Assembly (NCBI GenBank): GCA_005281725.1
Contig: SSBO01000009.1
Span: 1,360,127-1,424,126 of the forward strand
DNA length: 64,000 nucleotides
Direction: 5' to 3'
From: Wuchereria bancrofti
Lineage: Eukaryota > Nematoda > Chromadorea > Rhabditida > Onchocercidae
The notes beneath the pieces are model-generated. The model was given only the letters and a program-made list of their open reading frames with translations. It had not been told where the DNA came from and searched no databases. Each line of letters opens with the position of its first letter. Positions within the stretch are counted from its first letter, which is position 1. The translations under genes and the position numbers were made by a program. Below, in pieces: positions 1 through 64,000 of the stretch.

Positions 1-473
1 TAAATCATAAAAAAATTAAAGTTAAAAATAATGATAATGATTGGTTTTTCAGCAGAATATTCATATTATTACTATTGTTTGGTGTCATTTTTTTTTTTGC
101 TTTTGATGGGTAAAGTTCGGGTAGAATTAAGTATAATTTACTATTCTGAATTTTTATTGTGCAAAAATTTATAGCCGAAAGTCATAAAGGTCACTTATTT
201 ATTTCATTTTGCGCCATAAATTCGAATATTCGAGCTTGAGTTAACAAATAAAACGAAATTTATGGTTCAATAAATTACGCAATGATTTGAAATCCCTCGT
301 TAGTCAATAATATATGATAAATATGATTTTTACAAATATTTTTGGAACTTTGGTTATTATTCATATGAAGCAAAACAAAGCAATAATTAATTGGTAATAA
401 TGTTAATGATAATATAATAATAACTACCATTATAATAAATAAATAAACAATCATAATAAAAACCATAATAGTA

Positions 474-508
<35 letters not shown>

Positions 509-1995
509 ATTCTTCAATATGTCAATTTGTTTTTGCTCTTCAATTTTATTCATATTTCCGACAGTTCTTCTAAACATAAAAACTTTGTGGGAAGCAAAAT
601 GATATCATCTGAATATTATATAAACGATTGATGGAACCGCCAATTCACTGATCAAATTGATCACAAAATGGATCATCCATGGCGGATGTATGGAACAGTG
701 AAGATGAATGAAGGAAATGATTTTCTGCAAAATTGTCAGTGAAAAATTGTAAAATGAATTTTAAAAAAATTGCCATATAAAGCAATAATTTTAAGAAATC
801 ATTTAGACAACAAATTTTGTGTAATTTCTCCTTTTTTTCTCTTTAATGGAATTACATTTTCATTTTTATTCGAAACTTTTCCTTGATTTACATAAAATTT
901 ACAGTTCTTAATTTACGCGAAAAGAGAATAAGATTTCTATAATCGGTTAAGATTACTATTTTTAAGAATAAATTTCTTTTTAATTTTTAAAACTGGTTCC
1001 TTTGAAATGTATTTTTTAACTACCACTTGTCATTACATTTCATATTTACATAAAACTTCTCTTTGCATATTAAAAAATTGTCAAATATAATTGTTATTAC
1101 AATTTGATTTGTTAGTTACATAAAAATAAGCAATTAAATGAATAGTTAAATTTGAAAAAAAATAAATAAATAAACGATTAAATGAATAATAAACGATCAA
1201 ATGAGTAACGAAAAAATCAATATAATATAGCAGCAGTTCAGTGGTCGTTTTCATTGTTAAATTATCATAAATTTACTTGCTGATAAGATTCTTATCATCA
1301 CATGTGATAATTTCGGTTAGAAATACGATCGAAATATGTAAACTATTTGTTCCTTCCATGCAATTGCATAGTTTGTAATAATTTTTACACATCAATCATT
1401 TCTACCTTAAATGTCCTCATTTTGCTCTTTTTTTCCTCTATTTTCATATTTCAAAATCTAAATTTATTTTATTCATTGTGTCGACATCAATTTATTATTA
1501 CCAATAATCGATGGTTTACAAAGAAAACGAAAGAAAAATATACAATATCGATTTATCAAATTTTGTGAGAAAAAAAAGATAATTAGTACTAATTACTGCT
1601 AATAAAAGAGAAATATTAAAAGTAGAATAAGCAAAAAGTTATAATTGAGAAAAAAAAAGTAATAATTGTTACATTAATGATTGAAATGAAATAAATTTAT
1701 GATAATATTGTAATATTCACAATTCAATTTTTAATTACTAATCTTTTGTAATTAGCTAAAGCATTGCTTTTAATTCGCTCTTTTTCTTTTTAATCTTAAA
1801 ATATCATTAATTATTTAAATGAAATTGTGAATTGCTAACGTCACTTTTTCATATTTTTCAAAAATATTTTTATGACATAATATTTGATAACAACAAATTC
1901 GTCACATTAATTTGCATAGCATTTGATGATAAATATGACTCATTCATAATATGTGTCATCATTTTGTCACACAAATAGACATACCGTCACGTACA

Positions 1996-2027
<32 letters not shown>

Positions 2028-3606
2028 ACACAGACACACACACACAGAGATTACATTCATATTAATATTTATCTTTTATAATATCAGATTTATTCCATAA
2101 TTCATTCTGTGTATCTTTGCGCCGAAAAGATTTTACAATATTTCTCGTTTAAATACTTAATGCATTCCTTTTGATCTATTCCTATTCGATTTCAAAAATA
2201 AATTTTCAATATTTTTGTTTTTTAAGAAATTGAAAAAAAATAAATGAACGAAAGAGAAGGAACAAGAGAGGGAGAATGTGAGAGATAGAGGGAGAGAGAG
2301 AGAGAGAAGGAAAAGTATGACGTGTGATTTGGTTTTATTACGATGACAACATTTATTATCCTTAAAGAAAGAAGAAAGTATTCTTTCCATTTCTTCCTTT
2401 GTACTTTTTCTTAAACATTTTAATGTGTGTGTTGAAATTATCAATTTCTTCCAATTAATTATTTATCAATTATTTCGTTGCTGTGTTATCATTTTTTTCC
2501 TCTCTCTCTCTTTTCTTGCTTTGTTTTTTCTTGAATTAGTGAAATACATCTTATCAAATTTGTAAATTCAATTTATTTTTATTTAATTATAAATGAAATT
2601 TCAATAAAATATGTAAATAAAAATTTGTGAAATAAAAAAGAACGATAAGATAATTTATTTTAAAACTGATAATATTTTAAAAAATTGTCACGAATTTTAA
2701 TATGATCAAAATATTAGGAAATCTCGAGATCATTATTAGTATATCGTTGTTGTTGCTGATGGAAAATTTATTATTAATAAATGCTTGTGACCTAAAATAA
2801 TTTGTTTTGCTGAATGCAATTTGCAAATTGCACAGGAACTATATATAAAAATATATTTAAAATACATACATTACGAAATTGATTGCTATTAAAAAGAGTA
2901 AGAAATAGATTTTTTTAGAGAGAATATGTAATTAAATTATAAGCAATTTATATTATCCGTGGCTTTTTCTATTTTCAAACTTATTTTTTTAGACACTTTA
3001 CTAACTTTTCTTTTATCAAAGTAAGAATAAGTTGATCCTTTATCACTGTAATATAGAATTGTTTTTTATTTTATTTCTTCCAATGACTGAAAGAAAAAAA
3101 AACTTTCTTATCAGCTATTACTGATTATCACAGTGTTTTATGTTGTAATCAATCATTAAAAAAAAAAAAAAACATTTATTATTGATCAAAGAAACATTTT
3201 TCTAACTTTATTGCTATCAAGAAATAACTACTGAATTCTCCTTCTTTTCCATTTTTTTTTTTCTATATTCTCATTGTGAAATCTGTTAGATATAAATTTA
3301 TTTTTCCAATTATAATTTAATTCATTCGTATAAAATTTCTTCGAAACCGTATCACAATGTAATAATAGCTAATGAAATCAGCAAATCGTTTGTAAGATAA
3401 TTGTGAAAAAAAAATTTTTTTTTTTTTAATTAAATTATTTTCATTGTTAATGTTGCATTCTCTCTCATCAATTTTTTTTTTTCATCCAATTCATTCATCA
3501 TTTTGTCAACGGAAATATTGACCATTCGAATAATTAATTATAAGAAAAAAAAGCAATTCTAATCGTTGATAATTTGTTGCACTTTGCAACCGATATATGA
3601 AACAAT
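1..3606. other. Gene-poor AT-rich flank
   Basis: I find no exon chain on either strand. The stretch is very AT-rich with many homopolymer runs. It holds short microsatellites: a TAA-type run near 478-506, a CA run at 1996-2046 and a GA run near 2268-2309. The open frames here are low-complexity (Leu/Ile or Ser/Phe rich) and have no splice partners. The 5' regulatory region of the EML-like gene probably lies at its right end, but no specific promoter element can be pointed to. Confidence 0.6.
1996..2046. repeat. CA dinucleotide microsatellite
   Basis: An almost pure CA run interrupted by single T and G changes (CATA, CAGA). It lies in gene-poor DNA. No function is implied. Confidence 0.9.
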
Positions 3607-6600
3607 ATGAACAATAATAATAGTAGCATTCGTGATAATAATAATAATAACAATAATAATAGTAATAATAATAATGATAATAATGATGTGATATTGTGGA
3701 ATCATATCGTCGACCTCGAACATCAAGTTCAATTGCAAGCGAAACAACTTATAATTTATATTTTCTTTCCCTTTTTCTTCCCTTCTCATTTCAATTATAT
3801 ATGCACATGGTATTCATTTTAAAATTTGTCAGCAATTTATTCATCTCTTTGATCTCTTTTCTTTTCTCAACTCTAAAATTCAAATTTAATTATATTAAAA
3901 TAAGAGAAATTTATTGGAAATGCTATTAATTTGTATGAATGATAATCCATAAGCATTGTTACTATTACTTATTTCATTCATTTGCAGCTTCCTCCATAAT
4001 GTATTCATTTCAGTCTTTTTCAATAAATAATCAATAAATGTAACTAAAATTATTGACGAATCAAATTAATCCGATTAGTACAACTTGCAAAAGTTTAATA
4101 TATACATATGTCATTTATCTTTTCAAACACTTTTGAAATCATTATTAAATATTAATATTTAATTCTGATATTTAATATATGTATTTGTATATGTGTTGAT
4201 GAAATGATCGCATTGAGTTGACATTCATTCAATGTGTGTCCTTTTTGATGCTATCAATCGCGGAAAAATTTTTTGCAGTTCAATGCAAAAAAAAAAAAAA
4301 ATTTTCTTCCTCACTTGGCCTATTTAAATGTTCTAAATTTGTTGCCTGTTTATGCCATTTTTACAAATATGCTTTCAATGTACTTTGATAGTTTTTTCGA
4401 TTATCATTTAATTATTAAATTTAATTCTAGTTGAGTTAATTCTTTGTCAAAAATATTCTTCATTTTTTCCAAATTTCAATAATTCATTCATTACATATTA
4501 ATTGATAATATTATATTCCATCTTTTCTTTTCTTTTTCGTTTTTTCTTCGAAGAAAAAAGAAAATTTTAATGATTTGCAATAAATTTTGTGTGAAAATCA
4601 TTATTCTATATTACTTTAGCAATCAGAAATGCTTTTGAGATATTTGTTTAGATTTTTCAAAATCTTTCTTGCCATTTTTACATTCAGTTGTAGCGAGGAA
4701 TTTTTCGGATCGAATCTCTCAAAAAATCCCTGCCATCAAATATTCCTCTCTTCTTTTCATCTTTTTACTTCTATTTGTTTAACAATTGAACTGTACTGCT
4801 CTTCTGTTATCCGATTCAATTCATTTAGCTTATAATATTACTATTTTACTATTTTGCAGATGTGTTTGCGTTCCGCAGCAGCTGAAGAAGCATTCCGTCA
4901 TTTGAGTGATTTGGAGCAATCACTGCCACTCTCCGCTACCAGTACTACCACTATCACAACAACAACAACAACAACAACAACAATTACTTCAACTCCTTCG
5001 ATGCAAACAGCCACAACTACCTCATCATCATCATCATCATCACGATTGACCTCAAGTTCAGATTATTTCAACTAACTCAAACTCATTAATTTACTTTCTC
5101 TTCTTGTTGTGATGATAGTTTCACATCTAATATCGATTTTAGTGAATTATCCATCGCATCGCATGTAATGAAAGATTATTTCTTTAAAGAAGTAATTCGT
5201 TATCATTATCAGAAAGATTAGATGAAATATTTCAAAAAGTAGATGATAATTCACTTAAAAACAAGTCGACCATTCACACATTCCATCTTATTTAAAATTT
5301 TAATTTGACCATCTCAAAATATCTGTTCTCATTGATTGATTTAATTTTAATTCATTTCCATAACTGATATAAACAAACTAAAGGCAAGGATATATACTTT
5401 AAGCTCAGTTAAGTTTTCAAATAATTTCATTTCTCAAAAACTTCAAAGCTTTCACTAATTTCCATATACATTCCCATAATGATGAGAATGACACTCAAAT
5501 GGTCTTAAAGTTACAAATAATTTTGTAACAAATTTTTCCTATCACAGAGAAGAAAAGAATAAATGATCCCTCAAGGTTTTTTTTTTTGTTTTTTGTTTCA
5601 TTTTGTTACTGCTCTAATCATTTATTTATTTATTTATTTCATTCAGATAAAAAGCAATCATCACAGAATCGTTTCATTTCACGTTCGGTGCATAATTTGC
5701 ATTTGTTAACACCAAAAAATCGAATACTAAGTAACGGACATACACTTTGTCCCAGCAATGAAAATGGCAATCAAACAATATCAAATGGAAATTTATTTAA
5801 TGGAGCAGCAAGAGAGGAAGAAAATGTTAGTTTGCACCTTTATCACAACTTTCCCATACATTGCTGCTACAGCATTTTCTTTTTTTCATTCAGTGTCACA
5901 ACTTCTTTTTTTAGTGTCTCTTAATTTTCCCACATAATGTTAACAATTTCACCTCATTATTGATATATCTTTTATTTTACATCCAATTACAGTCACTGAA
6001 TTATGCTATTAATTGGGAATTATTTAATTAAATATAACATAGATCATGTTACTCACTAAGATATTCAAATATCTGAAATGATAAAAATTAGATAATTTAA
6101 TTCTAATCTTCATTATTTTAAAAGGATTAATTGAAAATTCATTAATTATGAGGCATACTGACAATTAATTTTTTTTTTTGATAACAAAAAACATCCCGCA
6201 AATATATTAGATTTGCAGTGTTCAATTTGTAATGATAACAAATGATTAGTCGTTTTTCTTCTTTTTTCGCTCTTCTTTTTTTTCTCTTGGAAAATTCCGA
6301 ATATTTTAAACTTGAATAGAATATAGAAATGTGTGATATATTCAGACACAATTCTGAAACATCTTATTTCGTTTGCCGAAAAAAGATATGGCATTATTTC
6401 TCTCCTCCCTCTTCCTAAAACCTTTGTTTATTTATATATTTATCTCGCTTTCCCTGTTTACATATTTGTTCCTTTCCCTTTTCTTGTTTACGTATTTATC
6501 TGTCTCCTATTTTTTGTTTACATATTTTATCCTTCCTTTCAGTTCATATTTACCATAAATTCATTTTATACGAAATTTGTATGCTTATTAAGTTGTTTTC

Positions 6601-9600
6601 TTATTAATTGTATACATATCGGTGTGTCATTTTTTCTACAACTTGAAACTATTATTTCCATTTATTTAAATTTAAATTTACTTCTCCATTTTTCTAATCT
6701 TATCCTCTACAAAATACTTGTAGTGATAAAGTAAATCTTTCAAAAGCTTACAGTTTATTCTTTATGCAATAGATTGTAATTATTAGGCGGAAAACAATCC
6801 AAATAATTGATAAAGAAAAATGGAATGAAATAAATAATAGTTTAAGAGTTAAAAGGCATTTTCGAGATGACGAATTGGTCAAATTTCAAAAAGTTATCAT
6901 TCTTGCATCTAATAATAACAATCGATCAATAATTTCTGCTTTTTTAATTCTTTCATTTCAATTATGATAGTTTAAAGAAGATTTAAAGATAATACTTTAA
7001 ACGACTGATAACATATATCACTTTCAAATTATCAAGGTTATTCATTATTTGACCATAATAATAGGAAACATTGGAATCAATTTTTCCACAATTCTAATGC
7101 TTCCAAAATTTATTTATTAGTTTATCAGTGAAGCATTTTGATTGAATACTTCATAAGCTCTATGAATTACCATCTCTATGGCAACTGTCATTATCATACT
7201 TTACAATTTTTTTTCAAAAAAAAGAGTAATGAGATATTTTTCAGTCTTCTTTGCAAACAAATCCAATATCAGGGCGTTACGTACGTCGGAATGTCGAGAA
7301 ACTTAGTCTACAAAATCAAGAAACGAATATTAAAATGCCATATATACGAATGAAGAAATGGTTGAGCAGTGCTGATGTGAAGTATAGTAAAGGAGGAAGA
7401 CGTAATTCACGTGACCATTTAATGAAGGATAGTAAAGTTGGCACGTCAACAACTAATTTATCATATTCTAAATCAATAAGGTACGTACGTGTACTTATAC
7501 TTTTCTGTTTTAACTTTATCTTCTTTTAATGTCCCTACTATCTTCGTCAAATCCTTTTCTTTTCCACTACTTTTCCAGTCTTCTCTTTTTTTTTTCCAAA
7601 TAATTTCAGCATTAATTTACTTTATTTTAGTAAACATGGACCGACAAGCAATTCAAATATTTCACAACATTCGTTGTTACGTTTTAGGTTACTTTTCTTC
7701 CGATATCACTAAGATGTACATAAGCTTATGTTTATTTCGAACTAATAAAATATGAAATTAATTGATATCAGTTTGGATAAGAAGCATTATAGTTTCGAGA
7801 GTAATTTTAGATTGATGTCTGTAAAACTCAAATTAATTGTAACTAATTTGTTGTATAGTACAGTACAGATGTTATGAAAGATTTTACGTTGAATTTCACG
7901 TAGCAATTTCATGAAAATATTTCAAATGACATCGTTTATCTTCTACTCATTTACAAAAGGTAACACTTTAGAATCAAACCTTTATATCATATATGAAAAC
8001 GATTAATTTATTCAGATTAGAACTGCGAGAGCCGTCATTTCTACGTGAGAAAGGTGTACTACAGGTATTTGTGAACGGTAAAACAATGTATCTTCCGGTG
8101 CCAAATTCAGTAAACAATCTTGATCTTACATGTGAACTTGATGCTCCTACATGTGAACCGAAACTTAACTGGGTTTACGGGTATTTTTTTTTTTTTTTGC
8201 TTCATTTAACTAATGATTATTAAAATAATGATTATTACTTGTTTACTAAAGTTTATCCTAAAAAAAAAAAATCTTTGCATCCATCGGATAATTTGTTTAA
8301 AATTGATGTTTCTTTTTTTTTTACAGTTATCGCGGTAAAGATTGTCGCGGTAATCTCTATGAATTACCAACAGGTGAGATTGCCTATTTCACGGGTACAA
8401 TTGTCGTACTACACAATCCTAACGAAGCATTACAACGATACTACACCAAACACACCAGCGATATCAAATGGTATCAATTTCACTTTCACAATTTTGCAAG
8501 TATTTCTAATTGTTGAAGTGTTTTTAATTATGACAGAAATTTGTTTACAGTTTATTACAAATAAATTGTGAAGCTACAATAAATTTATAGTAATTTTACC
8601 CACACATTGTTTGACAGGTTACTAAGTTTTATAACTGCCATATACTTAACCATTTACTTAAGTAATACTATTTGCTACAATTAGTTTTAATGCTATCAAA
8701 ATTTTGCATTTTATTACAAATTGCCAAGCACTTAAGTAAAATGTGGAATTACTAAAAATAAATGTAGAATTACTAAAATATTGTTATATTTCACTTTTTC
8801 GCATGATTAATGGTGCTCGAAAGAAAATAATCGGTTTGAAATTAAATTTCAGCATGGCTATTCATCCAAATAAGCTTCATATTGCAACCGGTCAGACATC
8901 GAGGCGTTTTCTGGAAAAAAGTGTAAGTCTTTGAACTGAAGTAGATATTAATAATATTTAAGTATATCAATTTACTTTCTTGTCTAAAATTTTCTTGAAA
9001 ATTTGATGCGAAATTTTTAACAATTTTTATCCTTTTCTTTTCATTTCTTGAGATTATTTGATTCAGGAAACAGTTTCGGATATGATTTTATGTTGTGATA
9101 ATGCAAATATAATATTCTTGTTTTAATTATCCTTATAGCAAGCTTCATTTTATAATTTATTCTTAGTGTTGTGTGATGTATTCAAAATTCACAAATAAAT
9201 TATTTCCTTTTATAGATGTAAAAGTAGATTACCGTCTAAGAATTATTGAACATTTAGCAAATTGAAGAATAAATTATTTTTATATGTTTATTATTTATTC
9301 ATAAATTTGATAAATTCATATTAAAGAAGCTAATTTTTTTTTTTGAAGAAAATAGTTTTCACTAAAGTATTTATTTTATTTCTTTTTTTTTTATTTTTCA
9401 TTTCTTCTAGGGTTTCAATATTCATCGTTCACCAATATCGTCAATTACGGAATTGAATAATGTTTTGGAAACTGACCGGTATAAGGTTATTTATTTTTAG
9501 TTTCTGTTCTATTAGATTATATAGTTTTAATAATTCTTTTTAAACAATGCTTGATATAATACCAATATGTCACTGATCATCATCCGATCATTAATCTCTG

Positions 9601-12600
9601 ATTTGTTTTGGTAAATGTGTACCGGTTGCATCTGTTACTGATTTTCGGATTAGATAATTTCAATTTTTATTATATCAATCTATTAGCTTAGTCCACGTGC
9701 TTGATTTTTTCCAATTAATATTATGTCAATTTATTATGTGTTGAAGATTCTCACTTGTATTCATTCCCGTATAATTTAACCCAAATTATTTGCCCGCTAC
9801 ATATCTCAATGCTGGGTTATTTACCCATTCCATATCTCAATGAATAAAATATACAGATTTACTTTCAAGAAGAATAATGTAATAATATTTAAAAAAAAAA
9901 ATTAATATTGTAACATATGAACAAGTTCAAAAATTTAGGCTCACGTACATATTTGGGATTCGATAACGCTGCAAACATTACGTACAATTGGTACAGGTGA
10001 TGCAAGCGCAAATTTTGATCGAGGTGTTCAATGTTGCGCATTTAGTCATGCTACAACAAATGGCATGCAACTTGCAGTTATTGATGATTCATATGAACAT
10101 ACACTTAGTGTTTGGGAATGGCAAAAAGGAAAAAAGATTGCAGAAATCAAAGAAAGCTTCCAATTTTTTTCTTTTTTCCTTATTTTTCCGTTTATGCTTC
10201 ATCACTAAACTGTATTAAATTAATGATAGCTTATCAAAATTACATTGATTATTCATAGAGAATGCAAAGAATTTTTTATTCATTTCAAATTCCTCTAGTT
10301 ATTAATGGATAATTTGATATTGCTTATAAAATGATTATGAATTAATAAATGATGTTAGTTTATTTTAAATGATATTAGAGCTTAATGCTAGATAAGATCG
10401 ATTTTCAGCCTTTCAATTCTGTTTGATGATTATCTATTTTGTGAGTAATGCTAGATAAGATCTATTATCAGCCTTTCGATTCTATTTGATAGAAGTATCA
10501 TTTGCAAAAATATTGTTGACAAGAGATATAGGTTAATTACTAATTTAAATAACTCTTGCTCTTCATTTCTTAAATTGCTAATTTCGAATTTTTAAAAATT
10601 TAATCAGACATAAAAGAGAGAAAGATAGTAGAGAATTTATTCTGACAAAAATAAATTAATTGATTATGTATATTTTGCAGATTGCTTGTAAATGAATTAC
10701 ATATAACTAAATTAATTGATCTTTACAGAGTGCTAATGATCAAGTGTTTGCATGTGAATTTCATCCATACTCCAGAAATATTCTAATGTCATACGGGAAA
10801 GGTCATTGTAATGTTTGGTCGATTGATGGTGGAACACTCATCAAAAAGCCGATCACATTTGAGGTACTGTGAGCAAATTCATATTTTAATTCAAAGATAA
10901 GATATTCATAAATTAATTAATCTATTAATTGCATGAGTGATGAGAAGCATTTTTATGATCAAAATTTTCAAATTCTTAATGCTAATTAGTAAGCGATTAT
11001 TCAAGATATTATCCTCAATAGTTTTAGATTGTCCAAGAAGACAAGGCTTTCATTTATGGACTTTTGAAAATGTTCCAGTTTTCGGAAATAAAAATTTATT
11101 TCTTTATCTACAAGATTGTATAACTTTTTACGGGAAATCATATACTCTTAGAATTGTTTACCAAAATTTTGTCAATTATATTAATTTAGGGTCGTAATAA
11201 ACCAAAATTGGTACTTTGTTCACATTTCACCGAACGGGGACACATCATAACTGGTGATTCTAATGGTACGCTAACAATTTGGGATACATATCAGATTAAA
11301 CCAATTCGACAAGTACCAAAGGTTATTTGTTTCAGTTATGGAGAATTTAAATCTAAAATATATTTTAGTACTATAAAAAAGATTTTTGAGAAGGTAAGTA
11401 TATCTCAATAATCAGATGAGCAACTAAATTAGCATTTAATTAACTAATCAATTAATTAACTATTGGACAAGTTTGTTGTAGAGGGTCATGATAACAATAT
11501 AATGACTGTTGTTCTCATTATTTGAAGTGATTTCGTATTCTAAACTACGATTAGAATATTTGGAATATGAAATTGAAGATTTTACTGTATTAAACTATGA
11601 TCAAATTACTTCACTTACATATATATATAATTAATCAATTACTTATGCTAATAATTTATACGAATATCTACGAATACTTTTTAAGGCTCATAATGGCGGT
11701 GTTTGGGCATTATGTTTACTTGGCAACGGGCATTTTATTTCGGCTGGTAAAGATCGAATGTTATTTGAGTGGGAAACTGATGGTTTAACAAAGATTCGTG
11801 GTCCAATAATAGTGAGTGTATAATGTAAAGATCATTTTTGGAAGGGAAAATAGGAAATGGAGTAGATAATAAATTAATTTACAATAGATAATGAATGTTA
11901 CACTTACAGCACATTGATATTTTATCTATTTTCTATAAGATGTTGTGAAATATAATTAAAATAGAACAAAATGAAAGTCTCATACATTTTATCTTATAGC
12001 TTTTCGTGTGAATTCCAGCAAACTTTTCATTGTTTGAATCTATATTTGATTACCTAGCTTGTTTTTAAAAATTTTATAGGCTTTTTTTTTTTTTTTTTAA
12101 TTTTAGTTTCCGGGTGAAGGAAGCGGTTGTATACGTACCATAGCATCAACCTCAAATTCTCATTTATTCATTGGTACAACACGAAATACAATTTGGAGTG
12201 GTACATTGGATAATGGTTTTCGACAAATTCAACAGGTTCATTTTTGATTTTTCTTCAAAGGATCAAAAGTAAAAAATTTCTGTTTCCAATAGTATTTTCA
12301 TTTTCACTATTATTATTACTTTATAGTATTTTTCGATTGGATGAATTAAATCATTTTCCTTTTTTTTTTTTGATCAAAAAATCTGAATTTGAATTTTTTT
12401 TTTCTGAGCTTTTTCCAACAATTATGTTTTTCATTGAAATATTAGTAGTATTATTAAAAAGTATATAGGCACATGCAGATGCTGTAACACATATAACATC
12501 GCATCCAACAAAACCATACTTTCTCTCTTCTTCAACTGATAATAAATTACGATTGTACGATACAGAAACGAAAACAGTACTTTGGACTTTGAATGTTAAG

Positions 12601-14517
12601 GTTTAATTTTATCTTACTTTCCTAATAAAGTTGATTAAACATTAAAATGATTCTGATATTAATGTACTATCATTTCTACATATCTGGTGTATTTTAACTT
12701 TGAATCAAATTAAAATTTAATACTAAATATTATGCTTAAACATTTCTATAGCTTTTGTAAAATCACAGGATGAAATATGTTGCACTGATTTTCATCCAAA
12801 AGGTGATACTTTTGTTATTGGTTTTGCGAATGGAACATGGGCTGCATATAGTTACACTCATCGAACACAGCTTTATAGTTTTGAAGAAGAAATAAACGAT
12901 GCAATTACAACTATACGTTTTTCAACAACTGACAATTTCTTGGCTGTTGCAACCAAAGTAAGTAAATTTGAATGGGAATTTTTTCTCAAATTTTATTTTC
13001 ACTTAGTAAGATTTCACTCAAAATTAAATTGATAATGTTACAATTAAAATAAGTTCAGGTTAGAATTCTCTTTTTCAAATTTCGCTTGATTTATGTCTTT
13101 ATCGTATGTTAAACTAACGTACGTGAAATTTCAGGAATTTATCTTTCCAGTTAACTATTTTTATGTATTCTTTTTTCCAACGTATTACTTAACACTGTAT
13201 ATATGATCATTTATTCTCACTAAGTGTAGTTATAGTGCAGAATTCATAGAACATCATTTATTTATTCATTTTTGAAATTAGCTTTTTTTTTTTTTCTTTT
13301 TGCAGGGAAAAAAGTTAACAATTTACGCCATTTCGGGTGATTTTCGCCACTATGTTAAAGTATCACAGATTACGGTAAATTTACATTTATTATAAGTATT
13401 AAACTTTGAAATTTCTTTTTGAACTGTCATCAGATTTCTCATTAACACTTGAGAATTTATTAGATTTTCACCGATTTTAGGAATTAAATGCTTCGATAAA
13501 GACGATGGATTGGTCAACGGATGCTACCCTACTCCGAGCCAATGACAATGATCTCCAACATTACATCTGTAAGACTTTAACTATGCTATTTACCTATCCA
13601 TCGGTATAGTAGTGTTTCGCTTTTGTGACAGTTAAACTTAAAAATTTCAATTTATTGCATCAAATTTTGCGGATTTAGCATCTTATATTTAGAAATCATT
13701 ATAAATTTTCAAATCGTTTGAATAGGGAAAAATTATTTTCCACGTGAAATTTTATGATTTGAAAAGGTTGTTTCAATTTAAGGAATGAGATATTTTATGG
13801 ACTATTTTCTAGTTTGCAGGGAATTCAAGTACTGGTCGATTGGCTAGTATACAAGAAGCTAAGGATGTGGAATGGGCTTCAGCAAGATGTGTAGTTTCAT
13901 TTGAAAATGCTTGCATTTCATACACTTTGATGAAATCTATTGCTGCTATTGATCGCAGTCCTGATAAGCGGTATGTTGCAGTAGCGTTATCAAATGGTAT
14001 GCTTCGTTTTTATCAATATCCGACAACAACAATTCTGGTAATTTTTATCATCAAAAAGATTTTTTAAAAAAAAAATGTACAAACAACTGTGATATATTGC
14101 AAAATTGATCTCTACTGTGTTTCTCTATCGTACGGAATTGACTTTAAAGTCAAAACACTTTTATCACTTTTATCAGTAAACATTCTCTATATAGCATTAT
14201 ATTACTTTGGATAAAAGTTGCAAAGTAGAAATGATCAAATTTTAATGCTTCTACAAAAGTAATGATGTAGTAAGTAATAATTAAAAATTTTTGAATTTTT
14301 TTAGTTTTACAATTTTCAAGGAATGTTCCTTTTTCTTTTTTTCTTACTTTATCATTTTCATAGAGGAAGAAAAGTTTACACCAAAAAATTTTTTCAGGCT
14401 GCATACAAAGAAGCATACGGTTGTAGTGTCTCTGCACGAAATGTTTCTTTTGTTGGAGATTTGTTAATTAGTGATGGTAGCAACGATGGAGCAATTTATC
14501 AATGGAAATTATCCTAA
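3607..14517 (+). CDS. elp-1: EMAP-like (EML/ELP-1) microtubule-associated WD40 protein
   Basis: Twenty phase-compatible exons: 3607-3726, 4860-5055, 5647-5825, 7245-7480, 7631-7687, 8016-8180, 8327-8470, 8853-8922, 9411-9485, 9939-10151, 10729-10863, 11190-11321, 11686-11811, 12107-12235, 12469-12600, 12769-12957, 13306-13374, 13481-13568, 13820-14037, 14398-14517. Together they encode about 930 residues, close to the usual EML length. The start is the ATG at 3607, because an in-frame TGA lies nine bases upstream. Order of parts: poly-Asn stretch, short coiled coil (HIVDLEHQ joined to AAAEEAFRHL), Ser/Thr-rich and basic linker, HELP motif (from about residue 265, FVNGKTMYLPVP), then tandem WD40/TAPE repeats (HVHIWDS, LTIWDT, LSVWEW) ending QWKLS. 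EML proteins bind and organise microtubules; worm ELP-1 is the closest family member I know. The junction after 10151 lacks a GT donor. Confidence 0.93.
3610..3684 (+). repeat. AAT/AAC trinucleotide run encoding poly-Asn
   Basis: Imperfect AAT/AAC repeats inside the first coding exon of the EML-like gene encode an Asn-rich N-terminus broken by Ser, Asp and Arg. The reading frame stays open through the repeat. Length variation between individuals is likely for such a tract. Confidence 0.85.
4945..5043 (+). repeat. ACA and TCA trinucleotide runs encoding poly-Thr and poly-Ser
   Basis: Within EML exon 2 an ACA run (about 4956-4982) encodes consecutive threonines, and a TCA run (about 5021-5041) encodes consecutive serines. 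They sit between the N-terminal coiled coil and the HELP domain, where EML family members carry variable Ser/Thr-rich linkers. Confidence 0.85.
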
Positions 14518-14811
14518 AAGACCTGAAATATCATATAGTTTTACAATTTTAGATGTAAATTTGCAGGTTTTATTATTAAGATAGATCTCTGATTCACATT
14601 TTCAGAGGATTTTAATTTACAACTTTAAGGTATTATTTTATGCAATGACTGATCAACAGCATCTTTAATCTGATTACGCAGTCACGCAAGTAAATGCAAT
14701 CTCGTGGAAATTGTTCAGAAAGTATGAATCGATTCATTTATCAAGTTGTGTCTTGTTATTTATTATTTTTAGATTACTGGTGTTTTTTTCTTTCTTTTTT
14801 TTGACAATTGT

Positions 14812-14817
14812 AATAAA
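14812..14817 (+). promoter_or_regulatory. Candidate polyadenylation signal of the EML-like gene
   Basis: AATAAA lies about 295 bp after the EML stop codon on the same strand. It is a plausible 3'-end signal, but AATAAA is frequent by chance in this AT-rich DNA. Confidence 0.35.
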
Positions 14818-17515
14818 GTTTATAAAAGTTTTCGTTTTTTAAACTTTTTTTTTTGAAGTATTATTGTTATATAATGACAACATTTGGGTATTATCTGAAT
14901 TGTACTTGTAGGAAACTGTAATATTTGACACATTTATTTCTTATTGTTAAATATTATTTGCTCTCTATTAATTTATCAAGTGAATTTTTTTGTTGTTATT
15001 TTCTCGAGACAATACAATATACACGCATATCATGATAATATTCATGCAACTCTTTCTGAATATGAAATGAATTTAACAGAAAATAATGATAATCAAATAT
15101 GCTGAACGTAGTACTTACAAAAATTAAAATCATTTTTGTCAATAATATAAATTAAATTTTCATTTGACAAATTCACTTCGACCATTGCCTTATAAAATTG
15201 ATACGCAAGAGAAGGGCAAATTAAATTAAGTCGTTTAAGAGAGAGTGAAGATTACCAAATTTAAAAGTTTTAGAAATGATACGTGAATGAGTAATACACG
15301 TGTACGTAACTGAAAAGGAAAAAAGGGAAATAAAGAATACTAATGGAACAAACATTGAAGAACTGGAAGATCTCAAATTTCCATATGCATTGATCTATGA
15401 AGATATTAGTAGTTAGAACTGTAATTTTAGCAAATAGAATCTGTGAAGAAAATCAATCATACAGCATTTGTTGTTGAGTGCAAAGTAATTGTGCTTTCGA
15501 AATTTAGTTAGGCATAAATTTTAATTTTAATTAGGTCTGAATATATTTTCATTAATCAACTTAAAACAGTATGCCAAATTAATACATTTTCACCAACGAG
15601 AAATAAGTTTGTTTTCTTCTGTGGCATAAAAATTAGTGCTGTGATGAGATTTGGTGAATTTGGAAATACATCTACAATTATTAATATAATTTACGTTAAC
15701 TGAAATATGATATTTATTTGGTATTCGATCGGAAACATTTGTCTTGTAATTGTTAATTTAAAGATATTTCCTTAACATAATAAATTAAAAGATTTGTTGA
15801 ATTGCAGTGAAAAGTTTTTTTTGCTGAATTTAATGAATTCAAGAATAACAGACAACCAAATGCATACTACTACCAATGATTTGGTTATGATTATCAGTTG
15901 TGATTTAGTTGAATAAATTTGAAATGTTTGCTGAAAATAATAAATGAACCGACCAAAAACTTAAAAAGAAAATAATTTAATTATAAGCAATTTTTTTTCC
16001 GAAATAAAAATATAGAAATTAAATTTTCCATTTGTATAATCATTCTTGTTAATATATATGATGAAATGAATGTTATGGCAATTAACAGAGAAATATGATG
16101 TATAATTATAATGTTTTATTCAGACAACTTTTCTAATTCTTCCTAACTTTTTTCTTCCTTTATTTCATCTATTTTCTCATTAATTTGTTTGCTTTATTTG
16201 TTGCCATCATTTTTCTATTTAAAAAAAAAAAAAATTTTTTTCTAATTTATAAAATTATCAAATATCACCACCCTGCGATATAAGTCACTGAAGCATAGAA
16301 CTTTATCAGTAATATATAATATATTCAAATCTCACCAAATGTATGTACGTCTGTTGGATATGCTTGGAATGAAATAAATTTAAATATTATAACAGAAAAG
16401 AAAAAAAAAGATAAATTTTAAAAAAAAAAGAAAAAAAGATAAATTTATATATCATAACGACTGTTTTTTTAACACATTATTACAATTTTGGTTAGTAGAA
16501 AATTAGGATTTGAAATTTGTAAGAGATGTCCAAGCCTATATAAGCTTACACGTTTAAGTTATTTCTCAAAATTGAGAAGCCTTGGAAAGATAAGGAAAGA
16601 AAAGAAAAACGGAAAATAGGCAAATAAAGCGTAAAATTAGTATAGGCAATATAAAATAAGGCATTTTGTTCACTTTTTTTTTTGGCTCTGATTCAAATAA
16701 TAATAAAAATAATATAGTTAATTAAAATTTTTCACTCTAACAATAGCAATAAACATTTTTTTTTACTCAAACAGTGACAAGAAAATTAGTAAATTACTTG
16801 TATATTTAATAAATTGACCGGTTGCTATGTGAATTAAATAAGTTGCTAAGGTGTGCTTGTTTGGATTTAATAAGTTGCTAAGAAGCAGTAATGATCAGAT
16901 CACTTATATTATTTCATTTAATCAAGTTAGTTGTATGAACTTTTCTTTATCTTATTGCTTTCTTCTTATCTTTAATCATTCTTATTTCAAATTTATATTT
17001 CATTTCTTTTTCATCTTTCCATTTTTCTTCTTGTTTTTCTCTTTTTTTCTTATTTTAACACACTTTTTGAATAAAGTGAATTCAATTTCCTCATTGAAAT
17101 TCAATATTATTATGCAACTGACAGCTGAAATTGAATGACTAAAAGGGTCTCAGAGTAATGCAATTTTTCAAACAAACTATTATAAAGACTTATCGTTTAG
17201 TTTTACCATCATTTTTGCTTTGTTTTCCTCTTTCCAACAATAATAATTCGCCGCTTATATTGATTTAGTATTGAAGTCCATAATAGATGGTGTTTTATCG
17301 ATTGCCAATAAATTTTTCTGTGTTCAACAATTGAAAATTTTAGTTGAAATAAGGTTTTAAAATTGCATTTAAAATGTCGAAGTGATTTGCTTTTTTGAAC
17401 GAATTTTCTATTTTGCAAAAAAAAAAAAGATGTTTCAATTTCAATTCTCAGTTATAATCAATAATTATTGTATAAAATAAAGCCTATATAAACCAAATGT
17501 TTCTTTCCTTTTCAG
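14818..17515. other. Gene-poor AT-rich interval
   Basis: I see no exon chain on either strand. The open frame at 16851-17138 is Phe/Ser/Leu-rich, has no splice partners and looks like AT-rich noise. The right end should hold the promoter of the small gene starting at 17534. Confidence 0.5.
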
Positions 17516-17533
17516 GAAAATAAGTATAAATCA
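17509..17533 (+). promoter_or_regulatory. Putative trans-splice acceptor and short leader
   Basis: TTTTCAG ending at 17515 precedes the ATG at 17534 by 18 bases, with no credible upstream coding exon. This is the layout expected for spliced-leader addition in nematodes. It supports the chosen start of the unrecognised gene. Confidence 0.5.
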
Positions 17534-19208
17534 ATGACAGAACGGGAAATTAAAGAAAAAAACGATAATACTGAAAAAATAGATTACGTTGAATTTTTGC
17601 GTACCACAAAACGGCTTAAAAGTGAAATATTTGAAATAATCGAAAATAACGCTCAAAATTTGAACAGTTTATTAAAGTTTGTTAAATTTTAATTAGTTAA
17701 AATCACATTAATTAACAACGAACAAAACTTTCATTAAATAAAGAGATTTTCTAAAGAAAGAAATATGATCATAGTAGTAATAAAATAAGTTTGGCAAAAT
17801 AGTCGTAATCAAATGTTTATATGTAACTTTTAAAGTTATCATTTCTCTTTCTCTTTTCACTTTTTCTCTTCCATTCATTTATAACAATTTCAAATTATTG
17901 CTTGACAATAAAAAAGTGACAAAGGATAAGAAAAAAAAATCTGTGAATTTTCTTTTGTTATTTCTCGCCGATTATATTAAAATGAATGAATTAAGGGAAA
18001 GTTAACACTTTTAAAGGAAATAGGATAAGAAATATGACAATTATGAAATATTTGCCACAATATTCAATCAATAAATTTTAATTTATTTCACCTTTTAACT
18101 TATATGTGAGAAATTTTACCCTTTGTAAAATTTTAGGAAACGAGAACACAGCAGCTGTCTTAGTAATTCAAAGTCGTTTCCACAATTAAGATTAAAGGTT
18201 TCAATATAAAATTTATTCAAAAAAAAAGAAATGATAATGACGGTTTTGTTGATTGATAAAATAAAATGATTTTCAGAAAAAATAAAATGATTGTAATATG
18301 AATCTATAATAATTTTTCATCAAAATCATTTATCCTTTATTGTTAATTTATTTATTAATCTCTAAAAATTAACATTAACTTTGCTATCTGTTCTAGAAAA
18401 ATGAAAATGGAAGTAAAAGTATGGATGATGAAATAAACAGTAATACTCCATGTACATTCTATGAAGCAGTATCCACTTCCAATTATTCAGTTGACAAAAA
18501 TCAACAATGTGAAGTGTCAAAGCTTGCTGGACCACCGACAGTGTCCACTTTACCAAGCATACTTCGTCCACCGAAACGATGGCAAAAAAAAGCTTATTAT
18601 TCATTGGATTCCTCGTCAAAACAGGTATTAGCAATATTTCATTTGCAAAAATTTCTGCAGAAAGAAAAAATGAAATTATTTCGTTTATTTTATTCTACTT
18701 TTTTATGTCTAAAACCTAATCTAATTCAATTTAGTTTAACTGTAATTAAAATTTAAAAAAGCAATATAAGATGGTAGATGTTAATGATAGGGTAATTATA
18801 AATATACCATCATCGGTACAATAAAAATTCTTCCATAATACTTGAAACGAAATTATCAATTAATTACTCGTTCAGTAAGAATGAAAATGATAAGCTGATC
18901 ACATTCTGTTATCGTAAAATTGATAGCGTATTATCCTCTATGAAGTCATTCTTGCATTATAAACGCAAAAATAAACATAGAAATGTCTGTAACACAATTG
19001 CGAAGTTATTTCACCGTACCAGTTGACGTTTGGAATTATATAATTTTAGATGTTGGATGATATGAAAACTATCAATGATGCAGATCTATTGCATATGCCA
19101 ACAATTTGCTCGCTATCAGCACAAATAACGGAAACAAATAGCAAATATGATAAACGAGCTAATAATTACCAAAATAACAGTGAATATAATTCAAAGTCCA
19201 AACAATAG
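17534..19208 (+). CDS. Unrecognised 196-residue protein, four exons
   Basis: Exons 17534-17676, 18137-18197, 18397-18624 and 19050-19208 join in phase (2, 0, 0) through GT-AG introns and give 196 residues plus stop. I do not recognise a family. The N-terminal 50 residues are charged and look helical (LRTTKRLKSEIFEIIE). The middle carries a Pro-rich basic patch (PSILRPPKRWQKK). The C-terminus is Asn/Ser/Lys-rich and probably disordered. There is no signal peptide, membrane segment or Cys pattern. The gene runs towards the - strand TUG gene, with 584 bp between the two stop codons. The four-way phase match argues for a real gene, though expression is unproven. Confidence 0.62.
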
Positions 19209-19792
19209 TTTCCGTATTGCAAAAATGATTTTGACTTGATCTCAGATTTAAATACTACCTGCAGTTTATCCTTCTTGAATACTATCAATAATCCAAGTCG
19301 AAATATCCATTCAATTTCTATATAAATAATTGTTTATTGTTTTAATTTATTAGCATTTCTCTGTTCATTCTTACTAATTTTTTTATCTTTGATATTTATG
19401 TATAAGCGCCTAATCTAATTACTCTCTTTCTTCTCTTGCAAGAAGTGCACTACAATATGTATTTTCTATATGTTAACACCAAGTTTGATCTTGCATTTGC
19501 CTTATTTATTGCGCTGAACCGAAAAAATATATATATAAAATATATATATAATAGAGAACAGCAATATCGAACGCATATGTATCACAATCAATCGATTAAG
19601 AAAATACATGCAAAGACGTCAGAATCATGAGTTTCGCATAATTTAACAGCATTATGCGGTAGAAAAGATAGTCGATACCGACTAAATTAATCGCATTCAT
19701 TATTGAAAGATTCAATTTCTAAAACTTGCATCCAAATGGTCACTGAAGCAAATAACTTCAATTCTACTACACCTGTTGAAACTCCAAAAAAT
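19209..19792. other. Convergent intergenic region
   Basis: This separates the ends of the unrecognised + strand gene and the - strand TUG gene. It holds an AT-rich stretch with a TATATA run near 19530-19552. No gene is seen. Confidence 0.6.
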
Positions 19793-22700
19793 TTACGGTT
19801 TTTTGAACCATTTCGGAAGATTTCCAGAGGGTCGTTGTTTTAACTTCGATGGACCCGCATCATTTCCCAGTGATTCCGATTGACGCTTTCCATTTGGGCG
19901 AACATCCTCAGCATTTGTCACTTTTGGAACATAAGGTTGGTAAATACCATTTACTGACAACCTGAATAAGAAGGAAAACGGATCTATAAGTTTCAATTAG
20001 ATCGAAATGAACAATATTTATTGATACCACTGAATATATTAAATTCAGTTAATGTAGAACAGAATGAAAAAATTTAGACAAATCATGACCTCATATCTTG
20101 AATTTTTTCATTCATTCTGAAGTGACAAATGCCATGAAAAATGCAAACTAAACTTATTTCCAAACCGTTGTGACAAAACATACCATTTGCGGCTAAGTTC
20201 ATCAGCTTCTAGCATGGAAACTTCACAGAATTTATCTCGCACAAAATGAGCAGCTAAAAACACAAAGAAATTTCTTGCTTTAATGCATTAGAAATGAGTT
20301 AAATTAAAAAAAAAAGTCATCGACCACATAAAATCACCGATCATAAAGAAGGGATTACTATGTTTATTGATATTTTTAATAACAGCTGCAAAAAACCTAA
20401 CGACTGGCATTTCATAACACCACGTTCAATGTAAAAAGAAATTACCAAACGTATTTTCCTGTGAATAAAATCGTATATACAGTGAAGATTTCGGAGCAAC
20501 ACCGATTTCAATTAGATTTTTTAAAGTCGTCGACGAAATCTTTTGATTTGCAAGACAAAGGTCGAATTTTATCACAGAGTTTTTCAAATTTTCTGTTACG
20601 AATTCAAATAATCTTGAAACTGAAATACAATCTATATTTATTTATTTTATTTGATAGTAACTTTGGAGAAGAAGCGCTGCGAAAATACAGCAACACTGAA
20701 ATGAGCATAAAATAAATTTTAGAAAAAAGTCATTTTGAATTAAATACAAGTCAAGATTCATTTTAATGTGAGAATTAGAATGATATCAGCAATTATTAAA
20801 AATAACCAGGTTCTCGGGAGATAAACTGAGCTTGTATAATCGTCTTATCAGCACAATTGAATCGTACTACCGTATGCTTATAACTTTCTTCTTTAAGACG
20901 CTTATTCTTTTCAGCGATATATGTTTTTGGCAGCAAAGCTCTCTGCTCTTGTATACCTCTGAAAATTTACTCGTTAAGAGTTCAACTATATCTACCAGAA
21001 TTTTTGATACTTAAGTCTATACTCATAAGTTTATCAACAAAAAAACAGCTCATCTGCTGTAAATGTCAATTAAGAATTACCGTTTCCTACAAATTACGAA
21101 CAATTGCTAAAACATTAATTTCAACCAATCCTCACTAAGTTTCAGTTCTTTTACAATGATTTATTTACTCTGTATGCAGCTGGAAGCTAACATCATCGTC
21201 TTTAAATAAATAATAAAACTGACTATTTTATTCATATAAAACTGAAAAAACAAACGCTTCTGCTCTGAGATCCTGACGAATACTCCGTACATCGTTGACA
21301 GTAAGTTCGAAAAATTGATCATCAATATCATCTTGCTTTTCGGTTACATCTTTTACGCTTTTATCTGATTCCAAATCTTTTCTGATTATGACAGGCATCC
21401 GGTTACATTTCTCAACAGCTAAATATGACACTTCGGAAGAAGGCGTAATAGAGTTGCAAACACTATTCTGTAAAGAGTGAAAAAAAAATTGTTGTCCAGA
21501 TTTTTGTCATTCGAACTATTTAGCAGCGAGATTACTCAGACAAATATGTTGTTATAATTTCTAGAGTACTTCACTAAGTACTTTTATGCTCACTTATTTA
21601 TTTGCAATAAATCAGTCAAACAAATAAATCGCAAGGGAATAAGTTTGAATGGACAGTGGATAACAGTGAAAAAATGGCTAGCGATACTAGCAATTACTAA
21701 TTTTTAAAATAAACAATGCAACTCAAACTGTTTTTCCAACCAAAGTTTAAAATCAAAAACTCACGCTCCGATGATCATTTTCTGTTCGTGCTGCTGTTTG
21801 TAAATCACTAAGATGTATTCTACCATCTTCTCCAATAAGCTGTTCAGCAGGAAAATCAACTGTATTTGTGGTTAAACTGGTATTTACCTGCAAAGAACAA
21901 AAAGCAAGGTCTAAGGCATTTTTTGTTCATTTCTCCAATTTTAACAGTGATTTATTTATTGGACAGCGATAGGAACATGGCTTATGAACATATAAAAACT
22001 AATGAATTGCAGGGTCAAAGAGTTATAGTATCTCAAAAGACATAAGCCTAAAATAATCATGTTTATAACGAAATAAAATCAAAAAAGAAAAAAAAAGGAA
22101 TGCTGTAAATAGAAAAAGTGGATAAGGTAACATACAGTTTTTACTCTATGAAACTTTAAAAACTAAAAGCTGGTAGAATGTAACAAGCCATACAAACCAA
22201 ATCTGCACTCAAATTAGAGCAATAACCGAAATAATAGCTAAACGAACGAAAGTATGATAAAACTGATAAATTCTTTTTAGAAAATGAAGATTCCTTCAAA
22301 TATGAAGAGATGGTGTCCAGATGTTCACAAAATTCCAAAGTACATATTCGTGCATAGAAACAAATTTTAAAAAAGTACCTGATTAAGGAGAGATTGTAGC
22401 TGAGTGAGGCGTGATGAAGCTTGAGGTAGCCATTCAGAGTCTGCAACATGTTCAGTTGCATTTTGAGTTCGACCAGTTGATGATAGCACAGTAGTATGAA
22501 CGGCATTTTCAAGATTTCTATAAGCAGTATGAATGGATCAAATTAAAATATTTCGGTACCAACGGAAGCTACTGACAACCAAAAAGATCATGAACACAAC
22601 CCTACCACTTAAGACGAAAAGAGTTAAAACTGATTGATGGTTCAAACTATCTACCTATTAGCTTCTTGATTGCGTTCCAATATACGAGCTGCCTCCGCTT

Positions 22701-24752
22701 CACGCTTCATCTTGAGTTCGCGTTCAAAAATCTAAAACATAAAGAAAGCCATGAAAAGGAAAAATGTATGATTTTCTATGAATGCGGTAATAAAAGCTTT
22801 GTTCTACTTTCTACATTCATACTGCAGGAAAATAATACATTATAATGAGAAGAAATAAGGATATTTATTTAGAGCCAAGGGAAGATTACAGGAATACCAT
22901 GTATGACCACAGAATTTCCACTTACATACATGTATTGTGTTACAGTTTGAAATGTTTAAGTAAATGAGATTAAACCTCACAGAAGATTACATAATTATAT
23001 CGAAACGTGCATAACCAGTGGATAAACAACTCAAAATTTATAACAGTTACGCAATGATTTTTGATGAACAGAAGAGATTAAAACAAATGATTCACTTCAT
23101 AATTCTACAAGTCTTGTGCTTTCCTTTTTCCTATAATTGTTTCACGAATCTCCGCACACAAGAAATTTTTCTTCATCCTTCAAGAATAAATCAGAATATA
23201 AAATTGATTTTCTCAGCGGCCTCAGACAATCTCCTCTTTTATCAAGCAATTTAATCTATATCACTGAGAAAAAAAAGCTTAATTTCTATGACCTCTTCTC
23301 TTTCATTTTCTAACTGCAATCGACGTTCATTTTCCACTTTTCTTGTTTCATACACTTTTTCTAGCTTTTTTGCTCGCTCATATTCTTCGGCAAGGCGATT
23401 TTCGAGCTTAGACATTTCATCCTCTGACATACGCACCGCAAAATACCTGCAAACTTCTTGCTATATTGGCCAGCAATCTTACAAATTGGAACCATATTGG
23501 TCCAAGTATGTTTCAAGTTCCAATGAATGATTCATACACCCTTAGTGCAAAAAGATGAATCGATTATCCTGCTACCGAGCGAGAAAAGGGTGCTAATTCA
23601 TGCATCTGAAACATCAAATTATCAAAAAAAAAAATCAAATTTAATTAAGATTGAATTAGGAAACTAAACTGTACTAATGGATCCATACGAATTAATTCCA
23701 TGATGAAATAATGAAGTACCTGATCAAACAGCGTCCTCCTGTTATTCCCATCTTTTCCAAAGTCGTCAATTTAAGTTCTGCTTCTCCACGATACTATAAA
23801 ATACATGGCGTAGTTAAAAGCCACAAGTACACACTAAATAACGTAAAGCTAAAGTTGTATAATGTATGCAAAGACATATGAAATTACAATTGGGCAACAG
23901 TGAAGTTATTTACTCAAATTTATGCATGTCGAGAATTACTGTTAAACACAGTAGGTTCGCTGATACTGTTCGATGTTTCATACTTAAATACTAGAAACAA
24001 ACCTCTGTGTTTATGTAGGCACAACATGGTACTTGACCATCAGCACATTTTATTAAGTTTTGAGCTGATTTTTGCGAGAATTCATGTAAAACATCCAACA
24101 AATTTGCTTTATTTGGAAATTGTCCCATGAAACGAGATCCATCTGGAAGCTAAAACTGTAAAAATAACTATAACTTAGGAATAAACATTTATTCTCGCAA
24201 TCAGCAAAAAAAAAAAAAAAAATCAAAATCAAATATATAATCATTCAATCATCTCAGATTAATCTACAAATGTATAAATTGAAATACTCATACTTGTAAG
24301 GCAATATGAATCTGTCCTGGAATTCCATTACCAACGCCCGCACTCTGCACCATCTCAACGGTAGCATTATTGGGTAAACCAGTAAGACGAAGTGGTAACG
24401 CCAAATCTAACGTGTGATTCTGATGCTTTAACTGATGTGTTGATATATCAAAACCTTGTTTCAAGCAAGCTTCTTCCAAAATCTGAAAAAATCTTTAATG
24501 TACTAAATAAAGTAAAACTGAAAAAGCATTAATTTAAAAAACAGCTAAATTTGCATGAAATACCATGAAATGAAGCTACTTAGAAATTGAAATATGATGA
24601 AATAGGTTGATTCTAAAGTATCTATTCTAGTAACTAAACTGATTATAACTGCAGAAAAAATTTGAATAGCAAACCTTACGAAGCTGAGTTGATGGTGTTA
24701 CTTTTACCACACAACGACGAGAATTGGGACAAATAACAGTTATGCTATTCAT
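19793..24752 (-). CDS. ASPSCR1: TUG / ASPSCR1-like UBX-domain protein (p97 cofactor)
   Basis: Thirteen in-phase exons, 5' to 3' on the - strand: 24675-24752, 24294-24482, 24003-24149, 23720-23793, 23293-23446, 22655-22731, 22379-22517, 21765-21887, 21256-21467, 20807-20958, 20446-20619, 20184-20253, 19793-19961. They give 585 residues (human ASPSCR1 is about 553). Residues 1-85 form the TUG ubiquitin-like domain (RRCVVKVTPSTQL, LTGLPNNATVEMV), followed by a second UBL-like stretch ending MGITGGRCLIR. A charged coiled coil spans about 165-240. The block FFELTVNDVRSIRQDL (about 380) is characteristic of TUG, as are the UBX domain (about 425-505, HTVVRFNCADKTI) and the C-terminus SGNLPKWFKKP. 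In animals TUG binds p97/VCP and tethers or releases membrane cargo. The start ATG follows a weak AAG/GTAAG context, so a 5' leader exon is possible. Confidence 0.93.
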
Positions 24753-26407
24753 CCTCTCTTACCTTAAAAATTGAAAAAAAAATAATGAACAATGCGAACA
24801 ATTCGTAAATAATATAAGCGCCAAAATAATAGAATTCTGAAACAATGAATATTTCGTATTATACCTAAATGAAATTGTATAATTTGAACATCTGTAAGCT
24901 ACGACCGTTAATCACCACGTATACTTGTACCGTTAGTTATATTCCATCCATACATGTTATACAAAGATATCCATCCATTTAATCTTCAATTATATCAAGA
25001 AAATAATGCAGCCATTAGCCATAATTAAACTCATAATAATGTTTCACGGAATATGAAAACAACTAGAAATGTCTAAGAGAATGGGAATCTTTATAAGTGA
25101 GATCTTCTCAGTTTAAAAATTTCTGATTTTCAACAAATATGTGGCATGACCTGCTTCTCAGGATGTATAGTGAAATAAGTAGCAATGTAATTTTGTTACA
25201 TTATTTATTTATTTATAACAATCCTACTGTACAACATCCATCCATTAACATTGAATGTGACTATGTGTCACAAAATGATCAATTAGCTTTTTTCTTTAAT
25301 TGCAAAATACTTTGTAACACACACTACAGAGCAAAAAAAAGCAAAGAGCAACAAATGAAATGACAATTAGTGGCCGCACACTGCTCGGCACTTCATGCGA
25401 ATAGAGGCTGTACACTATTGTCAAGTTGTGACATTCTGGAAAAAATCGCTTCATCAGAAAGTCCGCGTCATCAGGCAAAGATGAATAACATTCAAAAAAA
25501 GGACAAAATTCCCGCATTTCTTATCTTAAACCGTACTCACTCACAGTGAAAATGCTACCTCAATTTGACACCTAAAGAAAAAATGATCTAAATTAGATAT
25601 ATCTGACGCACGATGATGTTGTATTAAAATGAACCAGCCATGGGAAGATAAATGAATAAAAGCCTGGAAAATAAAAGCCCAATTAATAAACTTAATATAG
25701 TCACATCAAAAGAATAAGGTGTATAACTGTATTATTTTCCCTCCCACTTTGAACCGACTGTGCCATATTTTTTTTCGAAATCCTAAATCACGGAGATACA
25801 AAAGGCAGATAGCTTGAATAATTAAAGTAACCAAGATCCACTAAAATACTTCCTACAATGATTTTATTATAACCGGAATAATTATAATTATCTGAAATGC
25901 CTATAAGTTAAATGACTTCAATTTACAGATCATTCAAAAACTTTTCACCTGAAAAACCGGATTTCGTTAATCACGAAACTGGATAGAAATAAGAAAGCAA
26001 CAGGAAGTGATAAACAAAACAAATGAGAAAGTTGCACTGGTAACAAATAACGCATTACACACGCATGTAAATTTCGAGCAATCAAATGTTAGAGAGAGAA
26101 ACTGTAATGGAGCTTTTCAATTTAAGGTTTAGACTTCCGAATTTCGAATTATTTAGAAAAATAAGAGGAATGAAGGAAAAAGAAGATTAACAAGTCTGTC
26201 CGTTTTCCATGGAAAAATATTCCATTAAATCAGCGTACAATAAGGAATGACTTAGAATGACAAATTACACAACACACTGGTTAATCTTTACAAACAAACA
26301 ACGATGAAGGAAATAAAAAATAAGCTTTAGCATCACTAGAGGTCGATGATGAAAATCAAAGACGCACTTGCAAAATTCCGTTCTCAATCCAATAACAACA
26401 TTAACTT
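24753..26407. other. Interval between two - strand genes
   Basis: This lies downstream of the kinase gene and upstream of the TUG gene. A - strand open frame at 25296-25517 (73 codons, one hydrophobic segment) has no splice partners that I can find, so I leave it unannotated. TUG regulatory sequence is probably near 24.8-25.5 kb. Confidence 0.5.
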
Positions 26408-29400
26408 TTAAGGCGATTGAGAAACAGGACTTAATCGTTGACGTTGCAAAGCTTCATCTTCAAGACGCCTTGCATTATTTCGTGGTGGTATTGGTGGGGC
26501 CAGATGTGGAACTGAAAACTATCTCATGCTTTATATTATGTGAAAATTTTCTCACAAAAATGGAGAAACTCCATAAAAATGTATGTCCGTAACTGATATT
26601 TTTGATAACATTTCATTCATTAGATACTGCATTCATAGCAAATATCTGTACAAACCCTTAAATAAACAAGATATTAGATTTAAATAGATCATGTTTTCTA
26701 GTTAAAAAAAAGTTGGGTGTAAATAGGGACGATAATGCAATTTCATGAAAATAAAGTTGCACCGGAATCTACAGAAGTCGGTGGAGCATGATCTTGCAGT
26801 CCTTGATCGGCACTCGAAAAACTACGATAAGAACTTCCTGCAGTACTTATTCCACTTTCAGCAGGGGTAGGTGGAAAAGTGAGATCCAGCGTGTACGGTC
26901 GTTGTGGCCGGTATCCTACGGCTGCTCCAGGTAAGGTTGGTGCCTGTATTTCGGGTGGACACTCATATCCAACTTGTGCACTGTAATATTTATTTAATTT
27001 GGTCAAATATTAAAAAGGGGAAGTTTGTGAATGCAAATTCGATAAATTGTGTCCTTCTCAGACAGGGAATTCTATTTTTGCACTTTCCACCACTTTGTAA
27101 ATTACTTTGTTTCCACAAAAATCAGAAGAAATGGAATTTTTTTGGATTTTCTAAAATAGATTCCAAAAGTATCTAAAAACCTCACCTTTCAGAAATATAA
27201 TGAATGGCATCACCAGGAACAAAACTTTCTTTCTGGTCGTTACAATGATCAAGAAACGGCGGAGATATACTTAACTATAAAAAAGTAGCATTTGATTTCC
27301 AATTTGATACATCATCATGACTTAATTTTAACTCAAGAAGAGCTATCATAACATATTTTAATTCTTTATCGATAATGGCAATTTTAAAATAATCCTATTT
27401 AAATTTCGAACAGCGAAGCTCAGATTGCACAATTTCACTTCAATAATACTGAGATTGCGGTATTAATTTCTGTGATATCAGTGTATTTTAGTAAAAAATA
27501 TACTAGATTTTGTTCAGTTGTCGACATAGGTATATATGAATTGCTAACATTTATTGTTGTACCACGCAATGACCGATCGATGAAAAATGATGAGTCGTCA
27601 CAGAATGAAGCTAAAAAAACCTCACTTCCTTTCAGGCATACTTGGAAAAATTAGTCTCTTTCAAAATGCATAGTCAATGTTGTATATTTTTAATCTGTGC
27701 AAAGTATTATACAGAAATGTTTGAGAAAAAAGAAAAATATCGAGGGAGTATAAATCGAAAACAAACCACTTTCACTGTTAAGTGAATTGACCGAACGCTT
27801 TGTAGCATCCATATCTAAGCCACCTTCAACAGGACTATCCAAGGTTACTGAAAAATGATGTTTTATATATGAATAAAGAGATAAATTTTCTAAGAATAAA
27901 AAAAAGATTAAACTTTTTAAAGCTGATTAAACTTGTTATTGAGATTACAAAAAGGGAACTTATAACGTTTCGACAAGCATCCTACAAACTCACTAAAAAA
28001 TAACTGCAAGTGACATTTTGGAAAATAATAGCAACCACCAAAATTTAATCTGATATCCGATCCTCAAAAATGAGTGGTAGATATAGAGCATCTCATTACC
28101 GATGAATTCTAGTAAATTTGATCCAATGAATGAACCATTTATTTTAAAAAAATTACGAATTAATTGAAATTTTTACCTTTTGCCACAAATTAATTTAAAT
28201 AAAACAAAACTTACTTTGTGTCACGGTACTGCATGAAACTTTCATTTCATTAGGTGGTTTGTATGAAAGATTTTCGATTGTACTCAAACCATTATTACTA
28301 AGCCGACCATCATATGAAGTAGAGAAAGGACTTTTTGAGGAACGCTGCGGAGTTGCACTGAAAGAAGTGATTTATGAGACAAAGTGGAAAACAAAACAAA
28401 AAAAAAAAAAAAGGAGCGCTTTTGTTGATTATTTAAGGTTATCTCATAGGAGATATCCACGATACTCACTTCTAAGCTATTTTAACCCATTCTTGACTAC
28501 AAAAATTCAAACTATTTTAATTTACCCATGATTATTTTGCGAATTATTCAGAATTAGGACAAAACTCACTTGACAAAAACTCGAGATGTAGATGTCGATG
28601 CTCGACCACGTGGTGGGAAATTTTTTGGCAGAATATATAACGGATTTCCCATCATTCCTGGATCTGATGCTTCCGATAATTTTTCATATGGTGCTCGTTT
28701 CGTTGAGTACAATTCATCGCTCGAACAATAAACCGATACTGGACTACTGCTCACCGGATATACAGCACTGGTTTGCGATGGAGTTGCACTAATTCGCCGC
28801 TCGCCAGATTTTATAAATGTTCTGTAACAACAGATCAGATATTACAGGTGACTAGTAGAATCACTCAAAATTTCGAGTTTTATGAAAAAAGTCCAACATC
28901 GGCGACTAGATTTATTTTGAAATTAAAGTGGAAATTTACTTCGAATTCTCGGTCAAGTCATATTTATTGCTTTCTGTACCAGTGGAATACTTTTTCTTCC
29001 TGAAACAGAAAAAATTTCCATATGGATTACTAAGAGAATGGTGTTATTAAAATATACTTCAATCCTTCCATCTCTTCCACTTGACTTCCCATAAAATTGC
29101 AGTGAATAGTACTAACTAAATCAAACTAGAAAAAGGAAAGTAGAAAAAACAACATGAAATCCAACACTGTCCCAATCAGATCAAATCAAAGATCAAACAT
29201 GCACGAACATACCCCGATAACCAGAAAAACTATCCAATATGTTGCTACCTCACGAGACAACTACAAAAATAAGTCTTTTTTTTTTTAAAAATAATCAAAG
29301 TAAAAAAAAAAAAAAACTTACTTCCCAGCTTTTGATGGTGACGGCTTCGTTGGACTTTTTATTCTAGTATGCTTTGATGGCGTTATATTCTGCAACCAAT

Positions 29401-32400
29401 TCAGGAATTATGGTTCTTATAACTACATACAATTCGTTAGAAAATTATTTCTTATGAAGCTATGGAGATGATTCACTTCTATTATAGGAAGAGTAGTAGT
29501 GAAGAGACAAGTTATGTTTACAGTACATAATGATTTGCACTTAGATCACCTACAAGGATCAGATCTACGAACTAAAAAAAAAAAAAATTCATTTAATACA
29601 TATGCTCAAATCCCTAACTAAGCTTTCTTTTCAACTGTTCATAATTACTTTCAAAATTGCGGACGATCCGATTGTGGATGGACCCAAAGGTGATCGTGCA
29701 ATCAGTGATTTCGGCAATGTTCCAGCAACTCGCCCTACAAAAGCAGAAACGATGAATGAATGAAACTTTAATGAAACTAAAGCCTATAGTACTTCGTGCA
29801 TCAAACAGTACATCAAGAAATTTTTCGGTATTTTAAGAATAAAAATATACCAGTCTAATTAGATGTCGTTTCAGGTAATCAGTATGATTAGTGAGGAATA
29901 ATCCATACTTTCCCTTATTCATGGGTATAAAGATTTTAAAACTATAAAGCTAAAACACTTAGAGCCATGGTAAATATACGTAGCGTAGGTAATTCACAGA
30001 ATAGTAATCTATGTTACTACTGCACACTAAAATCGGTAAATCCCTTCATAAGTCAAAAATGTAGCATACCACTTCGATCCTTAGTATCACGCTTGAAAAT
30101 GCTACGAAAGAATCCTCGATCTTCTTCTTTGCTTAATTTTGATCGTGCTCGCTCATCAGCTGTGGAACTAGATCTAAAAACCTCCTTTTGTTAATTTATT
30201 CAAAGAAATGATACAAGTTTACTTTTGTATCATTATACTCTCCCAGAAAGAGATGTGGTATTCTACGGCACCACAAAATTACAATGCGAATGGTAAAATG
30301 ATAAACCTGTGTTGAAAATAGGAAGATTTCCATATGAACAAAGTATTCTCTTTATTCTTTCTCTTTTCCTTCCTCAATTACCGACTTGTTCAGATAGTTT
30401 ATATAAAGTTTCAAATGTAGTTAAATTCCAATTGTGGCTGCATGGAAAGTCCACTCAAAATTCAAAAAAAAAAAAAAAATGGAAAAGGAAAACGATATAC
30501 TTGACATGATGATCGGCAGCCAAATTCTTCATTGATGGTGGTAACTGCACGACACGTCGTGGTGTTGCCAAATGATCTAAGAAAGTTTTTGTTTGCTGGT
30601 GAGCAGTAGTTTCAAGAAGAGTTTCCAGATCTGTAATATGAATATGAAAGAATCTCTTTCAATGGTAAGGAATACTAAATGCATATATTGAAAAATTTTA
30701 TGAGACTTTTATGAATACACTAAACAGCACAACTTTAGCTTCACAATCGAAATTGCTGTAATCCAATTTCACAGAAATAATATTTAATAGCAATTCTTCG
30801 TTGATGGTGGTAACTGCACGACACGTCGTGTGTTGCCAAATGATCTGAGAAAGTTTTTGTTTGCTGGTGAGAAGTCCACCAACAATAACAAATTGAAAAA
30901 ATGAATAAGGAAGTAGGAAAAAATATTCAACATGCGTCCAACTTTTTCCAGAAACTGTAATATCAAAGTGTATGTGCAAGCAAGCAACGAAGTTACAGTT
31001 AACCAACCTTTATCATTTATTACTTCTACACATCGCTCGTCTACCTCTTCCTCAGCACTGGTACGAGTCGATTCACGCTTTACCTTACACGCATTGACAC
31101 GTTTCAACTTGGGACTTGCGTTATGAACTGGTATACGATAAAGTTTTAACAGATCCGGCGTACTCTTCGATGGTACTCGTTGCTGCACCGGGGAGGATTC
31201 AACACAATCAAAATTCTCATTTTTCAGTGTAAATTTTTTTGGGATGCGCGGAAGTGTGGCAAATCCTAAACAGGTATCGTCGACACGCTTAGTGTTGGAC
31301 ACAAGAGATAACTGATCCGTTGAACCGTTTATCCTGATATCGTTCAATGCTGTTCCTGTTCCAACATCTCTATTAAGAGCTAAAAATACAAATTCACAAA
31401 TACCAAACACAATTTGCAACATCACATATAGCAATTAGTAAATCTTTGATATGCCTATTAAATGAACATCCGTTAATGAACATTTTTAACGCCTTACCAA
31501 CGCCATCACTGGGAACTAGCATCATTCACAGCAAACACAGTAACAGGAAAAAATGTTGTGATATTTACCGTATAAAATCTTATGCAACTTGAATCCAATA
31601 CGAAACAACAACATCGCATCAATATTTCACAACAAAAAACAGTCAGTGGAACAAAAAAGTTATTGAATTGGTATTAACTTTACACTGAAACATAAAATAG
31701 TATTCGAAATACTGTTTTAATAAAAAATGCGAACTAAACACTTACATTCGATCATTTGCATATTCTTCGTTAATGAAATCTCGGTCTTGAGGTCTAAAAA
31801 TTTACTAAATTTTCGCATTCCATATATGATATTTCTGGTAGTGAAATAGTTATTATACTCGCTCAGCATAACAAGCAACTTTTAATAAAAAAAGAAAAAA
31901 TGTCTGCATAGAAGACGAAACAATATAAGAACTTCACTGCTACTTATATTGCATCTCAATTTGCATTGCTTTTCTTAAATGATAATCAACATAACTATTA
32001 ATAAATAGAAATGATATACAATCTATTCGAAAATTAAAAAAGTTATAACAAAAATTATACCATATGGTTTAGAAATATCCTCGCACTTCAAATGTTGTCG
32101 CCTTTTTGGTGGTTGTGGTTTTTCCTTCGGCGGCCTTTCTGAGAGTGTCTGTTGCAATTCGAAAATCATTGTCTTAAGTTTCAGTTCCCTTTCACCTTTT
32201 TTTAAGCTGCAAAAAAAATGATTAATGAAAATCAACGGACTAGGAAATATTCCTCCACTCAAAAAAAAAAAAAATTTCGAGAGTTACTTTTCTTCACGTT
32301 TCTGTAATTCTTCCGCTTTTCGGGCCATTTCGCTTGCAATTGATGATATTTCTTCCATCATACTTTTCCGTAACGTGTTCAAACTGTTTTCCAAAAACTA

Positions 32401-35400
32401 AGATTTGAGAAAATATAGACATCAGTTTCTCTAGGACCAAATAATCATAAAACTAGGTGATTCTGAGAACAGTATAAATTTCAAGATTACCAAACAAGCT
32501 CACAATGCAAGTTCTCATCAAATGGATTAAAAGAACAGCATACCATTCTATTTAATCCATTTGATGTCATTACCATGACTAGCTGAAAATTGATCTAAAA
32601 CAACTAGAATTTCATTGAAAACTACATCTGCAATATTTCACAGAATTTTCAAAAGATTCTACCGTCTGATCATGTGGATCCGTTGTTCGGAATTTAACAC
32701 CAAATTTCTCCAGTTCAACAATTAACTCTTTGAATGTTGGCCTCTGCAGTGGGTCGTCACGCCAACAACTTTCAATTATTAGTCTCAAGTCTGGTGGGCA
32801 CGAAGAAGGGATTTTTTGTTTTACAAAAGTCCCAATCTATAAATATTTCACCAGCTGTTCACATATATGTTTGTTAATTGCATGATGTATCATCAATAAC
32901 AAATAGATCAACATGGAGGACAAACTAAACCTGTAGTTGCACAGCTCCAGGACCCAAACCTTCGAACGGTGTTGCACCCGTCAACACCTCCCAAAGAACG
33001 AGCCCAAAACTCCAAACATCCATTGCTTTGGAGCATTTACGATCACGGATAACCTCTGGTGCGAGATACGGTACTGTACCCACAACGCTCATTCTGAAAA
33101 ACTTAACTGTTTAAGAATGTTTAAATACAATCTTTTCGCATCTCACGCAGAGTAAATTGATTCAACATTCCACAAAGGAAGTGATCAGTAAATCGTTTGA
33201 TCTTCTTTCATAAATTTTGAATAAGACTACCTGCAGTCAGCAACTCTCAACTTTTTCGACAAGCCAAGATCAGCGATTTTTAATGTAAGACAATTTAGCG
33301 CTGAACCACCACATTTTTGGCATACACCATTCTTGGCTTGTAATGAATGAGCCAACTGCTCATCGGTATTTGCTTCCACATTCAACAAACAGTCACACAC
33401 TTTTTCTTTGATCAGAACTGAAATTCAACATTTTCATTTGGGAAAGGGAAATGAAGAAATTTTTGTATTCAAATAATATTGTAGAAAAAAGTGCAAAATG
33501 ACAGTTCATAAGATGAAACATGAGTTAAGCCATATTCTAGTCCATGCTGAATTACAGGAATTTTTTACTTAATCGAGAAAGTTATTCACATCGTACTAAA
33601 ATAAATACATTTAAAATATAACCTAAAATACAATATAACATACTAAATCTTGCTAGTCCATAGGAAACACTATAATGATACCAAGTGTGACACTAACTAT
33701 ATTTAACAAACAGTCGCAATTTTTTTTACTAATTATGTTATCTCAATAAACAGAAAGGAAAACCAAAGAATTTAAAATTTTGGAAAATATTTTCTAATCC
33801 AAAAAAAGAAATTTTAATTAAACTAAATCCAAAAAAAAAATATTATTCTAGCTGAGTCGTTTCCGGAAGTTCTTATTTTCAATTTTCAACTACTATGACT
33901 AAAGCAAGAAAAATTTCTAATAAAATAAAACAGAAACAATTACCATTAGCCGCTTTCAAATCCCTATGAAGAACATTCAAACTATGCAAATAGCTCATTC
34001 CACGAGCAACTTGAATACCCCAATTACTTATGATCTCTTCGGAGAGTGATATGTTCTTCTTACTAGAACATATTTTTGCCAGTGAATCTAAAATAATACA
34101 CTATAAAAATCGTAGTAGGTCATTTCTGAAAGTTAAGTTATCGAATAAAGTACTGAGATTTACCAAAATTTCATGAGTATAGTAATGAATCTAAATTTAT
34201 AGCTAACCTCTACAAAGCTCGAGAACTAAGGCAGGTTCATCGCCAACAATAACACCATACATTTCAACAATATTTCCATGATCTAACATTTGAAAAATAC
34301 TAGCCTCTTCACGAACTGCTGAAATATTTAGATTAGGATTAAATATACCAGCCCAAACAGGTTTTACACTGTTTACTCTAAAAGTAAAACTTTCTTGCTA
34401 TCATGAACCTCATTTCCTCTCGCCTTCGTAATTAAAAATCTATACCACAAAGCTCTTCACGATGCAATGAAGCGCAAAATTCATCCCAAACAACACATTC
34501 ATTAATCGGCTATCAGCAATGCTAACTAATTATTTCGAAGGTAATTTATTACTTTTTTATTCTTTCATTCTGAGTTCTTGAATTTAATATATTAATATAA
34601 ACATTTTGCTTCTGCAAAATTCAATGTAGTTTCCAAACTTAACTTGATAATACTCACCTTCCAATATTTCTTTCTTGCTAAATTTTGAATGTGGAATTTT
34701 CACAGCTACTTCCTGCAGAAAAAGTGTTCGAAATGGATGTTTTAACAGACCATCATATTTACGCATTCGAAAAATATTTTTTAAAACAGATCATTCAAGA
34801 TGATACAGTCAATATGATAAAATTTTTTAAGCATAAAACTCATACTGAATGAAGCATGATATCAGAGAGTTTATAGATCAAAGTACAATCTTAAACCTTC
34901 AGTACCAGTAACTCAGTGAAACTGATGTATTTAACGTTCAACTTAAATTCATGGATGATATTTCCTTAACTTTAAATTTGTGTCAAATGATAAGATCTCT
35001 ATCAATTATATGGTGAGAAAAAAAGATTAATAACGATGCGTTGTTTTCTTCTTATCCTCTTTATCTTAGAAAAAGAAATTCGATATAATTAACATAAAAA
35101 TTCTTACTCGTTTTTTATAAATTGCTGATTTGACAACTGAAAAGCCGCCGGCTCCTAACAAACCAGTAAACTGAATATCGTTTGGATCGATTTCCTTCGC
35201 CAAACCCTTAGCTAATTGCACATGATTTTGTGGGAAAAATCCTTTCTTCCCACTGCCATCCAATTTTTCTCCATACCACCAACCTTCTTCTCTGAATAAT
35301 AAAAATAAGTTCAATTTCCCATTCCAATTTCCTATTTCCCAACTACTTGATGTCAATAACATTACTCATCAATTGCTCCATTCAAAATGTTTAAGCTAAA

Positions 35401-36890
35401 CCACGAATATCATCAAGTCTTTGACAAAACAAGAATTTGCATATTGCCTGAAGTCAGATTTCCAAAATCATAAGTTATTCAGTACAGTGACAAATAGTTA
35501 TACCATTTAATCTTTTCCATCAGCCTGCATTATCAGTAACTAAGATAAAACTTGATGCTACTATCGAATAAAAGACAAAAAACCCTAGCTCATCTCATAA
35601 ATATGCCATGCCCTAACCCATCTCGACGTATCACTTTGATCGTTGCTCCACGCTTCAATTTCAATTCATCCTTCCTTTTTGGAGTGTAATCATAATTTGA
35701 TTCAACTACAAGTGGCTTCTGTGGTTTCATATCATCATGACGAAACCGAACATCATCTGCAATGATTCTTCCATAGTACTAACTCATTTCAAAATTACTC
35801 ATTGTTCATATCATTACCTTATTAATAGTAAGTAAATTCAACAGCAAAAGAAAACTGCAACTACATATTTTTAAAATTTGCATCAAGTGAATTTAAAGTA
35901 AAGGCAACAATAACATTTTTTCATAAAAAATGTTAAACATAATTACTGTAAAAAGAAAGTTAAAACTGGTTTGCAGAAAATAACACTAACTGTTATCATT
36001 ATCGACACTAGCAAATATGTCAGCGACAGAACGTGATTTCCTTTTCGGCTGAGAAAATATTTCCGGCCGATCAGGAACATTATCGGTCAGTGATTCAATA
36101 GTACATGCACGCGAAGTTGATGGATGGTTGACAAATGTCTTCGGCAATAAAGCCTTCTAGAAGTTGGAATCTATATGGTAAAGTTGTTGTTTTGGGGCGA
36201 TAAAGCAAGAAAAAATAAGCAATCAATAAAAAAGACCAGGGAATGTTTGCAAAATAATCATCAGAGCAAAGAGATATTTCAGGCAAATACTTTCCAATCA
36301 GAACTTTTTTTGGCTTACAAAAAATCATTTCGTGCCTTTGAAAAATAAATAAAGGATGAAATTTAAGAAGCCATACTTTGGAAATCGAAAGCCTAATTAT
36401 ATTAAAAACTTCTTTCTCCTTCTTAAAACTTTTGTTACAGATGGTTATCATCTATTTTTAAAAATATAAGCGGATATTCAGAAATAAAAAACGACTAAAA
36501 TCTCTTCGACTATTTACCTACTTTTAAGCCAACCTATTAGTGGGAGGACGGAAAAAGAGCTAACATATCAAGCTTTTATGTTTAAGTTTCCACGTAATGG
36601 CACACAAAAAACCATCAAAAAAATCTACTGAAAAACGTAAATTTGCCATAAATGGAAAAACCAAGAGCACAGTAAAACAATTAGTTATTGAAAAATTCTT
36701 TAAAAATGAAAATTAATGCGTAAATGCGTAAAAATCCTACGTAAAAACCTTAAATAAAAAATGAAAAGAAAAAAAATACCTGCAAATGGATGCTGCTTGG
36801 TGCATGTGCCGTTCCACTTGAAGTACCTATAATCATTGGCTGAAGGGGGCGAAAAAGTGTTGGTGCAACTGGTGTTTCTGGTGATTCCAT
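26408..36890 (-). CDS. mlk-1: Mixed-lineage protein kinase (SH3, kinase, coiled coil, degenerate CRIB)
   Basis: Exons 5' to 3' (-): 36780-36890, 35991-36156, 35618-35756, 35108-35291, 34658-34712, 34208-34318, 33944-34087, 33231-33417, 32931-33093, 32663-32836, 32288-32397, 32061-32206, 31746-31793, 31008-31379, 30501-30630, 30070-30173, 29649-29734, 29322-29389, 28940-28999, 28570-28821, 28215-28357, 27767-27847, (27563-27610, 27439-27469, less sure), 27186-27269, 26763-26980, 26408-26511; about 1170 residues. SH3 at about 107-165 (NYDYTP, EGWWYGE). Kinase at about 175-466: LGAGGF loop, VAVK (Lys about 205), HRDLKAAN, DLG instead of DFG, GTVPYLAPEV, DVWSFG. Then a Leu/Lys-rich coiled coil, a decayed CRIB (ISKPYD) and a long Ser/Pro-rich tail with PPIPPRN. 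MLKs are MAP3Ks that activate JNK/p38 pathways. The ATG lies 11 bases after TTGTTACAG, suggesting trans-splicing. Confidence 0.9.
30791..30872 (-). pseudogene. Frameshifted partial duplicate of an MLK exon inside the neighbouring intron
   Basis: About 80 bp at 30791-30872 repeat the central part of the MLK exon 30501-30630 (matching 30522-30604) in the same orientation, about 270 bp away. I count two substitutions and one deleted G. The deletion sits in the codons for TPRRVV and breaks the frame. The copy has no complete splice-site pair of its own, so it looks like a recent dead duplicate. Confidence 0.8.
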
Positions 36891-36907
36891 TTTTTCTCGT
36901 TCTGTAA
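36891..36907 (-). promoter_or_regulatory. Putative trans-splice acceptor of the MLK gene
   Basis: On the - strand, TTGTTACAG ends at 36902 and is followed by an 11-base leader and the ATG at 36890. No in-phase upstream coding exon was found, so the acceptor is best read as a spliced-leader site. Confidence 0.45.
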
Positions 36908-37825
36908 CAAAGCAGGAAAAAAAACAAGTAAACCTAACTTTATATCGTGACAAAATAAATTAACGAAATATAATATGTCAATGTCGTTAAGAACATTAAC
37001 ATGAATTCACATTACATTATGTCTACGAAAGCTTCATCCTTTCTCCGGAACCCTCTCAAGTGTACAAATATTTTCTGTCGATTTTATTCCAAAGTTTTGC
37101 GAATGGATAATAAGATAAAGTACTAAGTATACAATTTATGCTGGATTTAGAAATTTAGCTAGATTTGAAAACTAGTCCGATTGGGTTAGACAAGAATTTA
37201 CAAAGTGGTATACTTAGACAAAAGTATTTGCTTAGAAGTATTTGTATAGAATGAATGGGAATGTTTATATCTACTCTTTATTCCAATCATCTTGTTAACA
37301 TACATATACAAACAAACGTCAATTCTTCACGTATATACGTGATACTTTCATTTTAAGTTGAAAATTTTCAACAAAAACAAGAAATAAAATAACTGTAAAA
37401 TTTTGTAATATCGAAAGGAAAGCTTCCCGCAGTGCCCGCAATCTCAGAGGAACAACAACTTGGTCAATCCAAATGGCTGTCAGTAACGGAGAAAGGAGCT
37501 GTCCGGTAGAAGCAATATTGATCTCAGCCATATCGTTGACGATTTCTCGTTTTAGAACTCTAAAATGGAACATGAAGCACAATAATCAATCGTACGTGGG
37601 CAAATTAGTTCGATTGGGAATGTGGTCCGGGTAGGGTTAGGCTTGGTCCCACGGGGGAGAAATTAGATTGGTAGATGAGGAATAGGAGTGTCAAGTTATA
37701 CTATACTTTTGCTAGAGATAGCTCATGCTGAGGAACACAGTGCAGAAATTATCGAATTATCTAGTTGATACGATCATTGATATTGCGTATCATTAATTTT
37801 CATACTTTCTTTAATTTCACTTTGA
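36908..37825. other. Divergent intergenic region between MLK and AP-1 sigma
   Basis: The two genes are transcribed away from each other from this roughly 0.9 kb segment, so it should contain both promoters. No TATA box or other named element stands out from the AT-rich background. It also contains a small - strand open frame, listed separately. Confidence 0.5.
37319..37531 (-). CDS. Possible small open frame with trans-splice-like acceptor
   Basis: A - strand open frame of 70 codons starts at the ATG at 37531 (MAEINIASTGQLLSP) and ends at 37319. CCATTTTAG ends 28 bases upstream of the ATG, as at other trans-spliced starts here. The first 43 residues look protein-like and hydrophobic (RLRALREAFL). 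The remainder is AT-rich and may be intron, since a GTTATT donor could follow the first 46 codons. I recognise no family and found no second exon. It could equally be antisense noise in the shared promoter region. Confidence 0.2.
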   Translation of the reverse strand: MAEINIASTGQLLSPLLTAIWIDQVVVPLRLRALREAFLSILQNFTVILFLVFVENFQLKMKVSRIYVKN

Positions 37826-37837
37826 AAGTTTAGCGAA
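37826..37837 (+). promoter_or_regulatory. Putative trans-splice acceptor of aps-1
   Basis: AAAGTTTAG ends at 37833, four bases before the ATG at 37838. Such a short leader is typical of spliced-leader trans-splicing in nematodes. Confidence 0.5.
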
Positions 37838-39864
37838 ATGATGCAGTTCATGTTATTGTTCAGCAGACAGGGGAAGTTACGATTGCAGAAATGGTATGTG
37901 GCATATCAGGATAAGGTGAGTGATAAATATTACATGATATATGATCGCTGATAAGTGATAGGGATAGTTATATATAAGAAAATAAATGGTATACTAAAAA
38001 ATTGATACATGCTAAGTGGTATGTGATACGATTAGAAATTAATGATAAGTTTGGTGGCACATGCTTATACTGGTAACGTTTCTAGGATTTTAGAATACGT
38101 TTGGACCAAGAATATGTGATAGGCAAGATATGATGAACGATATATGGTTTATTATGTTGCCATGAGTGCATAATATTGGTTATGTGATAAGGTAGATGAT
38201 ATGCGAGGTGTATGGTTTTAAGATAATTTTTTTTAAATAGTTATCACAATAAAAACAAAGTAGTTTGTTTGATCTATTACGTAACAGTCCAAATCTTCTA
38301 ATATGTAGTTTAAGCAAAAGACTTGTTGAAAAAAACCAACAAATAAATAAGCAGTGTGGAAATAAAGTGTAAAGCAAGCAGTATTGAAAATGGAAAATCA
38401 TGTAAAAAAATGAGAAAATGACCGAACCTAAATAAGTGAATTATTCAGCGGTAGGAGAAAGTTCAGAAATATGACTTGTTGAATTGAACGGATTGTAATG
38501 CTAGTTATTTGCAGATAAAGAAGAAAATTACTCGAGAATTGGTTACAACAATTTTAGCTCGGAAACCGAAAATGTGTGCGTTTCTAGAATACAAGGATCT
38601 TAAAATCGTTTACAAAAGGTTAGTAATGGAGATATTAACTGACATAAATTAATCTTGTTATGTTTTCATAGAAGTGATTCATAAGTTCGAATACGGCTTA
38701 AGTGCTGTTCATTTCTGTTCATCTTTTGCAGTTGTTCAGTCCTCTTTCGCCGTTTCATAATGGTGCTTTCTCATTCTTACTGCAATGTTGAGAATAATGT
38801 TATGATTTCATTTCCTATTTGTCGTGTTGCTTGTTAGAAAACATTTTTGGGTTTCGAGATTATTTTGACACTCTTGAATTCTTAATTCTTGTTCAGGTAC
38901 GCATCGCTGTATTTTTGTTGTGCAATTGAGCAAACAGACAACGAATTGTTATGCTTAGAAATTATACATCGATTTGTTGAACTATTGGATAAGTATTTTG
39001 GCAGTGTAAGTTTCTGTTATCATTATCCATGTTTTTATTCAAAAATCTTTTTTATTTCAAAATGCAGCCTTCAAACTATGCGCATTTTTTTAATTCATTA
39101 TTGACTCAATTTATCGTCAAAAATTTGCAGAATTCTGCACAGAGCGGAGAGAAAATAATGCTTGGCAATTTGAATTTTATTGTCGTTTATGGGGTATCGT
39201 GATCAAAGATTCTGTGTTTGCAGGCTGTAAGATAGCGAGAATCTGGGATGTATAATGATAAACCGTATCTTATATTTTGTTGCTTCGCAAAAAAGTGCTG
39301 AGTTTTCTTGGCAGGCATATTAAAAATTATGTTTTTTCAGGTTTGCGAATTAGATATTATTTTCAATTTCGAGAAAGCTTATTTTATATTGGATGAATTC
39401 TTGTTGGCGGGTGAAATACAAGAAACAAGTAAAAAGCAGGTTCTAAAAGCAATCGCAGCTCAAGATCTCATTCAGGAGGTTTGCACTGCATTTTCCTTAT
39501 AAAATTAATGTTAATTAATTTCATCAGAAGCACTGTCATGTTTCTGTCATGCAGGACTTAGGTGAGTGATTAGTGATAGTCTCTGATAGTCTTACTAGTG
39601 GTGGTAATCGTTATTTCATTATACGTCAACGAAACATACTGAAATAATGTTGTCAGTTTTTTTTTTTTTTTGTTATCAACTATAAGGATTCGGGAGGAGC
39701 ATTTTTGATGGTTGCAGTTAATCAGGAACCTAAATGTCTTGGTAGTATATGGATTAACCTGTATTCAATGGCTGATTATCTCGACACTCAATTAAGACTG
39801 TTTTATACCTGAATTTTAGGAAGAAACACCGCAAGGATTCTTTGAGGATCATGGCCTTGGTTGA
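37838..39864 (+). CDS. aps-1: AP-1 clathrin adaptor complex sigma subunit
   Basis: Five in-phase exons (37838-37915, 38515-38618, 38897-39005, 39341-39478, 39820-39864) encode 157 residues, the normal size for AP-1 sigma. The protein follows the family closely from end to end: [100 protein letters not shown], and the C-terminus GFFEDHGLG. It is a small core subunit of the heterotetrameric AP-1 adaptor. AP-1 acts at the trans-Golgi and endosomes, and sigma helps bind acidic dileucine cargo signals. Exon 4 ends at a phase-0 donor, and a competing short acceptor at 39554 would give a different end (see the mini-exon entry). Confidence 0.97.
39551..39569 (+). other. Possible alternative terminal mini-exon of aps-1
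   Basis: CATGCAG ends at 39554, 76 bp after the exon-4 donor. Using it would add four codons (DLGE) and a TGA at 39567-39569 in place of the conserved 14-residue end. The normal end at 39820-39864 matches the family, so this would be a minor isoform or an unused site. Confidence 0.25.
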
Positions 39865-40624
39865 GCAAGGAAATATCACCTTGTTATGTTTGTTTTCGGT
39901 GAAATGATAATGTGTGTATCTCTTGCTGTTCGCATTTGGGACAGTCTGTGCTAAGCAGTTTTTCATGTCATTTGTTCGAGATCTTTGTAATTATTGTGAT
40001 ATTTTTACTGTGAAGGGGCAAATGTCTTCATATGTTTTGGTTATTATAATTTTTTATGCTGCTTTATCCTTGCAAATTCATTTATTTGTCAGCAATGAAT
40101 CGAAGATTGACCAAAATGCGAAGTCAGTTTTGTAGTGTCGGATCGATAACATCAAGGACATCATATTAGAAATTGATGATTTTACTAACTAGATTCATGA
40201 AATATTTAGTTCGATATAAAGCTGTTTGAAGGACTTTATCTTTCGAAAATTTTCATTTCCTACTTTGTATTCTTCGCATTCCTCCTGTAAATTGTTATCT
40301 CAATAAATTTCTAATTCACGCAAAGAATTCATAAATATATTGCGACGTTTATATGCGTTAAGTAATTTGTCATTCTGAAAATGCATTTTGCACTATCGAT
40401 TTATTTAACTTTTTTAGAATAAATCTCAGCATTTTTCAGGTAATTATCCTTCTAGTCTGTGCTGCTAACTGAATTGCATTGATTGCTAAGGCTGGATGGG
40501 CGTCTTTGTTTTGATGAAGGCGGTTAATAAAAGTTGAAAGCGTGTGAACATAGGAAATATTTGATATTTTCCAGATATTAAAAAATGAAGCTGAGAAAAT
40601 CGAGTTTAGTAACATAGAGTAACA
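39865..40624. other. Interval between aps-1 and TBCE
   Basis: Both neighbours run on the + strand. The stretch contains the aps-1 3' untranslated region, with an AATAAA near 40301, and the TBCE 5' region. No further gene is seen. Confidence 0.55.
40585..40617 (+). promoter_or_regulatory. Upstream open reading frame in the TBCE leader
   Basis: A ten-codon frame (ATG 40585 to TAG 40617) ends seven bases before the TBCE ATG. It would be present only if the 5' end lies upstream, for example after the TTCCAG ending at 40574. It would be removed if the leader is spliced on at GAGTTTAG ending at 40609. Confidence 0.3.
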
Positions 40625-43600
40625 ATGGTACTCGTTGTTGGTGATCGAATTGAGGTCGGTGGTGATCGGGGTACGATAAGTTATATCGGTGCTGTGGAAG
40701 GATATGATGGAGAATGGGTTGGCATTGACTGGGACAATCTTGAACGAGGAAAGCATGATGGTACCGTGAAAGGGAAACGATATTTTCAAGCTAGGTTGGT
40801 CACTTTTTCAAGTTTAAATCTGTTCGTTACTTAATCATTTTCCCTTTAAATTACTGAGTGCTTATATTTATATGCTAGTGACAAATAAATTGTCATTAGG
40901 TTTCTTTGTATACCCTATGTTCTGATCCCAAGTATTCACTTATTATGGGTGCGAAAAAAAATGAGCAACAATAATTTATTAAGATGACATAATGCAAAAG
41001 GCACATTGTATCCGAAGGATTTTACAGTTCTTCGAAAAGTGGTTCATTTGTTCGATCTAACACAATTAAGGAAGGAAAAAATTTGCTAGACGAAATGAAC
41101 GATAGATATATCAATTACAAACAGTGTGACACGGTCGAATTTGGATCAAAAAATGTGGATCTTGTGGATATGGCGAAAATACACAGAAAGCAGAAGTCCG
41201 CTTTGATATGTTAAAAAGCTTTTAAATGAGGGTAAAAATAAAAAATGTGAAGGTAATCTTAATATGAATGTTTGGAAATAGTCCACAAAGAAGACAGCAA
41301 TTGTACGTAGATTTATTAGTCATGCTTTTTCCGAAGAGTTTATATATGGTCATGTCATGCTTCATTGCAATACATTCTGGAGAAATATTGTGTTCAATGG
41401 CGAGCGACTTTATCGACAATCATAAATAAAGTTTAATGAAATATTATTTTCGTGTAATTTTTTTTAGTAATCTATGGGAATTGCGCGTTATAGCATTGGA
41501 TAACATGAAAGTTGCGAAAGCTCCACCAACCAGTTGCGATCTTTTCAAATATTGTACGGAACTTAATCTTTACAACAATTTATTATCAAAGTGGTGTAAT
41601 TTGTTGGATATTCTCTGCTTTTTTCCGTCATTACGCTTCCTTATTGCAAGGTTACATTTAGAACTTGGTATTATATCAACTTCAGGCTTACGCTATAATC
41701 TTGCTTATCTTTGACTGACATAACAAGTGGTAATTCTTCTGCATGCTGCGTTTCTTCAAATAATATTGTATGCTCATAATTTCGTATCTACGAATCTATG
41801 TTTCTATATTGATTAGTGTAAGGACTGTCCAACTCTTCGATATTGTGTTTGAAAGAAGAACGTTTTTTGGAATATGCATAGCAGTACTGAAATAGGCGAT
41901 GAACTCAGGTGCAGCAAAATTGTATTATTTATTAGTGGAATAATAATCGAAAACTATATCTTAAAATCTCATTGCGCATAACAATTTAGGCTTTCGTAAT
42001 CTGATATACAATGACATATAATGATTTCTTTCATAATTTTAATTATTATTTCTAAGGTAAGTTTGAGTATAATCAAAGAATTGTATATATATATATATAT
42101 TTTTTTGATTAGAATTTACAATTTTCAGCCACAATTATATGGAGAAAGGAATGAAATCAATCACTGGTGAACGAATAGTGTCAGCTCCAATCAGTACTTT
42201 AGCACTGGGTGAATGTCGCATTGATGAAAGCACAGTACCATTTTCACTAGAATTGCTTCTTATTAAGCCAGTTATCAAAGTTTTTACTGTTTTAAATCAG
42301 GTTATTCGTAAATGAACAATGGCGATGTTATATATATTCTTAGGTTTTTATTATATAGGTATAGATTAAAGGTAAACATAGAGCATATATCGCCATTGTA
42401 ATATATCACCGTATAGAACATATATCACCACTATTGCCATATAATAAAAAGATGTAAATGTATAGTAAATCCTGATACATCAATTACATCAATAACTCAT
42501 AAAGTAAGCATCTTCTGAAAATCTATTAATTTCACATAAAGCAAAGTTAATGTCAGGCCCGGCAAATTATGAATATCTTTCCGCATGTACGAGAAATTCA
42601 TCTGAATCGAAATAATTTGGAATACTTCGATCCAGGAGTGTATGGTCATAATTTAGAAAGCATTGATTTAGAAGGGAATCCAATTAACGATTTTGCTAAT
42701 CTTTATGTTCTGTCGACTTTACCGAAGTAATTATTTCACCACCATAATTGTTTTGTATTTTCCATGCAGTGATTCCTAACATAGTACGTTTATATTTTTG
42801 AAATATTGTTATTAAATCTAATTTTAGCCTTCAAAAGCTCAATCTGCTCAATTGTGGTTTGCGTCGCATCTACATTCCAGATGACAATGGATTCAGTTCA
42901 TTATCTTCGCTGAGCATTAAAGGCAATCCTATAAAAGATGTGAGTCTGTGAAATGATTCCTTCTCTAATATAGTTTTAAAATCTTATATCATTAAATACC
43001 TGGCTGATGGGAATATGGATATATATATATAATATGGTCCTACAAATTTTCAGAAACAGTGGATTTTGGAATTAGCTAAACTCCCAAAACTGGAAAGGTT
43101 ATGCTATTCTTGTTCTGATGATGATGATGATAATGATTCCGGAATTGATCTTCGTGAAATCATTATTGCTTGCATACCTCAGCTCAAATTCTTGGGTAAT
43201 TCGGAAATAAGTTCCATCGAAAGAAATTCTGCAGAATTGCGTTTTCTCAATAAATTTGGTACATCTTCGGTGTCCAAAGAGCATCGTGCTGTTGTAGAAA
43301 GGTCAGTAAAGTTGAGAAGATAGCACGTTGATATCTTTTTAAATACCAGGTATTACGAAATTTCTTTCATGAAAACAGTTTTCTACATAAAGGTACAAAG
43401 GAGATATTAATTTTTGCATGCTATTTTTTGATCTGTTTAAATTGAGTTCAGCACTTGTATTTTATTTCTATGAGCACTGATGTTGTGTTTTTAATGCAGA
43501 TTAATCAAAATACATGGTGAGCCGAACAATTTTTCGTGTGATGGAATGTGTGGTGGAATGGATTTATTGAAATTAAAGTTGTCGTATGAAGGAAAAGTCG

Positions 43601-44020
43601 TGGAACGTTCACTTCCTTCTACACTTACTGTACAAAGTTTAATCGGTATTATAAGCAGACTTTTTCATCTGGATGCCAGAAAGGTAAGCTTCGTTAAAGC
43701 AGTACTCGAGTAAATCTGTAGAACTTTTGCATCTATGTTATTAATCAAGAAAGAATTATTGTTATCTTATTTTCTGGAAGGTCGTCTTGTAAAACTACAT
43801 GTCTTTATTGATTATGATTATAAAGTAATGAAGTGTGGAAATCAGTTAATATCTTTTACGAATCAGTTATAATGGGGAAAATATGATTACCAAAGTTTTA
43901 CAGATCTCACTTCAAGCTTATGATTGTCAAGGATTTGTGATGGATTTGGATAAACCATTGCGATCATTGGATTTTTATTCGTTGTCTAATGAGGATACTA
44001 TTTATACCACAGTTATGTGA
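40625..44020 (+). CDS. tbce: Tubulin-folding cofactor E (TBCE)
   Basis: Nine in-phase exons (40625-40794, 41028-41195, 41468-41650, 42129-42300, 42557-42726, 42828-42939, 43054-43301, 43500-43683, 43904-44020) encode 507 residues (human TBCE is about 527). The N-terminal CAP-Gly domain (about 1-75) has the GKHDG form of the groove motif and SGSFVR. A leucine-rich repeat region follows (LDNMKVAKAP, LNLYNNLL, VREIHLNRNNLEYF, LQKLNLLNC). An acidic insert (SDDDDDNDSG) leads to a C-terminal ubiquitin-like domain. TBCE binds alpha-tubulin and, with cofactors C and D, assembles or takes apart the tubulin dimer. It lies 760 bp after aps-1 and 420 bp before cyclin Q on the same strand. Confidence 0.93.
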
Positions 44021-44440
44021 TATCGTCTTTTGTGAGCCTTGATTTTTGGTCGGTTGGTTGTACTAATTGTAATTTAGGATTATAACCCTTCCGTGTGATG
44101 GAGAGTGATTTATTACAGTGAGTTATTTGACCATTAATTACTACTTTTCCCACAAAAGTTGAAAAGGCAATATTCTATTAACCCAATAAATTTATGCGGT
44201 GAAATGTACCAAAATTCATAATTATTTTATAAATATTTGAATTACACTGTTAAATATCATTTATTCCTGTACATCATTTTTGTTTTCATCTATTTTTTGA
44301 TAATCAAAAAATAAACTTTGTTCTGTGCATCTCTTATTCCTTATTCTATACTGGTATACAAGCCAAGGAAATATAAATAGTGGATTTTGGAGCTATGTGT
44401 CAGTTTTTGTTCAGGCTTTATCAATCTTAGTGTTTGTTTC
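44021..44440. other. Short gap between TBCE and cyclin Q
   Basis: The gap is 420 bp between a stop and a start on the same strand. AATAAA occurs near 44185. Two 3' splice sites (TTGTTCAG ending at 44414 and ATCTTAG ending at 44430) lie just before the cyclin ATG and could accept a spliced leader. The spacing fits an operon-like arrangement, but separate promoters are equally possible. Confidence 0.45.
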
Positions 44441-46534
44441 ATGATGGACGACCGCTCAACGAATCGAAGGAAGGTTTTCGCATTTGTTGTCGAGGCTGGT
44501 AGGTAAATCCATATGATTTCATATACTGTAATTTTCTTTGTATTATTGGGTATGTAAAATGCGAATGATCACGATAAGACTATATCGAACTAGGAAGGAT
44601 CAAAATTGATCTACAATATATATACGCTTATATGAAATTTTTCTGCTTGTCTAGTGTTTTCGTTCCAGGAATCAAATTAGAAGCGAAGAATTCAACGACA
44701 TGTACAGCTGCAGTTTTAACATATAGGACACTAAGGAAGAGTGGTGCTTCTGAACTGTGTCCTTACGTAAGTTTTGTTGTAGTAGTCATTAAAGCTAGGT
44801 AAGTGATAAGCTTTTCAAAGGCAAGGGTTATGTCGTTTTTCTTTGGTTATTGAGAGTAGCTATGACCAAGCTTTTAAACTTTAATGCTGTGCTTACTTTA
44901 TTTTGCTCTAGGGGTTTCGGATTTCCTTTTCAAAAACAGATTTAAAAAACTTCAGCTGATTTACTCTGATAAATACATTACTTGATTTTGTTTTTTGTTT
45001 TTTAAAAATTATTTTAAAATTTGAAGTTCGGATTTCCTTAGAATTAAAACTATACTACGAAGTTGATGTTTTAAAATTAAGCGTGCAAAAGTGTATGACA
45101 TTTCTTTTACGCTTGCTTTTATTACAGACGATTGCTTCAGCATGTCTTCTGTTGGCAGCTAAAATAGAAGAAGATGAGATGGTAAAAACAAGAGATGTTG
45201 TGAATGTTGCTTACAGGTTACTTGCCAACCTTGCTTTGACTTTTTCAACGGTTTTTCGGTTATGAGTTTAGCACATGTGCAAAATTTTGGGTATCATAGC
45301 TCTCGACTCCAGAATTGAGCTATACTTTGCAACGTGATCAGGCGTTATTAGTCGAAAGTCAAAGGCTTAACTAGATTTGCATTGAGCATACTACATCCCC
45401 GTGCACCGATCCTACAAATCGATGACGAGTCGTGGGCATTACGAACGAGTCTTTCACGAATGGAATATATTGTGCTACGATTATTAAAATTTCGTTTAGC
45501 TGTGGAAAATCCTCATAAGGTAGTGTTTTCTATTATCGTTCCGTTAATATATTATATTATATTAATACAGCTAGCTATACGTGATAATGCTTTAAAACTA
45601 TTGGACCTTAAACATCGTTCACGTAGTTGTTTTAACTGGCATTTTGTTAGCGAGCGAAGATGTCATTTCTGTAAGACATCGATTGGTACTTTCAACTATT
45701 TGGTCGATATATACTGTGATAGCCACGGAAATATATCTAGATGGAGATTTATGTTTCATTTCTGCGAAAAGCAATGTTTTGAGTCTAAAAGCAACTAAAT
45801 TGTTTATGACTTGCTTAATTAAATCAGAGTTAGGTTATTAAGATGGTTACTGATTGGTTATTATGTGAAGCGGTGGGAAATTTTATAAGGATTTTTGGTT
45901 ATTTATATAACATATATTCATCTTATTCATATTTCATACTTATTTTAATACTCGTCATTGATATTTTGATATTCTAATTTTTAGTATTTACTTCATTATA
46001 TCTCCTCACTGATGCACTGGTGCCCACACGAATTTACGAAATTTCACATTGGCGCAATATCATTTATCATATTGCGTGATGCACATGTGGATCCATACTG
46101 GGTACTGTCACATAGTCCGCAAACCATTGCTATTGTGTGTCTTGCAGTTGCGCTTCGTATTGCGAAGGTCTCTTATAATTCATTATTATTATTATTAGTG
46201 AGGAGGAAGTGCTTATTCTATGTTGTCTTGAAAATATGGTATCAGTCGTCTTTTGACAACCTTATATCTCTAATCTCAACAATTTACATTGTCAGAGGAA
46301 AATTACCCTACAGTCTCATTTATTTGAACGTTAGGAATAGATTGCTTATATAGGACATCTTATTTTTGGATATTCTTTCCGCTTGTATCAATGTTATTAA
46401 ACTCATTTTTTTTTTTTTGCAATTTTGAGGTTTCAATTGGTGTTCGGTGGTATTCCATCTTCTACTCGTCAATGACAAAATCGAAGTTACGACGTCTGGA
46501 AGATGAGCTGGTGACATTGGTGTTGAAACGATAA
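44441..46534 (+). CDS. CCNQ: Cyclin Q (cyclin-M/FAM58-like, CDK10 partner)
   Basis: Six in-phase exons (44441-44498, 44669-44766, 45128-45216, 45375-45519, 45985-46167, 46430-46534) encode 225 residues (human CCNQ is about 248). Family features in order: FAFVVEAGIKLEAK, the cyclin-box core ACLLLAAKIEEDEMVKTRDV, VNVAYR, DESWALRTSLSRMEY, VLRLLKFRLAVENPHKYLLH, TIAIVCLAVALRIAK, and the C-terminal RWYSIFYSSMTKSKL that corresponds to the last helices. CCNQ activates CDK10. The final exon uses a weak acceptor (TTTTGAG), but its reading frame and similarity to the family C-terminus support it. Confidence 0.9.
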
Positions 46535-47348
46535 CAGCTTCCATGAGTATCAAAAATAGCCTATCTGTCAGAATTTTATTGTAAATCTCTTAGACTGTTT
46601 TTGTCTCCCAAACTTGTTTCAGATGACTGAGGGATTGTACTTAGTTTTGCTTTGTGAGGTAACATACAGTTTTTCGAATAATGAGTCATGATTTCCTCGT
46701 AAAAAGAAGATGGAAAAAAAGAAAGCTTTAAACTCATGTGATTTTAAGTGGACCTTTGTTATAGGAATGTTTTGTTGAATCGTTAGTATGAAACACACTG
46801 TTATAATATACATTTTATTCGTAAGAATTCTTGCCATCAATTCATGTGTTTTTATTTCCAATACAAAAGTATTGAAATGTTTCACCGTCTTGTATAAATA
46901 TAAGTTAAATAATATAGTTAGGCAGTGTATTTATAGTTGCTCATAACTAAAATAAGACAGTTGAAGATCTAACAAAAAAATTTGGAATTTGTTAACAACA
47001 AAAAAGTAGAAAAGCAAAGTTTGCAGTTTTGCAATAGCACAGTTTCATATGTGCTGTTTTTACATATTGCGTCAAATAAATAAAAATGGAAATTTCCTCC
47101 TCACAATTTGGGAGTCAACATTTGCAAATATACATAACGTAAATGGTTGAAGTATAAAAGTACCTGCGGAAGCATTAATGATTTAGTAAAATATGGTGGT
47201 TGTATCTTTAGCTTCTCCCTGTTTTATCTTTCTTTTCTTTCCTTTTATCATTGTGATACTCTTTCCTTTCACTAATTCTAGCAAGACATCAACTCTATCC
47301 AATCCAAAGCTTTTTTACTCAATTTAACTTTGACCCTTCTTATGTTGT
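46535..47348. other. Convergent intergenic region
   Basis: The stop codons of cyclin Q (+) and the PTR gene (-) flank this segment. It should hold both 3' untranslated regions. The open frames seen here are short and lack splice partners. Confidence 0.55.
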
Positions 47349-50300
47349 TTACTTTAAAATAATCGTCAGGAATATTGGAAGTAATATTAGACCATGTATC
47401 ATGCTGAAAATAATAACAAGAAATACCGTTTTGAAAAAGATTTGTACGATATATGCTTGAACTGTTGCAAGTACTAAAATACCAAGCACTGTTGATAAAG
47501 CTCCCTGAAATTAAGAAAAAAAAAAAGAACAGTACGCTTTTTCATTTGTCACTACAATTTCTTAATCTTACTGACATATTAGCTGTATGTAAATTTAATG
47601 AGATATATTCTATTCAGTTTTTTAGTGGTTTATTTTAATTTAATATTTCGTTTGCATTTGGAAGGAGGATCCAATGATAATTGATGTTATCATAACATTA
47701 TGAGTTAAAATATAAGCACAAGTAAAGGTGATAAGTTAATTTTGATGAAATGATATACCATAAAAACAGGCCATCCAATAGTTTCCAATGCACTGATTGC
47801 CTTTTCATGTTGATTTCCATTCGATTTCACATATGCGTAACCAATATGTGCTGATAAATCAACGGCAAAACCAATACTCATAATAACTGTTATTATTGAA
47901 ACACTTTCTAGACGTACACCCCAAAATGTCATAAAACCAATTACACCTGCAAATTCACAATTAATTTCTTCTCAAGACAATTTCTAATGTTTAACATTCC
48001 AAAGAGTAGTTGATAAGATGATGTGAAATAATTAATGGATGTAAATATTGTAAGATTTTACAGTGTAGATTCATCTTGTCATTTAACCTTGTTAACCAAC
48101 AGAACAGATCAGATTAAAAGATATTTTGCAATTTATGAAATTATACAGCCGAAATAAATTTAAAGCGTTTGTTCGTCGAATTAAATGGATTTTTAAAGGA
48201 CTTCAATATTTCCATACTAATTTCTCTATCAATTTCAAATAGTCGTGATATTATCATCTGTTATGAGATTTTAATTTTATCCTCCCAACTGTTACTTATT
48301 TTGAATTGAAAGAAAAGTTAAAATTTAAATATTGCTGTATTAACACACCAATATCAATGCTAAAAATTGCAAATGCAATGACAAATGCAGCAATCCAACT
48401 TGGTATCATGATAAATGATACGATAAGCATAGATAGCATTGCCAGTAAACAATTCCTGATTAATGCTGGCTTCAGTTCAATATACTGCAAATAATCGTTC
48501 TTTACATCTTTCCGTATTATTCTTGAAAACTCGAAATTAGACTGTCTAATTAAATAATAAATTTGATGGATTAACTGAAATACGAGAACATTTTAACAAG
48601 GCTACTTCTATGATTACATTCGATATAAAACATGATAATCCGGAAAATCATCCTGCTCAACTGAATAACTGAATAGTCCTAATAATAAATTAACATTACG
48701 CTACTTGATCTTTCACGGTTCGATTTTGCAAAAGAATAGAAGCTGTAGTTTCAAGTCTATTTATTCATATCTGATCATCCATTTATTCATACCTGATTAT
48801 CTACTTATTCATACCTGATCATCTACTTATTCATACCTGATCATCTACTTATTCATACCTGATCATCTACTTATTCATACCTGATCATTTACTTATTCAT
48901 ACCTGATCATCTACTTATTCATACCTGATCATTTACTTATTCATACCTGATCATTTACTTATTCATACCTGATCATCTACTTATTCATACCTGATCATCT
49001 ACTTATTCATACCTGATCATCTACTTATTCATACCTGATCATCTACTTATTCATACCTGATCATCTACTTATTCATACCTGATCATCTACTTATTCATAC
49101 CTGATCATCTACTTATTCATACCTGATCATCTACTTATTCATACCTGATCATCTACTTATTCATACCTGATCATCTACTTATTCATACCTGATCATCTAC
49201 TTATTCATACCTGATCATCTACTTATTCATACCTGATCATCTACTTATTCATACCTGATCATCTACTTATTCATACCTGATCATCTACTTATTCATACCT
49301 GATCATCTACTTATTCATACCTGATCATCTACTTATTCATACCTGATCATCTACTTATTCATACCTGATCATCTACTTATTCATACCTGATCATCTACTT
49401 ATTCATACCTGATCATCTACTTATTCATACCTGATCATCTACTTATTCATACCTGATCATCTACTTATTCATACCTGATCATCTACTTATTCATACCTGA
49501 TCATCTACTTATTCATACCTGATCATCTACTTATTCATACCTGATCATCTACTTATTCATACCTGATCATCTACTTATTCATACCTGATCATCTACTTAT
49601 TCATACCTGATCATCTACTTATTCATACCTGATCATCTACTTATNTATGAATAAGTAAATGATCAGGTATGAATAAGTAGATGATCAGCTATGAATAAGT
49701 AAATGATCAGGTATGAATAAGTAGATGATCAGGTATGAATAAGTAGATGATCAGGTATGAATAAGTAGATGATCAGCTATGAATAAGTAAATGATCAGGT
49801 ATGAATAAGTAAATGATCAGGTATGAATAAGTAAATGATCAGGTATGAATAAGTAGATGATCAGGTATGAATAAGTAGATGATCAGGTATGAATAAGTAG
49901 ATGATCAGGTATGAATAAGTAGATGATCAGGTATGAATAAGTAGATGATCAGGTATGAATAAGTAGATGATCAGGTATGAATAAGTAAATGATCAGGTAT
50001 GAATAAGTAGATGATCAGGTATGAATAAGTAATGATCAGGTATGAATAAGTAGATGATCAGGTATGAATAAGTAGATGATCAGGTATGAATAAGTAGATG
50101 ATCAGGTATGAATAAGTAGATGATCAGGTATGAATAAGTAGATGATCAGGTATGAATAAGTAGATGATCAGGTATGAATAAGTAGATGATCAGGTATGAA
50201 TAAGTAGATGATCAGCTATGAATAAGTAAATGATCAGGTATGAATAAGTAAATGATCAGGTATGAATAAGTAATGATCAGGTATGAATAAGTGATGATCA

Positions 50301-53300
50301 GGTATGAATAAGTAGATGATCAGGTATGAATAAGTAGATGATCAGGTATGAATAAGTAGATGATCAGGTATGAATAAGTAGATGATCAGGTATGAATAAG
50401 TAGATGATCAGTATGAATATATGACAGTAGAAGTAGATGATCAGGTATGAATAAGTAGATGATCAGGTATGAATAAGTAAATGATCAGGTATGAATAAGT
50501 AGATGATCAGGTATGAATAAGTAGATGATCAGGTATGAATAAGTAGATGATCAGTATGATAATAGATAGTATGAATAGTAGATGATCAGGTATGAATAAG
50601 TAGATGATCAGGTATGAATAAGTAGAATAGATATAGTAAGCAGGTATGAATAAGTAATGATCAGGATATCAGGTATGAATAAGTAGATGATCAGGTATGA
50701 ATAAGTAGATGATCAGGTATGAATAAGTAGATGATCAGGTATGAATAAGTAGATGATCAGGTATGAATAAGTAGATGATCAGGTATGAATAAGTAAATGA
50801 TCAGGTATGAATAAGTAGATGATCAGGTATGAATAAGTAGATGATCAGGTATGAATAAGTAGATGATCAGCTTGATATAATGACATAGAAGTAGATGATC
50901 AGGTATGAATAAGTAGATGATCAGGTGATAATGCTATGAATAAGTAAATGATCAGGTATGAATAAGTAAATGATCAGGTATGAATAAGTAGATGATCAGG
51001 TATGAATAAGTAGATGATCAGGTATGAATAAGTAAGTGATCAGGTATGAATAAGTAGATGATCAGGTATGAATAAGTAAATGATCAGGTATGAATAAGTA
51101 GATGATCAGGTATGAATAAGTAGATGATCAGGTATGAATAAGTAGATGATCAGCTATGAATAAGTAGATGATCAGGTATGAATAAGTAGATGATCAGGTA
51201 TGAATAAGTAGATGATCAGGTATGAATAAGTAATGATCAGGTATGAATAAGTAGATGATCAGCTATGAATAAGTAAATGATCAGGTATGAATAAGTAGAT
51301 GATCAGGTATGAATAAGTAGATGATCAGGTATGAATAAGTAGATGATCAGCTATGAATAAGTAGATGATCAGGTATGAATAAGTAAATGATCAGGTATGA
51401 ATAAGTAAATGATCAGGTATGAATAAGTAGATGATCAGGTATGAATAAGTAAGTGATCAGGTATGAATAAGTAGATGATCAGGTATGAATAAGTAGATGA
51501 TCAGGTATGAATAAGTAGATGATCAACTTAATCATACCTGATCATCTACTTATTCATACCTGATCATCTACTTATTCATACCTGATCATCTACTTATTCA
51601 TACCTGATCATCTACTTATTCATACCTGATCATCTACTTATTCATACCTGATCATCTACTTATTCATACCTGATCATCTACTTATTCATACCTGATCATC
51701 TACTTATTCATACCTGATCATCTACTTATTCATACCTGATCTGCGAATGGATAATATTCATGAAAAGTAGTGATGTTGAATTTTATATATTTGGCTGAAA
51801 TTTTTCGCATCAGTATCGCACTGCGCATATGATCAGTTGGTGTTTTATAATTTCGGAGTCCAAGTTGAAAACGAAAAGCAAACAGATGATTATATGTCTA
51901 TAAAGAAAAAAATTCATTTTTATATTGAAATTTTAGATGAAAATATACCTTCACAATATCTTCTTCTTACTGATTACCTTGAGATGAAACAAATAAACAT
52001 AGTAATTTTTATTAGTTGCAAAGTTTATTGCTTACATTTTGACGAAGCAGAAAATTTTCAATTTAGATTACATTGAAGTTTTGATTAACTATTGCTAATA
52101 ATAGTTATTTTACTACCAATAATGATTATTTTCACTTATCCTGTACAAAAATTCGAAAATTGATTGCAAATCTGTTTAATAAGACCCACTTTTGGGTCGC
52201 TTTCATTTTTGCCCCAAACCATATCTTTTTCCCATAAACGTCGTCCACCAGCTGATATTAGCCATTCTCGACATCGTCCGTACCATTCTTCACTTCTAAA
52301 ATTAAATTTCTTTTCGGAAATTTTTTAAAATAATTATACGTTAATACAACACTAAAAAAATACTTCACTTTATAAATTAAATTTCCGAAGTTCATTTTCA
52401 GGAATTCGTTCATTCGTAGAAAAGCATTAATTAATCAAAGATATTACGAAATATTACTATTTCTATTTAGTATTTACGTTTTTGGTAGTGGAATCTTTGA
52501 AAAATTGTAATCGTCTCTAAGCTTTTTTTCGTAGGCATCAAGCCATATCATTGTCGCATTATGTCGCATCGTATATTCTGTATTTTCAAAATCATTGAGC
52601 ATATTCTGGAACTCTTTTCTTTCCTTGGGATTAAACAGATCAGGTGGTGAATTTACCACAACTTGCATTTGTAGGCCTAAATTATAAATTTTATACAGCG
52701 AATAATCTCTGAATAATAGATTTGTTAGAAAAATATGTGAAAGAATTGTCACAATTGCCCATAATGATGAATGAAGAAATTCTAATTTTCCATTTTTCTG
52801 CATAATATTTTATTACAAACTTTCGAAATTCCGCCTTGCTTGTTATTTATGTTTTATTTTTAAGAAAAATTTCATTAATGCAAATTTCAGTAATGCATAT
52901 GTCAACTCTGTTATACTACTATTACAAAAAATAATTTATCGCTAATTCATTCTTTCATACAATATAATTAATATAAGTATAATTAAATTCACTTAAACTT
53001 ACTACTGCTTGAATATTAAAAAAAAATGTCAAGCTATTTTGATATATTGGATGGAATGAATACATCAAAATGAAATACAAATTTTACTTTCTCAAATATC
53101 TGATTTTTCTTTTAATGAAGTTCAATTAAATTCTCTTTTCTTAATGTAGCTGTTGAAACTTGAAATGGAATACACTAATATTCTGTTTATCTTTCCAATC
53201 GACATTTCTATTACCAAACAATCAACAGTCCATTACATCGTCGATAGTAATAAATCAAATTTAATATTTTATTCAAAATTGATTAATTGATCATACCTTC

Positions 53301-56300
53301 TTCCCAGAATGTTTCATCCATTAATATATAAAATTTGCTGAGATAAAATGAATCCAGAACAAGAAATTTCGGATTTAGACCTTCCTTCAACATTGTACAA
53401 CCCAATATTGCTAATGATAAATAGATGATATAAATGAAAATAAAAACTTTCATGGTGAAACAATCAAGCAAGAAAGGACCGTAATGTTCGCGGAATATTT
53501 TCGAAATCATTGTTTCACGATGTTTCGATTTCGGTAGTTCCTAAATTGTTGAATTATTCATATATACTCTCATCATTATTAAATATTTAATTTCTAAACT
53601 TACTATCAATATATAATTATGCAATTCCATAAAATATCGATGATTTTTTGCCACTTCAATCTTAACACAAAGTTTTTTTTTTTTTGAATTTAATTTCACA
53701 CTGTTTCGAATTGACAGTAGCATAGCTTAATGAATGCGTGTACTTTCTTCGTAAACAAGAAAACTGTAGCATTAATTGAATATTTTTTTTTTTCCTTTAA
53801 TTATTAAATCAAATTTTAAATGAATTACAGGAGTGGACGATGCATTTATTATGATTCAAAGTTGGACCAGTTTAAAGGCCAAAACATCTCGCAAAGAGCG
53901 ATTAGCGCAAGTTTTTATCGAAATTGGACCATTATCACTTATCACTTAAGTAGCACGTAAGTATGACGCCATACGTGAGAAGTATGATGTAATGTATGTT
54001 ACCATCTATTCCGTATTCAAAAGACCATTTAGCGGCATACTTTCTTTGATACTAGCTTACGTCATGCTAACTACGAAATGAGTCATAGTCAATTTATGAA
54101 CTTTTTCTCTTTCTTGTGTACTCATTTGAATAAACCTGTCATCAATTCGGACTGATACTTTGACCTATACTTTGATACTTTGACCTTCTAATGAATTATT
54201 ACTGTTCTCTATGAGAATCACATAAACTTTGCAATAGTTAAAAGGAAAAAACGCTAACCTTATTTAAGCTTTGTTTAAAATCCATGAATTTCTTACGCAT
54301 TTTTTGACTTAATGTAGTTTTCACATTTTCCACCACTTTCTCATTTTTTGTTACATTTTCTTGCACAATTTCAGGTGGTATCTTTGATTTCAATGATACG
54401 CTACCCGTTAGAAATAGTTTTTTAAATAAATTATCTGAAATAAAAAAAAAAAAGGAAATCTTAACATTTCCCAAAAAATGATTTTTAAAAAATTCTCAAC
54501 AAAAAAAAAAGGAAGAGTAAAATCTTCTAACCGGCTAATTCCTGACTGATAACTGGTTTTAATGTTATCGCATGCAATCCATCACTTTCTCGTTTTCCAC
54601 TAAATGCCATAACAGCGGTGAAAAATGTTAACTGATAAAGATAAGTGAATGCTATGCCCATAAATGTATAAAAACAAAACATTTGTACGCTTGGTAATGT
54701 TGTCAAACAGCCAATGCCAAAAGTTAGCTAAAAAAAAAAAAAAAACAAATATGTGAAATTTGTTACAATTTGATAAATTAGTTATGATAGTTGCATTTGT
54801 TGATAAATACACAAATATATTCAGGAATTGCCATCAGTTTCGATCATTTAAATTGCGCAGTTTTTCGATATATCCGGTTTAGCAGACCGGATACAAATTA
54901 TACACTGATCTTCTGAATTACCACTAAACGAACAGTCAAAAATTCCGTTCATTCTGTTTCCAGCAGACAGTGTACTTTTAAATCTTAACTATTTGTTTAT
55001 TCCATATCAATTTATCAGTGAATAATGTTATCAGTGATAATGAATGATACCATATCAGTGATTGTTGTTATTGATATTGCAACTGCTGCTTCAGCAAGTG
55101 ATTCGGATAAACGATGTGAAACACTTTGTTCAACATTTGTTCGATGCCAAGCTGCGCTCATTATGAACATATCATCCACACCGATGCCTTTGTAATTATA
55201 CAAAATTATATTTTCTTAATAAATTAATCAACCAAAATTTTCATTTACACTAATTATCATTTTTTTTTTTTAGTACCTTTTTTGCATGACAAAAATGTGC
55301 AAAATATTGAAATGATTGAGAAAATAAATAAATTCCAATATTTTTTGCGCAATGTCATTAATTAATACAGTATAATTAACAATACAAATGTAAAAAAAAA
55401 AAACTTCAATTTTTATACGAATAAAATAGATGAATTTATTTTGAAATGATTGAAATGAACTTACAAAAGACGATAAATGGTGATACGTTGACAATAGCAT
55501 TGTATAAAAAACCCATCCATAAAATTAAACCAAATGCACTTATAATTGCAAGTAAAGGACAAAATAAACCTGAAAATGTATAATTAAAATTTTATTTATA
55601 ATATTTCATCTAAGAACCCAGTCATAAGTAAGTATGTCATGTGAATCATTGAAATTTCAAAAATCAAACTATAAAAGGTTGGAGATATTATATAATTTGT
55701 TCAAAGTTTTACAACGGAGTAGTGCCACAGTAATAGAGGAACTAACTTAAGTAAAAATTGGTGCTACGTCAATATTAGCTTACGAAAAGGAACAGAAAAA
55801 CATTTGATAACGTGTGGAAAAAAGTATTTACTTAAGTCATTTATGTAAAAATGGAAGATAAAAGTTTTAAATCGTAATATAAATCAAATATTTACAATCA
55901 TTATTTGAATTATAATGCTTCCTAACAATTTATTAATAATTGAATAATTTAATTTTATGTTTAAAGTTACAGTGTAAATGTTAAGGTTAAAGTTGAGAAT
56001 TGATAAAATTCATTGCTTACAGATGTCATAACTTTCTATTACGGACATGAACGGATGACAAGTGGTGGAATCGGTCTTACCGGCTAATGCTATTGTCGGT
56101 TTGCTGCGTACCCAGTCGATGGTAATGAACCCATCATTATGTCTATACAAAACAATAGCGCTTAATCCGCAAAGCGAGAATAAGACGAAACAAGTGATTG
56201 CAAACTTTGGTGACAATGAATCAGCAACTTGTTGCAAGCCTTCCGGTAAACTTTCATTATGATACATACCAAATTCCAGGATGTCTACAAAAATGAAACA

Positions 56301-58765
56301 CCTGAAAATCTATTCAGAAATAGTTTATGAGTGTATTTTCTATAATTATACCGTGTACAACAAATCTGCTTTCCGGAAAGACGGATAGTAAATCGTTTTG
56401 TGTTGTATTAATTTGGTAAAAGGATTGCTGCAACTGCTAACTGTTAATTTTATTGGTTTTATTAAAAAAGAAAGCAGTTATGGTCATTTAATTGTATTGA
56501 ATACGTTTCTGATTTTTCTATTTGAAAAACAGGATCCAGAAATGTGTAAGGTTAAAGGTTAAAGAAGAAAGCTTAACATACTGGACGCTGGATTCTTGAC
56601 GTCAGATAAAAAACCGGCAACCTTTTTACGCCACAAGTAGCTAATATTACCAACTTTTTCATCCCGAACATTATAGGTAAGTCTGACAGCTCGGACGTAG
56701 TTGAAATGACCTTCCTGAAAATAATATTGCAATAGCAAAAGAGACAGTAGCATTCACTTCGTAAACAAACATATCAACCGGACCAGTGCATTCACTCCGT
56801 AAATAAACATATCAACTGGACCAGTGCATTCACTTCGTAAATAAACATATCAACCGGACCAGTGTATTCACTCCGTAAATAAACATATCAACCGGACCAG
56901 TGCATTCACTCCGTAAATAAATATATCAACCGGTTGAATTTAAAAATGATAGCATAAATTAAATAGCCATAAGTTAAAAGGCAGTTTTGCACTGAATCTT
57001 GACTCATTTAATTTGAGGAAATATCCATCATTTCACTAATTGCATAAACTCTTTAGGACTCTAATCTAGGCCATATACTAGGCTCTGAGACTTGGACTAG
57101 ACCCAAAGACTAGTCCTCGAACTCCTAATCGTCATGTTTTGTACACAAATCTGTAAAGGTATATTTACTTTGTCGATGATATGGGGCGCACCAATTAATG
57201 CGCCAAAATAGATTGGTTCAGTTCCACGCCAACCGATTGGATAAGTTATTTTAACCTGTAAAAAGTGACATATTAATAATAAATCATCTTGCATTCAAAA
57301 ATAGATCAATGATTTCAAAGAAAAAGACCGGATAATGACGTGGAATGCGTATGTCATGTGTATGCTGACGTAAAACGTGGATTACTTCACGTGGATTACT
57401 TGTAAAAGAAGTAGAAGACTGGAAAAGTTGTGAAATGAATTGAATTATATATTACAAAAAAAAAAAAAGTGGAAATACCTCGTTACTATAAGAAAATATG
57501 TCAACTTGAATTTGAAAAATGGATGTAATTATGAACGGTTGATTGGAATTAATGCTTTAAACAAATCACTAATCAAATTTTCATTATTTAAATAAATTTA
57601 TTCATTCAAAAATTAATTAAAACTATGAAAGGATTGTTTATCTTACCTCATTATTGATTATATCATCAGTAAATTCAGCTAATTTCGAATCAAAATTTCC
57701 CCATCGTTCTTTTGGCATAAGCATTGTCACATGTTCGTTCATAAAACATTTCCAGTCGTAGGACATGCATAAATCCGTAAAACCAACTTCGTATGTTATA
57801 TCATTGTGTGTTACTGATATTGTAATATTGTGTATAATATGCTGAAAAGATGAATTAGAATCATTTATCATTTTAATTATTCTAAATTTATTAATTGAAT
57901 AGTAATCGATCGTATATTATTGATAGCGATTATATCTTGATAGTATTATCCAATTTTTATGATAATATTTTGAGAAATGATAATGACAACAATACAATTC
58001 TTTTCATTGATTATTATTTTAAATGATCAATATAAAGAAGTTAATTTATTTCAAAAAGTTTGATAATCATTAATTGAAATAATACCTGATTAATTCGTTC
58101 TAACTCATCCAAATATTTTAACACCAACATATTTGGTCGTCCAAATTTAGGATGTTTTATCCCAGCTGCTATAATATCCACATATCCCGTATAGTCATAA
58201 CTTTTTCCAGGCCAAAATTCCTGTTCATTTAAAGGCCAATAATCACTGAGTACTTTTTTCTCGTAACGCCATTGAGCATTTTTCGGTGAGAAAACGTATT
58301 CCGGATCGATTGTCGTCTGCAAAAAATTCATTCTTAAATTTTTTTTCTTTTTTTTTTAAATAAGCGTAGGTTCAAGACTTATTTCTGCATACAATCAAAT
58401 GAAGGATTTGATTATAAATTTACCTGGAATAGATTAGAATGTTTAATTGCTCCTATTGATTGACTTATTGGCTGATCAGTTTCAATTTACAACTTGTCTT
58501 AATTTAATTTAGCTTAAACTAAACTAAAATGAAACACAAGTAGTTAAAATTAAGAGATACTCTCTTGCTCATAGTTTGCTAACTTTTTAGTCAGGAAAAA
58601 AAAAGAAAAGAAAAAGTTTACCTGTTTTTTGATAAACAAAAATCCAAAACTAAGAGCTATTGTTAACAAGATTGGTCCAATAAACAGAATGAATCGAAAA
58701 CGATAAGCAATTGAACCCCAACGATAGAATAATTGTTGTATGAGATTATCAAAAGATAACATCAT
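47349..58765 (-). CDS. Patched-related (PTR) family membrane protein with sterol-sensing domain
   Basis: Exons 5' to 3' (-): 58622-58765, 58086-58316, 57647-57841, 57169-57255, 56582-56714, 56352-about 56433, 56081-56284, 55465-55569, 55051-55187, 54532-54727, 54259-54434, 53297-53540, 52478-52676, 52190-52295, 51736-51897, 48349-48484, 47759-47946, 47349-47504; about 960 residues, normal for the family. A first membrane helix (about residues 25-47) precedes a large extracellular part. The sterol-sensing region includes SPFIVFCIGVDDMFIM and DMLTFGIGCLTTLPSV. The second half carries LFAFRFQLGLRNYKTPTD, FADQ joined to YIELKPAL, GVIGFMTFWGVRLESVS and FAVDLSAHIGYAYV, then a final helix pair. PTR proteins are RND-superfamily relatives of Patched, expanded in nematodes and linked to cuticle and membrane traffic. 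All junctions are in phase except exon 5 to 6, which I could not settle. A 3 kb satellite fills the intron before 48484. Confidence 0.88.
48756..51740. repeat. 22-bp satellite array seeded at a PTR 5' splice site
   Basis: About 3 kb of a 22-bp repeat lies inside the PTR intron 48485-51735. In the gene's direction (-) the unit contains GATCAG/GTATGAATAAG, where the slash is the exon-intron junction of PTR exon 51736-51897. The six exon bases GATCAG (codons D-Q) and sixteen intron bases make one unit. By length there are about 40 units at 48756-49644, about 85 in the opposite orientation at 49646-51525, and about 10 at 51526-51740. Copies are most uniform next to the exon and degenerate at the far end near 48756-48810. 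Variants include GATAAATGAT-type changes, CAGCTATG (donor GT lost) and 21-base units. A single N stands at 49645. Confidence 0.95.
53831..53949 (+). pseudogene. Orphan PTR exon relic on the opposite strand
   Basis: After AATTACAG ending at 53830, a + strand frame reads GVDDAFIMIQSW, then KERLAQVFIEIGPLSLIT and a stop at 53947-53949. This is the sterol-sensing-domain exon that follows the VDD motif of PTR proteins. It differs clearly from the matching exon of the resident gene (55051-55187). It lies antisense in the PTR intron 53541-54258, with no partner exons seen on the + strand. It is best read as a fragment of another PTR gene inserted in inverted orientation. Confidence 0.75.
56752..56938. 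repeat. 38-bp tandem repeat in a PTR intron
   Basis: Nearly five copies of a 38-bp unit with core CATATCAACCGGACCAGTGC lie in the intron between PTR exons 4 and 5. Copies differ by a few bases (CACTCCG or CACTTCG, CAACCGG or CAACTGG). No function is evident. Confidence 0.9.
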
Positions 58766-61246
58766 CGATTTATTTATATCTTTAATTAGACAACAATTGC
58801 AACATTATAAATAATATATCACACAAATGATATCATTTGCAAAGATTTGATTTAATTCTTAAAATTTATTACCACATCCTACGGGTGAAATAATTAAGTA
58901 AGCGGAAAATTGCAATTTCAGAAATATATAAAAGTTGATAAATCCAAAAATGTGGAATTTAGTTGTTTGATCACCGAAAGAAAGTATTTAAAGATATTGA
59001 AAATGTCACTACGCAAAATCCATTTGTTCATCAGTTCAATTATCCATTATACACATTCTTTCTCGATTGAAATAATGTTGACAAAGACGATGGATGACAA
59101 AGCGAAACGATAACGATGACAATGATGTCGATAATTGCACTGAAGGAGAAATTTCGGCAAAAAAAAAAAAAAACGTCCTCTTTTCTTCAAAAATTGAACA
59201 AAACATGAAAATTTTTATCACTCATCATTATCACCAAAGATGTTATTATCACTCATATGGATATTATTATCATCATTCCTTCATAACTTTTGATTGTAAC
59301 TTATCACAAACTCATTATTACTAATCGTTTTGCTTGAGACTGTTTAATACTGATTTCAAATGTGTTCCTTGCATGGCGCATTTAATGTTTTAAATCGAAA
59401 TTTCGAATTGGAAAATTCTTATCCAATATTTAATGAGTGGAATGAAATACTTTTCAACAAATTTAAGGAAGAACAATTAATTATTAATGCCATTTATATT
59501 CAGCTAAAAAGAAATTTTACTTTTAAAGTTTTACTTTTATGAGTGCTTTTCATAATTACATATATGAGATTTACGCAAAAAGTACAACTGACTTACACCA
59601 ATGATTTTCAAAATATTTTTTTCAAATTCAGCAATGATAGTTATTGCTTATTTTTGACACATGTTGAATTCTAAATTTTATAAATTAGTATTTTTCGAAA
59701 TATTATTATTGTTATAATTATAGCTGATATCGTTATCACTCTAATTCATTATCACATTAATACTTTCCATTGCTGATCCTAAGCATTACATTTTGTTTTT
59801 ATACGTGAATTTTTTATACGTATTTTATACGTGGAATGGAAATGATCGTTTCGGATCAGAAATATTGTCGATGAAACAAGTAGCGATTAATTGTCATAAC
59901 AATTCGTCTCTTATGGATAATTTAGAAAGATTTGTTGATAAGAAAGAAACATTTGATTAAGTATGAAACAAATATTTGTACTTTTTTGGTTTCCAATTTC
60001 ATTTCTTATCTTTTTTTAGGGTGAATGAAATGAAATAGTAAGAATTTATTCAAAAAAGAACTACTAAAATGAGAATATAAAAACAGTATTATTTATCGAT
60101 TCCAATAAATACTTCAACTTTTTATTTTCCCTTCCCTTCTTTATCATTTATCATTCATTGATAATAAAACGATATTTTCGGACTATTATTAAATGAGACA
60201 ATAATTTGTTACATTTTCTATATGAAATAAATTATAGTTCTTGTTCTGAAGATCAGATCACTGATTTAAAAAAAAATTCTTTTTAAATTTACTTTTTAAA
60301 TTTTCAACTTTTTCATTCAAGTTTATGCAAATTTTTTGTTTTGCGACTATCTTTGTCAATTAATTTTATATGTTCAGTGCTTCTTTTGTGCTACTGCGAT
60401 ACAAGTTTCAAATTGCATGAAATTAAAATTTATTAAATTTTTAAAATAATATGGTTGAATAAAACGAAAAAGAACAAAGCCATAGTTTTTGGCAAGATTC
60501 GGACTGTTTAGGAATTTCTTGATGCTAACTTCTCAGAGCGCTGCATTCAATATATCTTTTGTGCTGCTATTACTAAAATCAAATTCTTTAAAAAATTGAA
60601 AAATTTCTCTTCGAACTTTCAACTCATTCATTCATAAACAATAATATATTCCTTCTCGCTTAACATTGATAAATTTTCATCAAATTTCATAAATTCATTT
60701 CTGTTTGCAACATATATCGGCGATATTTCGTCGTACTTTTTTGTTCACAGCGATGTAAAGAAATGCTTTACCACCTGTCAAAGCAAATTGTCAAAGCAAA
60801 TTCTTATAGCTTACTCATACTGCTACTATTGCATGCATGCAGTAAGCATGTTTGCATGCGCTATAATTGTGATTTGTTTCGAAGTCATCGTAATAATAAG
60901 TACTATCACAAATGTATTGCTGCTATATTAATTTAAACGATAAAAATTTTGAAATTTCAATTTTGTTTTGCTTTGATTTAATTAAATGATTGATAAGATA
61001 ACACTAATATGTGATAAAATTAAAAGATAAATTTGAAGAAGAGTAAAAACCTTGTGAGAACATCCATGAAATATGAATGAATGGCAAAAGAGATCGCGGT
61101 AAACGGATGAATTCGATAATTATGTACATTGTACTGCAAATTAGCAAGAAGAAACAGATAATAACTGATTGTATCAGTATCTAAAAGTTTCAATTTGAAA
61201 TATGAATATCAGAAAATATTCAACAGTTATCAAATTAACATAATGG
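58766..61246. other. AT-rich interval upstream of the PTR gene
   Basis: No convincing exon chain is seen. A + strand frame at 59360-59542 (60 codons) reads like ordinary protein for part of its length but has no recognisable family and no splice partner. PTR promoter sequence is expected at the left end. The missing 3' exons of the receptor gene would also have to lie here, but I could not find them. Confidence 0.5.
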
Positions 61247-61700
61247 GTTAGAGAGTGTGGGTAATGTGACTGGGTGACTGTAAGATGTGTGGGTAATGTG
61301 ACAGGATGACCGTAAGATGTGTGGGTAATGTGACTGGGTGACTGTAAAATGTGTGGGTAATGTGACTGGGTGACTGCAAGATGTGTGGGTAATGTGGCTG
61401 GGTGACTGTAAAATGTGTGGGTAATGTGACTGGGTGACTGTAAGATGTATGGGTAATGTGACAGGATAACCGTAAGATGTGTGGGTAATGTGACGATGAC
61501 TGTAAGATATGTGGGTAATGTGACTGGGTGACTGTAAGATGTGTGGGTAATGTGACTGGGTGACTGTAAGATGTATGGGTAATGTGACAGGATAACCGTA
61601 AGATGTGTGGGTAATGTGGCTGGGTGACTGTAAAATGTGTGGGTAATGTGACTGGGTGACTGCAAGATGTGTGGGTAATGTGGCTGGGTGACTGTAAAAT
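61247..61700. repeat. 32-bp minisatellite with higher-order pattern
   Basis: About 14 copies of a 32-bp unit (core GTGTGGGTAATGTGAC) form this array. Three main unit types (TGACTGGG, TGACAGGA, TGGCTGGG) recur in the same order: units 6-7 match units 10-11, and units 4-5 match 13-14, so blocks of several units have been copied together. One unit is shortened. Two long - strand open frames (163 and 157 codons) run through it only because the repeat lacks stop codons. Confidence 0.92.
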
Positions 61701-62039
61701 ATTAAACAGTGGTTTTATCATAATTATAAGACTTATCGAGTGGTTTGTGTCACCTTCTTTTTGTTGAAAACATAGATATTAAATTAACAACAATGTTACT
61801 CAAAGTATGCTTAATTAGTTGTTTTAAATCTTTCTAATCATTACAAACTGAAATTTTAAACTGATCAAATTATTGCAAAAACGTTCGAAGTTAACATGTA
61901 AAATTGTTTTCAAAATACCAAATCTACTTTTAACTGCCATGTGCTCTATTTTGAATTGATGAAAATTTGCATTAAGCTCATATTACCAAATGACTTTTGC
62001 ATTCTTAATTAAATTTAAGGTTTGAAATAAATCACATAC

Positions 62040-63649
62040 AGATAATTTGGGTTCTGTTCTATTTGATTTGTTAGAAACTGAGTGCAATCGTTGATGAAGA
62101 ATTATTGCCATAAATACATACTGTCCAAAAATGATAACAACAACGCAAACGTTATTGAACATATGAGGCAAACTAGGCTGATAATGTAATCAAGAAATAA
62201 TCACGAAAGTGATAAGAAATTATCATATTGTAAACTTTACAAAGTTTATAAATATTATAATAATAACAATGTAGTATTAACTCAAAAGGGAAGATAAGAT
62301 TTTCAGTTAGCTTTAACTTCAGAATTTATTCTTTCCAAAATGCAAAAATTTAGTTTTAATAAACAAGAAATCAAATTTGAAAAAAAAAAAAAGATACCAT
62401 TGTTTTATTTGAATTTGATTTATTAATCCAGACGCCGAGATTACTGTGATAAAATCCATCTGCACAAATTGAGTACATAATCAGAGCATATAAGAATGCC
62501 AAACAAATCCAAAGCCATAATCTTGATTTCGTGAAACCTTGCTGAATATGTATTAATATCAATTTTTTGAAATTAATTTAATGATAGGTTTAAATTTAAA
62601 AAGTGTATTCTTTGAATTTATTACGAAGATAATAAAATAAAATTGTGATCGAATGCTTACCACTGTTCTTCCCAAATACAAATTAAAGCATCTGTTAAAA
62701 TTAAGAAGAACGCACAATGAACAATGAGCAAACCAACAAGCTGAAAAAGCATTTTGTAAAATTTGCCGTAACTAAAAAGATTTTAGCAAATACTATAAAA
62801 TTTAACTTTACTATTTATTAAGTAAAACAAATTTCCAATTTAATATTTATAAGTGTAAAAATGTTAAGAAGTAAATCATATTTTTTTCTTACCTAGAAAA
62901 AGTAATCTTTCCGTATGTTTCATTTTTTGTTCTAGTGTTGAAATTTAATTTAAATTTTGTATTTTTTGAAAAAATGAAATATACTGTTATTACTAACTTA
63001 AAGAAATAGAATTGGAAAATTTGGAGAAAACAGGTGCTGTGCAATATGAAATTCCTATGGTAGAATAAAGCCCAGTAATTGTTAAATCATTATTTGTAGT
63101 TATTATATCAACGATACCAATTACAATCATTAATTTGAAACATGAATGACAGCGATAATCTCGATGCAAAAATGTCACAAAACATGGCAAATAAGCAATC
63201 TGAAATTAGCCATTTAATTAAAATTTTTATTTACTCAATTAAGTCTTTTGTATAATTATTATTGGTGACATCAGTTAGATTTCTTTTTATTACAAAATAC
63301 TTCAAATGACAATTCAGGAGTAACCCACCTGCAACCTATTGATTACAAGATAAGGTAACTTATAAATTGTTAAATCAGCCTTAAAATTTTCTAAATTGTA
63401 ATCCGATGAGAATTCTTGCAATGCGCAAATGATTTATGTTTTGCATTGAAATGTTATACTTATCGAATTATTTGATAGAATGTTGAATTTAAAATTTCAA
63501 CTAATAAAAAAAAAAAGGAAAACCTGGAACATAAGACTGAGTGTGAGATATGTGACACCGATTGTTATATTCGGCTTGTCCACTGTTCTATTGACCTTTT
63601 CACAAATTGTTTGATTGATTATGACTAATGTTTCGTTTAAGCTAAAATT
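62040..63649 (-). CDS. Srt-class seven-transmembrane chemoreceptor, partial
   Basis: Five in-phase exons 5' to 3' (-): 63524-63649, 62998-63199, 62661-62740, 62398-62541, 62040-62177, giving 230 residues. The first visible exon has Asn-linked glycosylation sites (NFS, NET, NQT, NRT, NIT) followed by KPNITIGVTYLTLSLMF at the start of helix 1. Next come AYLPCFVTFLHRDYRCHSC, KLMIVIGIVDII, GISYC, then WFAHCSLCVLLNFNRCFN (Srt helix-3 region), RLWLWICLAFLYALIMYS and PHMFNNVCVVVIIFG. This order is that of nematode serpentine receptor class T proteins, G-protein-coupled receptors of sensory neurons. The first exon(s) probably lie to the right, beyond 63650. The last helices were not found; after 62040 only AT-rich DNA and a minisatellite follow, so the gene may be truncated. 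Confidence 0.75.
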
Positions 63650-64000
63650 CTGTTTTACAATTTCGCAAAAAACAAAGAAAAAATTAGTTGTAAGAAATAT
63701 TATTAATCTTTTATTTGATAAAATGATAAGAAATTTCTTTTTTTTTCGATTAAAATATTTAAACTTTTTTCAAAAACACTAAAATTTTTTCACATAATCA
63801 ATTATTCAATCCAAATACGAATGAATATCTTCCAAAATTTAAATTTATTCTTTAATCTAAACTGTTCCAAAAATATAACAGTAAATTTACCTGCTCGAAA
63901 TCATTTTATTTCAAAGCTTTTTCTATTTTATGTGACCATTTCATCATCATTTATTTTTTTTTAAATTTGATCAATTTTGGATTATTGATGATAGCCAACT
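63650..64000. other. AT-rich right edge
   Basis: This probably contains an intron and possibly the first exon of the receptor gene. A - strand ATG near 63915 followed by a GTAAAT donor is out of phase with the first visible exon, so I do not annotate it. Confidence 0.4.

What the first reader, a model, noticed from the sequence alone, without database searches (positions are those of the whole stretch)
48756..51740. Satellite grown from a gene's own 5' splice site
Seen: the PTR exon ending at 51736 reads GCAGATCAG and the intron starts GTATGAATAAG on the - strand. The adjoining 22-bp array consists of the last six exon bases plus sixteen intron bases, repeated over about 3 kb. The first unit overlaps the true exon end, and copies become degenerate away from the exon. 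The next exon (48349-48484) still joins in phase to give FADQ-YIELKPAL, normal for PTR proteins. Inference: slippage or unequal exchange at the exon-intron boundary amplified a functional splice donor about a hundred times inside a gene that still looks intact. I know of no described array built from repeated native donor sites.
Basis: partly seen in the sequence, partly recalled or inferred. Interest (0 to 1): 0.85.

Follow-up and report, generated by a model that had tools for sequence, protein, structure and literature searches.

The report
Tandem repeat seeded at splice donor
In a filarial worm, a short stretch straddling the end of one exon of an intact membrane-protein gene has been copied head to tail dozens of times into the following intron; this looks real and recurs in other genes of the same worm, but it belongs to a kind already described in lancelets and humans.

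Summary
The array is in the sequence. On the - strand the PTR exon 51897-51736 ends ...FADQ; a 22-bp unit (last 6 exon + first 16 intron bases) fills 51741-48755 of a 3251-nt intron, and the next exon joins in phase. The genome-wide count of copies (up to 3 mismatches) is 126, the same as in the window. The Asp-Gln coded by the six exon bases is present in 47 of 47 homologues covering it, so the exon seeded the array. Corrections: orientation switches twice. About 49 units are sense; about 82 pieces are inverted, more heterogeneous, and end at the window's only N (49645), so that block is probably an assembly fold-back. 'A hundred donors' is not supported. Nor is it unique: of 14 donor-motif array loci read in this genome, 4 (this included) start exactly at a donor in a recognisable gene (P-glycoprotein-like; calsyntenin, weak match; phospholipase C), a fifth at an unidentified ORF; one other array sits on an acceptor. 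The kind is known: lancelet 'mirages' and, by citation, the human 6-16/IFI6 minisatellite. Best reading: ordinary minisatellite births whose seed straddled a splice boundary, tolerated because the first donor stays in place.

The parts
51736..51897 (-). PTR (patched-related, SSD-domain) exon ending ...FHEYYPFADQ; its last 6 bases GATCAG are the first 6 of the repeat unit
   Evidence: P0001 residues 719-772 match 51897-51736 at 100%
51522..51741 (-). proximal sense block, 10 units of 22 bp, 9 exact, first unit overlapping the exon end
49646..51520 (+). inverted block, 82 unit pieces, 53 exact, 11 of other length; probably an assembly fold-back
49645..49645 (.). single N, the only one in the window, at the second orientation switch: probable assembly join
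48755..49644 (-). distal sense block, about 40 units, most exact, last two degenerate
48349..48484 (-). next PTR exon, YIELKPAL...FSIDI, phase 0 start after acceptor TATTTGCAG
47352..58762 (-). PTR gene on the - strand, stretch covered by matches to P0001 (931 aa, UniRef label Wuchereria bancrofti)

Best explanation
A mirage-type minisatellite. A 22-bp stretch straddling the 5' splice site of this PTR intron was duplicated in tandem and then expanded into the intron by slippage or unequal exchange. The first copy stays attached to the exon, so the original donor is kept and the protein is unchanged; the extra copies lie in the intron. Use of any later donor would add GTA TGA at once (Val-stop), so such transcripts would be truncated and probably degraded. 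The same happened at other exon ends in this genome and needs no splice-site-specific mechanism: random minisatellite seeds will straddle a boundary now and then. Shown: unit composition, locus specificity, age order of exon and array, recurrence. Inferred: slippage, use of the first donor in vivo, assembly origin of the inverted block.
For: Unit = exon end + intron start, with 6 exact exon bases in each of the 4 downstream units compared. Genome count 126 equals window count 126. Asp-Gln in 47 of 47 covering homologues. Two paralogues carry GATCAG at the same codons. An annotated W. bancrofti protein joins FADQ-YIEL and matches the window's exons. Later donors give V-stop. Other arrays starting exactly at a donor: L068 (22 bp, ABC transporter), L076 (24 bp, calsyntenin by a weak match), L080 (44 bp, phospholipase C), L074 (31 bp, unidentified ORF); one on an acceptor, L084 (28 bp x3). 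Published equivalents.
Against: No orthologous intron DNA from another filarial worm could be read, so the single-copy ancestor is not seen. No RNA reads, so first-donor use is not shown. In L076 the unit shares 0-1 exon bases, so that array abuts rather than straddles the boundary. 9 of the 14 donor-motif array loci read showed no exon that I could recognise, by eye in a few hundred bases and without a family search.
Confidence: 0.83

Rival explanations
1. Part of the array as assembled is an artefact, which is compatible with the best explanation: the inverted middle block is a fold-back at a contig end, joined to the next contig by one N, and the true copy number is unknown. (Wording narrowed from 'the array, or most of it' to the part that the stated odds were meant for.)
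For: The only N of the window lies at an orientation switch. Exact units are rarer in the inverted block (53 of 82 pieces against 43 of 49 sense pieces, Fisher p 0.004), with 11 pieces of aberrant length. None of the 23 other array rows in window plus L066-L084 has inverted copies.
Against: Both sense blocks join unique flanking sequence, and the exon-side block is contiguous with the exon. The inverted block holds recurring unit variants that are partly linked (4 of 6 CAGCTATG units also carry AAAT, Fisher p 0.012), so it looks like true array sequence in doubtful orientation rather than noise.
Confidence: 0.6
2. Splice-site-specific amplification: something about active donors (for example R-loops or pausing) promotes minisatellite birth there.
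For: 4 of 14 donor-motif array loci start exactly at a donor of a recognisable gene, and a fifth at an unidentified ORF.
Against: The scans looked for donor motifs, so the fraction is biased. Of the six answered donor scans, the reversed control pattern had more hits than the donor pattern in four and fewer in two. A rough count (5 arrays in 84 kb; donor density of about 1 per kb assumed, not measured) lets about 3% of random seeds straddle a donor, more than enough. An acceptor case exists.
Confidence: 0.08
3. Intron creation by AGGT tandem duplication (Rogers model): the intron itself was born from the repeat.
For: Each intact unit carries AG|GT, and published potato and fission-yeast cases involve tandem duplicates (PMC4974935, passages).
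Against: Two paralogues have a donor-like GT at the same codon boundary, and an Elaeophora model seems to read into an intron there. The acceptor TATTTGCAG at 48485 lies outside the array.
Confidence: 0.02

Closest known systems
Mirages of lancelets (Adh3, globin, troponin C, PGBD5)
   Same: Minisatellite-like tandem copies of an exon-intron boundary, 5' or 3', units 10-72 bp in Adh3, AG/GT signals in many copies, splicing reported undisturbed (PMC3087553 and PMC3902484, passages only)
   Different: Here a filarial nematode, a higher copy number than the 3 and 6 units given for BflGb6 (about 50 sense units assembled), and no RNA or instability data
Human 6-16/IFI6 minisatellite (Turri et al. 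1995)
   Same: By title and citing text, a minisatellite giving multiple splice donor sites, two downstream repeat units being used as donors (PMC4526556, passages; the paper itself is not held)
   Different: There downstream copies are used; here 22 bp is not a multiple of 3 and later donors read Val-stop. The 12-bp unit of 6-16 is recalled, from no call
Internal tandem repeats at exon-intron boundaries of human segmentally duplicated genes
   Same: Minisatellites at exon-intron boundaries altering introns (PMC2812944, passages)
   Different: Those are described as generating alternative splicing or new introns; no such change is predicted here
AGGT tandem-duplication intron gain (Rogers; Hellsten)
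   Same: Tandem copies of an AG|GT segment (PMC4974935, passages)
   Different: The intron here appears to predate the array

Membership tests
mirage-type minisatellite | tandem unit spans a native exon-intron boundary | tested here: met
   6 exon + 16 intron bases
mirage-type minisatellite | unit is specific to the host gene | tested here: met
   126 copies in the genome, 126 in the window
mirage-type minisatellite | copies retain AG/GT splice signals | tested here: met
   49 sense CAGGTATGA cores
mirage-type minisatellite | regular splicing undisturbed | tested here: inconclusive
   only an annotated protein joining FADQ-YIEL (P0001); no RNA
mirage-type minisatellite | length and somatic instability | not testable with these tools
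   needs reads from individuals and tissues
6-16/IFI6-type donor minisatellite | downstream copies used as alternative donors | not testable with these tools
   predicted products are Val-stop; no RNA
AGGT intron gain | intron created by the duplication | tested here: not met
   donor-like GT at the same codon boundary in two paralogues and an Elaeophora read-through model, (sequence reading, no RNA)
dispersed satellite DNA | copies at other genomic places | tested here: not met
   none outside the array at up to 3 mismatches

The most novel reading that the evidence does not exclude
Filarial genomes carry a recurrent class of minisatellites born preferentially at splice donors, and the inverted block here is real, so that the PTR pre-mRNA folds its own donor into a long hairpin that tunes splicing or feeds small-RNA silencing of the gene.
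Probability: 0.05. Interest if true: 0.75.

Novelty: new member of a known kind. Interest (0 to 1): 0.42.

Why it matters
It extends boundary-straddling minisatellites to a parasitic nematode, with several cases in one genome and on both the donor and the acceptor side. Such arrays are natural tests of how the spliceosome picks one of dozens of identical donors, and a source of intron length change and possibly new introns. They also warn annotators and assemblers: exon ends inside arrays invite wrong gene models and orientation errors.

Tried and rejected
Dispersed satellite landing at the exon: rejected, no copies elsewhere within 3 mismatches. New intron by AGGT duplication: rejected. Self-folding of the unit as a driver of instability: the DNA fold of five units is unremarkable (z -1.48, 14 of 200 shuffles as good). 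The 38 bp x4.9 array at 56745-56933 in the same gene ends about 30 bp short of the acceptor at 56714, so it does not touch a splice site. Pfam on the 134-aa PTR fragment gave nothing; family membership rests on homologues carrying PF12349 and PF02460. Pfam on the calsyntenin exon is below the curated cut-off (18.0 against 27 bits, E 0.0015), and a neighbouring exon gave nothing. Pfam gave nothing for the L068 upstream exon, the L074 ORF or the L080 exon alone; the phospholipase C naming rests on two exons further down the same strand, and EF-hand matches to a two-exon join are below cut-off. The paralogue reading was a crude pattern over 27 loci, of which most gave no match at the place. Scan lists were cut after contig C9, so donor arrays on later contigs are under-counted. 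Hits seen and not fetched: nearly all pairs of two donor words; C9:10266894 (27-bp Gly-rich-looking repeat) and C12:11648418 (no array); short GGTAA-type repeats on C3, C10 and C15; and the acceptor-scan hits other than the two arrays.

Full report
What is there. The - strand carries a PTR (patched-related, SSD-domain) gene that looks intact. Its exon 51897-51736 ends ...FHEYYPFADQ with GCAGATCAG|GTATGAATAAG, and the next exon, 48484-48349, starts YIELKPAL in phase 0. The 3251-nt intron between them is mostly a 22-bp array, unit GATCAGGTATGAATAAGTAGAT, from 51741 to 48755: 126 matches at up to 3 mismatches, against none in 100 shuffles.

The array has three blocks. Ten units next to the exon run in the sense direction (9 exact). 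Then comes an inverted block, 51520-49646, of 82 unit pieces, 53 exact and 11 of other length. A single N at 49645, the only N in the window, marks the return to about 40 sense units (39 pieces counted, 34 exact). Exact units are rarer in the inverted block (53 of 82 against 43 of 49; Fisher p 0.004). In window plus loci L066-L084 (130 kb), none of the 23 other array rows has inverted copies. I therefore think that the inverted block is a fold-back at a contig end, joined by an N. Its unit variants recur and are partly linked (4 of 6 CAGCTATG units also carry AAAT, p 0.012), which suggests real array sequence in doubtful orientation. A true hairpin beside the donor would probably harm splicing (inference). 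On the transcribed strand there are 49 CAG|GTATGA cores, not a hundred.

Which came first. The six exon bases encode Asp-Gln. Of the 64 proteins, 48 gave an alignment there; 47 cover the two residues, and all 47 have D and Q, wasps and a starfish included. A crude pattern over 27 paralogue loci of the same genome found GATCAG at C3:7.07 Mb, with a donor-like GT directly after it, and at C12:7.83 Mb, where coding continues; C12:11.51 Mb has GATCAA followed by GTAAGT; three more keep D-Q or E-Q without a donor-like GT there, and most loci gave no match at the place. An Elaeophora elaphi model ends FADQVLIN, as if reading into an intron at the same place, and its second intron codon is not the TGA of this array. 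So exon and, by this reading, intron predate the array, and the unit was copied from the boundary.

Locus specificity. A whole-genome scan counted 76 + 50 = 126 copies, the same number as in the window.

Species. P0001, a UniRef entry labelled Wuchereria bancrofti, matches the exons, and a second W. bancrofti model (P0004) includes 35 of 35 residues read from what is intron here (54164-54060).

Other cases in the genome. Six answered scans for closely spaced donor-like words led me to 14 array loci, the window included. Five start exactly at the GT after an open exon. They are the window and four others. L068 (C3:466 kb, 21-22 bp x24): exon ...LLFGSVK, 5-6 exon bases in three of the four downstream units compared, the fourth out of register; the next exon matches ABC_membrane and P-glycoproteins. 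L076 (C3:612 kb, 24 bp): exon ...SNEFLVT, weak match to CLSTN_C, 0-1 exon bases. L080 (C1:11.57 Mb, 44 bp, about three units): exon ...FHALDANQT, 10 exon bases in the first two downstream units; two exons further down the strand match PI-PLC-X. L074 (C11:658 kb, 31 bp): an ATG-started ORF without family, 5 exact exon bases. That makes four in recognisable genes, one of them by a weak match, and one unidentified. The other nine (L069 to L073, L075, L077 to L079) showed no exon that I could recognise by eye in a few hundred bases, without a family search; a short exon before the L077 array cannot be excluded. Of two acceptor-like arrays fetched, L084 carries 28 bp x3 of CATTTTCAG|GTAAACTGTTAAACTTTTT running into an ORF that looks like a last coding exon (no family search), and L083 shows no exon.

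How it most likely works. With period at least 12, three copies and TRF score 100, I count 5 arrays in the 84 kb of window, L066 and L067, roughly 5,000 per genome. If donors occur about once per kb (assumed, not measured) and units are about 30 bp, about 3% of random seeds would straddle a donor. No special mechanism is needed. When a seed straddles a donor, duplication leaves the first donor in place, so the array falls into the intron and is tolerated. A later donor would read GTA TGA, Val-stop, so first-donor use should be under selection (inference). Reversed control patterns had more hits than the donor patterns and fewer in 46 and 52 (and fewer than the acceptor pattern in 75, 5 against 14). 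So there is no consistent sign that donor words as such are enriched in arrays.

What is known. Lancelet genes carry 'mirages', minisatellite-like tandem duplications of exon-intron boundaries, at 5' or 3' sites, with units of 10-72 bp in Adh3, AG/GT signals in many copies, undisturbed splicing and length instability (PMC3087553, passages; PMC3902484, one passage). C. elegans intronic minisatellites have been linked to alternative splicing (CeRep25B, PMC4039745, passages), but the passages do not describe copies of a boundary. My searches listed no filarial or nematode report of boundary copies; listings were seen by title and start of abstract, and the library lacks most subscription papers.

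Verdict. A locus-born, donor-seeded minisatellite of a known kind, with several siblings in the same genome and a probable assembly error in its middle.

Noticed in passing
L068 1879-2397 (C3:466379-466897): 21-22 bp x24 array starting at the donor of a P-glycoprotein-like ABC transporter exon, unit TTAAG|GTAAGTTTAGTTGTATG-like: a second donor-seeded array.
   Followed up: yes
L076, L080, L074: Three more arrays starting exactly at an exon's GT (calsyntenin by a weak match, phospholipase C, unidentified ORF).
   Followed up: partly
L084 771-854: 28-bp x3 array straddling an acceptor and running into an ORF that looks like a last coding exon.
   Followed up: partly
L083 839-1194 (C12:22578 kb): 39-bp x9 array with TTTCAG|GTAAT twice per unit, an acceptor and a donor back to back like a zero-length exon; no exon recognised.
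   Followed up: no
P0005 (Setaria digitata): The FADQ-ending 54-residue exon occurs twice in tandem, identical, in the annotated orthologue: exon duplication or assembly or annotation artefact at the same boundary.
   Followed up: no
P0033 (Angiostrongylus costaricensis): Gene model with 49 extra residues exactly between FADQ and YLEL, probably a retained intron.
   Followed up: no
window 56745-56933 and 61255-61697: Two other minisatellites (38 bp x4.9 in an intron of the same gene, 32 bp x13.9 upstream of its first exon) that do not touch recognised splice sites.
   Followed up: partly
L073: 30-bp donor-like array holding 196 N, both sides in the same orientation, seemingly on the strand opposite to a gene (by eye).
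   Followed up: no
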